Assembly: GCA_008729055.1 (NCBI GenBank)
Contig: SDUX01000010.1
Location: forward strand, 868,001-932,000
DNA length: 64,000 nucleotides
Reading direction: 5' to 3'
Source of the DNA: Pyropia haitanensis
Taxonomy: Eukaryota; Rhodophyta; Bangiophyceae; Bangiales; Bangiaceae
The notes below the pieces were generated by a model, which made no database searches, had not been told where the DNA came from, and saw only the letters and a program-made list of their open reading frames with translations. Position 1 is the first letter of the stretch. Each line of letters begins with the position of its first letter. A program made the translations under genes and the position numbers. Below, one piece after another: positions 1 through 64,000 of the stretch.

Positions 1-491
1 CGCGGCGGTCACCCCGCCGAGCCGCCGCGCCGCGCCCGGTGGCCGAGGCGGTGCCCGCCCCCCGCCCCAACCCGGGGGGGGGGGGGGGGGGAGGGACGCG
101 CGGGGGGGGGGCGTCCGACCGCCGCCGCCGGCACCACCACCACCGCCGCCGCTGCTGACCCGGCGTCGGTGCCGCCGGGCGGGCTTCCCCCCCAACGGCG
201 GCGGCGGCGGCGGCGGTGGCGGCGCCCCCCCCCCCCGCCCGCCCCCCCCCCCGGGCGCGCTGGCTTCGTTTGTAGAGCTGCTCGTGACGGCCGCGGCCGA
301 GGCGGCCACCCCCGCCCGCCTCTCGCTGCACCCACAGCTCTGCTGGGCGGGCGGTGTGCTGCGGGGGCCGGCCGGTGACCTCGCTGCCGCACCACCATGG
401 GCGGCGGCTGCTGCTCGCCGTTGCGGCGGCCGCCACGACCGACCCGCCGTCACCGTCGCTGGACCGTTGGCGGGGGGGGGGGGGTGTGTGT

Positions 492-529
<38 letters not shown>

Positions 530-1133
530 GATCGCCGCGGCGGCCGCCGCGGCGGCCGCCGCAACCGCCAACCGCGAACGCGCGGGTGGCGGCGGTCGGC
601 GCGTGCCGCCGGCGGCGGCGGCCGCTGCCGACCCCGCCCGGCGGCGGCGGCGGCGGCCTCGCCCGCGGCTGGCCGCCGCGTCGGCCGCCGCCGCCGCCGC
701 GGCGGCCGCCGTCGGCCGCCGCGGTGCCGCCGCGGCGGCCGCGGCGGCCGCCCGCCGCGACACCTTGGTGGCCGCCCGCCAGACGGTGGCCGGCGAGCCA
801 CGGCCGCCGCTCCTCGCGACCGCCGCGGTGCCGCCGTGCGTCGTTGCGCTCCTGACGGCGGCCGATGGGGGCGGGGGGGGGGAAGGCGGGGGGGGGGGGA
901 GGCGCTCGGCCAACGTGTCATCGCGTTCCGCTCCTTGACGCGGGGGTGGGGGGGGGGGGGGGGTGGGGGGGGCGTGCACATCCCCGCCGCCGCCGCCGCG
1001 CCGCCAATGGTAGTGGCGGCGGCGGCGCCACGCTGCTGCCGGCGGCGCACGCCGCACCGGCCGCCGCCGCGGCCACCTCCAATGGTCGGCCGCCCGCGGC
1101 GGCGGCCACCCGCCGACGGTGGTGGCGTGGCCA

Positions 1134-1170
<37 letters not shown>

Positions 1171-1390
1171 GGTATAGCCGCGGCGGGCTGCCGGCGCGGC
1201 GGCCGCGTCGGCCGCGGCGGCCCGCTGCGGGTGTGCGTCGCGGCCGCGTGGGTGGCGGCGACCGACGGGCGGCTCGCGGCGGCGTTGTTGGGCGGCGGAG
1301 CGGGCGGCGGTGGCGGCCGCCGCGTGCGGGGGTACGGGGAGGCACACCCAGTTAAGGGTGGTCGCTGGGATCTGAAAAAGAACGAGTTAT
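1..1390. other. GC-only low-complexity stretch, no assignable gene
   Basis: The stretch is built from GCC/GGC-type triplets and G or C runs, so every frame stays open and open reading alone means nothing. A plus-strand frame around 260-470 and another around 490-870 give Ala-rich helix-like peptide, which could be the 3' part of a gene broken by G runs, but no domain is recognisable. Composition becomes ordinary after about 1340. Confidence 0.4.
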
Positions 1391-3541
1391 AGCAAATACA
1401 TCCACATTTCAAGAGGCACTTTCACGCAGTTCACGCGGTGGGTGGGCCAGCAACGCCGTGGAACGCACCATCTCTCGTCCACCCCGCTATCGACCGCATC
1501 GCTCTGTGACCCCCCCAGCCTTCCCAGCCACCGTCGGCGTCTTACCGACGGGGCGCTCGGATCGGACTTTCCCTCCTTTGAGTTTCTGTGCTGTCTCCTC
1601 GGTCGGCTACACCTGGGTAACTCACGCTATGAGCGCTCCAGCAATGGACCACATCCCAAGGTATGTTTCGACGTGTGGCCGTGAAGCGGAGTGAAGCGCT
1701 TATGTACCGCTGGGGGTTATGGTGCAATCAATCGGGGCAGATCTTTCTGGTTGTGCCCATACAAGGTAACCATGCGAGTCTGCATCGCTTCCTATTTTCT
1801 GTATTTTTTTTCTCGGCGCTGACCGTGTTCTTCTCTTTTTTTTTCCTGGCGCAGTGGTGTACATGAGGCCGCCTGTCTGGTAAAGGATTTTGTTGATTGT
1901 ACCTCTGGACGGCACCTGGCTTTTGTCTGCACCTCGTGTGTCACTCCTTTCCTCCACTCCACCCTCGCTACGGACGAGTGGCTCGCCGGTGGCAGAAACG
2001 GGCCCATCGCGTGGGGGGGATGGGGGCACAGGCGGCAGCGGGATGCTCGGTCCACGTAGGGTGCACATGGGCGCTAGTGGCCGTACAGCTCCACCGGGCG
2101 GGGGTGGGGGAGGGGGCACGCCGGGAGGGACAGGGGGGGGCGCCGGGCGGGAGGGACTCGGGCAACACTCGGGTCGGCGGACAGACCAGTCCAGGCAGGG
2201 GGACCACGGTCAGCCTATGCAGAGGTGCCCAGCGTCTGAGACGAAAGGGGGCGACGCGCGAGAACAGCAGCGGCAGGTACGGCAGGGGGTGGCATCGGCA
2301 GACGTCGTCCCGTGGGAGAGGCGGCGACGTATAGCATGGAAGACGGCCGGCAGGAGGGGGATGGAGGTGGGGACAGCAAGGGAGGGAGAGCGCTCTCAAG
2401 GAGGATGCGACGCTCGATTTTTCACACTCGCCCGTTCAAACAGCTTGCGCGCGGCCAAATGTTTGCTTGCGTCGCAGTCCCCACCAGCTCTCACACGAGC
2501 TCTGGGGCTGTTCAGTACATGCTTTTTCACCACCTTCATAACTCCATTGGGCAGGAGAGCTTCAAAGAGAAAAACACTGTCCTAAATGTGACGTGTACCA
2601 ACCAGAGAGCAGGAGCAGTAGATGAAACATGAGGGCAGCCAACGAGAGGGCAGAACGGCATTCGAAAAGCCGCATGTCCCAGATAGACCGGTCTTAACTG
2701 GGTGTGGAGGGGGGGCGGGGGGGGGGCAAGGCCGTCATTGGTATTGCCGTGGGTGGTGGCGGGGGGGGGGTGGCCGGCTTGGTGCGTCTGGGGTCGTTCA
2801 CACGAAGCGGGCCGGTTGGGGGACCCGCATCGAGGGGGGGGGGGGGGGGTGGCCTCCGTCGGTTGGCACACGTGACCCCCCACCGCACACCCACTCATTA
2901 TATGTATTCGAGAACCGGTGGCCAAAGTATTGTCCATCGAATTCGGATGATTGACATACACCAGCGCCCCACGTCGCCTTCTTGACTATTCGGCATCCTT
3001 GTACGAGGGAGCGCCGCGACGTTTGCAGGGCGGCTTGCCCGGGACGGCCTCTACGCCCGGCCCCCGCGTGGCGACCAACGATAGGGACGGGCACTGCCAC
3101 GGGGAGGATCTCCTTGCCTCGGCCACAGTGGGGAGAAGCGAGGGGGGTGGGACAACCGCCGCGGCCATGGCCAACAGACCCATCCAGGGGCTGCGGAAGC
3201 CGCGTCCACAAGGCACGGGCGGCGCGGCCGTGCATCTCGGAACGCCTCCTCCCGTGTGTGTGCTACGCTCACCACCTCGCCGCCATCGCACAGCCAGGGG
3301 CCAAGGCTCGCGCTATGTGGCTTCTTGAGCCGGGAGAGCGACAGTGGCTTCTCCGGTTCCGCGAGAGTCGTGCAACCGCGGGCTGACCAGCTTCCGTTGC
3401 GTGCTGGCTTCTCCCCCTTGCAAACCTGCGGAGAACAGCGCCCAAGCGCGTGGACGACGGTACACCTGTTGGCAGCAGGACCCCCTTGCCGAGCCAGCTT
3501 ATCCCATTTCTTCCTCTCCTCAGGCCCCAGCGGCCGCGACG
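1391..3541. other. Intergenic or 5' untranslated region before the alpha-kinase
   Basis: No frame here reads as a recognisable protein. A donor-like site (AAG followed by GTATGT) lies near 1660 and a pyrimidine tract ending in CAG lies near 1855, so a non-coding 5' exon is possible. A second pyrimidine tract ending in CTCAG sits at about 3500-3522, just before the kinase start codon. It may be a splice acceptor or the CT-rich leader seen before several genes in this window. Confidence 0.4.
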
Positions 3542-4538
3542 ATGGGGCAGCCCGGCGAGCAACGGCTGTGCTACCGCTGCGGCTGCCGCCGTGCGCGTGC
3601 CGACTACCGCGCCGAGCAGTGGTCCGGGCAGCGCTCGCGCGGGCGCTACTGTGCGGGCTGCGAGGCCAACCGGGAGAGCGCGGCGGACGCGGCGCGCCTC
3701 GCGGCGGGCCTCGACAGTGGCCACGCGCACGGGTGCATCCTCGACGACGGCCAGCTGGACCACCCGTTTGCCGGTGGCCGCTGCCGCTGGGTCGCGTCGT
3801 CCACGTACCGGGACGGCCACCAGCTCGCGGGCAACCGGGCGGTGGCCAAGTGGTTCAAGGCGGGCGCCGCGTTTGACAGTACCTCTTTTTGTCAAGGACC
3901 TCCGGGCGGTGGCCAAGGCGGTCGAGCTGGTCGAGGCGTTCAATGGGGAGCAAGTCGCGAACGGCCTCATCCAGGTCAACACGCCAGAGGTGTGGGAGTT
4001 TAGCCGCAACTGCGGGCGGGGCTACGCGGGCAAGAAGCACCTCGTCGAACGCTACACCCACAACTACCTGCGGTTCAACTCCAACTCGGGGTGGACCAAC
4101 ACCGCCGTCCGCTGGGGGGACATCATGCACGCGCTGAGCCACTACACGTACCACGCCAGCGACAAGCAGCTGGTGCTGGTGGACCTGCAGGGCGGCGTCT
4201 TTCCCGGCGGCGCCATCCTCACCGACCCGGTCATCCTGAGCGAGGGGCGCTCGTACGGGGTGACGGAACTGGGCGCGGCGGGCATCTCCACCTGGTTTGC
4301 CACGCACGAGTGCACCGACTTTTGCCGCCGCTCGTGGCTGACGCCGGCCAACCCCACCCGGCACTACCCGGTGGGGCGGGAGACGACCATGGAGGAGCCG
4401 CCGCAGACGGGCAGTCGTGCTGGCGGGCCGCCACCGTGGGGGCGGCCCGTCAAGCAGGAGTCAGACGCTGACGGGAGAGCCCGCCCCGCCACGCGCCGCC
4501 GGGGCGCTCGTCAGGGCGGCGGCACGAGGCGGGGTTGA
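3542..4538 (+). CDS. Alpha-kinase (atypical protein kinase) with N-terminal Cys-pair motif, one frame break
   Basis: The protein should phosphorylate Ser/Thr as a member of the alpha-kinase family (EF2K, myosin heavy chain kinase, Vwka). After the start at 3542 there is a CYRCGC ... CAGC pair arrangement (residues 10-40) that could bind zinc. The kinase region follows: AVAKWFK with the likely ATP lysine, RFNSNSGW, QLVLVDLQGG with the catalytic Asp, ILTDPVI, GVTELG, and HECTDFC, the His/Cys zinc-binding end of the fold. The first 116 codons are in one frame and the rest in another. Dropping one T from the T5 run at 3886-3890 joins them into about 331 residues with continuous similarity across the joint. 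An 18-base GT...AG there is too short to be an intron and would not restore the frame. The C-terminus after the fold is short and Pro/Arg-rich. The substrate is unknown. Confidence 0.82.
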
Positions 4539-6646
4539 CGGCGCGGGCGCCGCGGCGCCGAGCCGCCGTCGCGGGCGGCGGCTCCACGCACGGCGCCGCC
4601 AATGGCCACGTACCGCTGTGCTGCCGCGCGGAGGCCGGGGGTGTTTTGGCGGGAATTCTGTCCGCTGCTTTGCTCGCCTCGACCGGCTGCCGTGCCCGCT
4701 CGCCGCGAGCCGCTCGTGCGGCAGCGCGCCGGCGCGACCACCCCCCCCGACGGCCACCCCCCCAGGCCCCCCATCCTCGTGGCACGCGCGCGAGCCGCCT
4801 CCCCGAGACCGCCCTCCCTCCTCAGTACGCGCCGTTGGGGCGGTCTGGCCGTGCCGCCGCCGCCGCCGCCCACGGCCGACGCCCGCCGCCGCAGCCACAA
4901 CGACTGCCGCACCGGCCAGCGCTCGCACGCGGGCGCGCTGCCGCCGCAGTGGCGCCCGCACGGCAACGGCTGCGCGGCGCCGCCAGTGGCCAGCCGCCAT
5001 GCCGCAGCGGGAGCCGTCGGTGGCGCAAAGCGCTCCCCTCCCGCCGGGCCCGCGCTACCGCCCGCCCCCCCGTCACCTCCTGCCCCACCCCAGCGCGGCG
5101 CCCGCGGTCGCCAGCGATCTGGTCGGCAACAGCAGTGCTGCTGGTCGTGGTCATGGCCGCGACATTATCGCCACCGCAACGGCCGTCGCGTTCAATGGCA
5201 ACAGGGGGCCGGGCGGGCGGGGGAGGGGAGCGGCGACGTTTTCCACCGAAGCGTGCCCCCTCGCAAGAGGTGATGCGGACAACTACCTGACCCACCTCCC
5301 CCCCTGCGCGCCCGGCGGGACGGCGCGCTCACCCCCCCCACCCGGATGGGGAGCCGTGTCGCGGCGAGCGGCCGCCACGGGGTAGCCCGGAAGCAGGATG
5401 GGCGCGGAGGAAAGAGAGGGGGAAGCAGAGGAGGGCGACGACGTGGCCGCGCCGGCCGGTGCGGGCCTCTCCCTCACGCGTGGGGGTCGCCCCCGCCGCG
5501 GCGGCCGCGTGGACAGCGCACGCAGCGGCAGCGGCAGCGGAATGGGCGGCGGCGGCGGTAGCCGAGGCGGCGGCTAGGACGGCCGCAAAGACGGCGACGG
5601 CGGCCAGCAGACGGACTACCCCCTCCCCGAGCGGCACGCTCCCTCTTCGGCCGGCGGGGTGAGCACGGCTGGCGGCAGCGCCCGCGGCAGCGGTGACGGT
5701 GCGGGCGGTCGCGGCTGGGACAGCCCCTCCGTCGTGGCGCATCCGAGCGGTCCGTCGTCCGCCCCTCCTGCCATCCCCCCTGGCCGCTGGGCACGTGGAC
5801 AGCGGCCCGCACCGGGCGTGCGAGCACCATCACGGGAGAGGGCGACGCCGGCAGAGGGTACACCGCGCCTGCGCCCACCACCACCACCGCCACCATCGCC
5901 TTCCGACGCCGCCGCTGCTCCGCCCACCGCCGCTGTCACCGCCGCGCCACCCCCCCCCGACCGAGCCTTCCCGACCCGCCATTGACGCCAGCACCTCCCT
6001 CGTCGACGGCGGTCGAGTCCATCACGGCCTTGATGGCGACGGCACCACACCTGCAGACAGCAAGGGAAGCGCATCGGGGGTAACCGCCGCGGGCGGCCGC
6101 CACCCCCGTCCCCCACCGTCGGCGCGGGACCCCAGAACAGCGTCACCGCGCCCTACACACCCTCAGTGGATAAGGTAGAGAGCCGGCGCGGCGGCTAGCC
6201 GGCGCGTGCACGCGGCGTAGCCGGCGTGCGGCCCCGCCGCCCGCGCCCGCGTCGGCGCAGCCGCCCCACGCGCGCCGCACATGCGCGGCGCTGGCGCAGC
6301 GACGCTGCCGCCGCGGCGCCCCCCCCCCCCCACCATGACCCGTGGGGCGCGCTCTCCCCCCCCCCGCCCACGCCGCCCGCGGCGCCCGCGGCGGCGCCCC
6401 GTCAATGGCGGCCGCGTCGGCCGCGGCCGGACCCCGCCGTGACTGCGCGGCGGCTCGCGCCACCGGCGCCACGCACCGCCCGTGGCGGCCGCCAACGTGG
6501 CACGGGCGGCGGCGGCGGCGGCGGCGGCGACGGCACGACGGCGGAGGTGGCGGCAGGGGCGGGTGCGGCGGCCGCGGCGGCGGGAGGGTACCAGCGGGGG
6601 GGGGCGGCCTCGGCACGAGGGCGGCGGGGGTGGTCGGCCGCGCGGT

Positions 6647-6677
<31 letters not shown>

Positions 6678-8511
6678 GCGACGCCGACGCGGCCACGCCG
6701 ACGCCAGCGGCACGACCAGCAGCGCGCCGGCACCGCCGTCGCCGCCGGCGGGCGCGTCGCCGCGGCGGCCGCACGGGCGGGGCGGATCCGCCAGCGTCGG
6801 GGGCGTGTCCCGTCGAGGTGGGCGGCCCCCCCCCCCCCCCCCCCCACCCACCACCCGCGCCCCGCGGCGGCGCGCGCGCCAGGGGGTTCTCGGCGTCACG
6901 CCGCCGCGGCGGCCGCGCGCCGGCGCGCACGGCCGCGGCAGGCCGCGACGGCCGCGCCGCCACCGCGGCCGCGTCGTGGCGCGACGCCACCGCCGCGTCG
7001 CCGACTGCAGTGACACCCTCGAGGCGTGGTTCGTGGCTGACAACTACCCTGCTCTAGCTAGTAGCCGCAGCAACGGTCAAGGTGTCAGTGCGAGGGACGG
7101 TGCGCCGCTTCCAGACGCGCAACGCACTCTTCCGATTGGCCAGCGACCGTCAACTGCCATGACACACGCCCGCGGCGGGGGGGGGCGGAGCCCACCCGCG
7201 GGCGCGCCTGACACCCCAGCAGACGACACGGGACGCGGAGGACTTTGTTGTCCTCGCACCGACGCATGGAATGGGATCACCCCGAGATCGAAATCCCCTC
7301 TCCCTAATTGCGCACGGGGGGCCCTCGTGCCACGTGCGGCGCGATCCACGACGACGAGGAGAGCCCGTTTCCGCCCCCGCGCGGGGGGGCGGCGCCCGCG
7401 CGGTCGCTGCGTGCGGGGGGGGGGGGGGGGGGACCCCAGCTTACAAATGCGGCACTGTCGCCGCCGCGGGCAACGCCTCTCTCGTCCTGCGCGCGGCGCC
7501 TGCGGGGAACGCGAAAGTGCTCTCGTGACCCTTTTTTTGTTGTCATGCGGCGATTGCGCGCGCGAAGCAGCCTCTGCCAGGAGGAACCGCAGCGAGGGGG
7601 GGGCACGGGCACGGGCAGGGGCAGGAGGGGGGGGGGGGGGGGGGGGGGGGGGGCATGAATTCGCCGCGCCGCCGCCGCCGCCGTCGCCACGCGCTGCTGC
7701 TGCCGTCGTCTGCCGGGCCGGCCACAGTCTGGGCGGCGGGTGGCGGGTGGCCGAGGGGGGGTGGGGGGGGTGGGGTGGGGTGGGGGGGTGGGGGGGGTGG
7801 GGTGGGGGGGGGGGGGGGCGGGGTTGCCGCGCCGCTGCTTGTGGCGCTCCCGTCGTCGCCGCGGCCCGCCGCCCACGTCCGGGCCCGCCGCGCTCCTCCA
7901 CCCCCCCCCCCCCCTCCACGCGCGCTCGCAGCGCGTCCGCCTCGACCGTCGTCATCCCCCCCCCCCCCCCCCCCCGCCCCCCCCGCGTGCGGTTCCCCCC
8001 CCCCCCTGTGTCCCCTTCCCGCCCGGCGGCGCGCCCTCCCCCCCCCCCGCCCGTGTCGATGAGCGGCGCGTCGACCGGCGGCGCGTCGGGGTGTGCATGT
8101 GCAGCGGCTGGGCGGCGGCCGCCCGTGTGCGGCGCGTACGCCCGTGGTGCGGCCGTGCGGCCGTGTCGGGGAAGCCCGTTGGTGCGCCGGCGGCGGCGTC
8201 GTTGGGGTGCCGCCCGCCCGCGGCGTGCCCCGTTGGCGGCGCGCCGCCCGTCCCTGCGTCGGGGTGCGTGAGCCACCGCGGCGGACGTGGCGGTGGGGTT
8301 GGTCTGGGGTAGACGCGGCTGGGACGGTGCTTGCCGCGGACGGGCCGCTGGGGACCGCGTCGTCGCGGTTTCCGTTGCACCGGCGCTCGTGGCGGGCCGC
8401 CACCCGCTGTCGCGGCGTCCGTGCTTTGTGTTTGTGTGGGTGCGCGCTCACCCCCGCGGTGTGCGTGTCGGGGGCCGGCGGTTGCTCACCGGGTGCGGGC
8501 CGTTGGCGGCC
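4539..8511. other. Long GC-rich stretch with G/C homopolymers, no recognised gene
   Basis: Both strands stay open for hundreds of codons because there is almost no A or T. None of the frames shows a domain or a consistent composition. A minus-strand frame around 5400-5700 contains one Ala/Val-rich hydrophobic stretch, and a plus frame around 5660-5985 is Pro/Ser-rich; neither is enough to call a gene. The stretch holds a G27 run at 7627-7653 and C runs at 7900-8050. The last 200 bases are presumably the promoter and leader of the AGC kinase. Confidence 0.35.
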
Positions 8512-11206
8512 ATGGCAACGGGCGACGCGGCGCCGGCCGCCTCTCCTCGAGGCCCCCTCCCCGCCCTGCGGCTGCCGTCCTCATCAGAGTCCCCCCACGG
8601 GGCGGCATCGCCCGGCGCGTCGGCCGACACGCACGCCCCACGGCTGCCCGTGTCGCCGTCGCCGCGGCTGCCGCCACTCCCGCACGCCGCCCCGTCGGCG
8701 GACAAGGCGGACAAGGCACGGTCCGCGGCTGCCGCGGCGGCGGCGGCGGCGGCGGCACCGGCGGCGGCACCGGCGGCGGCGGCGCTGCCCAGAGCGCGCC
8801 ACAGTAGCCGGCACGGCGGCCACGCCGGCGGTGACGGCGCGGCGGCGGCGGCGGCGGCGGACGGGAACGGGTCGAGCCGGCGGCGGAGTGGCTCGTCGCA
8901 CCACCACCACCACCACCACCACCACCACCACAAGGAGACGGGGCCGCGGGAGAAAAGTCACGACACGGATGGGAGCAGCGGCGGCGGTAGCGGCGGGGTG
9001 GGCGGCGGCTCGTCCTCGTCCCGCCGGTCTGGGCGGAGCCACTCCAACGCCGCCGGTGGCGGCGGCAGCCACCGCTCGTCCGACGCGCTGCTCGTCGACG
9101 ATGAGAGCGCGGACTTTGGCAGCGCCAGCGTCGGCGGCCACGGGCGCAAGGCGGCGGCGCAAAAGGGCCTGCCCAAGGTGTCGTCGACGCCCATCCTGCC
9201 GCTGTCACCATCCACCTTTGCGGGCGCGTCGTCGGAGCAGGTGCTCGCCCGGTCGGCGGTGCCCTACTCGGAGGTGTTCCCCGTGCGGGACACGGCGGTG
9301 GTGGGCCCCAAGCACTTTCAAAAGCTCAAGCTGCTCGGCCGCGGCGGCATTGGCAAAGTATACCTCGTGCTGCTCCGCGGCACGGACCGGCTGTACGCGA
9401 TGAAGCAGCTGACCAAGGAGGACATCTTCTCGCGCAACAAGATCCAGCGCGTCATGACGGAGCGGGAGATCCTCGCCACCGCCAGCCACCCGTTTATCGT
9501 GACCATGTACGCGTCGTTTCAGACCACCCACCGGCTGTGCTTTGTGATGGAGTACTGTGCGGGCGGCGAATTTTTTCGCGTCCTCCAGCGGCAGCCCCAA
9601 AAGCGGCTGCGCGAGAGCGCCGCGCGGTTCTACGCGGCGGAGGTGGTGCTCGCGCTCGAGTACCTGCACCACGTGGGCTTTATTTATCGGGACCTCGTAC
9701 GTTTGGGCTGCGCTCGCGCTGTGTGGGGGGGGGGGGGGGGGGGGGGGCGGCCTTACGCGTGGGGTGTGCGGCGGGGTGGGCTCGGCTCGGTGGCGCTCGC
9801 CCACTGGCTTTGTCCTTGGGTTCGTGGCGTTGCTCCTCTGTTGGTATGGGCGGTCCCAATGGCTTGGCCTGGTATCTCGGGCCCTGTTTTGCTCACAGCT
9901 TGCCGTTCCCGTCTTGTGCTGGATGTCTGGCTGGCGTTGGTACCCGCACCCTGGCACCTCCCGATGAATGGCCCGCGCGCGACGGTTGCCCTCGACAGAA
10001 GCCAGAAAACATCCTCATGCGCGCCAATGGCCACATTGCGCTGACGGACTTTGACCTGAGCAAGCAGGCGCACGCGGTGAGCCCGCGCGTCGTGCAGCAG
10101 CAGCTGAGCCTGATGGACAAGATGAAGCACCTGGCGCTGAGCAAGGGCAGCCGCGCGTCGTCGGCGCTCAACCTGCTGGACATTGTCGACTCGGAGCCGG
10201 TGCTGTCCGTGTCGACAACGTCGTTTGTCGGCACGGAAGAGTACATTAGCCCAGAGGTACGTGGCTGTGCCCGCGCGGGCTGCGGCCCAACCGCGGCGGA
10301 CGTGTGGATGGCTGGTGTCGGCGTACTCGGCTTGTGTAGGTGCTCGGTTACTACACGCGGGGGGGTACCGCTTGACCGCCTGCAGTGTGCTAACGGACCC
10401 GCTTCTTGTCGTGTTTTGTCTGTCGGACCTCCGCGCGTACTGCCGGTGTGCGCTCCACGCTTGACGCCGTGTCCATTTTCTCCCACTCCTGTGCAGGTGG
10501 TCAATGGCAACGCGCAAAGCTCTGCGGTGGACTGGTGGACACTGGGCATTCTTGTTTATGAGGTATGTCGCTTCTCCTCCGCGCCCGTCGTCCCTTGCCC
10601 TTGTTGGGGCCCTCCTGTGCGTGTGTCGCTAGCGTGGGTCCCGTGCATCTCCGATAGTTCTTGCTGACTCATCTGCCCCTTGTCTTCTTTCTCATGGTTG
10701 CCTTTTCTATGCTGTGCGTGGCGCGCGACGACGGCCTCGGCGCTCCCCTTTCTCTCTTGGTCCCAGATGCTCTGCGGCACGACGCCCTTCAAAGGCTCCG
10801 CCGCCGACGACACCTTCTCCAACATTGTCAAAGAGAAGCTCCACTGGCCCGACGACGTGCACGTGTCGGCCGAGTGCAAGAGCGTCGTCAAGAAGCTCCT
10901 CCGCCGCGACGCGGACAAGCGGCTGGGCGCGGAAAACGGGGCGAGCGACATCAAGCGGGCGCGCTGGTTTGCCGGCATCAACTTCCCGCTCATCCGCAAC
11001 GAGACGCCGCCGATCGTGCCCAAGACCCACGACCCACACGACCTCTCCCAGTACCGCCCGCTGCGCGACGATGAGGATGACGAGGCGCTGCCGGACGGCG
11101 CCGGGGGGGGGGGGGGACCCGCGCGGGGCCGTTTGCCAACTTTTCGATCCGCCGTGACAGCGCGACGCTGTCGCGGCAGGACTGGATTGGGGAGGACAGC
11201 AGCTAG
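8512..11206 (+). CDS. AGC protein kinase, FPK1/Nrc2/AGCVIII-like (DFD type), four exons
   Basis: A Ser/Thr kinase related to fungal flippase kinases (Fpk1, Nrc2) and plant AGCVIII kinases. Exons are 8512-9696, 9999-10256, 10497-10562 and 10767-11206, with GT-AG introns at 9697-9998, 10257-10496 and 10563-10766, all phase 0. The start has a strong context (GGCGGCCATGG). The first 260 residues are disordered, with poly-Ala and an 11-His run. The domain then shows [24 protein letters not shown] spanning intron 1, TDFDLSKQ with DFD in place of DFG, a long Ser-rich insert, [10 protein letters not shown] and [15 protein letters not shown]. The C-terminal AGC tail (PFANFSIRR) is in another frame after a G14 run at 11103-11116, and ends at TAG 11204-11206. 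Intron 1 holds a G23 run. By analogy it may control lipid flippases or transport, which is inference. Confidence 0.9.
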
Positions 11207-11251
11207 CTTTGGGGGGGGGGGGGGGGGGGGGGGGTGGGCCGCGGTGGGGGA

Positions 11252-11296
<45 letters not shown>

Positions 11297-11892
11297 TGCC
11301 GCTGCGTGGGCGCGTGCGACGCGGCGCCGTGGGCTGGGTACGGGGGTGTGTCCTCGGACGAGCAGCCGGACAAGCGCCTTTTTTTTTTTTTGCTCTCTGC
11401 AGTCGGTGGCGGAGCCGCGCGTGGTGGCGGGCCGTCGGTCGACCCGCGTGGGTGCCCTGTCCCTCGCTCTCCACGAGGTGCGCTGCTCGTGCTAGTAGGA
11501 ATCTAGGTGTGGGGTGTATGTATCAAGACAGACGTGACTGTGTGTGCTGCCCCCGCCCGTTGAGCTCCCACCCGACGCTCCGGCAGTCTGTGGGCAGACC
11601 ATCAGGCAGCGCCGCAGACCCTGCTGTTCGTGTGCGCAGACTAGCAACCGCGTGCCAGTGGCACGACGGCACAGTGGACTCACCGCCCGCGGTCGAGGCC
11701 CGCCCAGGCAAGGCAACAGCCCGGCGGCGCAGCCGCCCACCCATCGGCTCACCCAGCGCTCCGGATGGCCAACGGTGGATGGGCTGGCGGCGGCTCCAAA
11801 CGCGCGGGCGCCCCCTGGTACTCCCATCCCCCCAGACCGCACGCGGCGTGCGCCGCCAACCGCCCCCCCCCCCCCCCACCCCCCCCCCACTC
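11207..11892. other. Intergenic region between two convergent genes
   Basis: This separates the 3' ends of the AGC kinase (plus) and SF3A1 (minus). It starts with a G24 run and a GGC-repeat, then has a T-rich tract ending in CTGCAG at about 11380-11401 that resembles a splice acceptor. No coding exon beyond it is recognisable. Confidence 0.4.
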
Positions 11893-12205
11893 CTACTTTT
11901 TCCGCCCCCCCCGCTCCTTGACCTCGAGCGTCAGCCGTGCGCCCGGCGGCACGTTGTAAAACGCGAGCGTGTGGGCGTCCTTGAGGAACCCCACCGGCGG
12001 GAAGAGCAGCTTTTGCTTGTTGGCCGGCAGCCGCGTCTGCGCCGCGAGCGTCGCCTTGAGCGCGCCGACCGTCGCGCGCAGCGGCACCTCGGCGGTGATG
12101 GTCTGGCCCGACAGGGACCACTCGGCCGCCGCGTGGCGGGGCGCCACGACGCGCAGCTCGACCGCCGCGCCGGTGCGCGCAATCCACGCCTCCTCGTCGA
12201 CGCGC

Positions 12206-12254
<49 letters not shown>

Positions 12255-12993
12255 TGGCGGCGAAGGGGGGGGGCGCGGCGGTCGACCCGCCGGGCCGTCC
12301 GCCCACGGCCGGCGGCGGGGGGGGAGGGGCGTTGGCCGCGGGGAAACCGCGCCCGCCGGCCGGCGGCCGCGGCCCGAGGCCGGCCGGCGGCGGCCCCGGC
12401 GGCCGCTGGATGTAGCCGAGCCCCCCGGTGGCACCGGCGGCACCGCCACCGCCGGCGGCGGCACCGCCAACGCCGGGCATGGCCGCCAGCCGCGGCCGCT
12501 TGTCCACGTGCGCCTGCGGCGGCAGCGGCGCCGGCGGGGGCGGCCGCTTGGCCACGCCCCCGCCCGGCGGCGGCACGTACCGCGGGCCGGGCCGCTGCAG
12601 CGGCGGCGGCCCCACCCCCCCGCGCCCTGGCGGCGGACCCCCCACGCCCGACGGCGCACCCCCCCCCCCCCCCCCCCCCAACCGCCACCACCCCCGCCGC
12701 CACCCCCGCCGCCACCCCCGCCGCCACCCCCGCCGCCACCCCCCGCGCCCTGCAGGCGCTGCAAATTCCGTGCCATCTCATCCCCCGTCGCGAGGTTCAC
12801 CACCCGCGTCCGCTCCGCCGCGCGCGCGTGCTGCACCTTGTACGTCGGGTCGCGCAGCTCCGCCCGCATCGTTGCCGTCGCGTCCGCGACGGGCACCGTC
12901 GCGCCCGACGGTAGCCGCACCTCCCCACCAGGAACGGCGGCAGCGCCGCCACCGCCGCCGCCCCGACCGCCGGACGGGGGGGGCTGCGCGTGC

Positions 12994-13037
<44 letters not shown>

Positions 13038-14647
13038 GCGGCTGCTGCCAGCCGCGCCAGCCGCCCCCCCCGCCGTCGCCGCCGCCGTCCCGGCGTGTGG
13101 CGTACCGCCGCCGCCACCACCACCACCCGCCGTCGCCCGCACCAGGTGCGCGGGGATGTCGGCGTGCACGTCGGCGACGATCGGCGCGACGGCGGCAGGG
13201 GGGGGGGGCGCGCCCGCCGCCGCCGTGGCGCCCCTGTCGGCGGCGGTGCCCGCCGCCGGCCGCGACCGCGGCGGCGACGACGGCGGCGGCGGCGGCGGCG
13301 GGGGGGGTTTGTCGCTACCCCTGCTGCCACCGGCAACGGCAGCCGCGCCGGCGGGTGGCCGCCGACCAGGCGCGGCCGCGGCGGCGGCCGCCGCCGTGGC
13401 CGCCACCGCGGGCGGCGACGGCGGCGCGCCGGCGGCAGCCGCCGTCCCCCGCGGCGGTGGCGCCCCCTCCCGCGCGTCGTCCTCCCCCCCCCCTCCCCCT
13501 CCGTCTCCTCGTCCAGCACGATCGTCTCGGCAATGACAAAGTCGTGCCAGTCAATCCGCCGCGCCGCCGCGCGCTCCCCCGCCGCCGCCGCCGCCGCGGC
13601 GCGCGCCGCCTCGGCGCGCGCCCACGCCGCCGCGGCGCGCGCGCGCTCCCGCAGCGGCGCCAGCGTCGCGGCGGCGGCGCGCAGCTCCGCCACCAGCCCG
13701 GCCGGTGGCCGCACCACCGCGCCGTACGCGCGGACGGTGGCGGCGTAGGCGGGGTGGAGCGGGTGGCCGGGGCGGAGGAAGGCAAACAGCGGGTTGGCGG
13801 CCTCGCGGCGGGCGAGGACGGCCGACGGGAAGGAGGGGGTGACCGCCGCGGCTTGGGCGGTCAGCTGGAGTACGTCCAGCTGGTGGGGCGTGACGGGCGT
13901 GTGGGGGGGGAGCCGCACCGTGTACGGGTCGGGGGGGGGGGGGGGGGAGGGGGGCGCCCAGACGACAGCGCGGGCGCCGCGGTGAGCGTGTCGCCGCCGC
14001 TGCGCGCGGTGGCGGTCGCGGCAGCGGTGGTGGCGGGGGTAGCGGGGCGGGGGAGCTGCCCGCCGTCGGCCGCCGCCGCGGCGGCCGAGAGCGGAGCGGC
14101 CACCTTCCCCGCCGCCGCGGACGACGCCGCCCCACCCCCCGCCCCGTTGGCGGTGGCGGACGTTGACGGCGCACCCCCCCCCCCGTCCCCCCCACCGGCG
14201 GCGCACCCGCCGCCGCGGCGGCCGTCCCCCCCGCCGCGGCGGCTGCCGCCGACGCCGCCGCCGCCGCCGCGGCCGCCGCGGCCGCCGCAGCCGCCGCCGG
14301 CGTCGTCGTTGCGACGGCGGCGGTGGCGACCCCCAGCTGCTGCTGGTAGTAGGCGTGGTACGGGTTGTCCGGGCGGAGGAAGGCAAACTGGTCGGCGCCG
14401 CTCGGGGAGGCGAGGATGCGCGCCTCAAACGCGGCGCCTTTGCGGGCGACAAACTTGACCGCCGTGTCGACCACGTCGCGCACCGCGGCGGGGGGTAGGA
14501 CAACGTCGTCATCCGCGGCGGTGGTGGTGGCGGTGGCGGGGGGGCGGCGGGGGGGGGGGCACGGGGGGGGAGCCCGCCGCCGCCGCCGGTCGTGGGAGTG
14601 GGGGGGGGGGGGGTGGGGGGGGGAGCCGCAGCGCCAGAGGCCGCCAT
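11893..14647 (-). CDS. SF3A1: Splicing factor 3A subunit 1 (SF3A1/Prp21)
   Basis: Subunit of the SF3a complex of U2 snRNP, needed for branch-site recognition. Reading from the start at 14647, the first SURP module is at about 14480-14340 (FAFLRPDNPYHAYY). The second SURP is at about 13880-13720 (FAFLRPGHPLHPAY), and the PRP21 signature RIDWHDFVIAETI at about 13560-13520. A conserved segment at 12900-12780 (MRAELRDP) follows, then Pro/Gly linkers, then the C-terminal ubiquitin-like domain (LPANKQKLLFP, LAFYNVPPGA) ending in KERGGRKK exactly as in known SF3A1. The conserved blocks lie in different frames. The changes fall at G11 14549-14559, C11 14174-14184, G17 13931-13947, C10 13484-13493 and C21 12659-12679. 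No GT-AG introns explain them. The order and completeness of the domains argue for one functional gene of about 900 residues. Confidence 0.88.
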
Positions 14648-15250
14648 CGTCACGCAGGGCAGCGCGTGGATAGAGGGGGGGGCGCGCATGGGAGGCAGCG
14701 GACGCGGCGGCGGCGGGTTGGGCGGCGCGACGCGCGGCGCGGCGGCGGCGGGCCGACGCGGCGCGCGCGCGGCGGGCGGCGGCCGTGGCGCCGCGGCGGC
14801 GGCCCGCGACACGGGCGTGGCCGCGTCGGGCGGGTGGCCGCGGTCGCTTTCGCCGCGCGTGTGGAGGATTGATCCGCGACACGCGCCGACGCGGTGTCCG
14901 TCTCACCCCTCAGGGGGCGCAGCACTGTAAGGATTGTACATGGCAAGGAGCAACAGCACAGGACGCGTACAAACAACACACGCAGTCCATTTGGCGCGTG
15001 CGTCCGTCACGTCAACCCGTGCCGGCGGCCCGCGTCACGCCCGCGCCGGTTCCCCGCCGCCACCACCGCCGCCGCCGCTCCGCCGCCGCGCCGCCAAGCG
15101 CCGTCGGCCGTCTCGCAAGCCCCCCACGCCAGCCAGTCACCCCCCCCTCCGCCTTCCCCGTCACGCCCTCAGCGCGCGGGCGGCGCCGGTGGCGCCATCC
15201 CCCCCCCCCCCCCCCTGCCGGCGGCGGCTGTCCCCTCCTCCCCCACGGCG
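14648..15250. promoter_or_regulatory. Divergent intergenic region between SF3A1 and the isomerase
   Basis: About 600 bases separate two divergently transcribed starts and probably hold both promoters. An ordinary-composition patch lies at about 14880-15020. No TATA box is evident. The part next to the isomerase start is C-rich. Confidence 0.4.
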
Positions 15251-15557
15251 ATGCCCCCCCCCCCGGCACCCCCCCCCCCCCCCCCCCCCCTGGTGCTCAT
15301 CACCGACGCGCCCGCCGGCGTCGCTGGCATCCGCGTCGTCACCCTCAACCGGCCGGCCGCCCTCAACGCCTTCTCCACGCCCCTCTACCGCGCCGCCGCC
15401 GCCGCCCTCACCGCCGCCGCCGCCGACCGCCGCGTGCACCTGGTCGTCCTCGCCGCCGCCGGCCGCGCGTTTTGTGCGGGCATGGACGTGCGGGAGGCTG
15501 GTGGGCTGGGGGGGGGGGGGGCGCGGATGGTCGCGGCGGCGGCAGCGGCGGCAGCGG

Positions 15558-15621
<64 letters not shown>

Positions 15622-16288
15622 AACGGCAGCGGTGGTACGGGCGGCGCCCCCCCCCCCGTGGACTTTGCCGCCGCCCGCGCGTTTATGGACGCCCTCCGCC
15701 ACTCGCCGTTGCTCATCGTCGCGGCCGTTGCTGGCGCGGCGGTCGGCATTGGCACCACCCTCCTCCTCCACTGTGACCTCGTCTACGCGGCACCCGACGC
15801 GTGGTTTTGGACCCCGTTTGCCGACCGTGGCCTCGCGCCCGAGTTTGGCGCCTCCCTGCTCTTCCCGCGGCGCCTCGTAGGGGGGGCCGCCGCGGAGCTG
15901 CTGCTCCTCGGCCGCCGCCTCGACGCGCCCGCCGCGGTCACCGCGGGCCTCGTCACCGCCCTCGTCCACCCGCCAGCCGTGCCGGCCGCCGCGGCCGTCT
16001 GCGGGGATGCGGGCGCGGCGGTGGCGGCGGCGGTGGTGCGCCGCCTGGCGGTGGACCTGGCGGCGCCCGGCGTCGGGCCGTGGCTGCGCGAGTACAAGCG
16101 GCTGCTCGGGGAGGGGGGGGGGGGGGGGGGGGGCGGGATGTGACCGCCGCGATGGAGCGCGAGTTTGCGCTGCTCGCCGCCCGCGCGCGGCGGGGGGAGC
16201 CCGCCGCCGCCGCCGCGCGGCTGCGGCGCGAGGGGGGGGGGCGCCGGCGGAAGGGGGGGGGGGGGGGGGAGTCCGCGCCATGCTCTAG
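15251..16288 (+). CDS. Enoyl-CoA isomerase/hydratase family, ECI2-like
   Basis: Crotonase-fold enzyme; the closest family is the peroxisomal delta3,delta2-enoyl-CoA isomerase that helps degrade unsaturated fatty acids. The first oxyanion-hole segment is GRAFCAGMDVREAG and the second GAAVGIGTTLLLHCDLVYA. WFWTPFADRGLAPEFGASL follows the ECI2 pattern and keeps the Glu used as the isomerase base. Between the segments is a Gly-Asp repeat (15560-15618). The frame changes at a G14 run (15508-15521). After a G21 run (16113-16133) one frame stops at once (TGA 16141-16143). Another continues with DVTAAMEREFALLAARARRG, a typical crotonase end, to a possible TAG at 16286-16288, with a further G-run shift. 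The start at 15251 is uncertain because a C22 run follows it at once. No clear PTS1 tripeptide is visible. Confidence 0.78.
15560..15618 (+). repeat. GGCGAC hexanucleotide microsatellite inside the isomerase
   Basis: About ten copies of GGCGAC. In the frame used by the downstream half it encodes alternating Gly-Asp. It lies between the two halves of the crotonase fold, where family members have a variable loop, so length changes in steps of six bases should be tolerated. Confidence 0.85.
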
Positions 16289-16364
16289 GCTCCGCCCACC
16301 CTGCGCTTTGCCCTTTGCTGCGCGCCGCTCCGCTCGCCGCCGCCGCCGCCGCCGCCGCCGCTGT

Positions 16365-16395
<31 letters not shown>

Positions 16396-17316
16396 ATTGA
16401 CCTGTGCGGACTGGTGCTGGCCGACTCTGGCGGGGTTTCCGTCGCAGGCGCAAGATGGGCAAGGACAGGACGGCAATTTTATCGGGGGGGCGAGGGGTGA
16501 GGCGAGGTGGGAAGCGAGCGCTGCCATGGGCCTGGAGGGGGCGCCCCACGCCCCGTGTGCGTACGGCGGCGGCGCTCGCCGGCCGCCCCCCCCACGCTGC
16601 CGCGCGCCGACGCGCCTGCCCACCGTCGGCGGTGGGCGGCCGCGCGGGGGCGACCCGCGTCGCGCGGCCCCGTGACGGTCGCGGCGCGCCGCCACGGCGG
16701 TGGCCACCGCCCGGCGGGACGCGGACGCGCCGGCCGTGCGCGCGTGTCGACGTGCGGCGCGCGTCGGCGGCGCGCGCGGGGCGTGGCGGGGCCGCCGCCG
16801 CACGCCGGCCGTGCGCGCGTCCGCGGGCGGTTCCCCCCCCGCACCCCCGTCGATTGCAGCCGCCGCCGCCGTCGGTTGGGGTCGGACGCGCCGCGGCGGT
16901 ATACCGTACGCCGCCGCGTCGCGAGCCGCGCGTGGGGGGTGGGGGGTCCATCGGGGAGGCGGCGGTGGAAGAATAAAACGGGTCGGCCGCGGCGCCCGCC
17001 GCGGCGCGGGCGGCGGGCGGTGGGCGGCGGGCGGCGGGCGGGCGGCGGACGGGCAACGTGCCCACAGCCGCCACCGCGGGCGCAGGCCTGCACTCCGCCC
17101 TTCCCGCTCTCTCACGCCCGCGCCTCTGCTCGCGTGCGTTCACCCCCACGGCCCGTGCCGACCGTCGGCCCGGCGGACCCTCCCCGCGCGCGCCGCGCCC
17201 AGCCACCCCCCTCGTCGCCACACAGGTTCCCTCGTCATCATCGCCGCGCCTAGGAGAGCTCCCGTCCAGTCGTCTTGCCCGCTACATCCTACCCGCCACC
17301 CCCCCTCCCTCCCCCC
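16289..17316. other. Intergenic region between convergent genes
   Basis: A GC-rich stretch with GGC repeats (16340-16400) and an AATAAA at about 16971 on the plus strand. The open frames are Arg-rich or Pro-rich composition artefacts. I see no gene. Confidence 0.4.
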
Positions 17317-19488
17317 TCAGTTCTCCCACAGCCGCAGCTGCTTGAGCACGTCCGTCCCCGAGATGATGCCCACGAGCGTCGCGCCGTCGGCCCCCCCCAG
17401 CACCGGCACGCGGCCGACATTGCGGCTGACCATCAGCTCCTGCACGTCGTGGAGGGGCGTGTCGGGCGTCACGGTCACCAGCTGCGCGCGCATCCACGCC
17501 GACACGGGGCGGTGGAGGCCCTGGGCGTGCGCGTGCGCGCCGCCGCCGGCCGCGGCGCCCGCCGCCGCCGCTACCGCCGCCGACGGTTCCCGAGCGAGCG
17601 GCGGGCCAGGCGTGGCGGCGGCGCCGCCCGCGGCCGCGGCGGCCGCCGCCACGGCGGCGGTGCCGTCCAGGTCGGCGGCGGCGGCCGCCGCCGCCCCTCC
17701 CCCCACCGAGTCGCCATTGCCCCCCGCCGCCGCGACCGCGGCGGCGTCGCTCGCGCCCGCCGCGGCGGTCGTGGCCGCGTCGGCCGCCGCGGCCGCCCGC
17801 GCCTTCACCGCCGCGTCCTCCGCCGCCGCCGCCCGCCGCACGTCCGAGCGGCTGAGCATCCCCCGCAGCCGCCCCCCCGCGTCGACCACCGGCAGCCCCG
17901 AGTGCCCCGACTCGTGCATCACCGCCGCGGCGGTGACCATCGGCATGTCGGGCGCGACCGTCACGACGGCGGTGGTCATAAAGTCGGCCGCGAGCGCGGG
18001 CGGCGGCAGGCCGCCGACGACCGCGTCGACGACGCGCGCAAACGTCGCCGCCGCGGCCGCCGCGGACCGTGCCTTGACCGTCACCGACGCGGCGTGCGGG
18101 TGGCCGCCGCCGCCGAGCGCCGCGAACGGGCCGTGCAGGTCGACGGCGTCGCCGACGCGCGCGCGCGCGCGGCCGACGATGAGGGCGGTGCGGGGGCGGG
18201 GCCACGGCGGCTCGCCGCCATCGTCGGTGCCGTCGGCGGAGGCGGCAGCGGTGGCGGCAGCGGCAGCCGAAGGCGGGGGGGGGTCGGGTAGTGGCGCCGC
18301 GCCGGGCGCCGCCGCGGCGGCGACGGGGAGCGACGGCGGCGGCTCTGGCAACGCCGAGATGGCCAGCAGCCGGTCCGGGTCGGCGAGCAGGCTCGCCGCC
18401 GGCGACGGCGGCGGCGACTTGCCACGCGCGCGCCCCTTGCGCGACCGCTTGCCCCCGCTCCCACCACTCCCGTCATTGATAAACAGCAGCAGCACAACGT
18501 CGACGTTGGTAATGTCGAGCAGGTCGGTCGTGACGGTGTTGACCCCCCGGATCATCCGCGCCGCCCGCAGCCGCACCGTGCCGACCGTGTACCCCCGGAC
18601 CCGCCGCCGGACGAGCGCGCCGAGGCCGACCGTCAGCAGCCGCTGCTGCTCCATCGACAGCACCGCGCCGCTGTACTCGGCGATGGAGCGCTGCGTCGCC
18701 GCCTGGGATACCATCAGCCACGCGAGCGCCGCCGCGTCGCGGCCCGTCGTGGACGAGTAGGTGAGGCTGCCCGTGTCGGCGTGGATGGCGAGCGCGAGGA
18801 GCGTCGCCTCGGTGGGCGTCAGGTCCACCGCCGCCGCGCGGAGGCGCTCGACAATCAGCGTCGCGACGGCGCCGACGCCGTCGACGACCAGCTCCCGGCT
18901 CCGCGCATTGACAATGTCGCACACCGCGCCGACGTGGTGGTCAATGACCGTCACCGCGTCGGCGGCGGCGGGCCACGACGCCGCCACGCCGAGGCCCTCC
19001 AGCCGCGTCGTGTCGACGACGCCCACCCAGCGCAGCCGCGACGGGTCGATGAGCTTGGCGGGCATAATCGGCAGCAGCTGCCGGTGGAAGGAGAGGAACC
19101 GTTTGACCGCCTCGGACGCGCCACCGGGGCAGACGACCATCGTGTGGGGGCCGCGGAGCCGTGCCAGGCCAACCGCCGCGGCGAGCGAGTCAAAGTCCGC
19201 CGTCGAGTGGGTGAGCACCACGTCCAGGTCCTTGACGGGCGCGCCCGCGTGGGGGGAGGGGGGGGGGGGAGCACCGCGGGGGAGGGGGGGGCCCCCCCGC
19301 CCGCCGCCCCGCCTGCGGCTGCTGGTGAGGCGGGCGCGGCGGGCGGCGTCAATGGTGCCGGCGGCGCGTCGCCGTCGGCGCCATGCGGCAGGTGCGTACC
19401 GAGCGCACCGCTCAGCCGCGGCGGCGGCAGCGGCTGCGGCGGCGGCGGCGGCGGCGGCACCTCCTCCCCGCCCAGCCCAGCTACAGAG

Positions 19489-19519
<31 letters not shown>

Positions 19520-19914
19520 CACCACCAGCGGCGGGGGACACCCGCGCGGCCACCCCCACCACCCCACCACCGCTGGCGGCGGCAGGAGGCGGCGCGGCGG
19601 CCCCCCCGCCGCCCGGCAGCCCCCCCCCACCGCCGCCACCGCCGCCTCCGCCCAACAACGCGTCGGCAGCAACGCCATCGGCGCCGCCCTCCCCCCCGCC
19701 CCCCCCCCCAACCCCCGCTTCCCCCCCACCCCCACCCCCACCCCCACCCCCACCCCCACCCCCACCCAAGAGGCGCGCAACGGGAGAGCGGCCGCCGCCC
19801 GCGGCGGCGCGCGCGCTCGCCGCCGCCGCAACGGCGGGCGGCCACCACGCGCGGTGGCCGCCGCCGCTGCTGCTGCCGCCGCCACCCAACCAGCCGCCGC
19901 CGCCGCCGCCGCCG

Positions 19915-19961
<47 letters not shown>

Positions 19962-20099
19962 GCCGCGGCCGCGGCCGCGGCCGCCGCCGGCGGGCCGCCG
20001 GCCGGCGCCCGCCACCCCCGCCGGCCGCCCGCCGTGTGGCGGCGGGAGCCGTATTGGCCGCCACCCCGCCGCGGCGGTGGCGTCGAGGAAGGCCGCCAT
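17317..20099 (-). CDS. DHH-family phosphoesterase with two CBS domains
   Basis: A predicted manganese-dependent phosphoesterase of the DHH/DHHA1 superfamily (exopolyphosphatase, nanoRNase and RecJ relatives). The core shows LTHSTADFDSLAAAV (metal site), VIDHH (the DHH signature), IHADTGSLTYSSTT, and GGGGHPHAAS (the DHHA1 substrate motif). Two CBS modules follow (about 18000-17800 and 17490-17320), separated by an Ala-rich linker; CBS pairs usually sense adenine nucleotides. The protein stops directly after the second CBS (KQLRLWEN). In bacteria the same DHH-CBS-CBS order often precedes a tRNA nucleotidyltransferase, which is absent here. The chosen start (MAAFLDATAAAGWRPIRLP) looks like an organelle leader and is followed by Gly-rich filler. 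Its frame meets the DHH frame near the G12 run at 19258-19269. The substrate is not predictable. Confidence 0.82.
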
Positions 20100-21009
20100 G
20101 GCCGGGGGGGCCCGACCCCCCCACCCGCGGGGACAAGGACAGTGGACAAACCACAAAAGCGGGAGCGTCGGACGACAGGGGGAGGAGCGGAGGGGCAGGC
20201 GCGCCACGCAACCGGGGGGGTGGTTGGTGTGGCAAGGGGGGGGGACCGTGCGTACGAGGGGGAGACGTGACTGGGGGGAGCCGGCCAGCCGGGGAGGGGC
20301 GGACCGGCGGACGGCCGGGGGGGGGGGGGGGAGGGAGACGGGCAGCCGCGGGAGGGATCCCCGCCACACACCCCCACACGCGCGCGGGCACCGCACGGCG
20401 CCGCCGCGGCTGCGGTGTCGCCGTCGCGGCCGCCGCCGCGCCGCCGCACGCTACCGCGGTGAGCGCGACCGGTGGGGTCCGCGGTGGGCGTGGGACACGG
20501 CGCGAAAATTTTCGGCCAGAGGGGCGTGCGGAGCTCGGCCGTGGCCTGATCGCCTCGGCTGACGCGCACACCAGCTCTGGTGCGGCGGGCCTGGCCACGA
20601 TGGGTTGTCAGCAATTGGCGGCGTTTTTTTGTTGGCTGTTTCTAGCATCTGGGGAACGTGACCGCGACGGGCCCGTATCTCGGGGGATGAAAGTGTGGCC
20701 CGCTGTTTTTCAGCTGGCATGGCGTGTTCCTTTCAAAAGTAGTGGACGGGTCAACAGTATAAATTCATGTACTTGATGAACCATTCCATCCCGTGCCGCA
20801 CGCCAACTGTCACCAGCGTGGGCGCCACCAGCGGCTCCAGACACGCAGTCCCGTTCGCCCGCGGCCGCCATTGCAGGCGTCTGCTCGCGCCCCACCCCCC
20901 TCCTCCCCAGCGCGGTGCGTGGCGAGTGCGAGCGCGTGAGCGGCTGCCGGTCGCGCACGCGCGTGTGCCGCACGGGTCACCGACGGTGCCCCCTCTCCGC
21001 CGCGACGTC
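20100..21009. promoter_or_regulatory. Divergent promoter region, DHH-CBS gene and V-ATPase B
   Basis: About 900 bases between two divergent start codons. The half next to the V-ATPase gene drops in GC and holds TATAAATT at 20758-20765. A CCCACCCCCCTCCTCCCC-like pyrimidine tract lies at about 20890-20910. The long open frames on both strands carry no domain. Confidence 0.5.
20758..20765 (+). promoter_or_regulatory. Possible TATA box for V-ATPase subunit B
   Basis: TATAAATT stands out in very GC-rich DNA, 245 bases before the V-ATPase B start codon. A transcription start about 30 bases downstream would give a 5' leader of roughly 220 bases. The position is plausible but unproven. Confidence 0.35.
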
Positions 21010-22855
21010 ATGGCGGACCAGTCGGCCGAGGTTGCGGCCCGGATGGAGGCGCTCAAGGTGAACGCGGTATGTTGGGGGCGAGCGGGTAACCGATGGCCAG
21101 GTGGGCTGCCCAGGGCAGCATCGTTTCCCAGCTGGATAGGCACTGTGTACCGGATCTATGGGGGGGCGGTGGTGTCGCCTACCAACGCGCGCGTGGTCGG
21201 GGGGACCGCGTCGGTGGAGCCAGCGTGGCGGCCATTCGTTTTGGTGTGGTGCACCCTGCCGTCCTTTTGAGGGCTATCCTGCCGTTTATGTGGTGACTTC
21301 CAGACTGACGCTGTTGCTGTTGTCGACGTCACTGCTTTTGTGTCGCGCTTTGGTTTGGTCGTCTGTTGGTGGTTGGTCACGGGCGCAGGCGGCGGTCAAG
21401 CGCGACTATGTGCTCAAGCCGCGCGTGGACTACCGTACGGTGGCGGCTGTGAACGGTCCGCTGGTCATCCTGGACAAGGTCAAGTTCCCGCGCTACGCCG
21501 AGATTGTCAACTTGACGCTGGGCGACGGCTCCAAGCGCCGCGGCCAGGTGCTGGAGATCAATGGCGACAAGGCGATTGTGCAGGTGTTTGAGGGCACCAC
21601 CGGCATTGACAACAAGAACACGCACTGTGAGTTTACGGGCGAAATCATGAAGACCCCCGTCTCGCGCGACATGCTCGGCCGCATCTTCAACGGGTCGGGC
21701 AAGCCCATTGACGGGGGGCCGCCGGTGGTGCCCGAGGCGTTCCGCGATATTGGTGGGGAGCCCATCAACCCCTTCCGCCGTACCTACCCCGAGGAGATGA
21801 TCCAGACGGGCATCTCCACGATCGACGTGATGAACTCGATTGCGCGTGGCCAAAAGATCCCGCTCTTCTCCGCCGCCGGGCTGCCGCACAACGAGGTCGC
21901 CGCGCAGATCTGTCGCCAGGCCGGGCTGGTGGCCAAGGGGGACAAGAAGGAGGGGGAGGAGGCGGACGGCAGCGGGGAGTTTGCGATTGTGTTTGCGGCG
22001 ATGGGGGTCAACATGGAGACCGCCCGCTTCTTCCGGCAAGACTTTGAGGAGAACGGCGCGATGGAGAAGGTGACGCTCTTCCTCAACCTGGCCAACGACC
22101 CCACCATTGAGCGTATCATTACGCCGCGGCTGGCGCTGACGGCGGCCGAGTACCTGGCGTACGAGTGTGGGAAGCACGTGCTCGTCATCCTGACCGACAT
22201 GTCGTCGTACGCCGACGCGCTGCGTGAGGTGTCAGCCGCCCGCGAGGAGGTGCCCGGCCGGCGTGGCTACCCCGGCTACATGTACACGGATCTGGCGACG
22301 TTGTACGAGCGCGCCGGCCGTGTGGACGGCCGCCCCGGCTCCATCACCCAGCTGCCCATCCTGTCCATGCCCAACGACGACATCACGCATCCCATCCCCG
22401 ATCTGACTGGCTACATTACGGAGGGCCAGATCTTTATCGACCGCCAGCTGCACAACCGGCAAGTGTACCCGCCCATCAACGTGCTGCCGTCGCTGTCCCG
22501 GTTGATGAAGTCGGCTATTGGGGAGGGGATGACCCGCAAGGACCACGGCGACGTGTCCAACCAGCTGTACGCGGGCTACGCCATTGGCAAGGACGTCCTC
22601 GCGATGAAGGCGGTGGTGGGGGAGGAGGCGCTGTCGGCCGAGGACCGGCTGTACCTCGAGTTCCACGACCGCTTTGAGGCCTCGTTTGTCACGCAGGGCG
22701 CGTACGAGACGCGGACGATTGAGGAGAGCCTGGACCTGGCGTGGCGCCTGCTGCGGACGTTCCCCAAGCAGTTGCTCAAGCGGATTCCGGAGAAGACGCT
22801 CAACGTCTACTACCACCGCCGGGGCGCCGAGACGGAGGAGGCGGCGCAATCGTAG
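21010..22855 (+). CDS. VMA2: V-type proton ATPase subunit B
   Basis: Non-catalytic nucleotide-binding subunit of the V1 sector; together with subunit A it forms the ATP-driven hexamer of the vacuolar/endomembrane proton pump. There are two exons: 21010-21066 (19 codons) and 21389-22855, with a phase-0 intron at 21067-21388 (GTATGT...GCAG). The 507-residue product matches the family length. Visible family blocks are [57 protein letters not shown], the degenerate P-loop region typical of subunit B, and a C-terminal [13 protein letters not shown]. Unlike its neighbours it has no frame break, no long homopolymer and few low-complexity inserts, apart from a short Lys/Glu loop after QAGLVAKG. The start has a good context (GACGTCATGGC). 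Confidence 0.97.
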
Positions 22856-23600
22856 GCACGCGCCTGCGGCGGCCGCGGCGGTGGGTGCGGGGCAGCGGGG
22901 GACGCTGGGGACCCATCGCGGCAACGGAGGCGGTGACTGGGCAGCTGACGACGTGGCGCGGATGCGCGTCCTTGCTTGTGGCGTGTAGTTTATCTCCCGT
23001 GCTGGGGAGTGTTGGAAGGGGCGGGGCTTCGACCGCCAGCTGGTGGCCACGCCGCGTCGGTGACCCTTTGTAGCACGGAAAGCGGTTGTATTTTTTCTTT
23101 TTTCGGATTGTGTCTGTGCGTAGGTGGACCGAGATGACTGTGACGGCTGCCATCTGTTTTCTTGTGTAGGTGGACGTCCTGGGCTGTCGGCCACCCCACG
23201 TTTGGCTACCGAGCGGCGCTCGCACCTGACGGTTGCACGCCCCGTGGTTCCTCGGGAGGTGTCCGCCAACGCCACATCCACCACGCACGCAGGAGGAACG
23301 CTCGTGTCCTCTCGCCCGCGCGCCCGCCGCCCAGCCGCGGAGCGCAGGCCGCTATCGAAAATAGAAAACGCGAGTCGGTGGGCCCCCCGTGGCCCCCGTC
23401 GCGTCGTCCCCCCCCACCCCCCCACCCAAAGACTTGTCAACACACAGACCTAGCCCGAAAAAAAACACTACCCCCCGGCCCTGCACCGCGGCGCGAGAAG
23501 CGCAGCCACACCACTCCCCCCCCCCCCCCAACCCACCCCAACCCCCCCACCCCCCGCCCCACTCCCCCCGCCGCCTCCGCCCCCGCCCGCGCGCACGCGC
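22856..23600. other. Intergenic region between convergent genes
   Basis: 3' flank of V-ATPase B and of the rhodanese-methyltransferase gene. It contains a T-rich patch near 23090-23105 and C-rich tracts at 23408-23580. No coding signal is seen. Confidence 0.45.
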
Positions 23601-24836
23601 TCACGCCACCCGCCGGATGAGCGTCAGCCCGTCGCGCATCGGCAGCAGCACCTGCTCCGTCCGCGCGTCGGCGGCAACGCGCTCGTTAAACGCGTGGATG
23701 GCCGCCGCGGTGCGGTTGGCGGCGACCAGGCTCCGCGCCCGCTGCCGCCGCAGCCGCGCCACGTCCCCCTCTGCCGGCGGCGGCGTCGCGGCCGCCGCGG
23801 CGTCAATGCCCGCCTCGGACTCTGGGGTGGCCCCACCGCCGGCGGCGGTGTCGCCCCAGTACTGGACGACGCGGCCCTTGAAGAGCACATTGTCCACCGC
23901 CAGCAGGCCGCCCACCCGCAGCAGCCCGCCGCCAATGCAGCGCTCGTAGTAGTCGGCGTACGCCTTCTTGTCCGCGTCAACGTACACGAGGTCAAACGGC
24001 GCTTCCGCGGCGGCGGCCATGGCGTCCATCGCGTCGAGGGCGGGCCCGACGCGGAGGTCAATCGGCGCGCCGCTGTCGCGCGACGCAAACGCGTCGGCCG
24101 CCGTCGCGGCGACCGCCGCGTCGCGCTCGAGCGTCACCACCACCCCCCCCGCGGGGACGGCCGCCGCCATCGCGACGGCGGCGTAGCCCGTAAAGGTGCC
24201 CACCTCGAGCACCCGCTTGGCGGCGGTGAGCGAGACGAGCATGGCCAGCAGCGCGCCCTGCGAGCGCCCGCTGAGCATGTGCGCGCGGCCGGGGGCGGCC
24301 GCGTCGGTCGCCGCCCGCACCGCCGCCGCCGCCGGGTCCTCGGCCGCCGAGTAGGCGTCGGCGTAGGCGTCGATGGAGGCGGCCCAGGCAGACGCGTGCG
24401 GCAGCGGCAGCGGCGGCGGCGGCCGCCGCCCGCCCGCCGCGGCCGCCGTCGTGGCCGCCGCCGCCGCCAGTGGCGGCGACGACGACGACGGCGCAACGGT
24501 TGCGGCGGCGGCTGGCGGCGCGGCGGCCGCGGCGGCGGCCGCGGCCGCGGCGTCGGCGCGCACCGCGTCGCGGCACGCGACGCTGCACGCCCCCCCAAAC
24601 GCCGCCGCGCAGTCCTCGCACTGGACAAAGACGCGCGCCGCAAACGGCCGCGGGCAGCGGACGTTGCGGCAGTCGGTCTGGGCCGACCAGGGCGTCCCGC
24701 AGTTGACGCACGCCGCGAGCGCGTCGTCGGTGATGGCCTCCCCCATCCGGCCGTCAAAGACGTGGAGGGTGCCGCGGAAGAGCGACGACGCCTTGCCGCC
24801 GCCGCCGCCGCGTTTGGGGTCCCGGCCGGGGGGGGA

Positions 24837-24876
<40 letters not shown>

Positions 24877-26706
24877 CGCCGCCGCCACCCCCAGCAGAGG
24901 GCGACGGCGAGCGCGCGCCGCCAGACGACGACGCCCACGGCGCGTCACCGCCGGGGATGCCGCCGCCGCCGCCGCCGCCCGCGGCGCCCGCCCCCCCGGC
25001 GGCGCCAGCGCCGCCATCGTTGCCGGCACGTGGACGGCCCGCGGGGCGTCGAAGACCCCCCCGCCGCCCCCCCCCCCCACCTGCCCGCCTCCGCTCCCCC
25101 CAGCCGCCGCCGGCGCCACCCCGTCCAGCTCCCCCGCCCGCAGCGCGCGCGCGTACGACACGACCCCCCCCCGCAGGCGCCCGACATTGTCAAAGCCCAG
25201 CACCTGCCCCAGGTACGCCCCCACCTTGACGCACCGGATGCCGCCCGTACAGTAGGTGAGCACCCGCCGCCGCCGGTCGACACCGTCGAGGCGGGCGGCG
25301 AGCGCGGCCCAGGTGTCGGGGAAGGCCGCCGTGTCGAGCGGCACCGCGCCGTCAAAGCGGCCAACGTCCGACTCGTAGCCGTTGCGGCAGTCGAGGACAA
25401 TGGGCGGCAGGGTGGCGGCGTCAGCGGCGGCTGCCGCCGCGGCCGCCCCAGCCGCCGCCTCTGGGTCGTCGGCGGCCACAGCGGCGGCGGCGGCCGCCGC
25501 CGCCGCCGCCGACGCGGGCGCCGCCGTGGCCGACAGCTCGGCGTGCCACTGCGCGGGCGACACCTCCTCCCCCGCCGCGGACCAGTCCAGGTCGAGGCCC
25601 GCGCCCTCGGGCGCCGGCGTCGACGTCGCGGCGGGGCCGTAGGAGAAGCCGTCGGCGAGCACCTGGTGCCGCGCGCGCACGTGGAGCGCCTCAAATGGCA
25701 CCTCCTCGGCGAGCGACACGACGCGGTCCCGGTTGACATAGACGCCGCGGAGCTCGGCGGGGACGGCGTAGTAGGCGCGCGCGGCGGCCTCGTCTTCCCC
25801 CCCACCCACAGCCGCCACAGGCGGCGTCGCCGCCGCGGCCACTGCGCTACCGCCCGCGCCGCCCCGCGTCGACGCCTCGGCCGCCGCGGCCGCCGCGGCG
25901 ACCGCCGCCATCACCGCCGCCGGCGGGTGGCCGTCCCCCCCCTCCCCCAGCGCCGCCACAAACGCCTCCACCGTCTGCACGGGCACCGCCATCTGCGCGT
26001 TGACGCCCTCCGCCGCCACGTACACGCGACCCGTCGCGCCGTACACCCCCCACACCCGTGACAGCGTCGCGGCGAGCGCGCCCGCGTCGGCAACGGGCAT
26101 GAACCGGTAAAACGACAGCGCCTCCACCGCCGTCACGCCCGTGCCGCCCGCGGCGAGCGCCGCGGCCAGCGGCGCCATGGACGCGGGCACGCCGGGCGGC
26201 GCGGCGGGCAGCTCCACGCTGACGTACAGGTCGGTGCCCGCCGCGTCGGCGGCGGCGACGGCGGCGGCCAGCTGGGCGACGCTGCCCAGGCGGGTGCCGC
26301 CGGGGAGGACCGCGACGAGCGCCGGCCGGCCGCCGCCATCGTCCGTGGCGGGGAGGAGGCCCTTGCGCGCCAGCGCGGGCGCGGCGGCGACGAGGCCGTC
26401 GCGGATCGCCGACAGGACGGGCGCGAGCGACGCGGCGGGGCGGGTGGGAGCGCCGTCGCCGCCGCCGTCGGCGGGGGAGGGGGAGGGGAAGAGGAGGGCG
26501 CGGGGGATGTCGACGCGCCGCCGGACGAGGCGGCGCGGGAGGCCGAGGCGGCGGCGGAGGTCGGGCGGGATGCTCACCCGCAGGGTGGCCGTCGCGCGCG
26601 CCCCCGGGGGGGGGGTTGCGCCAGGGGGGGGGTGCCCCGAGCCGACGGCGACGGCAGCCGCCGCGGCCGGGCGGCGCGGCTGTGCCGGCCGCCTTGGTTG
26701 CCAGCG

Positions 26707-26741
<35 letters not shown>

Positions 26742-26939
26742 TGGCCAGGGAAAGGGCGCCGGCGGCTGCTGGGCGAGCGACGCGGCCGGCGGCGCCGCCG
26801 ACGCGGCGCGGCGGCCGCGGCGGGCCGGCAGGCCGCCGCGTCGGCGGCCGCCGGCGGCGAGGGCGGGCAGCGAGCGGAGGAGCGGCAGCGGCCGCCGCGG
26901 CGCCAGCGCGGCCGACGCGACGACCGCAAAGGCCGACAT
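23601..26939 (-). CDS. Organelle-leader TrhO-type tRNA U34 hydroxylase fused to an O-methyltransferase
   Basis: Predicted bifunctional tRNA-modifying enzyme. The start at 26939 opens a leader (MSAFAVVASAALAPRRPLPL) rich in Ala/Arg/Ser, as in plastid or mitochondrial import signals. The TrhO/UPF0176 part follows: GRVYVAAEGVNAQMAVP, the rhodanese fold with IVLDCRNGYESDVG and active-site loop YCTGGIRC, then the family's zinc-type tail (CVNCG, CRNVRCPRPF, CEDC, CSVAC). The last 300 residues are a class I O-methyltransferase of the CCoAOMT/YrrM type: VLEVGTFTGYAAVAMA (SAM motif), DLVYVDADKKAYADYY, LLAVDNVLFKGRV, LLPMRDGLTLIRR. In bacteria TrhO makes 5-hydroxyuridine at U34 and TrmR (YrrM) methylates it. 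Frame changes occur at G10/G9 26606-26632 and around C7 24991-24997 and G8 24828-24835. No stop codon separates the zinc tail and the methyltransferase, which share a frame. The TrhO call is firm; the linked pathway is inference. Confidence 0.85.
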
Positions 26940-27951
26940 GGCCGCGTCGCGTCGGCGCCGGGGCGCGGCCGCCGGCGGCTGGCTGGCTGCGTCAGCGGTG
27001 GTAGACGACGCAGCAAGCAACGTAAGAGGCACAAAACAACAAAAAAAAAAAAAAAAAAAAAAAAAAGGACAGACGCGGGGGAAGGAGAAGGGGGGTGGGG
27101 GAGGAGGGGAGGGCGACGGCGGTGGGGGGGCGGGCGGGGGGGGGGGGAGTCGGACGAGCCGCAGCCCGCGGCCAAACGCGGCGGCCGCCGCGGCGGGTGC
27201 GGTTTTGGCCGGGACGGCGGCCAGCGGCGTGGCCGGGGGCCCCGCGCGGCCGCGGCGATGAGATGAGCGCCGCGGCCGCGCCGAGATATTCCGCCCACAG
27301 CCGCCGCTGGTGGATCGCGGGTGCCACTTCCACGGTCAATCCCCGGCCGCGAGGGGAGCTGCCGGGGCCGCGGATCCGCACGGCGGTTGGGGCGCGCGCC
27401 ACGCGACGCGGCGGCAGCGCCCTACCGCCGAGCGTCCGGTGCGGAGATGCTTTGCTGCTCGCGGACACGGCAAAAAAAAAACGAAAAAAGACAACGACAG
27501 AGAGACACACCCGTTGACCATCTCAAGGGCTGGCAAGGAGGCAAGCCACGAGCCCCGCGCGGCGCTCTCTTTTCATCATCCTACAGCAACCCTATCTCTC
27601 TCTGCGTTTCTATACAACCGGCCGCAACCACAGCCCGCCACCGGCTCACACGCCGCCACTGTACCGTGTGCGGGCGCATCAGGCGATGCGCCAGCCGGCG
27701 GTCGTGCGCCACGGGTGTGGGCGCGCACAACGCCAGGCGGCGCTGGGCGGCGCGGCGCGGCGCGGCGGGAACAGCGCCGCCGCCTTGCGCACCACCCACC
27801 AGGGCCCCACGCCGCCGCTCGCGTCACGACGCTGGCCCCCACACCCCCGCCGTACCCCACCCGTGCAGCGCAGAGCGGCGGGGCCATCCGCGTCGCCGCC
27901 GCCGCCGTCACCGCCCCCGCGGGCGGGGACGCCCGAGCGGCGACGCGTACC
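26940..27951. other. Intergenic region with a long poly-A/poly-T tract
   Basis: 5' flank of the hydroxylase-methyltransferase gene and 3' flank of the unknown gene at 27952. A tract of about 25 A on the plus strand (27040-27066), poly-T on the coding strand of the minus gene, lies about 100 bases before its start codon. A second A-rich patch is at 27470-27500. No gene is recognised. Confidence 0.45.
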
Positions 27952-29600
27952 CTACGCCTCCCCCTTGCGGGCCTCGTCGGTCAGCGCCGACAGCTCCACC
28001 GACGCGCGTTTCCGCGCGCTCCGCCGCCGGTCCGACCCGCCCAGGGTGGAGTTGAGGGAGCGGAGCCACGTTGGCGGCAGCCGCACCTCGGAATCCACCG
28101 GCGGCGCCACCGCCGGCGGGTCCGCGCTGCCCGCGGCGCCCACACCCGCCGGCGGCGGCGTCCCCGTCGGCTGCACCTGCACCCGCAGGCGGAGCTTGCC
28201 CAGCGACAGCGCGCCCATGGTCGTGAGCCCCCCCCCCCCCGCGTCGGCCAGCCGGCTGAGCGTCGCGGCCAGCCGCGGCGTGTGCACCGCCACCCCCTCC
28301 GCCGCCGACGCCGCCACCCGCCGCGCCGCGTCGGCGGTGGAGCGGATGGCCAGCGCGAGCACCACAATCGCCGCCGCGACGGCGCGGTCGTGGGCGGCCG
28401 CCCAGCGGCCGGCCACCGCCCGCGACAGCGGGTGCGCGCCGACCGCGGCGGCCGCGACCGCCACCGCGTCGCGCAGCGCGACGATGCCGTTGCCAAAGAG
28501 GAGCGCCCGCACCAGCGCGCGGCGCCAGTAGGGCGCCACCACCCGCGCCGCCGCCCGCGCGTGCGCGGCGTAGGCGCGGAGGACGTCCCGGTTGATCACC
28601 GACCGGCTGGTGAGGGCGGAGAAGGAGGAGAGGAGGTGACCCAGCGTCACCGCCGCGATGGACGTTGGCGCCGCCTGCCACGACGGCGCGCGCGTGACGG
28701 GCGGCCACGCGGGGGGGGCACCACCGCCGCCCGCGCGCCAGCGGGAGGGGCGGCGGCGGGGGGGGCGGGGGGGGACGCCACCGCCGCCTCGGTCATCAGC
28801 GGCGGCGACAGGGCGGCGTCGCCGACGGGGGGGAAGGGCGGCATGGACGGGTGCTCATACCCGAGCGCCTCGTCGTTGGCCGGCGGCCCGGCGGCAGGCA
28901 ACGCCACCAAAGACGGCGACGACGACAACGACGACGGCGACGGCGCGTCGGCGGGCGGTGACGCCCGGCCATGCGCATGGGGCGGCACCGCCGCCGGGTC
29001 GGGAGAGAACGGCGGGTCGTGGGCCACGGGGGACGCCGCCGCGGGCAGCGCAGGGGACGACGCCGCGGCGGGCCGCGGGTCCCCGTGCGGCACCACGACC
29101 GTGTCCTCAATGACGGGGAGTGGCGGCAACGAGGTGTTCACCCCGCGGACTAGACCGGTTGGCGCGTACGCGGGGGCGGCGTCCGCCCCCTCCCGGTCGC
29201 TGCCTGCCCCCTCTGACGGCGGCGCCGACGGCGGGGAGGGGTACTCTTCAGCGGCCGCCAGCGGCGCTGGGGCCGTCGGCGACGGCAGCGGCGGCAGCGC
29301 GTCGTCCCCCCCGCCACCGCCTGGCAGGTGACTGTCGCTCGTGCCGCTGTGGCGCGCCACCTCCTCCGCGACGAGCTCGTCAAAGCTGTTGGCGTCATCA
29401 TCGTCGTCGTCGTTGTGGCCGCCGGCGGCGTCCGCCGGGGAGGCCGCCCAGTCTGGGCCACCATAGCCGGGCGGGGGCACGGGCGCGTCGACGGCGGGGT
29501 AGTGGCCGCCGCCCCCCGCCGGGGAGGCGGTCGGCGTGCCGTTGCTCCGCACCAGGGCGGCCAGGGCAGCGGCGACGGCATCCGTGTCGGCACCATCCAT
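27952..29600 (-). CDS. Unknown protein: acidic Pro/Ala-rich N-half, helical C-half
   Basis: I do not recognise this protein. It starts at 29600 (MDGADTDAVAAALAALVRSN) after a pyrimidine-rich leader. The first 300 residues are Pro/Ala-rich with an Asp run and acidic patches. The second half, from about 28700, reads TSIAAVTLGHLLSSFSALTS and continues as Ala/Arg/Leu-rich helices, including GRWAAAHDRAVAAAIVVLAL, which could be one membrane-associated helix. It ends with KLRLRVQVQPTG and a basic tail before TAG at 27952-27954. The two halves are in different frames that meet at a G8 run (28711-28718). Consistent composition and few internal stops suggest a real gene; function cannot be inferred. 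Confidence 0.55.
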
Positions 29601-30310
29601 GTCGGTCGAGGAGGGGGGGAGGAGCAGAGGGGGTTACAAAAAGAAAATGGGGAGGCAACCAACCCGACAGAGTGGGAAGCACGAACCAGGTGGGGGAGGG
29701 GGGGAGAGGGCGGGAAAGGGAAGGGCAGTGTGGTGAGCGTGGGGTAGCGGGGGAGAGAGATTGGAACCGGCAGACGAGGCAGGCCGTTGACGGGAAATCC
29801 CCCAGTTCAGGTGGAGAACGGGAAAAGAACAATGGTGGGGAAAGAGGGTACCAGTCAACGTAGAACAGAGGGGGAGAGGGTCAGGGTGGGGAAGAGGGGG
29901 GAGGGGCTCGAACGAAACCCGGCCAACACCGCGTCAAAGGCCTGCCTGCCCAGGTGCGCCAGGAGACGTCTGGACGGCAGTGGTGGCCGCACGTCCAGCC
30001 CCCGCCGCGGCCTTGGCAGGCTGCACACCCCAGCGACGGGGGCGGGTAGGGGTCTTGTATTCCCCTCGTTCGCCGGTTGGCAGCCTGGCACTGGGAACGG
30101 GACGGCGCGACGCGCAAGACACACCGTAGCAGCCTGTACCCGGCCAAGCGGCCACACTGACAAGCGCCGCCGCCATAGCACAGCAGCCGCGCGCGCTCTG
30201 GCTGCCAGAGAGGGGGGGGAGAGCGCGCGGTGAGCGGCGGTGGGCGTTGCCGCTGGTCCGACGCTTGGCGATGTGGCGGGAAAGCCGGCGGCGGCGCGTG
30301 CCCGCCGCGC
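29601..30310. other. Purine-rich flank, then mixed-composition intergenic DNA
   Basis: From 29601 to about 29930 the plus strand is strongly A+G rich. On the minus strand this is a CT-rich leader or promoter for the unknown gene at 27952-29600. The remainder up to the dispersed repeat shows no gene. Confidence 0.45.
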
Positions 30311-30577
30311 GCGACGGATGCACATCCACGTCACTCCGACGCGCCGACCGAAACGGCTGCAACAAGTTTCACAACATCAATTATACCATCGTTTGAAATA
30401 CATATAAATACACGGCGCGACTCGCAGTCGAATGCCAGACGTGTTCGGCACGCACGCTCTTAGACGTACACCTCAGAATTGGCAGTGTCTGGCCGGGACG
30501 CGGCTGTCTGGGGGGGCCCCCGCGACACCTGCACAACCCAACGGCACTACTGACTGTTTCTGTATCTGTATTCTGTA
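30311..30577 (+). repeat. Dispersed repeat, copy 1
   Basis: This stretch aligns along its length with 34423-34714. Both begin GCGACGGATG, share ACATCCACGTCACT, GCCAGACGTGT and CTGGGGGGGCCCCC, and end near TATTCTGTA. The copies are diverged with small indels, so they are old. This copy stops immediately before the truncated acyltransferase frame. The two copies suggest a mobile or duplicated non-coding element of about 270-290 bases. Confidence 0.75.
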
Positions 30578-30584
30578 GAGCCCG

Positions 30585-31322
30585 TTGGCTTGGGAGCGCG
30601 TCGCGCTCGTCGAGGAGGGCGGAACGCGCGGCCATGACGACGTCGGCGCTAGCGACCACGGATCCCTTCCCGCTCCTTCCCCCGCCGTGACGTACCTCCG
30701 CCACGTCGATGGCCTCCGCGCGCTCGCCCTCACCGCCGTGCTTGCCTGCCACTTGCACCTTGGTTGCCCCGGCGGCTTCCTAGGCGTCGACGCCTCTTTT
30801 GTCCCCTCCGGCTGCCTCATTTCCCGCTCCATCGTACCGTCCATGGTCGCCGCTCGCTATTCGCTGACCGCCTGTTTCCTGCGGCCGTATTGGCGGCTGG
30901 CGCCCGCGTCGGTCGCGACGGTCGCGGGCGTCGTGGCCGCCGCCGCGGTCCTCTATCCGCCGCGCCTCGCGCGGGCGGCGGGGGTGGCGGCGGTCGACAC
31001 CCTCACCGCCAACGCCAACGCCCTGTACATGGTGCGGGAAGGGGGTTATGGGGACTCGTCCAAGGTCGCCAAGGCGATGCTGCCCACGTGGAGTTTGGCC
31101 GTTGAGGAGCAGTTTCGTCTAATGTGGCCGTCGCTGCTGCTCGCGCTGCTGCGGGGTGGGCACGCGGCGGGGGTGGCGGAGACGGCGTCACCGCCGCCGC
31201 TGGGGGGGGGGTCGGGAGCCTGCCGGCGGCGCGTCGGCGGCTGGCGTGACCACGCCCGCCCCGCCCTCTGCGGGTGGGGTGACGGCCGCGGCGGTCGTTG
31301 CCACGCTGCCCACACGGGGTGA
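30585..31322 (+). pseudogene. Truncated acyltransferase-3 (OafA/YrhL-type) fragment
   Basis: The frame encodes the N-terminal third of a membrane acyltransferase-3 protein. Visible blocks are LRHVDGLRALALTAVLACHL (first membrane helix with the conserved His), GGFLGVDASFVPSGCLISRSIV, FLRPYWRLAPA, and LPTWSLAVEEQFRLMWPSLL. Full-length relatives have about ten membrane helices and 350-650 residues. Here recognisable sequence ends about 60 residues before the TGA at 31320-31322, in Gly/Ala/Arg filler. An ATG at 30634 in another frame (MTTSALATTDPFPLLPP) would join the domain if one more C were present in the C5 run just before GCCGTGACG. Either the gene is a decayed fragment, or its remaining exons were not recognised. 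It sits against dispersed repeat copy 1. Confidence 0.7.
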
Positions 31323-32391
31323 CGGATGTGCTGCGGCGGCACCGGCTGCGCGTCGCCGCGGCGAGGGGGGGGGGGGGAGGGGAGGTAGCCGTGGAAACCA
31401 CGTCCGCCGGGCCGAGCTGAGGCGGAGTCTCCAATGGGTTGCGGCAGGGGGGAAACGATGAGAGGGAGGTGGTGTTGGTGGCGGGCGGCCGTGCCATTGT
31501 TGGTGTCACTCGTCAAGGGGAGACGCGGAGGGGGGAGGGGTGACTGGGTGACGGTGGGTCGGAGGGAGACTGGGGCTCCTACGTGTAGCAAGTGCTGCTC
31601 ATATCTTGAGATCCAACACTTTCGAGGCCCTTTTGCAGCTACCATCGGCGGGACGGTTCATCCGTACGTATATCGCCGAACTGATTGGCTGTGCCCGTCT
31701 CGACCGCAAACTGTGTCTTGTTCGTGAGGTTGACGGCATATTGCGTCCTGTTTGTGAGGTTTAAGGCGTTATGCGTCCGCCTAAGCGGGTGGTATCCCGA
31801 TCTCCCTGGCGGGGGGGGGCGGGCGAGCTACTTGGTGTATCCGGCGTAGATGGCCACCTGTCCGACGAGGGGTACAAGAAGCGAGGCGCGCGGGGGGGAT
31901 CGCACCGGCGGCCGTCGGCTGGCACGTTCGTTTGCCCTCGCGCCCCACCCACCTTCCCCGTGTGGCGCCGTTGGGCGTCCTGTCGGCCGTCTTCTTCTCT
32001 CTCCTCTTGCTTCTTTATCTGGTTTATTCTCATTTCTGCCTGCCTACCTCCGCGGTGGCACGCTCTTTACCCTCACTGTGGGCGCGGGCAACTTCCCGCG
32101 CCTTGCGACCGGCCAGGCCGGCTGGTCTGGTCCGGACCTTATTAAACTGTGCCAACTGGCACACCCGCGTCTGGCAGGCAGGAGTAAACGGTGTATGCAT
32201 ACGCGGGCGTGTCGAGCATGTCTGTACCGTGGTATACCGCAGATGGACGGCGGAGAAGGGGTCGGGGGCGACGGAAAAGAGCTTGAACAACACACCCAGT
32301 CGCTGTCATTTTGCTCTGCATGCACTGCAAGGGCGTTCACACAATAACAGAACTAGAGCAGGAGGGACGCCGCATAGCCATTGACAGTGTT
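31323..32391. other. Intergenic region in the accessory island
   Basis: Lower GC than the gene-bearing parts. It holds an imperfect 30-bp direct repeat at about 31713-31774, built on TTGTTCGTGAGGTT and CTGTTTGTGAGGTT. No further acyltransferase exons were recognised on the plus strand. Confidence 0.45.
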
Positions 32392-32910
32392 TTATTCTTT
32401 GGGTTGCGGCAAACAAAAGAAAAGAAACAACAAAGGATACAAACGCGTGTCCGTGGAGAAAACACGGACGCTCCAACAGCCCACCTGAAGACGACAGATG
32501 TGCGGAGCGTAGTCGCGCAGGGAGGTGGGCGGGAGGCGCGAAGACGACGGACGTGCCGGGCCGGCGAGAGGGGGAGAGCGGCGAGAAGCGGCGGGGTTAT
32601 ATACCGGCGGCGGGCGCCCAGCCAGGGCGCCACAGACCGACCGCGTGCCCGCCCCAGGCGAGCGCACCAAGCGTGGTGCGCCGCAGCCCGCGTCCGCTCC
32701 TGGGCGTGCTGCTCGCCCGCGGCTGCCCGCCTCGGCCCTTGCCGCAGCAAGGGTGTCAGTCGCTGCTACCGTCCGCCCGTGGGTGCAATTTGCACCCTCG
32801 GCCGCCCGCCGCCGACCTGGAGGCTCGAATTGGAGTTTCGCGGAGACAAAGGCAAGTAACAATGCAACACCCACAGCAACGTAACACAGAAGCAGACAAC
32901 GCTGGTACAT
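32392..32910 (-). CDS. Possible small secreted or membrane-anchored protein
   Basis: An open frame of 172 codons starts with MYQRCLLLCYVAVGVALLLA, a plausible signal peptide or membrane anchor, followed by Arg/Ala/Pro-rich sequence with scattered Cys and no known domain. The hydrophobic start is the only supporting evidence. It lies next to the interrupted cysteine-rich secreted peptide on the same strand, which adds slight support. It may be chance. Confidence 0.25.
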   Translation of the reverse strand: MYQRCLLLCYVAVGVALLLAFVSAKLQFEPPGRRRAAEGANCTHGRTVAATDTLAAARAEAGSRGRAARPGADAGCGAPRLVRSPGAGTRSVCGALAGRPPPVYNPAASRRSPPLAGPARPSSSRLPPTSLRDYAPHICRLQVGCWSVRVFSTDTRLYPLLFLFFCLPQPKE

Positions 32911-33105
32911 ACAGAGACATCTATCGAAAGAATGGCAGCGTCGGACGGCAAGGCGGGACGGGCAGCGTGGCATCGCGCCTCTCCCCCCACACGTGAAGCT
33001 ATCCGCCAGACCGTAGAAACACCAAAGGCGGCGGCAATATCGGAGGGAGTGGCCACAGACCCCACAACCGCTCCCCCGGCCCCTTTGCAACGCGCCGCTC
33101 ACCCA

Positions 33106-33384
33106 TCACGGTCCCGTCAAGCCGTGGCACCCCCAGAACGGGCACACCCAGTCGTCCCAGCAGTCCTCATGGCGGCGGCACGCGCGGCAGACGTTGATCG
33201 ACCGCCGCGGGTCGGCAGTCTGGCAGTGGCCGCCGGGCCACGCCCGCTTGACGCACCGTCCGAAGGGGACCCCCTCGCACTAGCAGTTGACGCCATCATA
33301 GCAGCGGCGGGCGGCAGAGGCAGGGGTAGGAACTACGACCACCAGGGCTGTCACCAGCACCAGGAAGGCAAGCGCAAATCGCAT
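33106..33384 (-). pseudogene. Cysteine-rich secreted peptide gene interrupted by an in-frame TAG
   Basis: From the ATG at 33384 the frame encodes a textbook signal peptide (MRFALAFLVLVTALVVVVPT, then PASA as the likely cleavage site). It continues into CYDGVNC and then a TAG at codon 35 (33280-33282). The same frame resumes directly with CEGVPFGRC and runs 57 codons to TGA at 33106-33108. That second part is dense in Cys: HC, VCRAC, EDCWDDWVCPFWGC. The mature peptide would be about 65 residues with 12 cysteines. The dense, even spacing of Cys on both sides shows one reading frame broken by a point change. There is no splice site pair around the stop. No known family was recognised; it resembles secreted disulfide-rich defence or signalling peptides only in general form. 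Confidence 0.6.
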
Positions 33385-34422
33385 ATGGGGGGTAGAGCGG
33401 CGGGCGCGCTCGCCGGTGGTGGTGGTTGGCAGCACTGTAGTTCACAGAATCGAAAGTCACAAATCAAGAGCGAACAGGGTTGAGTCGTTCGGCCAAACCG
33501 CGCAGGCGTTCGGCGACTACGCCATATTTCAGTTTCCAAAACCGAACGCGGTTTGGATGGACTTGATCGGTAACTTGAATTCTCAGAAACGTTTCTTGGA
33601 CAAACGATAAAGACAGTTCGGTGGTCATCCTCCATGGAGCGAAAGAACGGGCGGCGGCGGCGACTCGGGGTGTGGAGCGGGGGGGATGGAGTGGGGAGGA
33701 TGGGCGAGGTGGGAGGGGGGGGGGAGGGTGGGGGGTGAAAGCGGCGGGGGATGGGGGGGGTCGAGGGTTTGACACTGTGCGTCCCGCGAAAAGTGGACTT
33801 GTCGACATCACGAACAAGCCCTGTGTATTGGCTAACACATCGATTCTGCTTGATTTTTCGACAACAACAGCATCCACTTTATGTGGGGTGCACTGGGACA
33901 ACATCCACCACTTGTGGGATGCACTATACTATCAGGAGGTGAGTTTTCAAACCGCCGAGAATGATCAAACCCCTCATAGTACGTACCTCTGGGGGGGGGT
34001 TGGGTCGCATATGATCAAACGCATCAGTCTCGTCAAAACTACGTGCACGTGGCAATTTTCTGGACACGTGTCGTCGGTGCTTGTATCGTTCGGATGAGGT
34101 TTTAGGACTAGTCATCAAATGTGCTTCTTCGAGTACTCACGGCAGGTCCACCACTGTGGATAATTGCCCATATTTGCGCCACGTATGAAGAACGTGGGGA
34201 GTTGGACCATGCAATGGCACCGACGCGGTCGTTCACCAATGTCAATCGGGTATCCCTGCTAAGAACAAACCTCTTTCGGCGAATAGACTTGATAAAAGTT
34301 GCGTCGTAAGTTCGCGGCGGTGCCCCAGCGCCTGTTCGCTCCAGGGCTATTTCTCGGCCAAAATGCCTTGCTTTGGCCGTGCGATAGCCCACATTGGTGG
34401 ACCTGCTCTCAGACCGAGAAGT
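33385..34422. other. Low-GC island segment without a recognised gene
   Basis: A mixed AT-richer stretch unlike its surroundings. A 10-bp inverted repeat (CCAAACCGCG at 33493-33502, CGCGGTTTGG at 33547-33556) sits inside a larger imperfect palindrome. Short open frames on both strands show no domain. It probably holds decayed mobile-element sequence. Confidence 0.4.
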
Positions 34423-34714
34423 GCGACGGATGAACATCCACGTCACTGTGACGCGCCTACTGAATCGGCTGGAACACGTTTCGTGAAAGCAAGTATGACC
34501 TTCAGGGACACAGTACAATTGAGTACACAGCGCGACTTGAAGTCGATTGCCAGACGTGTCTTGCACGCACTCTCAGACAAGCACCACAAGAATGGCGGTG
34601 TCTGCCTGCAGATCCCGGGACGTGGCTGCCACACCGCCTGCCGTGGTCTGGGGGGGCCCCCTGCAACACCAGCACAAGCCAACGGCTCTCTTCGTGGACA
34701 TATTCTGTATTCTG
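34423..34714 (+). repeat. Dispersed repeat, copy 2
   Basis: Diverged partner of 30311-30577 in the same orientation, about 4.1 kb away. It keeps GCGACGGATG at its start and TATTCTGTAT at its end. It ends about 40 bases before the target-site duplication of the hAT-like element. Confidence 0.75.
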
Positions 34715-34752
34715 CACGCCCGACCGCGCTGGACCCCGCGGTGGGTGGGGCA

Positions 34753-34759
34753 CCCAAAC
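34753..34759. repeat. Target-site duplication, left
   Basis: CCCAAAC directly abuts the left inverted terminal repeat. The identical heptamer abuts the right one. Counting the preceding A it can be read as an 8-bp duplication (ACCCAAAC), the length typical of hAT insertions. Confidence 0.75.
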
Positions 34760-34771
34760 TAAGGATGGCAC

Positions 34772-34850
34772 TTAACGATCGTTAAGAAAAACCTTACCGA
34801 GTTAACGATCGTTTATCGACTTTAACGATGTCGTTTAACGACTTTAACGA
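34772..34850. promoter_or_regulatory. Left subterminal TTAACGA cluster
   Basis: Direct copies of TTAACGA begin at 34772, 34802, 34822, 34835 and 34844, with an inverted copy at 34779-34785 completing a perfect palindrome. This is likely the transposase-binding region of the element. Confidence 0.65.
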
Positions 34851-34905
34851 CCCACCTTACCGACGTATTTGGTAACTACTTACATTGTACTCCGAAAACG
34901 AGATT

Positions 34906-35323
34906 GTCACATGCAGTCCCTCACCCCAACTCTACTGGGTGCGCAGCTCCCGCCAGTCTGCTGATAGAACGGACACTTCCGCGGGTGGGGGACCATCTTG
35001 TCTCTGCGGCCGTGCACCGGCGCGGCGGGCGGTACAACCGGCAGCTTGGAGAGGGCGGCCTCGTCCCCATCGCACGCCTCCGCGTCCCGCAGGTACTGTT
35101 GGTGGGCTGCCTCGCAGGCGCGGCAGAAGGCAACTCAATAGTTGGTCGCCTTTCCATCGCCGTCCAGTACGTGGTCGCTAGTTTTGCGAAAGGCAGCCCA
35201 AAGGTCCATGTAGCTGCTCAGAGGCGCCCGGAAGCGTCGACAAGGAAGAGTAGTGGTGCAGCCTGCGCCGGTGGCCTCGTTGGTCGCAGGAGCGCGCGGA
35301 GGGCAGCCGCGCGAAGTCAGCAA
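34906..35323 (-). pseudogene. Transposase N-terminal remnant (BED-finger-like), interrupted
   Basis: On the minus strand the frame reads DLWAAFRKTSDHVLDGDGKA, TNY, then TGA (where a Trp codon would be one base away), then VAFCRACEAAHQQYLRDAEA and a Pro/Lys-rich tail ending at TGA 34906-34908. The DLWAAF ... C-x2-C layout resembles BED zinc fingers that open many hAT transposases. The internal stop and lack of a DDE/RNase-H part mean no active enzyme. Assignment rests on pattern only. Confidence 0.5.
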
Positions 35324-35413
35324 TCCGGACCCTCAAGTCTTGGACTGAGCGCGCATGTGGCACCGTCCTCCAGAATTGCACTGCCCGATATGTAAATACA
35401 CAGGCACCGGGAA

Positions 35414-35516
35414 TTAACGACTTTAACGAGTTTTCGTCCCTGGACCTTAACGATTTAACGATCGTTATAACGATCGTTTAACGACTTTCGTTTAACGACT
35501 TTTCTTAACGACTGAC
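35414..35516. promoter_or_regulatory. Right subterminal TTAACGA cluster
   Basis: About seven TTAACGA-type copies from 35414 onwards, including TTAACGATCGTTATAACG, mirror the left cluster just inside the right inverted terminal repeat. Likely transposase-binding sites. Confidence 0.65.
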
Positions 35517-35523
35517 AACCTTA

Positions 35524-35530
35524 CCCAAAC
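35524..35530. repeat. Target-site duplication, right
   Basis: CCCAAAC immediately after the right inverted terminal repeat, identical to 34753-34759. Confidence 0.75.
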
Positions 35531-36120
35531 GGCCGTAGCGGGGTACACGGACCAGGGGTAACTGGCAAGGATTTTTCCGCGGCGTCCACCCCGCTGCTGC
35601 ATCGCCCGACCGTTGGCGCCGGGCCGCGGCTTTTTTTTTTCTTGTCTGGGCGTGCCGCGCACGCCCCCGCTGGCGGTGCAGCGCGGTGCCGGGCCTCGGC
35701 GCGGGCGGGCGGGCGGACGGGCGGGTGGGTTGCCGGTCGGCCGCGCGGGCGGCTCGCGCGGCCACGTGCTCCCGCCCAATCCGCGGGCGGCGCTCGCGGT
35801 GTTGGCGCGCCAGGGCACGGGCGGGGAGGCGAGGGTGGTGCTTGTCGGCGGGGACGCGCCGGGCGGTTTGCGCGGCGGCGGTGGCCGGTCGGGCGGGCGG
35901 GCGGGAGTGGACGCCCGTAGGCTCTCGCGTGCGCACGCACCCGCGCTTTCTTTGGCGTCCCTTCCACCCCCTCCCCCGATACCACCACCATTTCCGCACA
36001 CCGCCATATCTATACCTCCAGCCCCACTGTCTCCCCCCCCACCCGTGACGGTGCGGGCACGGGACACACCTGCCCTCTCCGTCTGGGGGCGAGCAACTGG
36101 CGGTGCGGCGGCCCGTCGCT
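35531..36120. promoter_or_regulatory. Upstream region of the TMEM16 gene
   Basis: A GC-rich stretch directly right of the transposon insertion. Its last 180 bases are C/T-rich (about 35945-36080), matching the pyrimidine-rich leaders before other genes in this window. The transposon therefore sits about 600 bases upstream of the TMEM16 start codon. Confidence 0.45.
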
Positions 36121-38385
36121 ATGGACACCACTGGTCTGCGCCACCGTGGCGGCGGCGGCGGCGGCGGTGGTGGTGACGGTGGCGGCGTCGGGGCGGTAGC
36201 GGCCGCCGCGGCAACGGTGGAGGAGCTGGCCGCTGGCGGCGGCGGCGGCGGCGGCACGTGTGGTCCCCGTGCGGTGGGCACGGTGGCGGTGCTGTTTGTC
36301 AAGGCGGCGCACCAGGTGGAGCTGGTTGCCACCGTCAGGCGCGTCATTGGCGCGGCGGGAGTGGCGGTGGAGGTGTCGGAGCGCCCGGATCTGACCATCC
36401 TCCTCCTCACCCCGCCGCTGCCGCTGCTGATTCGGGCGGCGGACGAGCTCGCCCTCCGCAAGCGCGACCTGCGCGGCGAGGTGCGCTCCTTCTCCGCCGC
36501 CGCCCTCTCGGAGTTTGTGCTCGAGGAGGACAACCCGGCGGCGGTGGGTCCTCGGGGGGACGCGCTCTTCACCACCGCCGAGCAGATCCTGCTGCTCGAG
36601 TACGTGCTGGACAAGGTGCGCCCTGACGCGGCCCGCTTTGACGACATTCACGGCAACGAGTCGGTGCTGGAGTGGTGCCAACGGCAGGGTTACGTCCGCG
36701 ACGTGTTCCCGCTGCACGATGGCGACGCGGTGGACGCCATCATCAACAGCTTTTCGCGCACGTCGCCGCTTCTCGACTACGAGGCGCTGTCGCGGATGCA
36801 GGCCTACTTTGGGGATAAGGTCGCCCTCTACTTTTCCTTTCTGACCTTTTACACCAAGTCCCTGGCGGTGTTTGGGGTGGTGGGCGGCCTTGTGTCGGCG
36901 GGGGTGACGCTGTTGCCAGACCGGGCGGCGCAGCTGCAGTTTGGGTTCACCATCTTTACGGTGCTGTGGAGCGTGGTGCTGCTCAGCCACTGGAAGCGGC
37001 GGAATATTGAGATTATCTATCTGTGGAAGAAGCTGGTTCTGGGTGACGCGGCGGATGAGTCGCTCGCCGCCGCGTCACGCAAGGAGGACTTTCGGAAGCA
37101 GTTTTTTGGGGAGCTTGTCAACCACCGGATCACGGGGGAGAAGATTATGGTGTACCCAGGGCGGCTGCACGCGGCTCGCTTTGCTGCGTCTGCGGCGGTG
37201 GTCATCGTGCTGCTCTTCATCTCGGCGCGGGTTATGATCTGGTCCCTCCACTTCGAGGATGTTATGCGCGTCTGGCGCGAGACGGTCGCGCCGACCATGG
37301 CGTGGAGCCGCTCATACGTGGTCAAGGACCTAATCCTGGCGCAGGCACCGCTGGTGGTGTATCTTGGCTGCCTCAATGTGCTGGACCGCGTCAATGGGTT
37401 TGTGGCTCACAAGCTCACCGACTTTGAGAACCACAAGTACGCGAGCACGTACGAGAACGCGCTGGTGGCCAAGCTCGTGGCTTTTCAATTCCTCAACATG
37501 AACATGGCGTACCTCTTTGTCGCGTTTGTGCGGCGTGACTTTGTGCGCCTCCATGCGTCGCTGCGTTCGGTGATGCTCATCGAGCTGGTGACGGGCAACA
37601 TCAAGGAGACCGTCCTGCCCGTGTACATGGCGTCGCGCAAGAAGGCGGCCGCTATTGCCGCTCGCGACGCGGCGGCCAAGGCGAGGGAGGAGGCGACGAC
37701 GGCGGCCAACCCGGCGGCCGCGGCCGCGGCGCTGGCGCGGGCCGAGGCCGCCGCGGCTGCGTCGCCACTGCCACCAGAGAACGACATTGTGCTGACGCAG
37801 GCGGCGCTGGCACCCGATGAGGGCGTCTTTGGCGACTACTTTGAGCTGGTCCGCCAGTTTTCCTACATCACCCTCTTTGCGTCGGCCTTCCCTGTCGGTG
37901 CCACTGTCGCGGCGCTGAACAACCTTGGCGAACTGTACGCCGACACGTTCAAGCTCTGCCGGCTGGGCCGGCGGCCCAGCCCGGAGCGGGCACTCACGAT
38001 TGGCGCGTGGATGCGCGCGTTTGAGTTTATCTCAGTGGCGTCCATCGCCACCAATCTGGCCATCATCGCGGTGACCCGCGACGCGGCGTCGTCTGTGGTG
38101 GGCGGCGGCCGCTCCAAGACGGAGGAGTACTTCGCCATGGTGCTGATGGAGCACGTCCTCCTGCTGGCGCGCTACGTGGCGGGTGCCATGCTCGAGGGCT
38201 GCCCCCGCTGGGTCCGCGACGCGCGTGCCAAGGAGCAGTACCAGCGCACCAAGCGGGAGAACGGGGGGGGGAGCGGTGCGGGTGGGGATGGTCGCAAGCG
38301 GCCGAGCAAGCGCAGCGCGCTTGTCGGTGGCGCGCCAGTGGCTTCCCCTGTGGTTGTGCCGGGAGGGACGAGCGCGGCGTCTTGA
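36121..38385 (+). CDS. TMEM16/anoctamin family membrane protein
   Basis: A ten-helix membrane protein of the anoctamin family, whose members are calcium-activated chloride channels or lipid scramblases. The uninterrupted 754-residue frame starts after a Gly-rich run. It has the cytosolic N-domain, then family blocks: VALYFSFLTFYTKSLAVFGV, SVVLLSHWKRRNIEIIYLW, ENALVAKLVAFQFLNMNMAY (helix 6), GVFGDYFELVRQFSYITLFA (helix 7) and ALNNLGELYADTFKLC (helix 8). The acidic residues that bind calcium in helices 7 and 8 (the Glu of DYFELV; Glu and Asp of GELYAD) and the helix-6 Asn are present, so calcium gating is plausible. A Lys/Ala-rich charged insert lies between helices 6 and 7. The C-tail is basic. 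It lacks introns and frame breaks. Confidence 0.92.
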   Translation: MDTTGLRHRGGGGGGGGGDGGGVGAVAAAAATVEELAAGGGGGGGTCGPRAVGTVAVLFVKAAHQVELVATVRRVIGAAGVAVEVSERPDLTILLLTPPLPLLIRAADELALRKRDLRGEVRSFSAAALSEFVLEEDNPAAVGPRGDALFTTAEQILLLEYVLDKVRPDAARFDDIHGNESVLEWCQRQGYVRDVFPLHDGDAVDAIINSFSRTSPLLDYEALSRMQAYFGDKVALYFSFLTFYTKSLAVFGVVGGLVSAGVTLLPDRAAQLQFGFTIFTVLWSVVLLSHWKRRNIEIIYLWKKLVLGDAADESLAAASRKEDFRKQFFGELVNHRITGEKIMVYPGRLHAARFAASAAVVIVLLFISARVMIWSLHFEDVMRVWRETVAPTMAWSRSYVVKDLILAQAPLVVYLGCLNVLDRVNGFVAHKLTDFENHKYASTYENALVAKLVAFQFLNMNMAYLFVAFVRRDFVRLHASLRSVMLIELVTGNIKETVLPVYMASRKKAAAIAARDAAAKAREEATTAANPAAAAAALARAEAAAAASPLPPENDIVLTQAALAPDEGVFGDYFELVRQFSYITLFASAFPVGATVAALNNLGELYADTFKLCRLGRRPSPERALTIGAWMRAFEFISVASIATNLAIIAVTRDAASSVVGGGRSKTEEYFAMVLMEHVLLLARYVAGAMLEGCPRWVRDARAKEQYQRTKRENGGGSGAGGDGRKRPSKRSALVGGAPVASPVVVPGGTSAAS

Positions 38386-40132
38386 TGGCGGCGTGCGCGT
38401 GCGTTGTTGCTGGGCAGACTGCACTGCCGTCACCGGGCCCCGGGCGCCTCCTGTACTGGGGGCGCGTCTTTATGGTGGATGTGCGTCGCGGGTCGCCTAA
38501 ATGGTGGGGAGGAGCTGGGGAGTGCACGGATGAGATGGAAGGATGGACCGACCGTCTAACACGGCACAATGACGATGGCGGCGTGTTTGACGTCGTGCCC
38601 GTTTGCTAGCCGCTGGCGCGGCCGAGCGGGGATGACGTATCGAGCGCCCTTCTGTGAGCAGCGTTGTGGTGCATGAGCTGCTGTTGGCCACAGTGCTCTG
38701 TCCGTCTTTTTCGCGCGTGGGTGTGGTGGCGGCGCCCTCCTGGGGAGTGAAGAGCGGGGGCGGTGGTGGGCGCTGCGTGCGATGGTCTGCGTGGTATTTT
38801 ATTTTGCCTGCGGCAGGCGTTTGTGTTCCCCTTCGTCCGCCGCCGCTCGCACCACCCGCGCCGCGGGGAGCGGCGGGTGGCGGCGGCCCTGCTCGAGGCC
38901 GTTGCCGCGCGCGGCGCCCGCCGCCTGCCGCGCGAGGCGGCCTGCTGGCTCGGCGGCGGCGGCGGCGGCACGTGCTCGCGCGTCGCCCCCCCCCCCCCCC
39001 CCTGCTGCCCCCCAGGCGTCCGGAGCGGGCAGCGGCGGCGGCGGGCGGCCGCCCTCTGATCTTGAAGAGCAAAGCAGCACCGCTCGGGTCAGCACTAGCC
39101 CCGAGCGACCGCAGAGCCGCCATGGCCGCCGCTTTGGTCGCCGCAGCGCTCGCTACCGGTTCAGCTGCTACACCGGAGGGAGCGTCATCGGCCATCTTCG
39201 ACGCCCACTAACGAGGTGGCGCAGGACAAAAGAGGAAAAGCAACGAAAGCGGGACACCACGCCAGCAGCAGGCAGCCGCACCAAACGCGGGCGGCCACCC
39301 CGACAGCGGGCAGCCACGAGCATCTCTCCTCCCCCCAGTGCCGTGAGCGCCAACAAGAAACCCTCTTCCCGCCACAACACATGTCCACCGGCGCTGGTGG
39401 CGCGGCACCCGCAGGGCGAGGGGCGGCGGGCGGAGGCTGCGCGGGAGGGGGGTGGCGACGGTGCAACGGGTGGGGCAGGCGGCGCTGTGATCGGAGGAGG
39501 GGATGGGCGGAATACCTTTACAGCGCACAGACGAATGTCAGAGCATGACCAGCAATGTCGCTATCGCTCGACCCTATCGTACAATTTACTCCCACAAACG
39601 CCACGTGTTCCAATTTCTATGTGGTGTTCTATTGACAGCCAATGAGAGCCGGGAAACTTACGCATACCTATCCGGTTCCTATTCGAGGGGCAAGATAGGA
39701 TCATGATGCGCTCGTGCCATCTGTTCCTGGGCTCTCATTGGCTGCACTAAAATGAAACTATTTGACGAAAGTGAAAATTTGCGTGATAGTCGCCGAGGGG
39801 TGCGGGTACCCCTGCCAGCGGCGGCCGTGGACGTGGCCGCCGCGGGCAACCGCCCCGCCGTGTCTGTTGGCGTGGCGTTGTTTCCAAGGGCAGGCGGAGT
39901 GGGGCGGAGTGGGTACGTGCGATGCGAAGAGCACAGGTGAGGAACACTGCTGTTGGTCTTCTCCGCGCTGTCACCGAGGGCGGGTCGGGTGTGTGCTTCC
40001 AAAGCCGTCAGCAAGGGACGACCGGCTGTCGTTCTTGTCCGTTCGGTCGCCAGCGGCGGTGGTCGCGCCTACTTGCAGCGCCAGGAAGTCTTCGGGTCGC
40101 CGCGGAAACGGGAGCAAAAAAAGGGGGAAAGC
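38386..40132. other. Intergenic region, possible unrecognised exon
   Basis: 3' flank of TMEM16 and of the TraB gene. A T-rich tract ending in GCGGCAG at about 38795-38818 resembles a splice acceptor. The following frame reads FVFPFVRRRSHHPRRGERRV and AAALLEAVAARGARRL, which looks protein-like but matches nothing I know. From about 39540 the DNA is AT-richer and carries the 15-bp inverted repeat listed separately. Confidence 0.4.
39636..39744. repeat. Perfect 15-bp inverted repeat containing CCAAT
   Basis: CAGCCAATGAGAGCC at 39636-39650 and its exact reverse complement at 39730-39744, 79 bases apart, in an AT-richer patch. It could be the ends of a small foldback element or paired CCAAT-type factor sites. 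No target duplication was evident. Confidence 0.7.
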
Positions 40133-41818
40133 TCAGGTGCGCCCCCCCCCGGCGACCCCACCGCCATCGCCTTGTAATGGAGCCGCCGCTGGCAAGCGGT
40201 CAGCCGCCCGCGCCGCCTCCCATTCGGCGTTGGCCGCCTCCCACCGCCGCAGGATGCCATTGACGTGCAGCAGGCCGACCACCGCCACTGCAGCCGCACC
40301 CCCCCCACCCCGCGGGTACCGCCAGGACCAGGTGCCCAGTCGCCAACGGGTAGCACGCCCGCACGCCACACGGACCGTCCACAGACTCCCACCCATCAGG
40401 TGTCAGTGTTCATCCGCAAACCAACACGGGCGGCCGCTTGCTTGCCGCGCCAAGCACAGCGCGCGCCGTCGCCTTGCGGACACACGCCTCACCCCACCGT
40501 CCTGGCAGCACCGAGTATCCGCTCCCCGCCCCCGTCTCTCCTGCCCCTGAACCCGCCCCCAACCTCACAACCCGCTCACACACACCCCCCCTTACAACAG
40601 ACACAAAAAGAACGTACCAACTGGGCGCACATCCGTCGCTGCCTCCTGCCCCCCACCCTCCGCCGCTCCGCCACCCCCCCCGCCCCCCGGCCACTCGGGC
40701 GCGACCGCCGCAACCGACCCGCGCAGGCTGCCGTACAGCACCTCATCCCGCTCCGTGACGAGCGTGTTGAGGAAGCGCAGAGCGGTGCCCGCCAGCCACG
40801 CGTTGGCCACCAGCCCCGCGGCCACGCCGAGGCCCTCGAGCGCCGCTGCCCAGGTCGTGGGGGGCGCCCACAGCGACGGCCCCCCGGTGGGGGTGGCGCT
40901 CGCCACCGCCGTGGTGGCCGCCGCAGCAGCCGCCGCCGCCACCTCGCCGCCGCCGCCGCCGCCGCCCAACAACTGCGCGAGCGCCCCCCCCACGACCGCG
41001 TTGGCGGCCAGCTGCACCACCACCGACACCGCGACGGCGGGCACGAGGAGGCGGCCGACGTCGGCAGCGTAGCGGAGGCGCCCAAAGACGCCAAGCAGCG
41101 ACACACCGCGGGCGGGGCGGGTCGTCACGCGGTACACCGCCTCGGCCGCATCGGCGCGGAAGTGCCGCGCCGCGGCGAGCGGCGAAAAGGCCGCGTACAG
41201 CCGCCGCACCGTGACGCTGGCCTACCAGGCGGCGACGAGTGGGACAAAGGGGGGGCGGAGGGGGGGGACGGCAGCCAAGAGACAGGGGCATCCGTTAGCA
41301 AGCCGGTACGGACGGCAGCAGCCGACAGCTTCACTCGGTGCTCGCATCCCCTGTTAGCCAAACCCCGCAAGTGGTGGCCATCCCACCCCCGTGCCCCACA
41401 CGCCTGCCTCTCCCCAAAACACACACGTATCGGGCACCGGAGACGGCGGGCACCACCGCCCGTGACAGCCGCCTTCCCCTCCGCCCCGCCCCACGCGCCA
41501 AGAAACGTACGTCATTATCGCCGAGCACGACGGGCGCGCCCACCTCCCCTGCCCGCCGCGCCGCCTCCTTAAACTCACACCCCGGGTCCATCCCCGCCGC
41601 CTGCTGCACGCCCGTCAGCGACGACAGGCCAATCGCAAACAGCGCCGCGCCGACGCCGCCAAACCGCACGACGACGCGGCCAAAGCGGGCGGCGGGGGAG
41701 GAGGAGGAGGAAGAGGAGGACGAGGGCGAGGAAGAGGCGGGGGCGGGCGGCGGTGACACCCCTGCCGCCGCTGTGCCAGCCGCCACGCCCGCCGCCGCCA
41801 CCGCCGCCGCGCCCGTCC

Positions 41819-41852
<34 letters not shown>

Positions 41853-42502
41853 CGCCGCCGCCGCGGCGGGCAGCGGCGGGAGGGGTGGCTGCAGCTCGAG
41901 GCGGGGCCGCCCCCCGCCGCCGCCGCCCGCAGCCGCCGCCACGGGCGCCGCGTGGCGCGCATCACGTCCGCACAGCGCCGCGTAGCGGCTGCCACACAGC
42001 TCGAGGACGACTGCCGACGGCGGCGGCCAGCCGCCCGCGCCGCCGCCAACGACCGCCGCCACGTCGGCAACGGAGGCAGGCATTCCGTGCATGACGCCAA
42101 TGACGAGGACGGGCGTGCGGGTGGCCGCGTCTATGACGACGCCTACAGAGGGGGGTAGGGGGGGGGGGGGGGCGCGGGGGCGCCGCTGCCCCGGCTGCCG
42201 GCCGCGGTGCCCCCGGCGGGGCTGCCGCCAGCCGATGCGGACGGCAGTGTGCGGCATTGTGAGCGAGCGCAAGAGTCGGCGTCAGCGGCGGCGGCGGTCG
42301 CGGCATCGGCGACGCCGAGACGGGGGGAGAGGCGGGCAGACGGCGGCGACGCCCAGGAGCTCCGTAGCCGACGGGGAGGGGCGCGCCACGGCCGGCAGAC
42401 GGTTCCGCACGGTCGGTGGTGGACTGCCAGGGAGGCCGCCGGCCGCAGCCGCGCGCATGGGGGGGTAGCATGGAACGCAAGGGGGGGCTGGAGACGCGCC
42501 AT
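40133..42502 (-). CDS. TraB/PrgY domain protein, three exons, possible leader peptide
   Basis: A TraB-family protein (TRABD in animals, Tiki/GumN relatives), often mitochondrial or membrane-linked; the biochemical role is uncertain even in the family. Exon 1 is 42502-41511, exon 2 41221-40618, exon 3 40287-40133. Introns are 41510-41222 (GTACGT...GTAG, phase 0) and 40617-40288 (GTACGT...GCAG, phase 1). Motifs are VLVIGVMHGMPASVADV, VVLELCGSRYAALC, PVVLGDND joined across intron 1 to ASVTVRRLYAAFS, and RPV joined across intron 2 to VAVVGLLHVNGILRRW, the family's GxxH ending. A Glu/Ser and poly-Ala insert lies mid-exon 1. The N-terminus (MARLQPPLAFHATPPCARLR) is Arg/Ala/Ser-rich like an organelle leader. 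It is in a different frame that meets the domain frame at a G15 run (42158-42172). Confidence 0.82.
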
Positions 42503-42975
42503 GACCACGCGGGGCGGTGGGAACACCTCGCTTGGCAGCGGAGGTCGGGGAGGACGACGCGGGCGAGCCGCGAAGAGCCCAGTACTGTCCAGGAGACGAG
42601 CGACGAGCGAAGTGGAGGCTACCAGTTGTGAGGTAGTTATACAAATGACGCGAGAGCACGGACCGCAACAGAACGGGAAACACCATCTTCCAGGGGGGCC
42701 ACATATGTGTCAGCAATCGACTGGGTCCAGGAATTGGATCGGGGTCCTTTCGCCTGCAATTCCCCTACCCGGATTGCTGGCAGACCAGCTGCCACCATCA
42801 CGGCAGCGTTCACCGCACAGAGCCCTTCCTCCTTCAGTCGCTGGTGTGCCCGGGCTTTGTGCCCACTGCGACCATCGCCTCGCGCACCGTCCTCCCCCCC
42901 CCCTCCGGTAGGTACTTGGCGTTCCTCACCCGCTTCCTCTTTCCACCTTTGTACCCGTTTCGGGCGCGGCCTACC
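42503..42975. promoter_or_regulatory. Divergent promoter region, TraB gene and RPT2
   Basis: 470 bases between two divergent start codons. The RPT2 side carries a strong pyrimidine tract (about 42885-42955) ending shortly before the ATG. No TATA box is evident. Confidence 0.5.
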
Positions 42976-44796
42976 ATGGGCAACAGCCCGAGCGGTTTTC
43001 CCGGCGGCCCGGGGGGCCCCGGCGGCCCCGGCGGCGGCGGCCGCGGCGACGGCTCGGGCGAAGGGGAGGACGCCAAGAAGAAGTTTGAGCCGCCCGCCCC
43101 CCCCGTGCGGGTGGGCCGCCGCAAGAAGCGGCGTGGGCCCGTGGCGACCGCCAAGCTGCCGCTTGTCACGCCCACCGCCAAGTGCCGGCTGCGGCTGCTC
43201 AAGCTGGAGCGCGTCAAGGACTACCTGCTGATGGAGGAGGAGTTTGTGGCGACGCAGGAGCAGTTCAAGCCGCGGGAGCTCAAGTCAGAGGAGGAGCGCT
43301 CCAAGGTAAGTTGGGGGGGACGCGACCACTCCAGCGGGGGGGAGGAGTTGTTGTCGAGCGCATGGCATCTGGCGCGATCGACAGGCGGGCGTTCTATCCA
43401 TTGATCTCGGTGAAGGGGTGCCTTGTGGCAGATCCCACGGGTCTACATGCTGCCGCATTGGCCTGCTGGCGATGGCGTACGCGCCATGTGTGTTTGACTG
43501 GTGTTGGCCAACGCCGGAGGCCCAGTCACGAGCGCGGCTGCCTACACGCAGGCGCAGGCCCACAAGCCCGCACGTACGCGTTCGCCGACTTGGCAGGCCA
43601 GTGCTGCAGCCCAACCCCCTAGTTCGTGGCATTTGTGCAGGCCGCGCTTGCCCGCGCTGTCGTTGGTGTGCTGCACAGGTCCTTGGCAGCGCTGTTTGCT
43701 GCTGACGCTAACATGTGGGCGCCCGTTGGTATTGTTCCTGGTTGGGTGTGATTGAACCTGAGCACAGGTGGATGACATCCGTGGGTCCCCTATGGGCGTC
43801 GGCACATTGGAGGAGATCATTGACGACAATCACGCCATTGTCTCGTCGGCCGTCGGTCCAGAGTACTACGTGTACATCAGCTCCTTTGTCGATAAGGATC
43901 AGCTAGAGCCCAACTGCTCGGTGCTTCTTCACAACAAGGTCAACACGGTTGTGGGCATCCTGGCTGACGATGTTGACCCGATGGTCAACGTGATGAAGGT
44001 GGACAAGGCTCCGCTCGAGTCGTACGCGGACATTGGTGGTTTGGAGGCGCAGATCCAGGAGATTAAGGAGGCTGTGGAGCTGCCGCTGACGCACCCGGAG
44101 CTTTACGAGGACATTGGCATCAAGCCGCCAAAAGGTGTCATCCTCTATGGCGAGCCCGGCACGGGCAAGACTCTGCTGGCCAAGGCGGTCGCGAACTCCA
44201 CGTCTGCCACCTTCCTCCGCATTGTCGGCTCGGAGCTCATTCAAAAGTATCTGGGCGACGGGCCCAAGCTGGTGCGCGAGCTCTTCCGGGTAGCAGAGGA
44301 CATGGCACCGTCCATTGTCTTCATCGACGAGATCGACGCGGTCGGCACCAAGCGGTACGACGCCACGTCGGGCGGGGAGCGGGAGATCCAGCGGACCATG
44401 CTGGAGTTGCTCAACCAGCTGGACGGCTTTGATGCGCGGGGCGACGTCAAGGTGCTCCTCGCCACCAATCGGATCGAGACGCTGGACCCGGCACTGCTTC
44501 GGCCGGGCCGCATTGACCGCAAGATTGAGTTCCCCCTGCCCGACGAGAAGACCAAGCGCCGCATCTTTAACATCCACACGTCGCGGATGACGCTGGCGGA
44601 CGATGTGAACCTGGAGGCTCTGATTATGAGCAAGGACCAGCTGTCGGGCGCAGATATCAAGGCGGTCTGTACCGAGGCGGGGTTGATGGCTCTCCGTGAG
44701 CGCCGTATGCGGGTGAACCAGGCGGACTTTATCAAGGCCAAGGAGAACGTCATGTACAAGAAGAACCAGGGCGTACCGGAGGGCCTCTACCTGTAA
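42976..44796 (+). CDS. RPT2: 26S proteasome regulatory subunit 4 (Rpt2/PSMC1)
   Basis: AAA+ ATPase of the 19S base that unfolds ubiquitinated proteins and opens the 20S gate. Exon 1 is 42976-43305 and exon 2 43768-44796, with a phase-0 intron at 43306-43767 (GTAAGT...ACAG). The 452-residue product starts MGNSPSG, matching the N-myristoylation signal known for Rpt2. It continues with a Gly-rich stretch and the coiled-coil/OB region ([17 protein letters not shown]), Walker A ([18 protein letters not shown]), Walker B ([11 protein letters not shown]), the second region of homology ([19 protein letters not shown]) and a C-terminal HbYX tail (LYL). All catalytic residues are present. Conservation is very high and the exon-2 region has normal codon texture. 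Confidence 0.98.
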
Positions 44797-45787
44797 CCGC
44801 GTCTTGCGTGTGTTGAGTATTGTTTTGGCGCTGTTGAATGCAGCGAAGTTATCGTCCCCTTTCTTGCCGCTGGTGTGTCACACTCTTCCCGTACCGCTCC
44901 CCTCTACCCCCCGCACGCCCAACACCCACCTCAGCACGGGGGGGAGCAGCTTCCAGCTCACGTCGCACCGCGGACGGGGTCTTGGGAGGGCCACTGCGCC
45001 ACTGTCGCAGCTGCCGCGACGGTCGCGTCAGCAGAGCCGCACCCCGCCGGCGATCCTTGCCCCGCGCCAGCCGGCGGTGAGAGCGGGGGTGACGGTGGGG
45101 TCCGTCGCTACGGGAGGAGGGGGAGGTAGGGTAGGTGCGCGGGCGGCGATGCGCGCCGTCGGCGGCGGCCGTCCTTGTCACCGCCCGCGCATGCCCATAC
45201 CCCTCACTGCTACCTCAGCTGCCGCCGCCACAACGGCCACAATCCCCATGGCGGCTGCCGTCGCCACTGCTGCCACCCCCTCCCCCCCCCACTTCCCACC
45301 TGTCACCGCTGCCGCCGCCGCCACATCGTCACTGCATCTATCTCCGCCACCACCAGGCCGCCTCCATGCGCTCGTCGGCCTCGCGGGTGGGACGACCCAG
45401 ACGGGACCGCCATCGGGGATCGACGGCCGTCCTCAAGCTGAGACAACAGGGTCCCTACCCCGCCTTTTCGCAGTAAGGCCCCATGAAGAACCCTGGGAGA
45501 GGTGCTGGGTGCCCGCCAATCACGTAGTCACCGCTGCCGTGGCCGGCGTCGCCACATGCTAGTAGTGTGTCGGCGCCGTCTCCATCAACGGGCGACCAGC
45601 ACCACCACAACGTTGGTAACGATAACGGGGTGCAGGCTTAACGCGTGGGTATGGCCGCCCCCACCCCCGGAGGCACCTTGTCCCGTTCCCAGCAGGCGTG
45701 AAGCCCAAGATGATGCGTCACTGCTGGTTGCGCCACATCACAGAAGTCGGGCCGCTTCCCTTCGCGCCCCACCGCGTCCCAGCACCC
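44797..45787. other. Intergenic region between convergent genes
   Basis: Separates the 3' ends of RPT2 and GCN5. It has C-rich and CGC-rich stretches but no coding signal. Confidence 0.45.
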
Positions 45788-47380
45788 TTACAACTTGCTG
45801 AGGAAGACGCGCTCCAACTGCCCGGCCATCTCCGTCACGTAGTGCGCTTTGCCATTGTAGGTGCGGCAGTTCTCCACCATGCGCTTCAGGTCTGCCAAGA
45901 AAATATTCTTGGTGACGTACCACCCCTCGTTCAGCCGTTCCTGGATGGAGCTCAGGTCAATCGGGTCCTTAATAACCGTGTAGTAGTCGATGGCGCCCGT
46001 CGCTTCCGGGTTGACAGGCTCCAGGAACGGCCACGCGCTGTTGTGCGCCTTGAGCTGGTCCAAGACGGACTGCAGGTGCTTCTTCAACGCCGCTTGTGCG
46101 GCGGGATCCCGGGACGTCACCCCCGACGCCGCGCCACCGCGGGTAGACGGCGCAGCGCCGCCTCGGCCATCCTTGCGCCACGAGATATCGGCTAGTCCGG
46201 GGATCGCGTCAATTGGCAGCCCACGGCGCAGCAACGTCTCGTTCAAGCCAGGGTACACAACATGACTAAGGCTCACCTCCTTTAGCTTCTCCGCCAGCGC
46301 GCACTTTTGGGCCTTGAGCAGCAGCGGCACGTTTAGGTAGTCGACCTGGGGGTGCAGCTTGCACTCCATCAGCAGCACCCCCTCATAGTCCTTGATGCGC
46401 CCTTGCCACAGCTCAAATGGGAGCGTAATTTTCTTCGAGAACCCCTGCTTCTTAAAGTACGGCACCGCGTTGTTGTCCGCGCAGGTGAGCAAATGGGTGA
46501 GGCCACACCGCTTGGCCCGCTCCTTCACGTGCGCCATCAGGCGCGTGCCGTACCCCCGCTCCTGACCGGTCTGGGAAATGGCGAGGAAGGCCACCTCGGC
46601 AAACCGTTGGTCTTTGAACGGCCGATAGCAGCAGCCGCCCATGACCGTATCTCCGTCAGCCGCCTCAAACCCGATGCCCGACGCCGAGGAACCCTGCTTC
46701 ATGACCGCCAGCGACTCGTGCTTGCGGTCAAACACCAGGCGGGTGACGTACGCCCGGGGCATGTTGGGCAGCTGCTTAATAAACACGTTCTTCAGGCCGA
46801 GCAGGTTCACCAGCGCCGCCCGGGAGCCGTCATTGACGACCACCCGGAACTTCACCTCCCCCCTCGCCTCCATCTGCGTCATCCGCACCCACCGCTGCAC
46901 ATACGGGTGCTGCGAGTCCGCGCCGAGGATGTCCCGCGTCGGCTGCGTCCACGCGCCCGGCGGGGGCGGCCGCGGGCGCTTGCTCGGCAGCACCGGCGGC
47001 AGCGGCTGAAGGTAAAACACGTCCCGGCAGGCATCCACGTCGTTCACCAGCGGCTGGTCATCGGCAGTCCGCAGGACCGTCGACAGGGCCACGGGGGGGG
47101 GCACGTCGTTGACGACGGGCGCCACCGTCTGCGGCACGGGGCGGCGCAAGCCGCCACCGCCAAGCCCGTTGGCAGCGCCATGGAAGGAAAAGCCAGCGCC
47201 GCCGACGGGCATGCCGTCGGCCGCTCCGCCGCGGCGGCCGTCGGCGCCGCCGCCGCCGCGACCGCCCGCGCCAGGGCGCGGCCGCCCGACGGGCCCAGCC
47301 GGCGTGGCGCGTCGATGGTAAGGACGGCTAAATGGGCGACCGTCCGGCTGCGTGCCTACGGCCTGGCCGCCTCGGACCAT
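45788..47380 (-). CDS. GCN5: Histone acetyltransferase GCN5 (GNAT plus bromodomain)
   Basis: Catalytic subunit of SAGA/ADA-type complexes; acetylates histone H3 tails using acetyl-CoA. The start at 47380 has context GCACCATGG and gives 530 residues. The first 130 or so are Gly/Arg/Pro-rich. The acetyltransferase domain shows FRVVVNDGSRAALVNLLGLK, FAEVAFLAISQTGQERGYGT (catalytic Glu and the acetyl-CoA Q-x-x-G-x-G loop), and LTCADNNAVPYFKKQGF. A linker (YPGLNETLLRRGLP) leads to the bromodomain: WPFLEPVNPEATGAIDYYTV, IKDPIDLSSIQERL, and NCRTYN with the acetyl-lysine-binding Asn. The frame is intact and uninterrupted. The animal-type PCAF N-terminal domain is absent, as in plants and fungi. Confidence 0.96.
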   Translation of the reverse strand: MVRGGQAVGTQPDGRPFSRPYHRRATPAGPVGRPRPGAGGRGGGGADGRRGGAADGMPVGGAGFSFHGAANGLGGGGLRRPVPQTVAPVVNDVPPPVALSTVLRTADDQPLVNDVDACRDVFYLQPLPPVLPSKRPRPPPPGAWTQPTRDILGADSQHPYVQRWVRMTQMEARGEVKFRVVVNDGSRAALVNLLGLKNVFIKQLPNMPRAYVTRLVFDRKHESLAVMKQGSSASGIGFEAADGDTVMGGCCYRPFKDQRFAEVAFLAISQTGQERGYGTRLMAHVKERAKRCGLTHLLTCADNNAVPYFKKQGFSKKITLPFELWQGRIKDYEGVLLMECKLHPQVDYLNVPLLLKAQKCALAEKLKEVSLSHVVYPGLNETLLRRGLPIDAIPGLADISWRKDGRGGAAPSTRGGAASGVTSRDPAAQAALKKHLQSVLDQLKAHNSAWPFLEPVNPEATGAIDYYTVIKDPIDLSSIQERLNEGWYVTKNIFLADLKRMVENCRTYNGKAHYVTEMAGQLERVFLSKL

Positions 47381-48398
47381 GGTGCGCGGAGACCGGGGGG
47401 GGCGTGACCAACGCTGTGGCGGTGAGAGGGAGCTCCAAGCGACAGTGCCGCACGGAGCGCGCGAGTCTCGCAGTGCGCGCTGGCAACAAACGCCTCCACG
47501 ACGTTGCGCGCCAAAAGATCCGCCGCTATGGGTTCTGTGGGTTACCTGTGGCGTGGGGCCCCGGCAGAGCGGCCCCTCGCCCCTGCAGCAGACCCCGGCA
47601 GTGCTGGCGAGGCGCCTGGAGGAGTGAAATTCAGACAATGAGGAGAAATCTCGCCCAATCTCGTCCGTCCTCGCAAAGTACCTACCTTCTTGGCTGGTTC
47701 CGCGGCGGCTGGTCAGCCCTTCGCCAGCGTGCGCATCGACGCACTCGCTGCGGGGCTGTTGAACCACGAGGCCACCCGGCGGCTTCATCTCATTCCTGGG
47801 AGGTCTCCCTGTTGCAGTCTCATTCATGAGCAGTAGGCCTCCACGCACGTCGAGCGGGGCGGCGGACAAGTGGGCGCGGGCCGCTTGAAAGCCTGACCTT
47901 CATCCCAGAGCTTGCTCAGTGAGCCTTGCTGTGGTCGCCAGTGGAAGGAAGCGGTGGGCTGCACACAGCCAAGCCCAGCACCCTGGGAGCGCATGCGCAG
48001 CGCAGAGGAGTAGGCGAGCGGATGGCATCTGCGGACGAGGGACCCCAAGAGAATATGCGGCTACGACATACGCAAACACGGTGCCCCACCACCGCCGACC
48101 CGTCAAGCTGTGTTCCTTTACTTGTCTGCCTGCAACGTGTGCAGCGCGCTGCGCGGCTGCGGTTGATACCCACCCCCCCCGCGGCGCCAACAGCCTCGCT
48201 GGCGCCGCCCCAACCCTCCGACCTCAGACTGCGCACGCGTCTACGCCCCCCCCCCACTGCAGCGCACCGCCCCCGGCACGCCGCCTACCCCGTGGCGCAC
48301 CCAACCCCGCATTGGGAGATCCGGTCCATTCGTTCTCACCACCACCGTCCCCCCCCACCCTCCCCCCCCCTTCCCCCCCCTCCCTGGGCCCCCCCGCT
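47381..48398. other. Intergenic region
   Basis: 5' flank of GCN5 and 3' flank of the secreted Cys-rich gene. Mixed composition, C-rich towards 48160-48395. No recognisable frame. Confidence 0.45.
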
Positions 48399-49136
48399 TT
48401 AGTCTTTCGATGTGCGGTTGTACGCGTCCCACATGGCCCAATAGTAAGCCCATCGGTACTCGTTGGGGCGCCCATACTTGGCGCGCAGCTCCGCCTCCCG
48501 TTCGGGCGTCCGCCCCGCCGCGCGGCCGCGCGGCAGCGGCTCGATGGTCGCGCACAGGTCGGCGTGGCGGCCCGACGCGTCGAGCGGCAGGCACAGCCCT
48601 CCCGCCCCGTCGTCGTCGTCCTCCGCCGCCGCGCACTTCATGCCCGCCAGGCACGTGACGCCGGGCCCGTCGCATCGCCCACACGGCGGCGCCGGCGAGC
48701 GGCAGCGGCTGCCGCTGCGGGCGTCGCCGCCGCCGCCACCGGGCGGCGCCGCGCACGTCGTGCCCGCCTCGCACTCGGTCGCGTAGTCACAAGGGGTGCC
48801 ACGCGCGGCGCCGCCGCCGCCGTACGTATCGGCACCGGCGCCGTTGCCGTAGCTGTCGCCGCCATCGCCGCCGTAGCTGTCGCCGCCATTCGCGGTGGCC
48901 AGGTACGTGCCGCCGTTCACGGGCACATACGCATCGACGGGCGGGTTGTCCCCAGCGGGGGCGGCGGTCGGGGTGGCGGCGGCGGGCGATGCCGACGGGG
49001 TGGCCTTGGCGGGCGGGTCCTTGGCAGCCGCCGGCGCGGCGGCGGCGGCGACGGCGACCATGGCCACCGCCACCAACGCGGCGGTAGTGGCCGTGGCCGT
49101 GGCCACCGCCCAGCGGCGGTGGAGTGCAGCCACCAT
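48399..49136 (-). CDS. Secreted Gly/Tyr- and Cys-rich protein, unknown function
   Basis: A 245-residue protein starting at 49136 after a CT-rich leader. Residues 8-40 are a basic start and a long Ala/Val-rich hydrophobic stretch, a signal peptide or anchor. Next come a Thr/Pro/Ala-rich spacer and a Gly-Asp-Ser-Tyr repeat (GGDSYGGDGGDSYGNG). Then follows a Cys-rich domain of about 80 residues with PCDYATECEAGTTC, CGRCDGPGVTC and CLPLDASGRHADLC, ten or more cysteines. It ends EREAELRAKYGRPNEYRWAY and a possible N-glycosylation site (NRT). The Cys spacing resembles compact disulfide domains of extracellular proteins, and the Gly/Tyr repeat resembles wall or matrix proteins. No family is recognised. 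Secretion is well supported; a cell-wall role is only a guess. Confidence 0.72.
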   Translation of the reverse strand: MVAALHRRWAVATATATTAALVAVAMVAVAAAAAPAAAKDPPAKATPSASPAAATPTAAPAGDNPPVDAYVPVNGGTYLATANGGDSYGGDGGDSYGNGAGADTYGGGGAARGTPCDYATECEAGTTCAAPPGGGGGDARSGSRCRSPAPPCGRCDGPGVTCLAGMKCAAAEDDDDGAGGLCLPLDASGRHADLCATIEPLPRGRAAGRTPEREAELRAKYGRPNEYRWAYYWAMWDAYNRTSKD

Positions 49137-49220
49137 GGCGAGGGGGTGGAGCAGGAAAAAAGAGAGAGGAGCAAGGGGGGGGGGGGTGAAGGGGAGGAGA
49201 GGGGAGGGGAGGGGAAGGGT
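49137..49220 (-). promoter_or_regulatory. CT-rich leader before the secreted Cys-rich gene
   Basis: On the coding strand the 80 bases before the start codon are almost pure C and T. Similar pyrimidine tracts precede the RPT2, tyrosinase, TMEM16 and unknown 27952-29600 starts. This fits plant-like Y-patch core promoters or pyrimidine-rich 5' leaders. Confidence 0.5.
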
Positions 49221-52200
49221 GGGATCGGACCAACAGCCACACGCCCGTCGCCGCACCACTCCGTCGGCACCCGGAGCGGCGGGAAGGCGTGCCAGCGGCA
49301 GCAGGTGGCAGCAGCAACGGGCGGGCGCTTCACGCTACGGGCGCAGCACGGCGCGGAGAGCCGGCCGCCGGGCGCGCGGTGCAGTGTCGGGCCTAGCCGC
49401 TCGCGGACAGCGGCGGTGTGTCCGCGGTCGGCGGGTGGTGGGTCGAGCGGCGGAGAGAGGGAGAGAGGTGTCGGATGCCGCTGAAGGGCGGGGGGGGGGG
49501 GCTGCCGCCGCCCATGGCGCGCCGGCGGCGGCGCCTCTTGCACCGGTTCCCCCGGTCCGCGGCTTGCCCGCCGCTGCCGCCGCCGTCACGGGCGCGGCCG
49601 TCCCGGAGGGAGGTGGGGGCACAGCGCACCCCTCCCGCCCACCCCGCGCGGGCACTGCCCGCGCCACGGCTGGCGTGCTTTCCCCTCCCCCGCCCATCCC
49701 CCCGGCGGTGACGAGGGGGGAGGAGCCCCCGGCGGTGGCGAAGGGGGAGGGGCCCCCGGCGGTGGCGAGGGGGGAGGGGTGAGGAGGGGCGGCGGTACAG
49801 ATTCCCCCACCCCCCCCCCCCCCCTACCCCTCCCTGCATCGCTACCGGGGTTCCCCACGCCTGCCGCCGCCGTCGACCCAAAGGCGCGGCCACCAGTGTG
49901 TGTCCCGGCGGACCGCCCCCTCGTTGCGGAAGAGGTTGGGCGGTGGGAGAAGGGGGGAGTGGCGGATGCTAACGGAGGCGGCAGGGGAGCACAGTGCCCC
50001 CCCCCCTCCACCGGACAATCGGCCGGCGCCCCCCTCCTCCTCTCGCCGCCGACCATGCGCGCCACCCCCTCCCCCGCACCTCCCGTGTCGTCCGCGGCAC
50101 GACCAGCTGGCGGGATGCCGGCGAGGCCGTACCCCCGCGGCGCGCCGCGGCGCGGCGGCACCGCTCCGCTACCGCTGGGGGACGCGAAAGACGAGCAGGG
50201 GGCCGCCGCCGCCGCCACCGCTGCCTCCGCTGCTCCTGCAGGCGCCGCAGCCGGCACGCGGGTGGGGCTGTCGGTGCCGCTGGCGGCACGAGGCGGTGCC
50301 GCCCGCGGCTACCGCAGCGGCGCACGCGGTGTCCCCCTGGGGATGGCCGCGGGCGGCACGCGGCCGCCACGGCCGCTCGCCATTGCCAGGTCATTGCCGC
50401 GCGCGCGCGCGCGTGGCGGCCGCCCCAGCCCGCCCCCGACAGACGGCGCGCCGACGGGGCGGCCAAGGCGCGGGCGGCGGCGGCGCGCCCGGCGGCCGGC
50501 GGGCGGGGGGGGGGGTGCCGCCGCGGCGGCCGCGGCGATGGGCGTGTGCCGGCGGCGGGGGCGGTGGCCACGGGGCGTGCCGCCGGCTGGCCGGGCCCCC
50601 CCCCCCGCGTCACGCACCCCCGCCTTGCGCCGGCAGACGCGCCGCGGGCGGGGCGGCCTGGCGGCAGGGCGTGAAAAAAAATGGGGGGGCGGACGCCCCA
50701 GCGGGCGGGCGGGCGGGCGGGACCCGGCGGCGGGGGGGGCCCCCGCCGCGCAACGTGCCGCGGGGCGAGGGGGGGGGGGGGGGGGCGCCGCCGCCATTGC
50801 CCGTCGCGGCGCACGGCAGCCGCCGCGGCGCGCGTGGCGCGGCGGCCGCGGCGGCGGCGCCGCCGCGGCGACGCGCGCGGCGCCGTCACTGGCGCGGCGG
50901 CTGTCGTTGACGCGCCGCTGCGCGGCGGCGGCGCCGGGCGGCCGTCGTCCGAGCCCGGCGGGCGGGTGGAGGGGGGACGGCCGATGCCGTCACGCTCGGG
51001 CGAGCGTACCCGACCAGGGGAGGGGCTGGGGGGCCACTTGCCGGCGTCACTCGGTCGCCGCCGCGGGCCACCCGCTTGGCCGCTGAGCAAGGGCGTAGGA
51101 GGGGGGGGTGGTGCCCATGGTCCCGATCGCACCACCGTCGATGTCTCGCCCGCCGGGCTAGTAGTAGACGTCTGCGCTCCTTGCCAGCTTGTCCGCCCCC
51201 TGCACGACCCGCCCCCGCCGTGAGGGGGGGCAGGTGGCCGGCGTGTGGCGGCCGCCGCCGGCCGGCCGCCGCCTCCCCTGGGACGCACCGCAGGCTACCA
51301 CCCGCCGACCGCTGGGTCGCGCCGAGGGGGCGGGTCACTGGGCTGTGGCTGTCTTCCCCCCACCCCGTATGACAAGGCGGAAGGGGGGTGGGGGGGGGGG
51401 GCCAAAGCCCAAACACCCGGCCGTGCCCCCCCTTCCACGCTGCCGGCCGCCAGCGCGGCGGCTCGCCTCGCCGCGCGCGGTGGCTCGCGCCGCCACGTGC
51501 GGCGGCGGCGGCCGCCACCCACCCCGCTCCCCGCCGCTTCCCTCCCAGCCGCCCGGCCGCCCAGCCGCCCGGCCGCCCGTCACGGGTGTGGTCCACGCGT
51601 GGCGGCGGCCGCGCCGTGCGGCCGCCCGACGCGGCTGCCTGCGACGGGCGTGGCGCGGGCTGGGGGAGGCGGCGTGGGCGGGGGGGGGGGGAATGGAAGG
51701 AGGGGGGGGGGGGGGCAGCAGCGGCGTGGGTGCCCCGGCACGCGACCTGCCTCACCCCCCCACCCCCCCCATCCTCCTCTTCTTTCTTTTTGCCCGGGTA
51801 AGGTTAGGATGGGAACGCTGACGGGCTTTCGGCCTGTCTGTTTGTCTTTCCCGCTTTTTGTACTTTGGTTGTTGGTTGTTGTTTGTTTTGGCCTTCTTTT
51901 TTTCCGCCACGCCGGCCGCCTCGGGGTCTGCACCCCACCACCCATGCCTCCGCCACGGATGCCGATGCGGGCGCCTCCAACGCGGCCGCCCCCAGCAGCG
52001 CCGCCGCCGGCCGCGGCGTGCGCGCCGCGCACGCGCGCCGTTGCCGCCCGTGGCCGTCTCGCGTGCGCCGGCGCCGTGGCCCCCCCCTCCCTCCCGTCCG
52101 TGCCGCCCGCACGCACGGACCGGTCGTCGCCTCGCCGCCCGTCGCTGCGCCGCCCCCCCCCCCCGAAACGACGGCCGGTGCGCGGCAGGCGGGACGGCGG

Positions 52201-52814
52201 GGATGGCGGCAGCGGCCGGCAGTGGTGCCCATGGCGCGGTGGCGGACACGGGCGGGGATATGGAGGGGGGCCGGGAGGGGGGGGGTGGGCGCGGCGGGTG
52301 GGGAGCGGCCCCGCCATCGCGGCCTTGACACCCGCGGCGCGTCTTAATGGGCGTTTGCTCGCCTCTCCCCTCCCCCCCCCTCCGCGTTTTCTCCAGTGAG
52401 TCTGCCGCCTGTCAAGTAGGTTGGCGTGTGTGCGGGGGTGGCACCATGCGGCGCCCCTGCGACGGCCGGGTGGGGCACCGCTGGCCGCGCGGGGCGGCAC
52501 GGTGGCGCTTGGTGCAGGCCTGGCGTCGGCTGCGGAGGCGGCCGTCTACATGAGCGTGTCGAGTGCGGCACTGTGGCCGCGCCCAACGGCCAAGGCTGGC
52601 AGGCACGCACGCGCCTGGAGTCCGCCGTTACGCCCCCCTCTTCCCCCCCACTTTCTCTTTCTGTTTGCAAGTCCCCCCCGCGTCTTCCCCCCCTCCCCCT
52701 CTACCCGTCGTTCCCGCCCCCCACGCCCGTGTCCCGCGTTGAGCTGCCGCGGTGGGGAAGTGTGGTTGGGCTCAAAGTCTGTTGTGCGAGCTCAGCGGGC
52801 TGTGCGCGGCGAAG
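49221..52814. other. Long GC-rich intergenic stretch
   Basis: About 3.6 kb with open frames in all directions but no domain. It has a three-copy 27-bp tandem repeat at 49699-49779, G runs at 50500-50510 and 50770-50785, and GGGC repeats at 50700-50720. A lower-GC patch at 51780-51905 on the plus strand is T-rich. The last 200 bases are C/T-rich and lead to the tyrosinase start. Confidence 0.4.
49699..49779 (+). repeat. Three-copy 27-bp tandem repeat
   Basis: Units start at 49699, 49726 and 49753, each about CCCCCGGCGGTGGCGAGGGG plus seven purines. Copies differ by a few bases. The 27-bp period keeps frame, but no gene is supported here. Confidence 0.75.
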
Positions 52815-54200
52815 ATGTTCCAGCGGCGGGTGCCTGCGACGGGGTTGATGGTGGCGGCGGGGGCAGTGGCGGCGGTGGCAGCGGCGGCGGCGGTGGCGGC
52901 GACGCTCGGCGGCGACACGGTGGGAGCGGGGGCGTCGGCGGCGGGGCGTGGCCGCGGGGATGGCCCCCACGCGCACCTGCCGCTGCTTGAGGTGGAGCGC
53001 CGCGACCTCGCGGCGCGCATCGCGGCGGCCCGTCCTGGCGAGCGGGTCCACTTTGAGGTGGCCGACTGGGTGGCGGCGATGAAAAACTACCATGTGGAGC
53101 TGTCCCCCCACGAGCTGGACGTCCTCTCCCGCGGGGGGTCGCACGAGGAGGTGGCTGCGGGGCTGGAGGAGGTCCGCCTGGCGGGCCTCGCGTCGGTGCG
53201 GGCGGTGGCGCCGCCGCTGACCAGCGGCCTGTGCACCAACGACTACCGCGCGCGTAAGGAGGCGGGCGACATGTGGCCGAGCGAGCGGTGGGCGTGGACG
53301 CAGGCCATGGTCCGCCTCCACGAGCTGCAGGGCGCCAACAACCGCACCGTCTTTGAGCAGCTGGTGGAGCTTCACAGCGACAACGCCGCTGAGGCGCACG
53401 GGTCGGCGCAGTTTCTGCCGTGGCACTACTTTTTCCTCATCATCATTGAGACGGCGCTCCGTGCCATTGACCCGTGGGTGACGCTCCCGTACTGGGCGTG
53501 GTCTCGCGACGCCGTGGCGCCGTACAACGCGCCCGTCTGGGAGGACTGGTTCCTCGGCAAGTCGGTCAGCGGGCGGTGCATCCAGACCGGGCCATTTGTC
53601 AACTGGACCACCAACGTGCCGGTCAACCACTGCGTGCTGCGGGGCTTCACGTCGGGGCCCAACGGGTCGATGGACTTTGCGCTCGAGGACGAGGCGACGG
53701 TCAACGCGCTCGTCGCCGACGCGTCGCTGAACTTTTCCGAGTGGGCAGACACGTGGGAGATTACGCACGGCGGTCCGCACCTAGCGGTCGGCGGCGCGAG
53801 GGTGCGGGGGGATATGTTCCGGGTGTCGCGGTCCCCCAACGACATTGTCTTCTTCCTGCACCACGCGTACGTCGAGAAGGTGTGGCGCGACCGGCAGGCG
53901 GCGCAGGGGGCGACCTACTCGGGCACCCACCGCGGGACTCCCGTGTCGGTCAATGACATGCTCGCCCCGTTTGACCTCCCCGTGTGGCGGGCGGTGTGGG
54001 ACCGTTGCGTGTGGTACCGGCCGACGACGCGGAGCTTCCCGGGCGGCGCGCCTGCCGCGTCGAGCCGCATCTCTCGCGCGACGCGCGCCCGCCAGACGGG
54101 GCTGCTCAAGACCTTTTTCCGCGAGAATGGGCTGGCGGGCAATGCGGAGAAGGTTGTCGCGGCGCAGAACGTGATGGCCAGGGCTGCCAGGAACGCGTAA
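52815..54200 (+). CDS. Tyrosinase-family copper oxidase with signal or membrane anchor
   Basis: A type-3 dicopper enzyme (tyrosinase/catechol oxidase family) that oxidises phenols to quinones. The frame is intact, 461 residues from the ATG at 52815. Residues 10-35 are an Ala/Val-rich hydrophobic segment, so the enzyme is probably secreted or anchored facing outside. The CuA site has His in ELHSDNAAEAHGS and FLPWHYFFLIIIE. The CuB site has ITHGGPHLAVGG and the signature SPNDIVFFLHHAYVEKVW. Several N-glycosylation sequons (NRT, NWT, NGS, NFS) support an extracytoplasmic location. A C-terminal Arg-rich tail follows the core. A cysteine pair (GRC, NHC) lies between the copper sites. The substrate cannot be told. 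Algal wall phenolics are possible. Confidence 0.9.
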   Translation: MFQRRVPATGLMVAAGAVAAVAAAAAVAATLGGDTVGAGASAAGRGRGDGPHAHLPLLEVERRDLAARIAAARPGERVHFEVADWVAAMKNYHVELSPHELDVLSRGGSHEEVAAGLEEVRLAGLASVRAVAPPLTSGLCTNDYRARKEAGDMWPSERWAWTQAMVRLHELQGANNRTVFEQLVELHSDNAAEAHGSAQFLPWHYFFLIIIETALRAIDPWVTLPYWAWSRDAVAPYNAPVWEDWFLGKSVSGRCIQTGPFVNWTTNVPVNHCVLRGFTSGPNGSMDFALEDEATVNALVADASLNFSEWADTWEITHGGPHLAVGGARVRGDMFRVSRSPNDIVFFLHHAYVEKVWRDRQAAQGATYSGTHRGTPVSVNDMLAPFDLPVWRAVWDRCVWYRPTTRSFPGGAPAASSRISRATRARQTGLLKTFFRENGLAGNAEKVVAAQNVMARAARNA

Positions 54201-54784
54201 ACATGTTCATAGAGTGGACGGGTCAGGGTGCCCCGTGGGTTGGCTTTGGCCGCGGACCACACCAACGGGCGGGTGTGCCTCCGCTCTGGCGCTCTGTGAA
54301 GCGCGCTATGGCCAGCGCTCCAACTGTCTGTGCACAGGTCGAGGAGATGGGTCCCCTTTTCGGTAGGCCGGCCGCGCTGGGCATCGCGTGACTCCTCCCC
54401 GGAACCAGGGTCGGGTGGCTTGCAAGAGTGAATAGATGGACGGGTGGGTGGGACGTTTGGTAGCTCGATGCGCCATCGCGGTCGGTGGGCTATATACAAG
54501 CGCATACCTCCGGACTGTCAGAGCACTCCATGGTATCGTGTCGCTTGTCGGGCAGCAAACAGAGCCCCCCCCCCCCCTACAATAAGGACGAGGTCAATGA
54601 ACAATAAAAACAAAAAGTACTGGAACAAGGTCACGGGTGCAAATGACAAACAAGGGAGAGAGCTGACGCTCCCGAGGCACACTGGGACATCCAGTGTCGT
54701 CAACTGCAAAAGCCTCGGCACGAACAACGAGCCCCGCGTTGCGAGCGACACCGATAAAAGGGAGGCGCCCCGGCCCCGACGCAC
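54201..54784. other. Intergenic region between convergent genes
   Basis: 3' flanks of the tyrosinase and the SR kinase. AATAAA at about 54603 on the plus strand may be a polyadenylation signal for the tyrosinase. No gene is seen. Confidence 0.45.
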
Positions 54785-57111
54785 CTACCCTGTACCGACC
54801 GCCGCCCCGACAGCGGCCGCGGCTGCGGGCGTCGGCACTGGTGGAACAGCCTCCGCGTCGGGCAGGACGCGTACCCGTCCCGTCACCTGCGGGGGCATCG
54901 ACGGCATACGCTCGCCCGTGCCATTGCGGAGGCGGTCGTGCTCCTGTGGCGACGCCCAGTGACCCGACGCGCCCGCGACGGTGTTCTCGTCATTGACAAA
55001 CGGGTGCAAGAGCGCCTCGGCCGCCGTGGCACGTTGCGCCGGGTCAAAGATGAGCATGGGCGCGAGGAACTGCGCTAGGCCGACAGCGTCCTCGGGGGGG
55101 AGCTTGTACTTTTCGCCGAGGACGTCCCGCAGCGACCAAAAGTTGAGCCGCCGGATGTGGCGCAGCTCCCCCGAGCGGGTAAAGAACTCGCGAGAGTACT
55201 GCCCCTTCTCAATCAGCGACGGCGGCAGCGGGCCGAGCAGCTCCATCATCAGCGCCAGGTGATCCTCGTCCCGGTCATAGTCCTTGTCCGAGTGGGGGTC
55301 GAACAAAAAGTCGCCAGTGGCAAGCTCGAACAGGAGCGTGGCAACCGACCATATGTCCGCCGACGTGTCGTAGCCGGCGCCCAGGATGACCTCAGGCGCG
55401 CGGTACTGGCGTGTTTGGATGTCCTCCGTAAAGTGCTTGTCCACCCAGCACGCGTTGCCAAAGTCCACAACCTTGATACAGCCGCTCGCAAACGCTAGGT
55501 CAGGGTTGGGGTTGTAGAGCGCGGAAAACTTGGCCGCCGCCGCAACCGCCGCTCCTCTGGCCGCTTCAGAGTTCTCTGCCGGAGAGCCGCTGTCTTGCTT
55601 GGCGTCACGATCCCCGTCGCCATCGCTATCACTGCCGCTGTCACTCTGCCTGTCGCCACTGCTGGCAGATAGGGACGTCGCGGTGCTATTTGCGCCACTG
55701 AGGCTGCCAGGCCCGTCACAGAGGTTCAGGAAGCTTGCAATTTCGGAGCCCGGACCACCCCAGTCGCCCGAGTCGGTGGAACCGCTCGCGCCGGCCTTGG
55801 CTGTGGGGACATCAGCAGGAAAACTGGGCGTGGGAGGAGACACTGGTGTCGTCAAGCCGCTTGAGGCCCCCTGAGACTTGCCCGACGCCGCCAAAGATGA
55901 CCGACGGACGCGGCGCTTGGCACGGTTGCCGGCCACAGCTGCCTCCTCCGCCGCCAGCGCCGCATCCGTGCGCGCATGGAGGTCCATAATCTCCGAAGGG
56001 TGCGGCACAAACAGCACATTCTCGGGCTTAATGTCCGTGTGGATGATGCCACACACCGAGTGGGAGTAGTCGAGGCCTTCAAGAATCTGCCGAGCAATCA
56101 CCTTGATCAACGGGATGGGCACTCCCCGATAGTTGAACCGCTTGACCAGAGATAGGAGAGACTTGCCCAGTAGCTCAAAGGCGAGGCACACATGGCGGCC
56201 GTTGGGCCCCTCGTGTTCAAACGAGTCCAACAGCTCCACGACGGGTGGCGCCGCCTGCGCGCCAGGCGTCACAAAGCCCGTCACCGACGGCAGGTTCGCC
56301 CGCAGGTCATTGAGCAGGCGAATCTCGTCCTTGGCCGCTTCCGCGTAGTGGGGCGCCGACTTTTGGACCTTGACCGCACAGTAGCGCGACGTCTGGCTGT
56401 CTAGGCAAAGCCACACAGTCGAGAAGTGACCCCAGCCGAGCTTCTGCAGCACCCGATACCGACCGTTCTTGAAAGTCTCGCCGATACGAACAACGTGGTA
56501 CCCACCTGCGAGAGGTCAATACAGAAACACCGCGAGAGAAGAGAAAACCACGTCAGTCACCGCACGGCACGGCAGAACAGAGCAGAGGACGAGAAAACGA
56601 CTGCGCACAGCACGCAGTCCTCGCACACCCACGCCACGTCCAGCGGCGGGCGCGACCCAAAACAGCATGACGCACACATCCGAAGAACTGTCCACTTACC
56701 CTTCTTGTAGTCCTCAGCGTCCTCTGACTCGGACGTCTCGTACTCCGCGTCTTGGTCAGGAAAGGGCACACTAGGGATGATATGCGTCGGCACTGTCTTG
56801 ATGCTAACTACCTTTGGTGGCGGTTTCGCAGCACCACCCACGGCCGCCTCGGCCGGCGTTGCATGCTGCAACATCTCGGCCGGCCGCGACGCGGCCGCCG
56901 TGGCCCCGTCAGCGTCGCCATCGGCGACCGGCTCCTCTGCCGCCACCGCCACCGCCGCAGCGGGTTGCTGTGTCGACAGCGCCGCGGGTAGCGGTGCCGA
57001 CTGCACCACCGGCTTGGTTCGCCTCAGCGTCGGCGTCTCAAAGACGGCCGCTTCGGAAACGCTCACGGGTGACGGCTGAGTCAAGGAGGAGGGGGCGTCA
57101 CGGTCCCCCAT
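54785..57111 (-). CDS. SRPK: SR-protein kinase (SRPK family), two exons
   Basis: Ser/Thr kinase that phosphorylates Arg/Ser repeats of splicing factors and controls their nuclear import. Exon 1 is 57111-56700 and exon 2 56505-54785, with a phase-1 intron at 56699-56506 (GTAAGT...GCAG). The junction restores the family motif EDYKKGGYHVVRIGETFKNG. The kinase domain has KLGWGHFSTVWLC, YCAVKVQKS, ELLGKSLLSLVKRFNYRGVP, IIHTDIKPENVLF, VVDFGNACWVDKHFTEDIQT and YRAPEVILGAGYDTSADIWS, all characteristic of SRPKs. The lobes are split by the usual spacer, here about 150 residues, Ser/Asp-rich. Exon 1 encodes a disordered Ala/Pro region. A donor-like GTAGGT overlaps the TAG stop, so an alternative 3' exon is possible. 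Splicing partner SF3A1 is also in this window, without evident linkage. Confidence 0.95.
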
Positions 57112-59220
57112 TGTGACGGACGGCCGCAAGCACGCCGCGGCGCAGCCACCCAGCTGCCCACCGCCACCACAACGGACAGGTAAAAGGCGGCTCCGAGACT
57201 GGCACGCGCGTACGCCGGGTCACTCGCACCGCGATCGCCACCACCAGCTCGCACCATACACCCCGGCCGTCGCCACGACGTCCAGGGAGTAATCGGCGCA
57301 ACTGCCGCCCCCCGCGCGCGTCGCGCCGCCACACGGCGTGCACAGAGCGGATACCAAGGGCACGTGTGTGTCTGGCTCAGGCGTGTGGTGAGGAAGTACG
57401 GGTGTGAGATAGCTGCACGCCTCTCCTCTTTCCCAGGCCCACGGAAAACGCGGATCCCACCACCCCAGCAGCCGTAACGACGGACGTGAGGACGGCACCA
57501 AGAGCAGGCACACACACGGCGGGCTCGTGGGGTGAACAAAAGGCAGCGCCACCCAGCGCTGGGCGCACGTGCTCGCCCCCCCGCCGGCGAGACAGTCCGT
57601 GCACTGCGGTTCGTACTGCCGCGCAGAGTACGTGGGGTGCCCACAGCAAAAGAGGCTTGAATTCCCCCCGCGTGTCCGTGTCTCGGCCTCAGGTTGCCAG
57701 CGGGGGGGGTGGGGGGTGGGTCTGGCGGGAGTAGGCACGGTGAGGAACAAGGATAGAGAGGGCGACAGGCACAGAGCCCCAGGAAGTCTGCCGCGACAGT
57801 CGCCGCAGGTACTCGAGCTCAGAGTCACAAGGGCCATACATTAAAAAAAAACAACCGCTATCAAACGTCGCCACCGGGTCGGGGACATTCGTGCTACGCG
57901 GTAAAGGTAGGTGAGAAGAAGCAGGCAGCTCCTCCATCGACCAGGCACACACCCAGGCACAGCTTGCACCCTCCTCCTCCCCCCCCCCCCCCCCCCCTGC
58001 TCCACCTCGCAAAAATAGATAGTGGCCAACCACGGGCACACGCTCAACGGGGAGCCCGCCGCAGCCGCGGCAGTCACAATTCCCGTGCCGGGAGGGGGGG
58101 GAGCGCAACCCCCCCCACGTCGCAGCCGACACGCAGACCCCCGAGGGGCCGCCCGGCGCGATGGGACAAGAAAATAAAATCAAACGGGGTCCCGTCGCGC
58201 GCACCGTGCGGCAGCAGCCGGGCGGGCGGGCGGGGAGGGGCAGCGCCCGATTGCATGGTCGCCAGCCGGGGGTCGCCAGCTGCCGAGGGCCGCACCGGCC
58301 TGCAGCCAGCTCAAGGACTCTGGCGCAGGGCACCACCAGCCCCCCCCCCCCGCCCCAGTCTACACCACAAACGCATGCAGGCGGGCGTGTGTGGCCCGCC
58401 CCGTTGCCGGGGGCGGTGGCATCTCCGGCCTGCGTTCGGGGACGTCCCCCATTCGAGGAGGCGCTCATGACCGGGCGCCCTTGTCAGCAGCACAGCAACA
58501 GACCGCCAGGGCAGCCTGGCGGCCGGCGTTCCGCGGCGGGGGAAAAGCGCAGCCGATGTGGCGCCACATGGCGGCAACCACGCCGGGCGCCTCGGCCAAG
58601 CCGCCCCAACCAAAAGGGGAGCACCGCGGTGGCAGCACGGGCACTGCTCTGGCTTGACAGCGAGAGCGAGGTAGTATTCCAAAGAAAACGACCCACAACG
58701 GATCCGTCGTGTAGGTGGGCTACTAATCCGTTGTGGGTCGCTCTGAGGGGTGTTGGGGGGGGGGGGGGGGGTGCGTCTGGGGGGGTTCTGGGGGGGGGGG
58801 GGGGGGGGGATTTACGGGGCAGAAATGGGGGGGGGATTTACTGGGCGCCCGCTTGGGGGGGATACTTATAGCGCGTTTCCACGGGGGCTCGGGGGGCCCA
58901 TGGGGGGCTCATGAAATGTTACGCGCCCAGCGTGAGCAGGGTGGCCCTCACGCCCTCCCTGCGCGTCGACCGTGGGGGGGGATGCAGGGGGGGCTCGTGT
59001 TTGTCCAGGGGAGCATGCGAACGTTACACCTCCAGACCTCATCACAGCTGCACAGCTGCCAGATGTGGCGCCCCAGAAGTGCAGAAGTGATGCTCTGATT
59101 CCGACGGTGGCACACACGGCACTTGAGAGGACCCATCTTCTAGCGGGCTTCGGCGTTGTGAACGCCTCCGTCTTGTCCGTCCGCCCGCCTCTGTCGGGAT
59201 TTTTTGGGAACGTGTCCACG
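57112..59220. other. Intergenic region with G/C homopolymers and unresolved open frames
   Basis: 5' flank of the SR kinase. A minus-strand frame from 58468 to 57689 reads protein-like near its end (ELEYLRRLSRQTSWGSVPVA). After a C-rich run near 57697-57720 another frame continues with clustered Cys (YEPQCTDCLAGGGASTC) to 57220. This may be a broken or spliced gene, but no domain is recognisable. C20 lies at 57978-57997, and G runs of 15 to 20 lie at 58757-58771 and 58790-58809. Confidence 0.35.
58689..58740. repeat. Perfect 15-bp inverted repeat (stem-loop)
   Basis: CGACCCACAACGGAT at 58689-58703 and its exact reverse complement at 58726-58740 flank a 22-base loop. It lies just left of long G runs and about 480 bases upstream of the large Pro/Ser/Thr-rich gene. 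It could form a hairpin in RNA or mark an element end. Confidence 0.75.
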
Positions 59221-61923
59221 ATGGACGCAACTGACGACGTTTCTGTGCCTGCTTTGTTGAGCGGGCAGTTGGCATCGTTGGGGATTAAGGGCGAAGCGAC
59301 GTTGCGTGCGCTGGGCAAGGCTGCACACCATGCCGTGGTTGCTGTGAAGAAGCTGGACGCCCTTCTCGCATCTCACGGCGGGGGGGCCCATTTTTTTGTT
59401 TCTCGCATCTTTGACGGAGAATCTGGGGAGGTCCGGGACCGGCTGGTGTGGACCACTTTGGTAGACCGCATGGGGGTGGTGGACCCTGAGGATCGCTTTT
59501 CTCGAGATGTCATCAACCTCCTGGTTCCCCATGCCTACAAGCACGCCCGACTGTCGCGTGTGGCGCTGCGTGGCGTCGCTCGGTCGGGGTACGGGCAGGA
59601 GAGCAACACCGTGGGTGGCGCAACCGGTGGCCCGCTGTCTCCGGCGGGCCCTGCCTCCACCGCTGGTCCCGTTACGACCCCCCCCTCTTCACTGGTAGAC
59701 GGGCCGGCGAGGTCGTCATCACCTGATTTGGACCCGTCGGAGCCAGCGCTGCCTGCCCCTTCGCTTCCAGCGGCATCCGGACAACCTGGCTTTTTCCCGC
59801 GTCGGCCACCTCTCCCTCCATCTGCTACGCCACCAAGTCCGTCACCACCTGATGGCCTCCGAACTACACCTCCAGCTGCATTGACACAACCACACCCATC
59901 ATCAAGCACACCCCCAAGTGATGAACTGCATCCTTCCCCACCGGCGGACTCGCTGCCATCCTCCACGTCGGGTGGTCCTGCGGTGTCGTCGTCGAACGCC
60001 GAAGACAACTTGGAGCCCAAGATCTACAGCAACTCCCAGCCGGCCACGCTACGGCCCAACCCCTCTGTCGCGGCGATTGTTACGGAAATGAGCACCAAGG
60101 CGCAGGAGTTCTCCAAGCCTATCACTGTGTTCAAGGCGGCGGCCAGCTGGTGCGTCACTGCGCTGATGGTGGCGATGCAGACCAACGGGCGGATCCGGCA
60201 GGACATGAACCTGGCGAGGGAAGGTCGGCGGGGTCTGATGAGCTCCCTGCGTGAGCGGTGGTGGCCATGCTGGCAGGCGCCGATCGGTCCTTCGGGAAAA
60301 CGATGTGCTACCAAGCCGCCGGATGGGACGTCCGGCGCGATTGACGGATCGGGGGCGGACAGGATCTTCTCTGTGTGGGGGTTGCGTGTTGACACCGGCC
60401 TCGTGCGCGCGTCCGTGTCACCTGCCAAGCACGTGAGCCTGGGATGGAAGTCAACGGTGGTGTCGTTGTATACTCTCGGGAGGGCACGAGACGTTTCTTA
60501 TGCCGGTCACGTTGCCACTCTGCTGCTGCTGGCATCTCGAGAAGGCACCCTGCTGCTGCCGATCCTGCGTCTCTGCCTGGAGAAGGAATGGTCGGTTCTA
60601 TTTCACGCGCAGGCCATCCGGCGGGCGTCTACCGTGGCCTCCGGCTTAGTTGGACCTGCCCGCGCGGGTACGGCGGAGAATACTCCCCCTCGGACCCTCC
60701 CGGGAGCTGACCGGCTATCTTCTGGCGTCAATGCTGCTGCATCTTCATCAGCATCAGCTCCTGACACATCATTGCCGCTCTCCACCCCACTTCCGGCAGC
60801 AGCAGAAGAAGCGCCCCAAGAGGCACTCTTTTCGTCAGCGACAGCCGCATCTCCCTCATCAACAGCGGTGGCCCCAGTTCCAACAGCGCAGGCTCCGCGA
60901 CCCTCCACGTCGAGGACGCCGGTCACGCCGCCCCCGGCACCACCCCCGTCGGGCGCCTCCATGCCGTCCACTCCTCCATCAGCCGGATTTTTTGTGGCCT
61001 CTCCTTCACCGACCTTGTCAACACCCGTCGCGTTGATCCCGGCGACGGCCGGGCACGTGGCCACGCTAACATCTATGGCATCAATGCGGGCCGAAACGGA
61101 TTCTTCCTCAGCAGCCCCGGCGGCACCACCACGCGCTCCACCAGCGCCCACACCAAGGTTTACGGCGCAACCGTCGGCGTCATCTCGGCAGACTTCATCT
61201 ACGCCTGCCCTGGTCATTCCGTCGACGGCGCAAGACGTGGCCGCAGACGCGCGAGCAGCTTCAACGCAGGCCTCAACAGTGCCACCCTCCACGGTGACAC
61301 CAGTGACGCGGCCATCGACACCGCCCTCCATGGGGCCAGCCTCACCATCGTTGGCTGAGCTGCCGCCTGATCCATCTTCGGTGGAGAGGTCGACGAGCAC
61401 GGAAGAAGAGCTGCCGGTCGCACCAGAGCTCAAGTCACCAGCGGCCGCTGCATTGCCGCCACCCGCAACGTTGCCTACAATGTCACCGGCGAGGACTGCT
61501 GTGTCAGCTGCTTTGGCCGTATTAGCCGCAAGTCCCATGCCTGCCTCGTCTCCTGGACCTGATACTAGCGGTCTCCTCCCGGTTCCAGTCGCTGACGGCG
61601 TCAATGGCCTCGGCAGTGCTGCAAGTGACGCTTTGGCTTTGTTCTTTGAGGCTCCTGCTGAAGGCCAGCCGGAGGCGGATGATGGCGACAGGCCCACCAG
61701 CGAAGGTCAAGGACGGCCGGCAGTCGGCGTTGGTCAGGGGCGCGGCCGCGGGCGTGCGCAACGAGGTCGGTATGGGAGAGGACGAGGGGGTGTGCCAGAG
61801 CGACGGGGGTTGGAAAGACCTGGAGGAGCGCTTGCAGGCGAGGCATCTGGCGGAGGCACTCTAAGACGCTCACCGCGTTCCAGGTCAGACGCTCCGCCTC
61901 CAAAGCGCCGTCGATCAAGGTGA
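59221..61923 (+). CDS. Large Pro/Ser/Thr-rich protein with RG/SR-rich tail, unknown
   Basis: A 900-residue uninterrupted frame with clearly lower GC and different codon texture from its surroundings, which supports real coding. Start MDATDDVSVPALLSGQLASL at 59221 is the first ATG; the frame is also open upstream to 58972. Residues 1-115 form a compact helical segment (HAVVAVKKLDALLASHGGGA, FSRDVINLLVPHAYKHARL). A Pro/Ser-rich linker follows, then a second ordered segment at about 270-480 (ASWCVTALMVAMQTNGRIRQ, GRARDVSYAGHVATLLLLAS). Then come about 350 residues of Pro/Ser/Thr/Ala, and a basic tail (GRGRGRAQRGRYGRGRGG ... PPPKRRRSR) typical of RNA or DNA binding. No family is recognised. A gag-like or ORF1-like retroelement protein is one possibility, but no reverse transcriptase follows. 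A nuclear RNA-binding protein is another. Confidence 0.62.
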   Translation: MDATDDVSVPALLSGQLASLGIKGEATLRALGKAAHHAVVAVKKLDALLASHGGGAHFFVSRIFDGESGEVRDRLVWTTLVDRMGVVDPEDRFSRDVINLLVPHAYKHARLSRVALRGVARSGYGQESNTVGGATGGPLSPAGPASTAGPVTTPPSSLVDGPARSSSPDLDPSEPALPAPSLPAASGQPGFFPRRPPLPPSATPPSPSPPDGLRTTPPAALTQPHPSSSTPPSDELHPSPPADSLPSSTSGGPAVSSSNAEDNLEPKIYSNSQPATLRPNPSVAAIVTEMSTKAQEFSKPITVFKAAASWCVTALMVAMQTNGRIRQDMNLAREGRRGLMSSLRERWWPCWQAPIGPSGKRCATKPPDGTSGAIDGSGADRIFSVWGLRVDTGLVRASVSPAKHVSLGWKSTVVSLYTLGRARDVSYAGHVATLLLLASREGTLLLPILRLCLEKEWSVLFHAQAIRRASTVASGLVGPARAGTAENTPPRTLPGADRLSSGVNAAASSSASAPDTSLPLSTPLPAAAEEAPQEALFSSATAASPSSTAVAPVPTAQAPRPSTSRTPVTPPPAPPPSGASMPSTPPSAGFFVASPSPTLSTPVALIPATAGHVATLTSMASMRAETDSSSAAPAAPPRAPPAPTPRFTAQPSASSRQTSSTPALVIPSTAQDVAADARAASTQASTVPPSTVTPVTRPSTPPSMGPASPSLAELPPDPSSVERSTSTEEELPVAPELKSPAAAALPPPATLPTMSPARTAVSAALAVLAASPMPASSPGPDTSGLLPVPVADGVNGLGSAASDALALFFEAPAEGQPEADDGDRPTSEGQGRPAVGVGQGRGRGRAQRGRYGRGRGGVPERRGLERPGGALAGEASGGGTLRRSPRSRSDAPPPKRRRSR

Positions 61924-62117
61924 TCTGTAGCACTCGCTGTCGCTGTCGCTTTGCCGTGAACGCATGTTGAACGTAAACAGCTGCTCTTTATTTTCGCTGG
62001 GCTCCAAGCAAGCACGGAATGCGGCCACCACCTTCCGCCGCGCAACCCACCATGAAGCCATTATGTAGCGAACCCCAGGTCGGGTATCCACCCTGGAGGG
62101 GAACGACGTGGTCGGCG

Positions 62118-63618
62118 GGCGCCGGCAGGAGCGCAAGCGGCGAGCGCCTGCCTCCGCGCGTCAGCCCGTGCAGCCCGTGCAGCGGCGGCGGGACGGCGGT
62201 GGGGAAGTGCAGGAGAAGCAGCGACGGCGATGGGGGCCGAGGAAGCGGCAGGAGCGACAGCGGCCAGTGCCAGCCGCTGCGTGTCCGCCCGTGGGGCCGC
62301 GGCGGGGCCCCGGTCGGGCAGTTTACGGGTAAGAGGGACGACAATGGGGACGGCGGGGACCGGCAGGAGCGATGGCGGCCAGCGCCTGCCACTACGCGTC
62401 CACCTGCGAAGCGGCGGCGGGCTCCCGGTAAGGCAGTGGAGATGATGCGGGGGCGGCATTGGGGGAGGCGACCGGCGAGAGCGACGGCGGCCTGCGCCTG
62501 CTGCCGCGCGTCCGCCCATGGGGCGGCAGCAGGCCCCCCATGGGGCAGTGGGGAGGAGGGGGGGGGGCCATGGGGGAGGGGGCGACCGGCAGGAACGACG
62601 GCGGGCAGCGCCTGCCGCCGCGCATCCGCCCATAGCGCGGCAGCAGGCCCCCCATGTGGCAGTGGGGAGGAGGGGGGGGCGGCCATGGGGGAGGGGGCGA
62701 CCGGCAGAAGCGTCGGCGGCCAGCGCCTGCCGCCGTGCGTCCGCCCGTGAAGCGGCAGCGGGGCCCCGGTGAGCCAGTGCGGAGGAGGGGGGGGCGGCCA
62801 AGGGGGGGGGGGCGACCGGCAGGTGCGACAGCGGCCAGCGCCTGCCGCCGTGCGTCCGCCCGTAAAGCGGCAGCGGGGCCCCGGTGAGCCAGTGCGGAGA
62901 AGGGGGGGGCGGCCGAGGGGGGGGGGGCGACCGGCAGGTGCGACAGCGGCCATCGCACGCCGCCGCGCGTCCGCCCGTGCATTGGCGGCGGCACCCCGGA
63001 GGGGCCGTGGGGAGGAGGGGGGGGTGGCAATGCGGGGGGGGGCAACCGGCAAGAGCGACGGCGGCCAGCGCCTGCCGCCGCGCGTCCGCCCGTGAAGCGG
63101 CCGCGGGCCCCCCACGGGGCAGTGATGAGCTCGGGGGGGCGGCCATGGGGGGGGAAGCGACCGCCAGGAGCGACGGTGGCCAGCGCCTGCCGCCGCGCGT
63201 GCGCGTATGGGCCGGCAGCAGGCCTCCCATGGGGCAGTGGGGACGACGGGAGGGCGGCCATTAGGGGGGGGGGCGACCGGCAGGAGCGACGGCGGGCAGC
63301 GCCTGCCGCCGCGCGTCCGCCCAAAGCGCGGCAGCAGGGCCCCCATGGGGCTGTGGGGAGGAGGGTGGGGCGGCCACGGGGGGGGAGGCGACCGGCAGGT
63401 GCGACAGCGGCCATCGCACGCCGCCGCGCGTCCGCCCGTGCATTGGCGGCGGCACCCCGGAGCGGCCGTGGGGAGGAGGGGGGGGCGGCAATGCGGGGGG
63501 GGGCAACCGGCGAGAGCGACGGCGGCCAGCGCCTGTCTCCGCGCGTCCGCCCATGGGGCGGCACCGGGGCCCCGGTGGGGCAGTGGGGGGGTAGGGGCAG
63601 CGACCAGCCCGCGCGCGT
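62118..63618. repeat. 115-bp satellite/minisatellite array, about 13 units
   Basis: Landmark GCGACCGGCAGG-type sequence recurs at 62354, 62469, 62582, 62697, 62812, 62927, 63042, 63157, 63273, 63388 and 63503, a period of 115 bases (one step 116). More diverged units lie at about 62124 and 62239. Each unit carries AGCGCCTGCCGCCGCGCGTC, a CCCCGGTG or CCCCCATG segment and a G-rich end. Units at 62927 and 63388 are nearly identical subtypes. Because 115 is not a multiple of three, no single frame repeats. The long open frames across it on the minus strand are a by-product of GC content, not genes. Confidence 0.9.
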
Positions 63619-64000
63619 GCGCGCGCCGATCAGCGGGCGGTTGCCCGGACATCTGTTGGACGAATGTGGGGGAGCCGGCCAGTGGATTGGAAAACGCTAG
63701 TCGCGGCGCGCGCGCGCGCGGCGGGCAGTCCTTCATCTATCCTAGCTTTCGGGCGGAGGGTGGAGGGGCCCAGAGGGGTTTCGGGGCAGGGGGGCAGGCG
63801 GTGCTCGTCGAAACGCGCGCGCGCGCGCTCGTGCAGCGGGCGGTCCTCCAGACAGCCAGTAAGCAGAGGGGGTGGAGAGCCGACCTGGGCAGGCATGGAG
63901 CGAGGGCAGCCCATTTGTGCCGCGACGTGCGCGCCAATGCAGCGGGCGGCCCTCCCAACTGCTGTCGGTCCGTGGGGGCAGCAGACGGGGGGAGCGGGGG
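63619..64000. other. Satellite flank with GC-dinucleotide runs
   Basis: After the array come CGCGCG-type runs at about 63607-63630, 63703-63722 and 63812-63830, and a partly repeated CGGGCGG segment. No gene is seen up to the window end. Confidence 0.5.

What the first reader, a model, noticed from the sequence alone, without database searches (positions are those of the whole stretch)
23601..26939. One gene joins a TrhO-type tRNA hydroxylase to a TrmR-like O-methyltransferase
Seen: the rhodanese loop YCTGGIRC, the TrhO zinc tail, then SAM motif VLEVGTFTGYAAVAMA and VDADKK/DNVLFKG on the same strand. No stop separates the zinc tail and the methyltransferase, and a leader peptide is at the start. 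Known: in bacteria TrhO makes 5-hydroxyuridine at tRNA U34, and TrmR (YrrM), a methyltransferase of this fold, converts it to 5-methoxyuridine. Inference: a eukaryote has fused the two consecutive steps into one organelle-targeted enzyme that sets wobble decoding in plastid or mitochondrion.
Basis: partly seen in the sequence, partly recalled or inferred. Interest (0 to 1): 0.88.

Follow-up and report, generated by a model that had tools for sequence, protein, structure and literature searches.

The report
Fused tRNA wobble-modifying enzyme, red seaweed
A red-seaweed gene carries, side by side, a predicted tRNA hydroxylase and a methyltransferase that would together put a 5-methoxy group on the wobble base of tRNAs, probably inside the plastid; fusions of this kind were already reported in a diatom and in water moulds, but the methyltransferase half does not group with the bacterial enzyme (TrmR) it was named after.

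Summary
The finding is real but not new in kind. On the minus strand, 26939-23601 encodes UPF0176_N, rhodanese (CTGGIRC), the Cys-rich TrhO tail and a Methyltransf_3 domain. Tail and methyltransferase share one open frame. Leader, TrhO core and tail lie in three frames, however; each switch falls on a run of 7 or more identical bases, and a Pyropia relative reads through, so assembly indels are likelier than introns. Sakai et al. 2019 already reported TrhO-'TrmR' fusions in two Phytophthora species and Phaeodactylum. I find the same architecture in red algae, diatoms, Phaeothamnion and Vitrella. The residues tested as essential in E. coli TrhO are kept. The methyltransferase half forms its own clade: placing it with TrmR is rejected (AU p 0.020), placing it with the SynOMT/COMTD1/CCoAOMT group is not. 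Independent support for the pairing: in Pelagibacterales, 47 of 54 genomes with a related methyltransferase hit have it 2-8 bases upstream of trhO. About half of the red-algal-type copies, and some diatom-type ones, start like plastid-imported proteins. Best reading: one enzyme likely makes 5-methoxyuridine-34, predicted in plastid tRNAs. Brown-algal copies keep the TrhO loop but seem to have a decayed methyltransferase half.

The parts
26606..26939 (-). N-terminal leader: Ala/Arg-rich, begins MSAFAVVASAAL; plastid-type (Phe near the start) or mitochondrial
   Evidence: sequence; homologous to residues 1-116 of P. vietnamensis P0002
24991..24997 (-). run of seven G at which the TrhO-core frame passes into the third frame
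24828..24835 (-). run of eight C at which the third frame passes into the tail/methyltransferase frame
26606..26632 (-). C9 and C10 runs at which the leader frame passes into the TrhO-core frame
26161..26598 (-). extra conserved N-terminal domain without a Pfam match, before UPF0176_N; alternating strands and helices in the Chondrus model
25945..26121 (-). UPF0176_N acylphosphatase-like domain of TrhO
   Evidence: Pfam PF17773, 54.2 bits
25147..25410 (-). rhodanese domain
   Evidence: Pfam PF00581, 30.1 bits
25231..25251 (-). active-site loop CTGGIRC (E. coli TrhO C200-C206)
24570..24776 (-). Cys-rich TrhO tail (Rhodanese_C)
   Evidence: Pfam PF12368, 48.8 bits
23604..24350 (-). O-methyltransferase half (Methyltransf_3; best Pfam stretch 24350-23862, then to the stop)
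   Evidence: Pfam PF01596, 153.9 bits
24183..24206 (-). SAM motif EVGTFTGY
   Evidence: sequence; tally
23964..23978 (-). DADKK: predicted metal ligand and catalytic Lys (roles by recalled analogy with COMT)
   Evidence: sequence; first D and K present in 44 of 44 aligned fusions
23874..23894 (-). DNVLFKG: predicted metal ligands D and N (by recalled analogy with COMT)
   Evidence: sequence; D and N present in 44 of 44
23712..23762 (-). basic insertion-loop segment VARLRRQRARSLVAANR

Best explanation
The gene encodes a TrhO-type half that likely hydroxylates U34 of organellar tRNAs and an O-methyltransferase half that would turn the product into 5-methoxyuridine, in what is probably one protein predicted to work in the plastid. 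Shown here: the domains, the conserved active-site residues, the same fusion in many algae, the single clade of the methyltransferase halves, and the conserved methyltransferase-trhO gene pair in Pelagibacterales. Inferred: that the window's three frames are one protein; that TrhO's rhodanese loop makes ho5U34 with oxygen as in E. coli; that the methyltransferase, a predicted metal- and SAM-dependent catechol-type enzyme, sees ho5U as a catechol-like enol and methylates it; that it gained tRNA access partly through its basic insertion loop and partly by being tethered to TrhO, instead of inheriting it from TrmR; that mo5U34 helps the single U34 tRNAs of family boxes such as Ala and Pro to read U- and G-ending codons in the plastid.
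Against: No activity, transcript or tRNA modification was measured. The reading frame is broken three times in this assembly. The methyltransferase half does not group with TrmR, which is reported to act on ho5U-tRNA; a catechol-type relative, Rv0187, methylates free ho5U but showed no significant activity on ho5U-tRNA (data not shown there; PMC6543040 passages). Outside Pelagibacteraceae none of the other 73 loci has TrhO within the fetched flanks at E 1e-5. 7 of the 54 Pelagibacterales methyltransferase hits are not beside trhO, and 37 of the 84 genomes with trhO showed no such neighbour at this sensitivity. The Pelagibacterales methyltransferase sits in the SynOMT/COMTD1 clade, not in the fusion clade, so that link is by analogy; 3 of 5 such rows lack the basic loop, and 2 of 8 parsed SynOMT-group rows have it. 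Oomycetes, which have no plastid (recalled), also have the fusion (Sakai). Several named diatom copies (Cylindrotheca, Cyclotella, Nitzschia, Fistulifera) show no hydrophobic signal stretch in the deposited model.
Confidence: 0.58

Rival explanations
1. The same bifunctional enzyme, but acting in the mitochondrion (or in both organelles) instead of the plastid.
For: Arg- and Ala-rich leader without acidic residues in its first part fits a mitochondrial presequence. Phytophthora, without a plastid, has the fusion (PMC6599085). Named diatom copies of Cylindrotheca and Nitzschia have no hydrophobic signal stretch in their models.
Against: F[VIA][PAS] starts in 16 of 31 florideophyte-like copies, and a hydrophobic stretch followed by A/S/G/T-F in 21 of 190 hits, match plastid signals (PMC2222254, PMC12136025).
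Confidence: 0.22
2. The methyltransferase half does not modify tRNA: it methylates a small catechol-like metabolite, or another hydroxylated RNA base, and the fusion is a regulatory or targeting convenience.
For: It lies outside TrmR (AU p 0.020 for fusion plus TrmR) and a grouping with SynOMT/COMTD1/CCoAOMT is not rejected (p 0.206). Rv0187 takes several catechols and free ho5U, not ho5U-tRNA (PMC6543040 passages).
Against: Fusion and, independently, a two-gene operon pair such enzymes with TrhO; basic loop in 102 of 117 parsed fusions; first and second step of one pathway is what the pairing predicts.
Confidence: 0.13
3. In this alga the gene is broken, or is two genes, and makes no fused protein.
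For: Three frame switches in the assembly.
Against: All three lie in runs of 7 or more identical bases, tail and methyltransferase share one frame, the two long pieces are 70% and 80% identical to P. vietnamensis P0002, and P0002 and P0001 are predicted as single proteins.
Confidence: 0.04
4. The TrhO half is a sulfurtransferase, not a hydroxylase.
For: Rhodanese fold and Cys loop.
Against: Full TrhO architecture with UPF0176_N, Rhodanese_C and the basic strand positions required in E. coli.
Confidence: 0.03

Closest known systems
yceA(trhO)-trmR fusion genes of Phytophthora sojae, P. ramorum and Phaeodactylum tricornutum (Sakai et al. 2019, PMC6599085)
   Same: Same two enzymes in one gene; the fusion was one of their clues to TrhO (section 8 read).
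   Different: In the section and passages I saw, the fusion is given in one sentence and a figure legend (the organisms called bacterial species), without analysis of the methyltransferase, leader or range; here the clade is traced to red algae and its methyltransferase half is separated from TrmR. I did not retrieve the Phytophthora or Phaeodactylum sequences by name.
E. coli and B. subtilis TrhO (YceA, YbfQ; PDB 9j5o)
   Same: UPF0176_N, rhodanese CTGGIR/CTGGVR loop, Cys-rich tail; the tested essential residues of E. coli are kept.
   Different: Free-standing in these bacteria; the algal half has an extra N-terminal domain and a methyltransferase behind it.
B. subtilis TrmR (YrrM; PDB 5zw3, 5zw4)
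   Same: Methyltransf_3-type fold, basic loop before the last helix, expected product mo5U34.
   Different: Different clade; 98 bits against the fusion profile versus 187 for 3tr6 and 183 for SynOMT.
SynOMT, COMTD1, SafC, CCoAOMT group
   Same: Among the closest solved structures by sequence and by fold.
   Different: Small-molecule or unknown substrates (recalled, in part); usually a shorter, less basic loop. Held together with the fusions the tree is worse but not rejected (p 0.206).
Pelagibacterales methyltransferase-trhO gene pair (found here)
   Same: Same two enzyme families paired, as adjacent genes.
   Different: Two proteins; methyltransferase from another subgroup.

Membership tests
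TrhO | UPF0176_N + rhodanese + Rhodanese_C | tested here: met
   54.2, 30.1 and 48.8 bits, all above cut-off
TrhO | residues required in E. coli (C200, T201, G203, R205; basic 112 and 114) | tested here: met
   alignment, requirement read in PMC6599085 passages
TrhO | NCBIfam TrhO equivalog score | tested here: inconclusive
   NF001133 is the best hit but at 114 bits under its cut-off of 170, with the protein cut by the frame switches
TrhO | makes ho5U34 | not testable with these tools
   needs assay
TrmR | Methyltransf_3 with metal and Lys residues | tested here: met
TrmR | groups with B. subtilis TrmR | tested here: not met
   TrmR rows apart at 100/97; fusion plus TrmR rejected, p 0.020. 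An earlier tree with fewer TrmR rows put TrmR beside the fusions on a long branch
TrmR | methylates ho5U34 in tRNA | not testable with these tools
   needs assay
CCoAOMT / SynOMT / COMTD1 | groups with this clade | tested here: inconclusive
   best tree separates them (97/90), AU p 0.206
TrhO-methyltransferase fusion of Sakai et al. | TrhO followed by an O-methyltransferase in one gene, one clade | tested here: met
   both domains in 120 of 120 listed hits; 25 rows (24 fusions and one unfused Tetraparma model) one clade, 91/85; the Phytophthora and Phaeodactylum genes themselves not retrieved
plastid-targeted protein | import shown or predicted by a trained program | not tested
   only motif and hydrophobicity counts

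The most novel reading that the evidence does not exclude
Red-lineage plastids decode family boxes with 5-methoxyuridine-34 made by one bifunctional enzyme whose methyltransferase was recruited from a catechol-type bacterial lineage, independently of TrmR, and gained tRNA access by fusion to the hydroxylase; a second, equally independent pairing in Pelagibacterales predicts the same base in one of the ocean's most abundant bacterial groups; brown algae have since lost the methylation step while keeping the hydroxylase.
Probability: 0.4. Interest if true: 0.74.

Novelty: new member of a known kind. Interest (0 to 1): 0.5.

Why it matters
Sakai et al. wrote that TrhO homologues in eukaryotes suggest an xo5U-type modification there (passage). 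This gene family names an enzyme, a likely organelle and the tRNAs to look at, in seaweeds and diatoms that can be grown. It also shows that 'TrmR' in the published description of such fusions probably stands for a different lineage, so mo5U34 synthesis may have arisen more than once, and that an O-methyltransferase beside trhO in Pelagibacterales is a strong candidate for the same step.

Tried and rejected
Rejected: introns as the cause of the frame switches (the P. vietnamensis protein aligns across them without a missing block). Rejected: a 'triple fusion' suggested by precomputed PF03602 labels; a fresh scan of P0036 puts PF03602 on the Methyltransf_3 region itself. Rejected: TrmR next to the fusions (tree, long branches meeting); adding Bacteroidota and cyanobacterial rows found with a TrmR profile moved TrmR away. 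Led nowhere: plastid or mitochondrial contigs in this assembly (PF00124 and PF00115: no match), so its organellar tRNAs could not be read; the single-sequence fold of the window's extra N-terminal domain (mean pLDDT 42.8) was too poor to search; no solved structure covering that domain appeared in the rows shown, which are filled by the other domains. COMTD1 as a tRNA enzyme: 14 papers hold both words (listing); the passages of PMC11514484 that I read give no such role. Searches for the fusion in print: (TrmR + TrhO + fused: only Sakai et al.); Pelagibacter + 5-methoxyuridine: none. TSTD2 was seen as a listing only. Label error: tree rows named Rv0187_5lhm in the scripts are SafC of Myxococcus; Rv0187 itself (6jcl) was not in the trees.

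Full report
What is in the sequence. On the minus strand the window holds a leader starting at the ATG at 26939, a conserved N-terminal domain, UPF0176_N, a rhodanese domain with YCTGGIRC, a Cys-rich Rhodanese_C tail and a Methyltransf_3 domain, ending at TGA 23603-23601. The tail and the methyltransferase share the open frame 24944-23601. Aligned with the 1088-aa P. vietnamensis protein, the window matches 70% over the core piece and 80% over the tail-methyltransferase piece, the switches fall on runs C9/C10, G7 and C8, and no block is missing. Indels in the assembly are therefore likelier than introns; I cannot prove it without reads. The genome (52.9 Mb; 72% G+C in the window) is unnamed; a Bangiales red alga is inferred from these matches.

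How widespread. A search with the joined protein found 168 proteins at E 0.001 or better among 7995 scored candidates; of the 120 listed, 120 carry PF17773 and PF01596 and 118 also PF00581 or PF12368 (my count from the listing). Named ones are Pyropia, Chondrus, Agarophyton, Gracilaria, Gracilariopsis, Phaeothamnion and diatoms; a second search adds Rhodosorus, Vitrella and more diatoms. Sakai et al. 2019 had reported the fusion in two Phytophthora species and Phaeodactylum (section 8 read), so the kind is known.

Is the hydroxylase half competent? E. coli trhO was fetched and aligned. Every loop residue that Sakai et al. found essential is present, and both basic strand positions are basic (for the passages). 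120 of 121 fusions keep CTGGIRC; the exception, P0034, has a gap there. Two family searches each give one TrhO match in this genome, and the methyltransferase family search gives four (six-frame searches, lower bounds), one of them fused to a dehydroquinate-synthase-like domain.

What is the methyltransferase half? By sequence it is nearer to 3tr6 and SynOMT (187 and 183 bits) than to TrmR (98 bits). A first tree (86 rows) placed TrmR beside the fusions, with a warning that long branches met. After adding rows from Bacteroidota and cyanobacteria found with a TrmR profile the second tree (94 rows) shows the fusions as one clade (91/85, one unfused Tetraparma model included) inside a broad bacterial group (99/98), apart from TrmR (100/97) and from the SynOMT/COMTD1/SafC/CCoAOMT/SAR11 group (97/90). 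Holding fusions with TrmR is rejected at p 0.020, which is modest and made on a tree already seen; holding them with the SynOMT group is not rejected, p 0.206. So 'not with TrmR, and not shown to be with CCoAOMT' is the fair statement. The fused halves do carry a basic loop at the place where TrmR has PKRRRRL: at least five K/R in the last 25 residues before the FN motif in 102 of 117 parsed fusions, 2 of 3 parsed TrmR, 2 of 5 TrmR-like, 2 of 5 SAR11, 2 of 8 parsed SynOMT-group and 3 of 32 parsed other bacterial rows (unparsed: 4, 1, 0, 0, 3 and 2; the parsing is by motif). In TrmR and in a Bacillus relative the insertion loop becomes ordered when substrate binds (PMC6543040 passage). The same paper reports that Rv0187, a catechol-type enzyme, methylates free ho5U but not ho5U-tRNA, and that TrmR has no significant activity on free ho5U (data not shown there). 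This makes the chemistry plausible for a catechol-type domain and leaves tRNA recognition as the open point; tethering to TrhO and the basic loop are my proposed solution.

Independent evidence for the pairing. Of 80 bacterial loci found with the fused methyltransferase halves (the best 80 kept of 575), 7 of 7 Pelagibacteraceae loci have TrhO directly downstream; none of the other 73 do within the fetched flanks at E 1e-5. In 97 Pelagibacterales genomes TrhO was found in 84 and the methyltransferase in 54; in 47 of the 54 it lies 2 to 8 bases before trhO on the same strand (one of these cut by a contig end), and in 7 it does not. In L031 the order is gatA, gatB, methyltransferase, trhO. Co-occurrence elsewhere is mixed: Rhodanese_C was found in 21 of 34 genomes tested (34 of the 80 loci given), 7 of these being Pelagibacteraceae.

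Where it acts. Florideophyte-like copies (a set of 31 that I chose by their rank, several without a leader) often have F[VIA][PAS] close to the start, 16 of 31; of 190 TrhO-bearing hits that start with M, 36 have a hydrophobic stretch and 21 of these an A/S/G/T-F after it. Such Phe motifs mark plastid precursors in Porphyra yezoensis (PMC2222254, passage) and in diatoms (PMC12136025, passages). The Pyropia-type leader here has a Phe at position 4. Most plastids have a U34 tRNA as the only tRNA for the Ala and Pro boxes (all 38 genomes have tRNAs for GCA and CCA, 3 and 4 have one for GCC and CCC; PMC4873144 section 13), which is where xo5U would help; that table is not specific to red algae. 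Against an exclusive plastid role stand the oomycete fusions and the diatom models without a signal stretch.

A natural experiment. In Ectocarpus, Scytosiphon and Tribonema the TrhO loop and tail are intact but the C-terminal half has lost the SAM, DADK and DN motifs, and a profile of the fused methyltransferases barely finds it (E 0.003 for Scytosiphon, 0.17 for Ectocarpus, 1.4 for Tribonema). Of the 22 listed hits without PF01596 that I checked, 5 carry the first part of a normal methyltransferase (E 1e-39 to 1e-45, truncated models) and 2 a short piece of one; the rest have a decayed half or none. That the brown-algal tails are decayed halves rather than unrelated is an inference from position and residual pattern.

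Verdict. What I add is the red-algal breadth, the placement of the methyltransferase, the plastid-type leaders, the Pelagibacterales gene pair and the brown-algal decay. The listings and passages that I saw mention none of these; most subscription papers are not held.

Noticed in passing
P0241, P0243, P0244, P0245 (one search hits): Tribonema, brown algae and a EukProt entry keep TrhO but the C-terminal methyltransferase-like half has lost its SAM and metal motifs; the EukProt entry also has a thioredoxin domain in front.
   Followed up: partly
L031 2947-7439 and Pelagibacterales genomes: Gene order gatA-gatB-O-methyltransferase-trhO in L031; methyltransferase and trhO 2-8 bases apart in 47 of 54 genomes.
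   Followed up: yes
window 26161-26598: Conserved N-terminal domain before UPF0176_N in the fusions, no Pfam match, alternating strands and helices in the Chondrus model.
   Followed up: partly
L001 (G000:C4:1243059-1246619): Another fusion in the same genome: dehydroquinate-synthase-like domain plus Methyltransf_3, recalled to resemble the mycosporine MysA-MysB fusion of red algae.
   Followed up: partly
P0278: A fused copy from a EukProt set of unclear organism; if not from an alga it would widen the range of the fusion.
   Followed up: no
G001 contig C59 265600-266440: In Aliterella an O-methyltransferase hit lies next to, and convergent with, a weak Rhodanese_C hit.
   Followed up: no
window 21299-22852 +: Neighbouring V-type ATPase subunit with ATP-synt_ab and ATP-synt_VA_C domains.
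   Followed up: no
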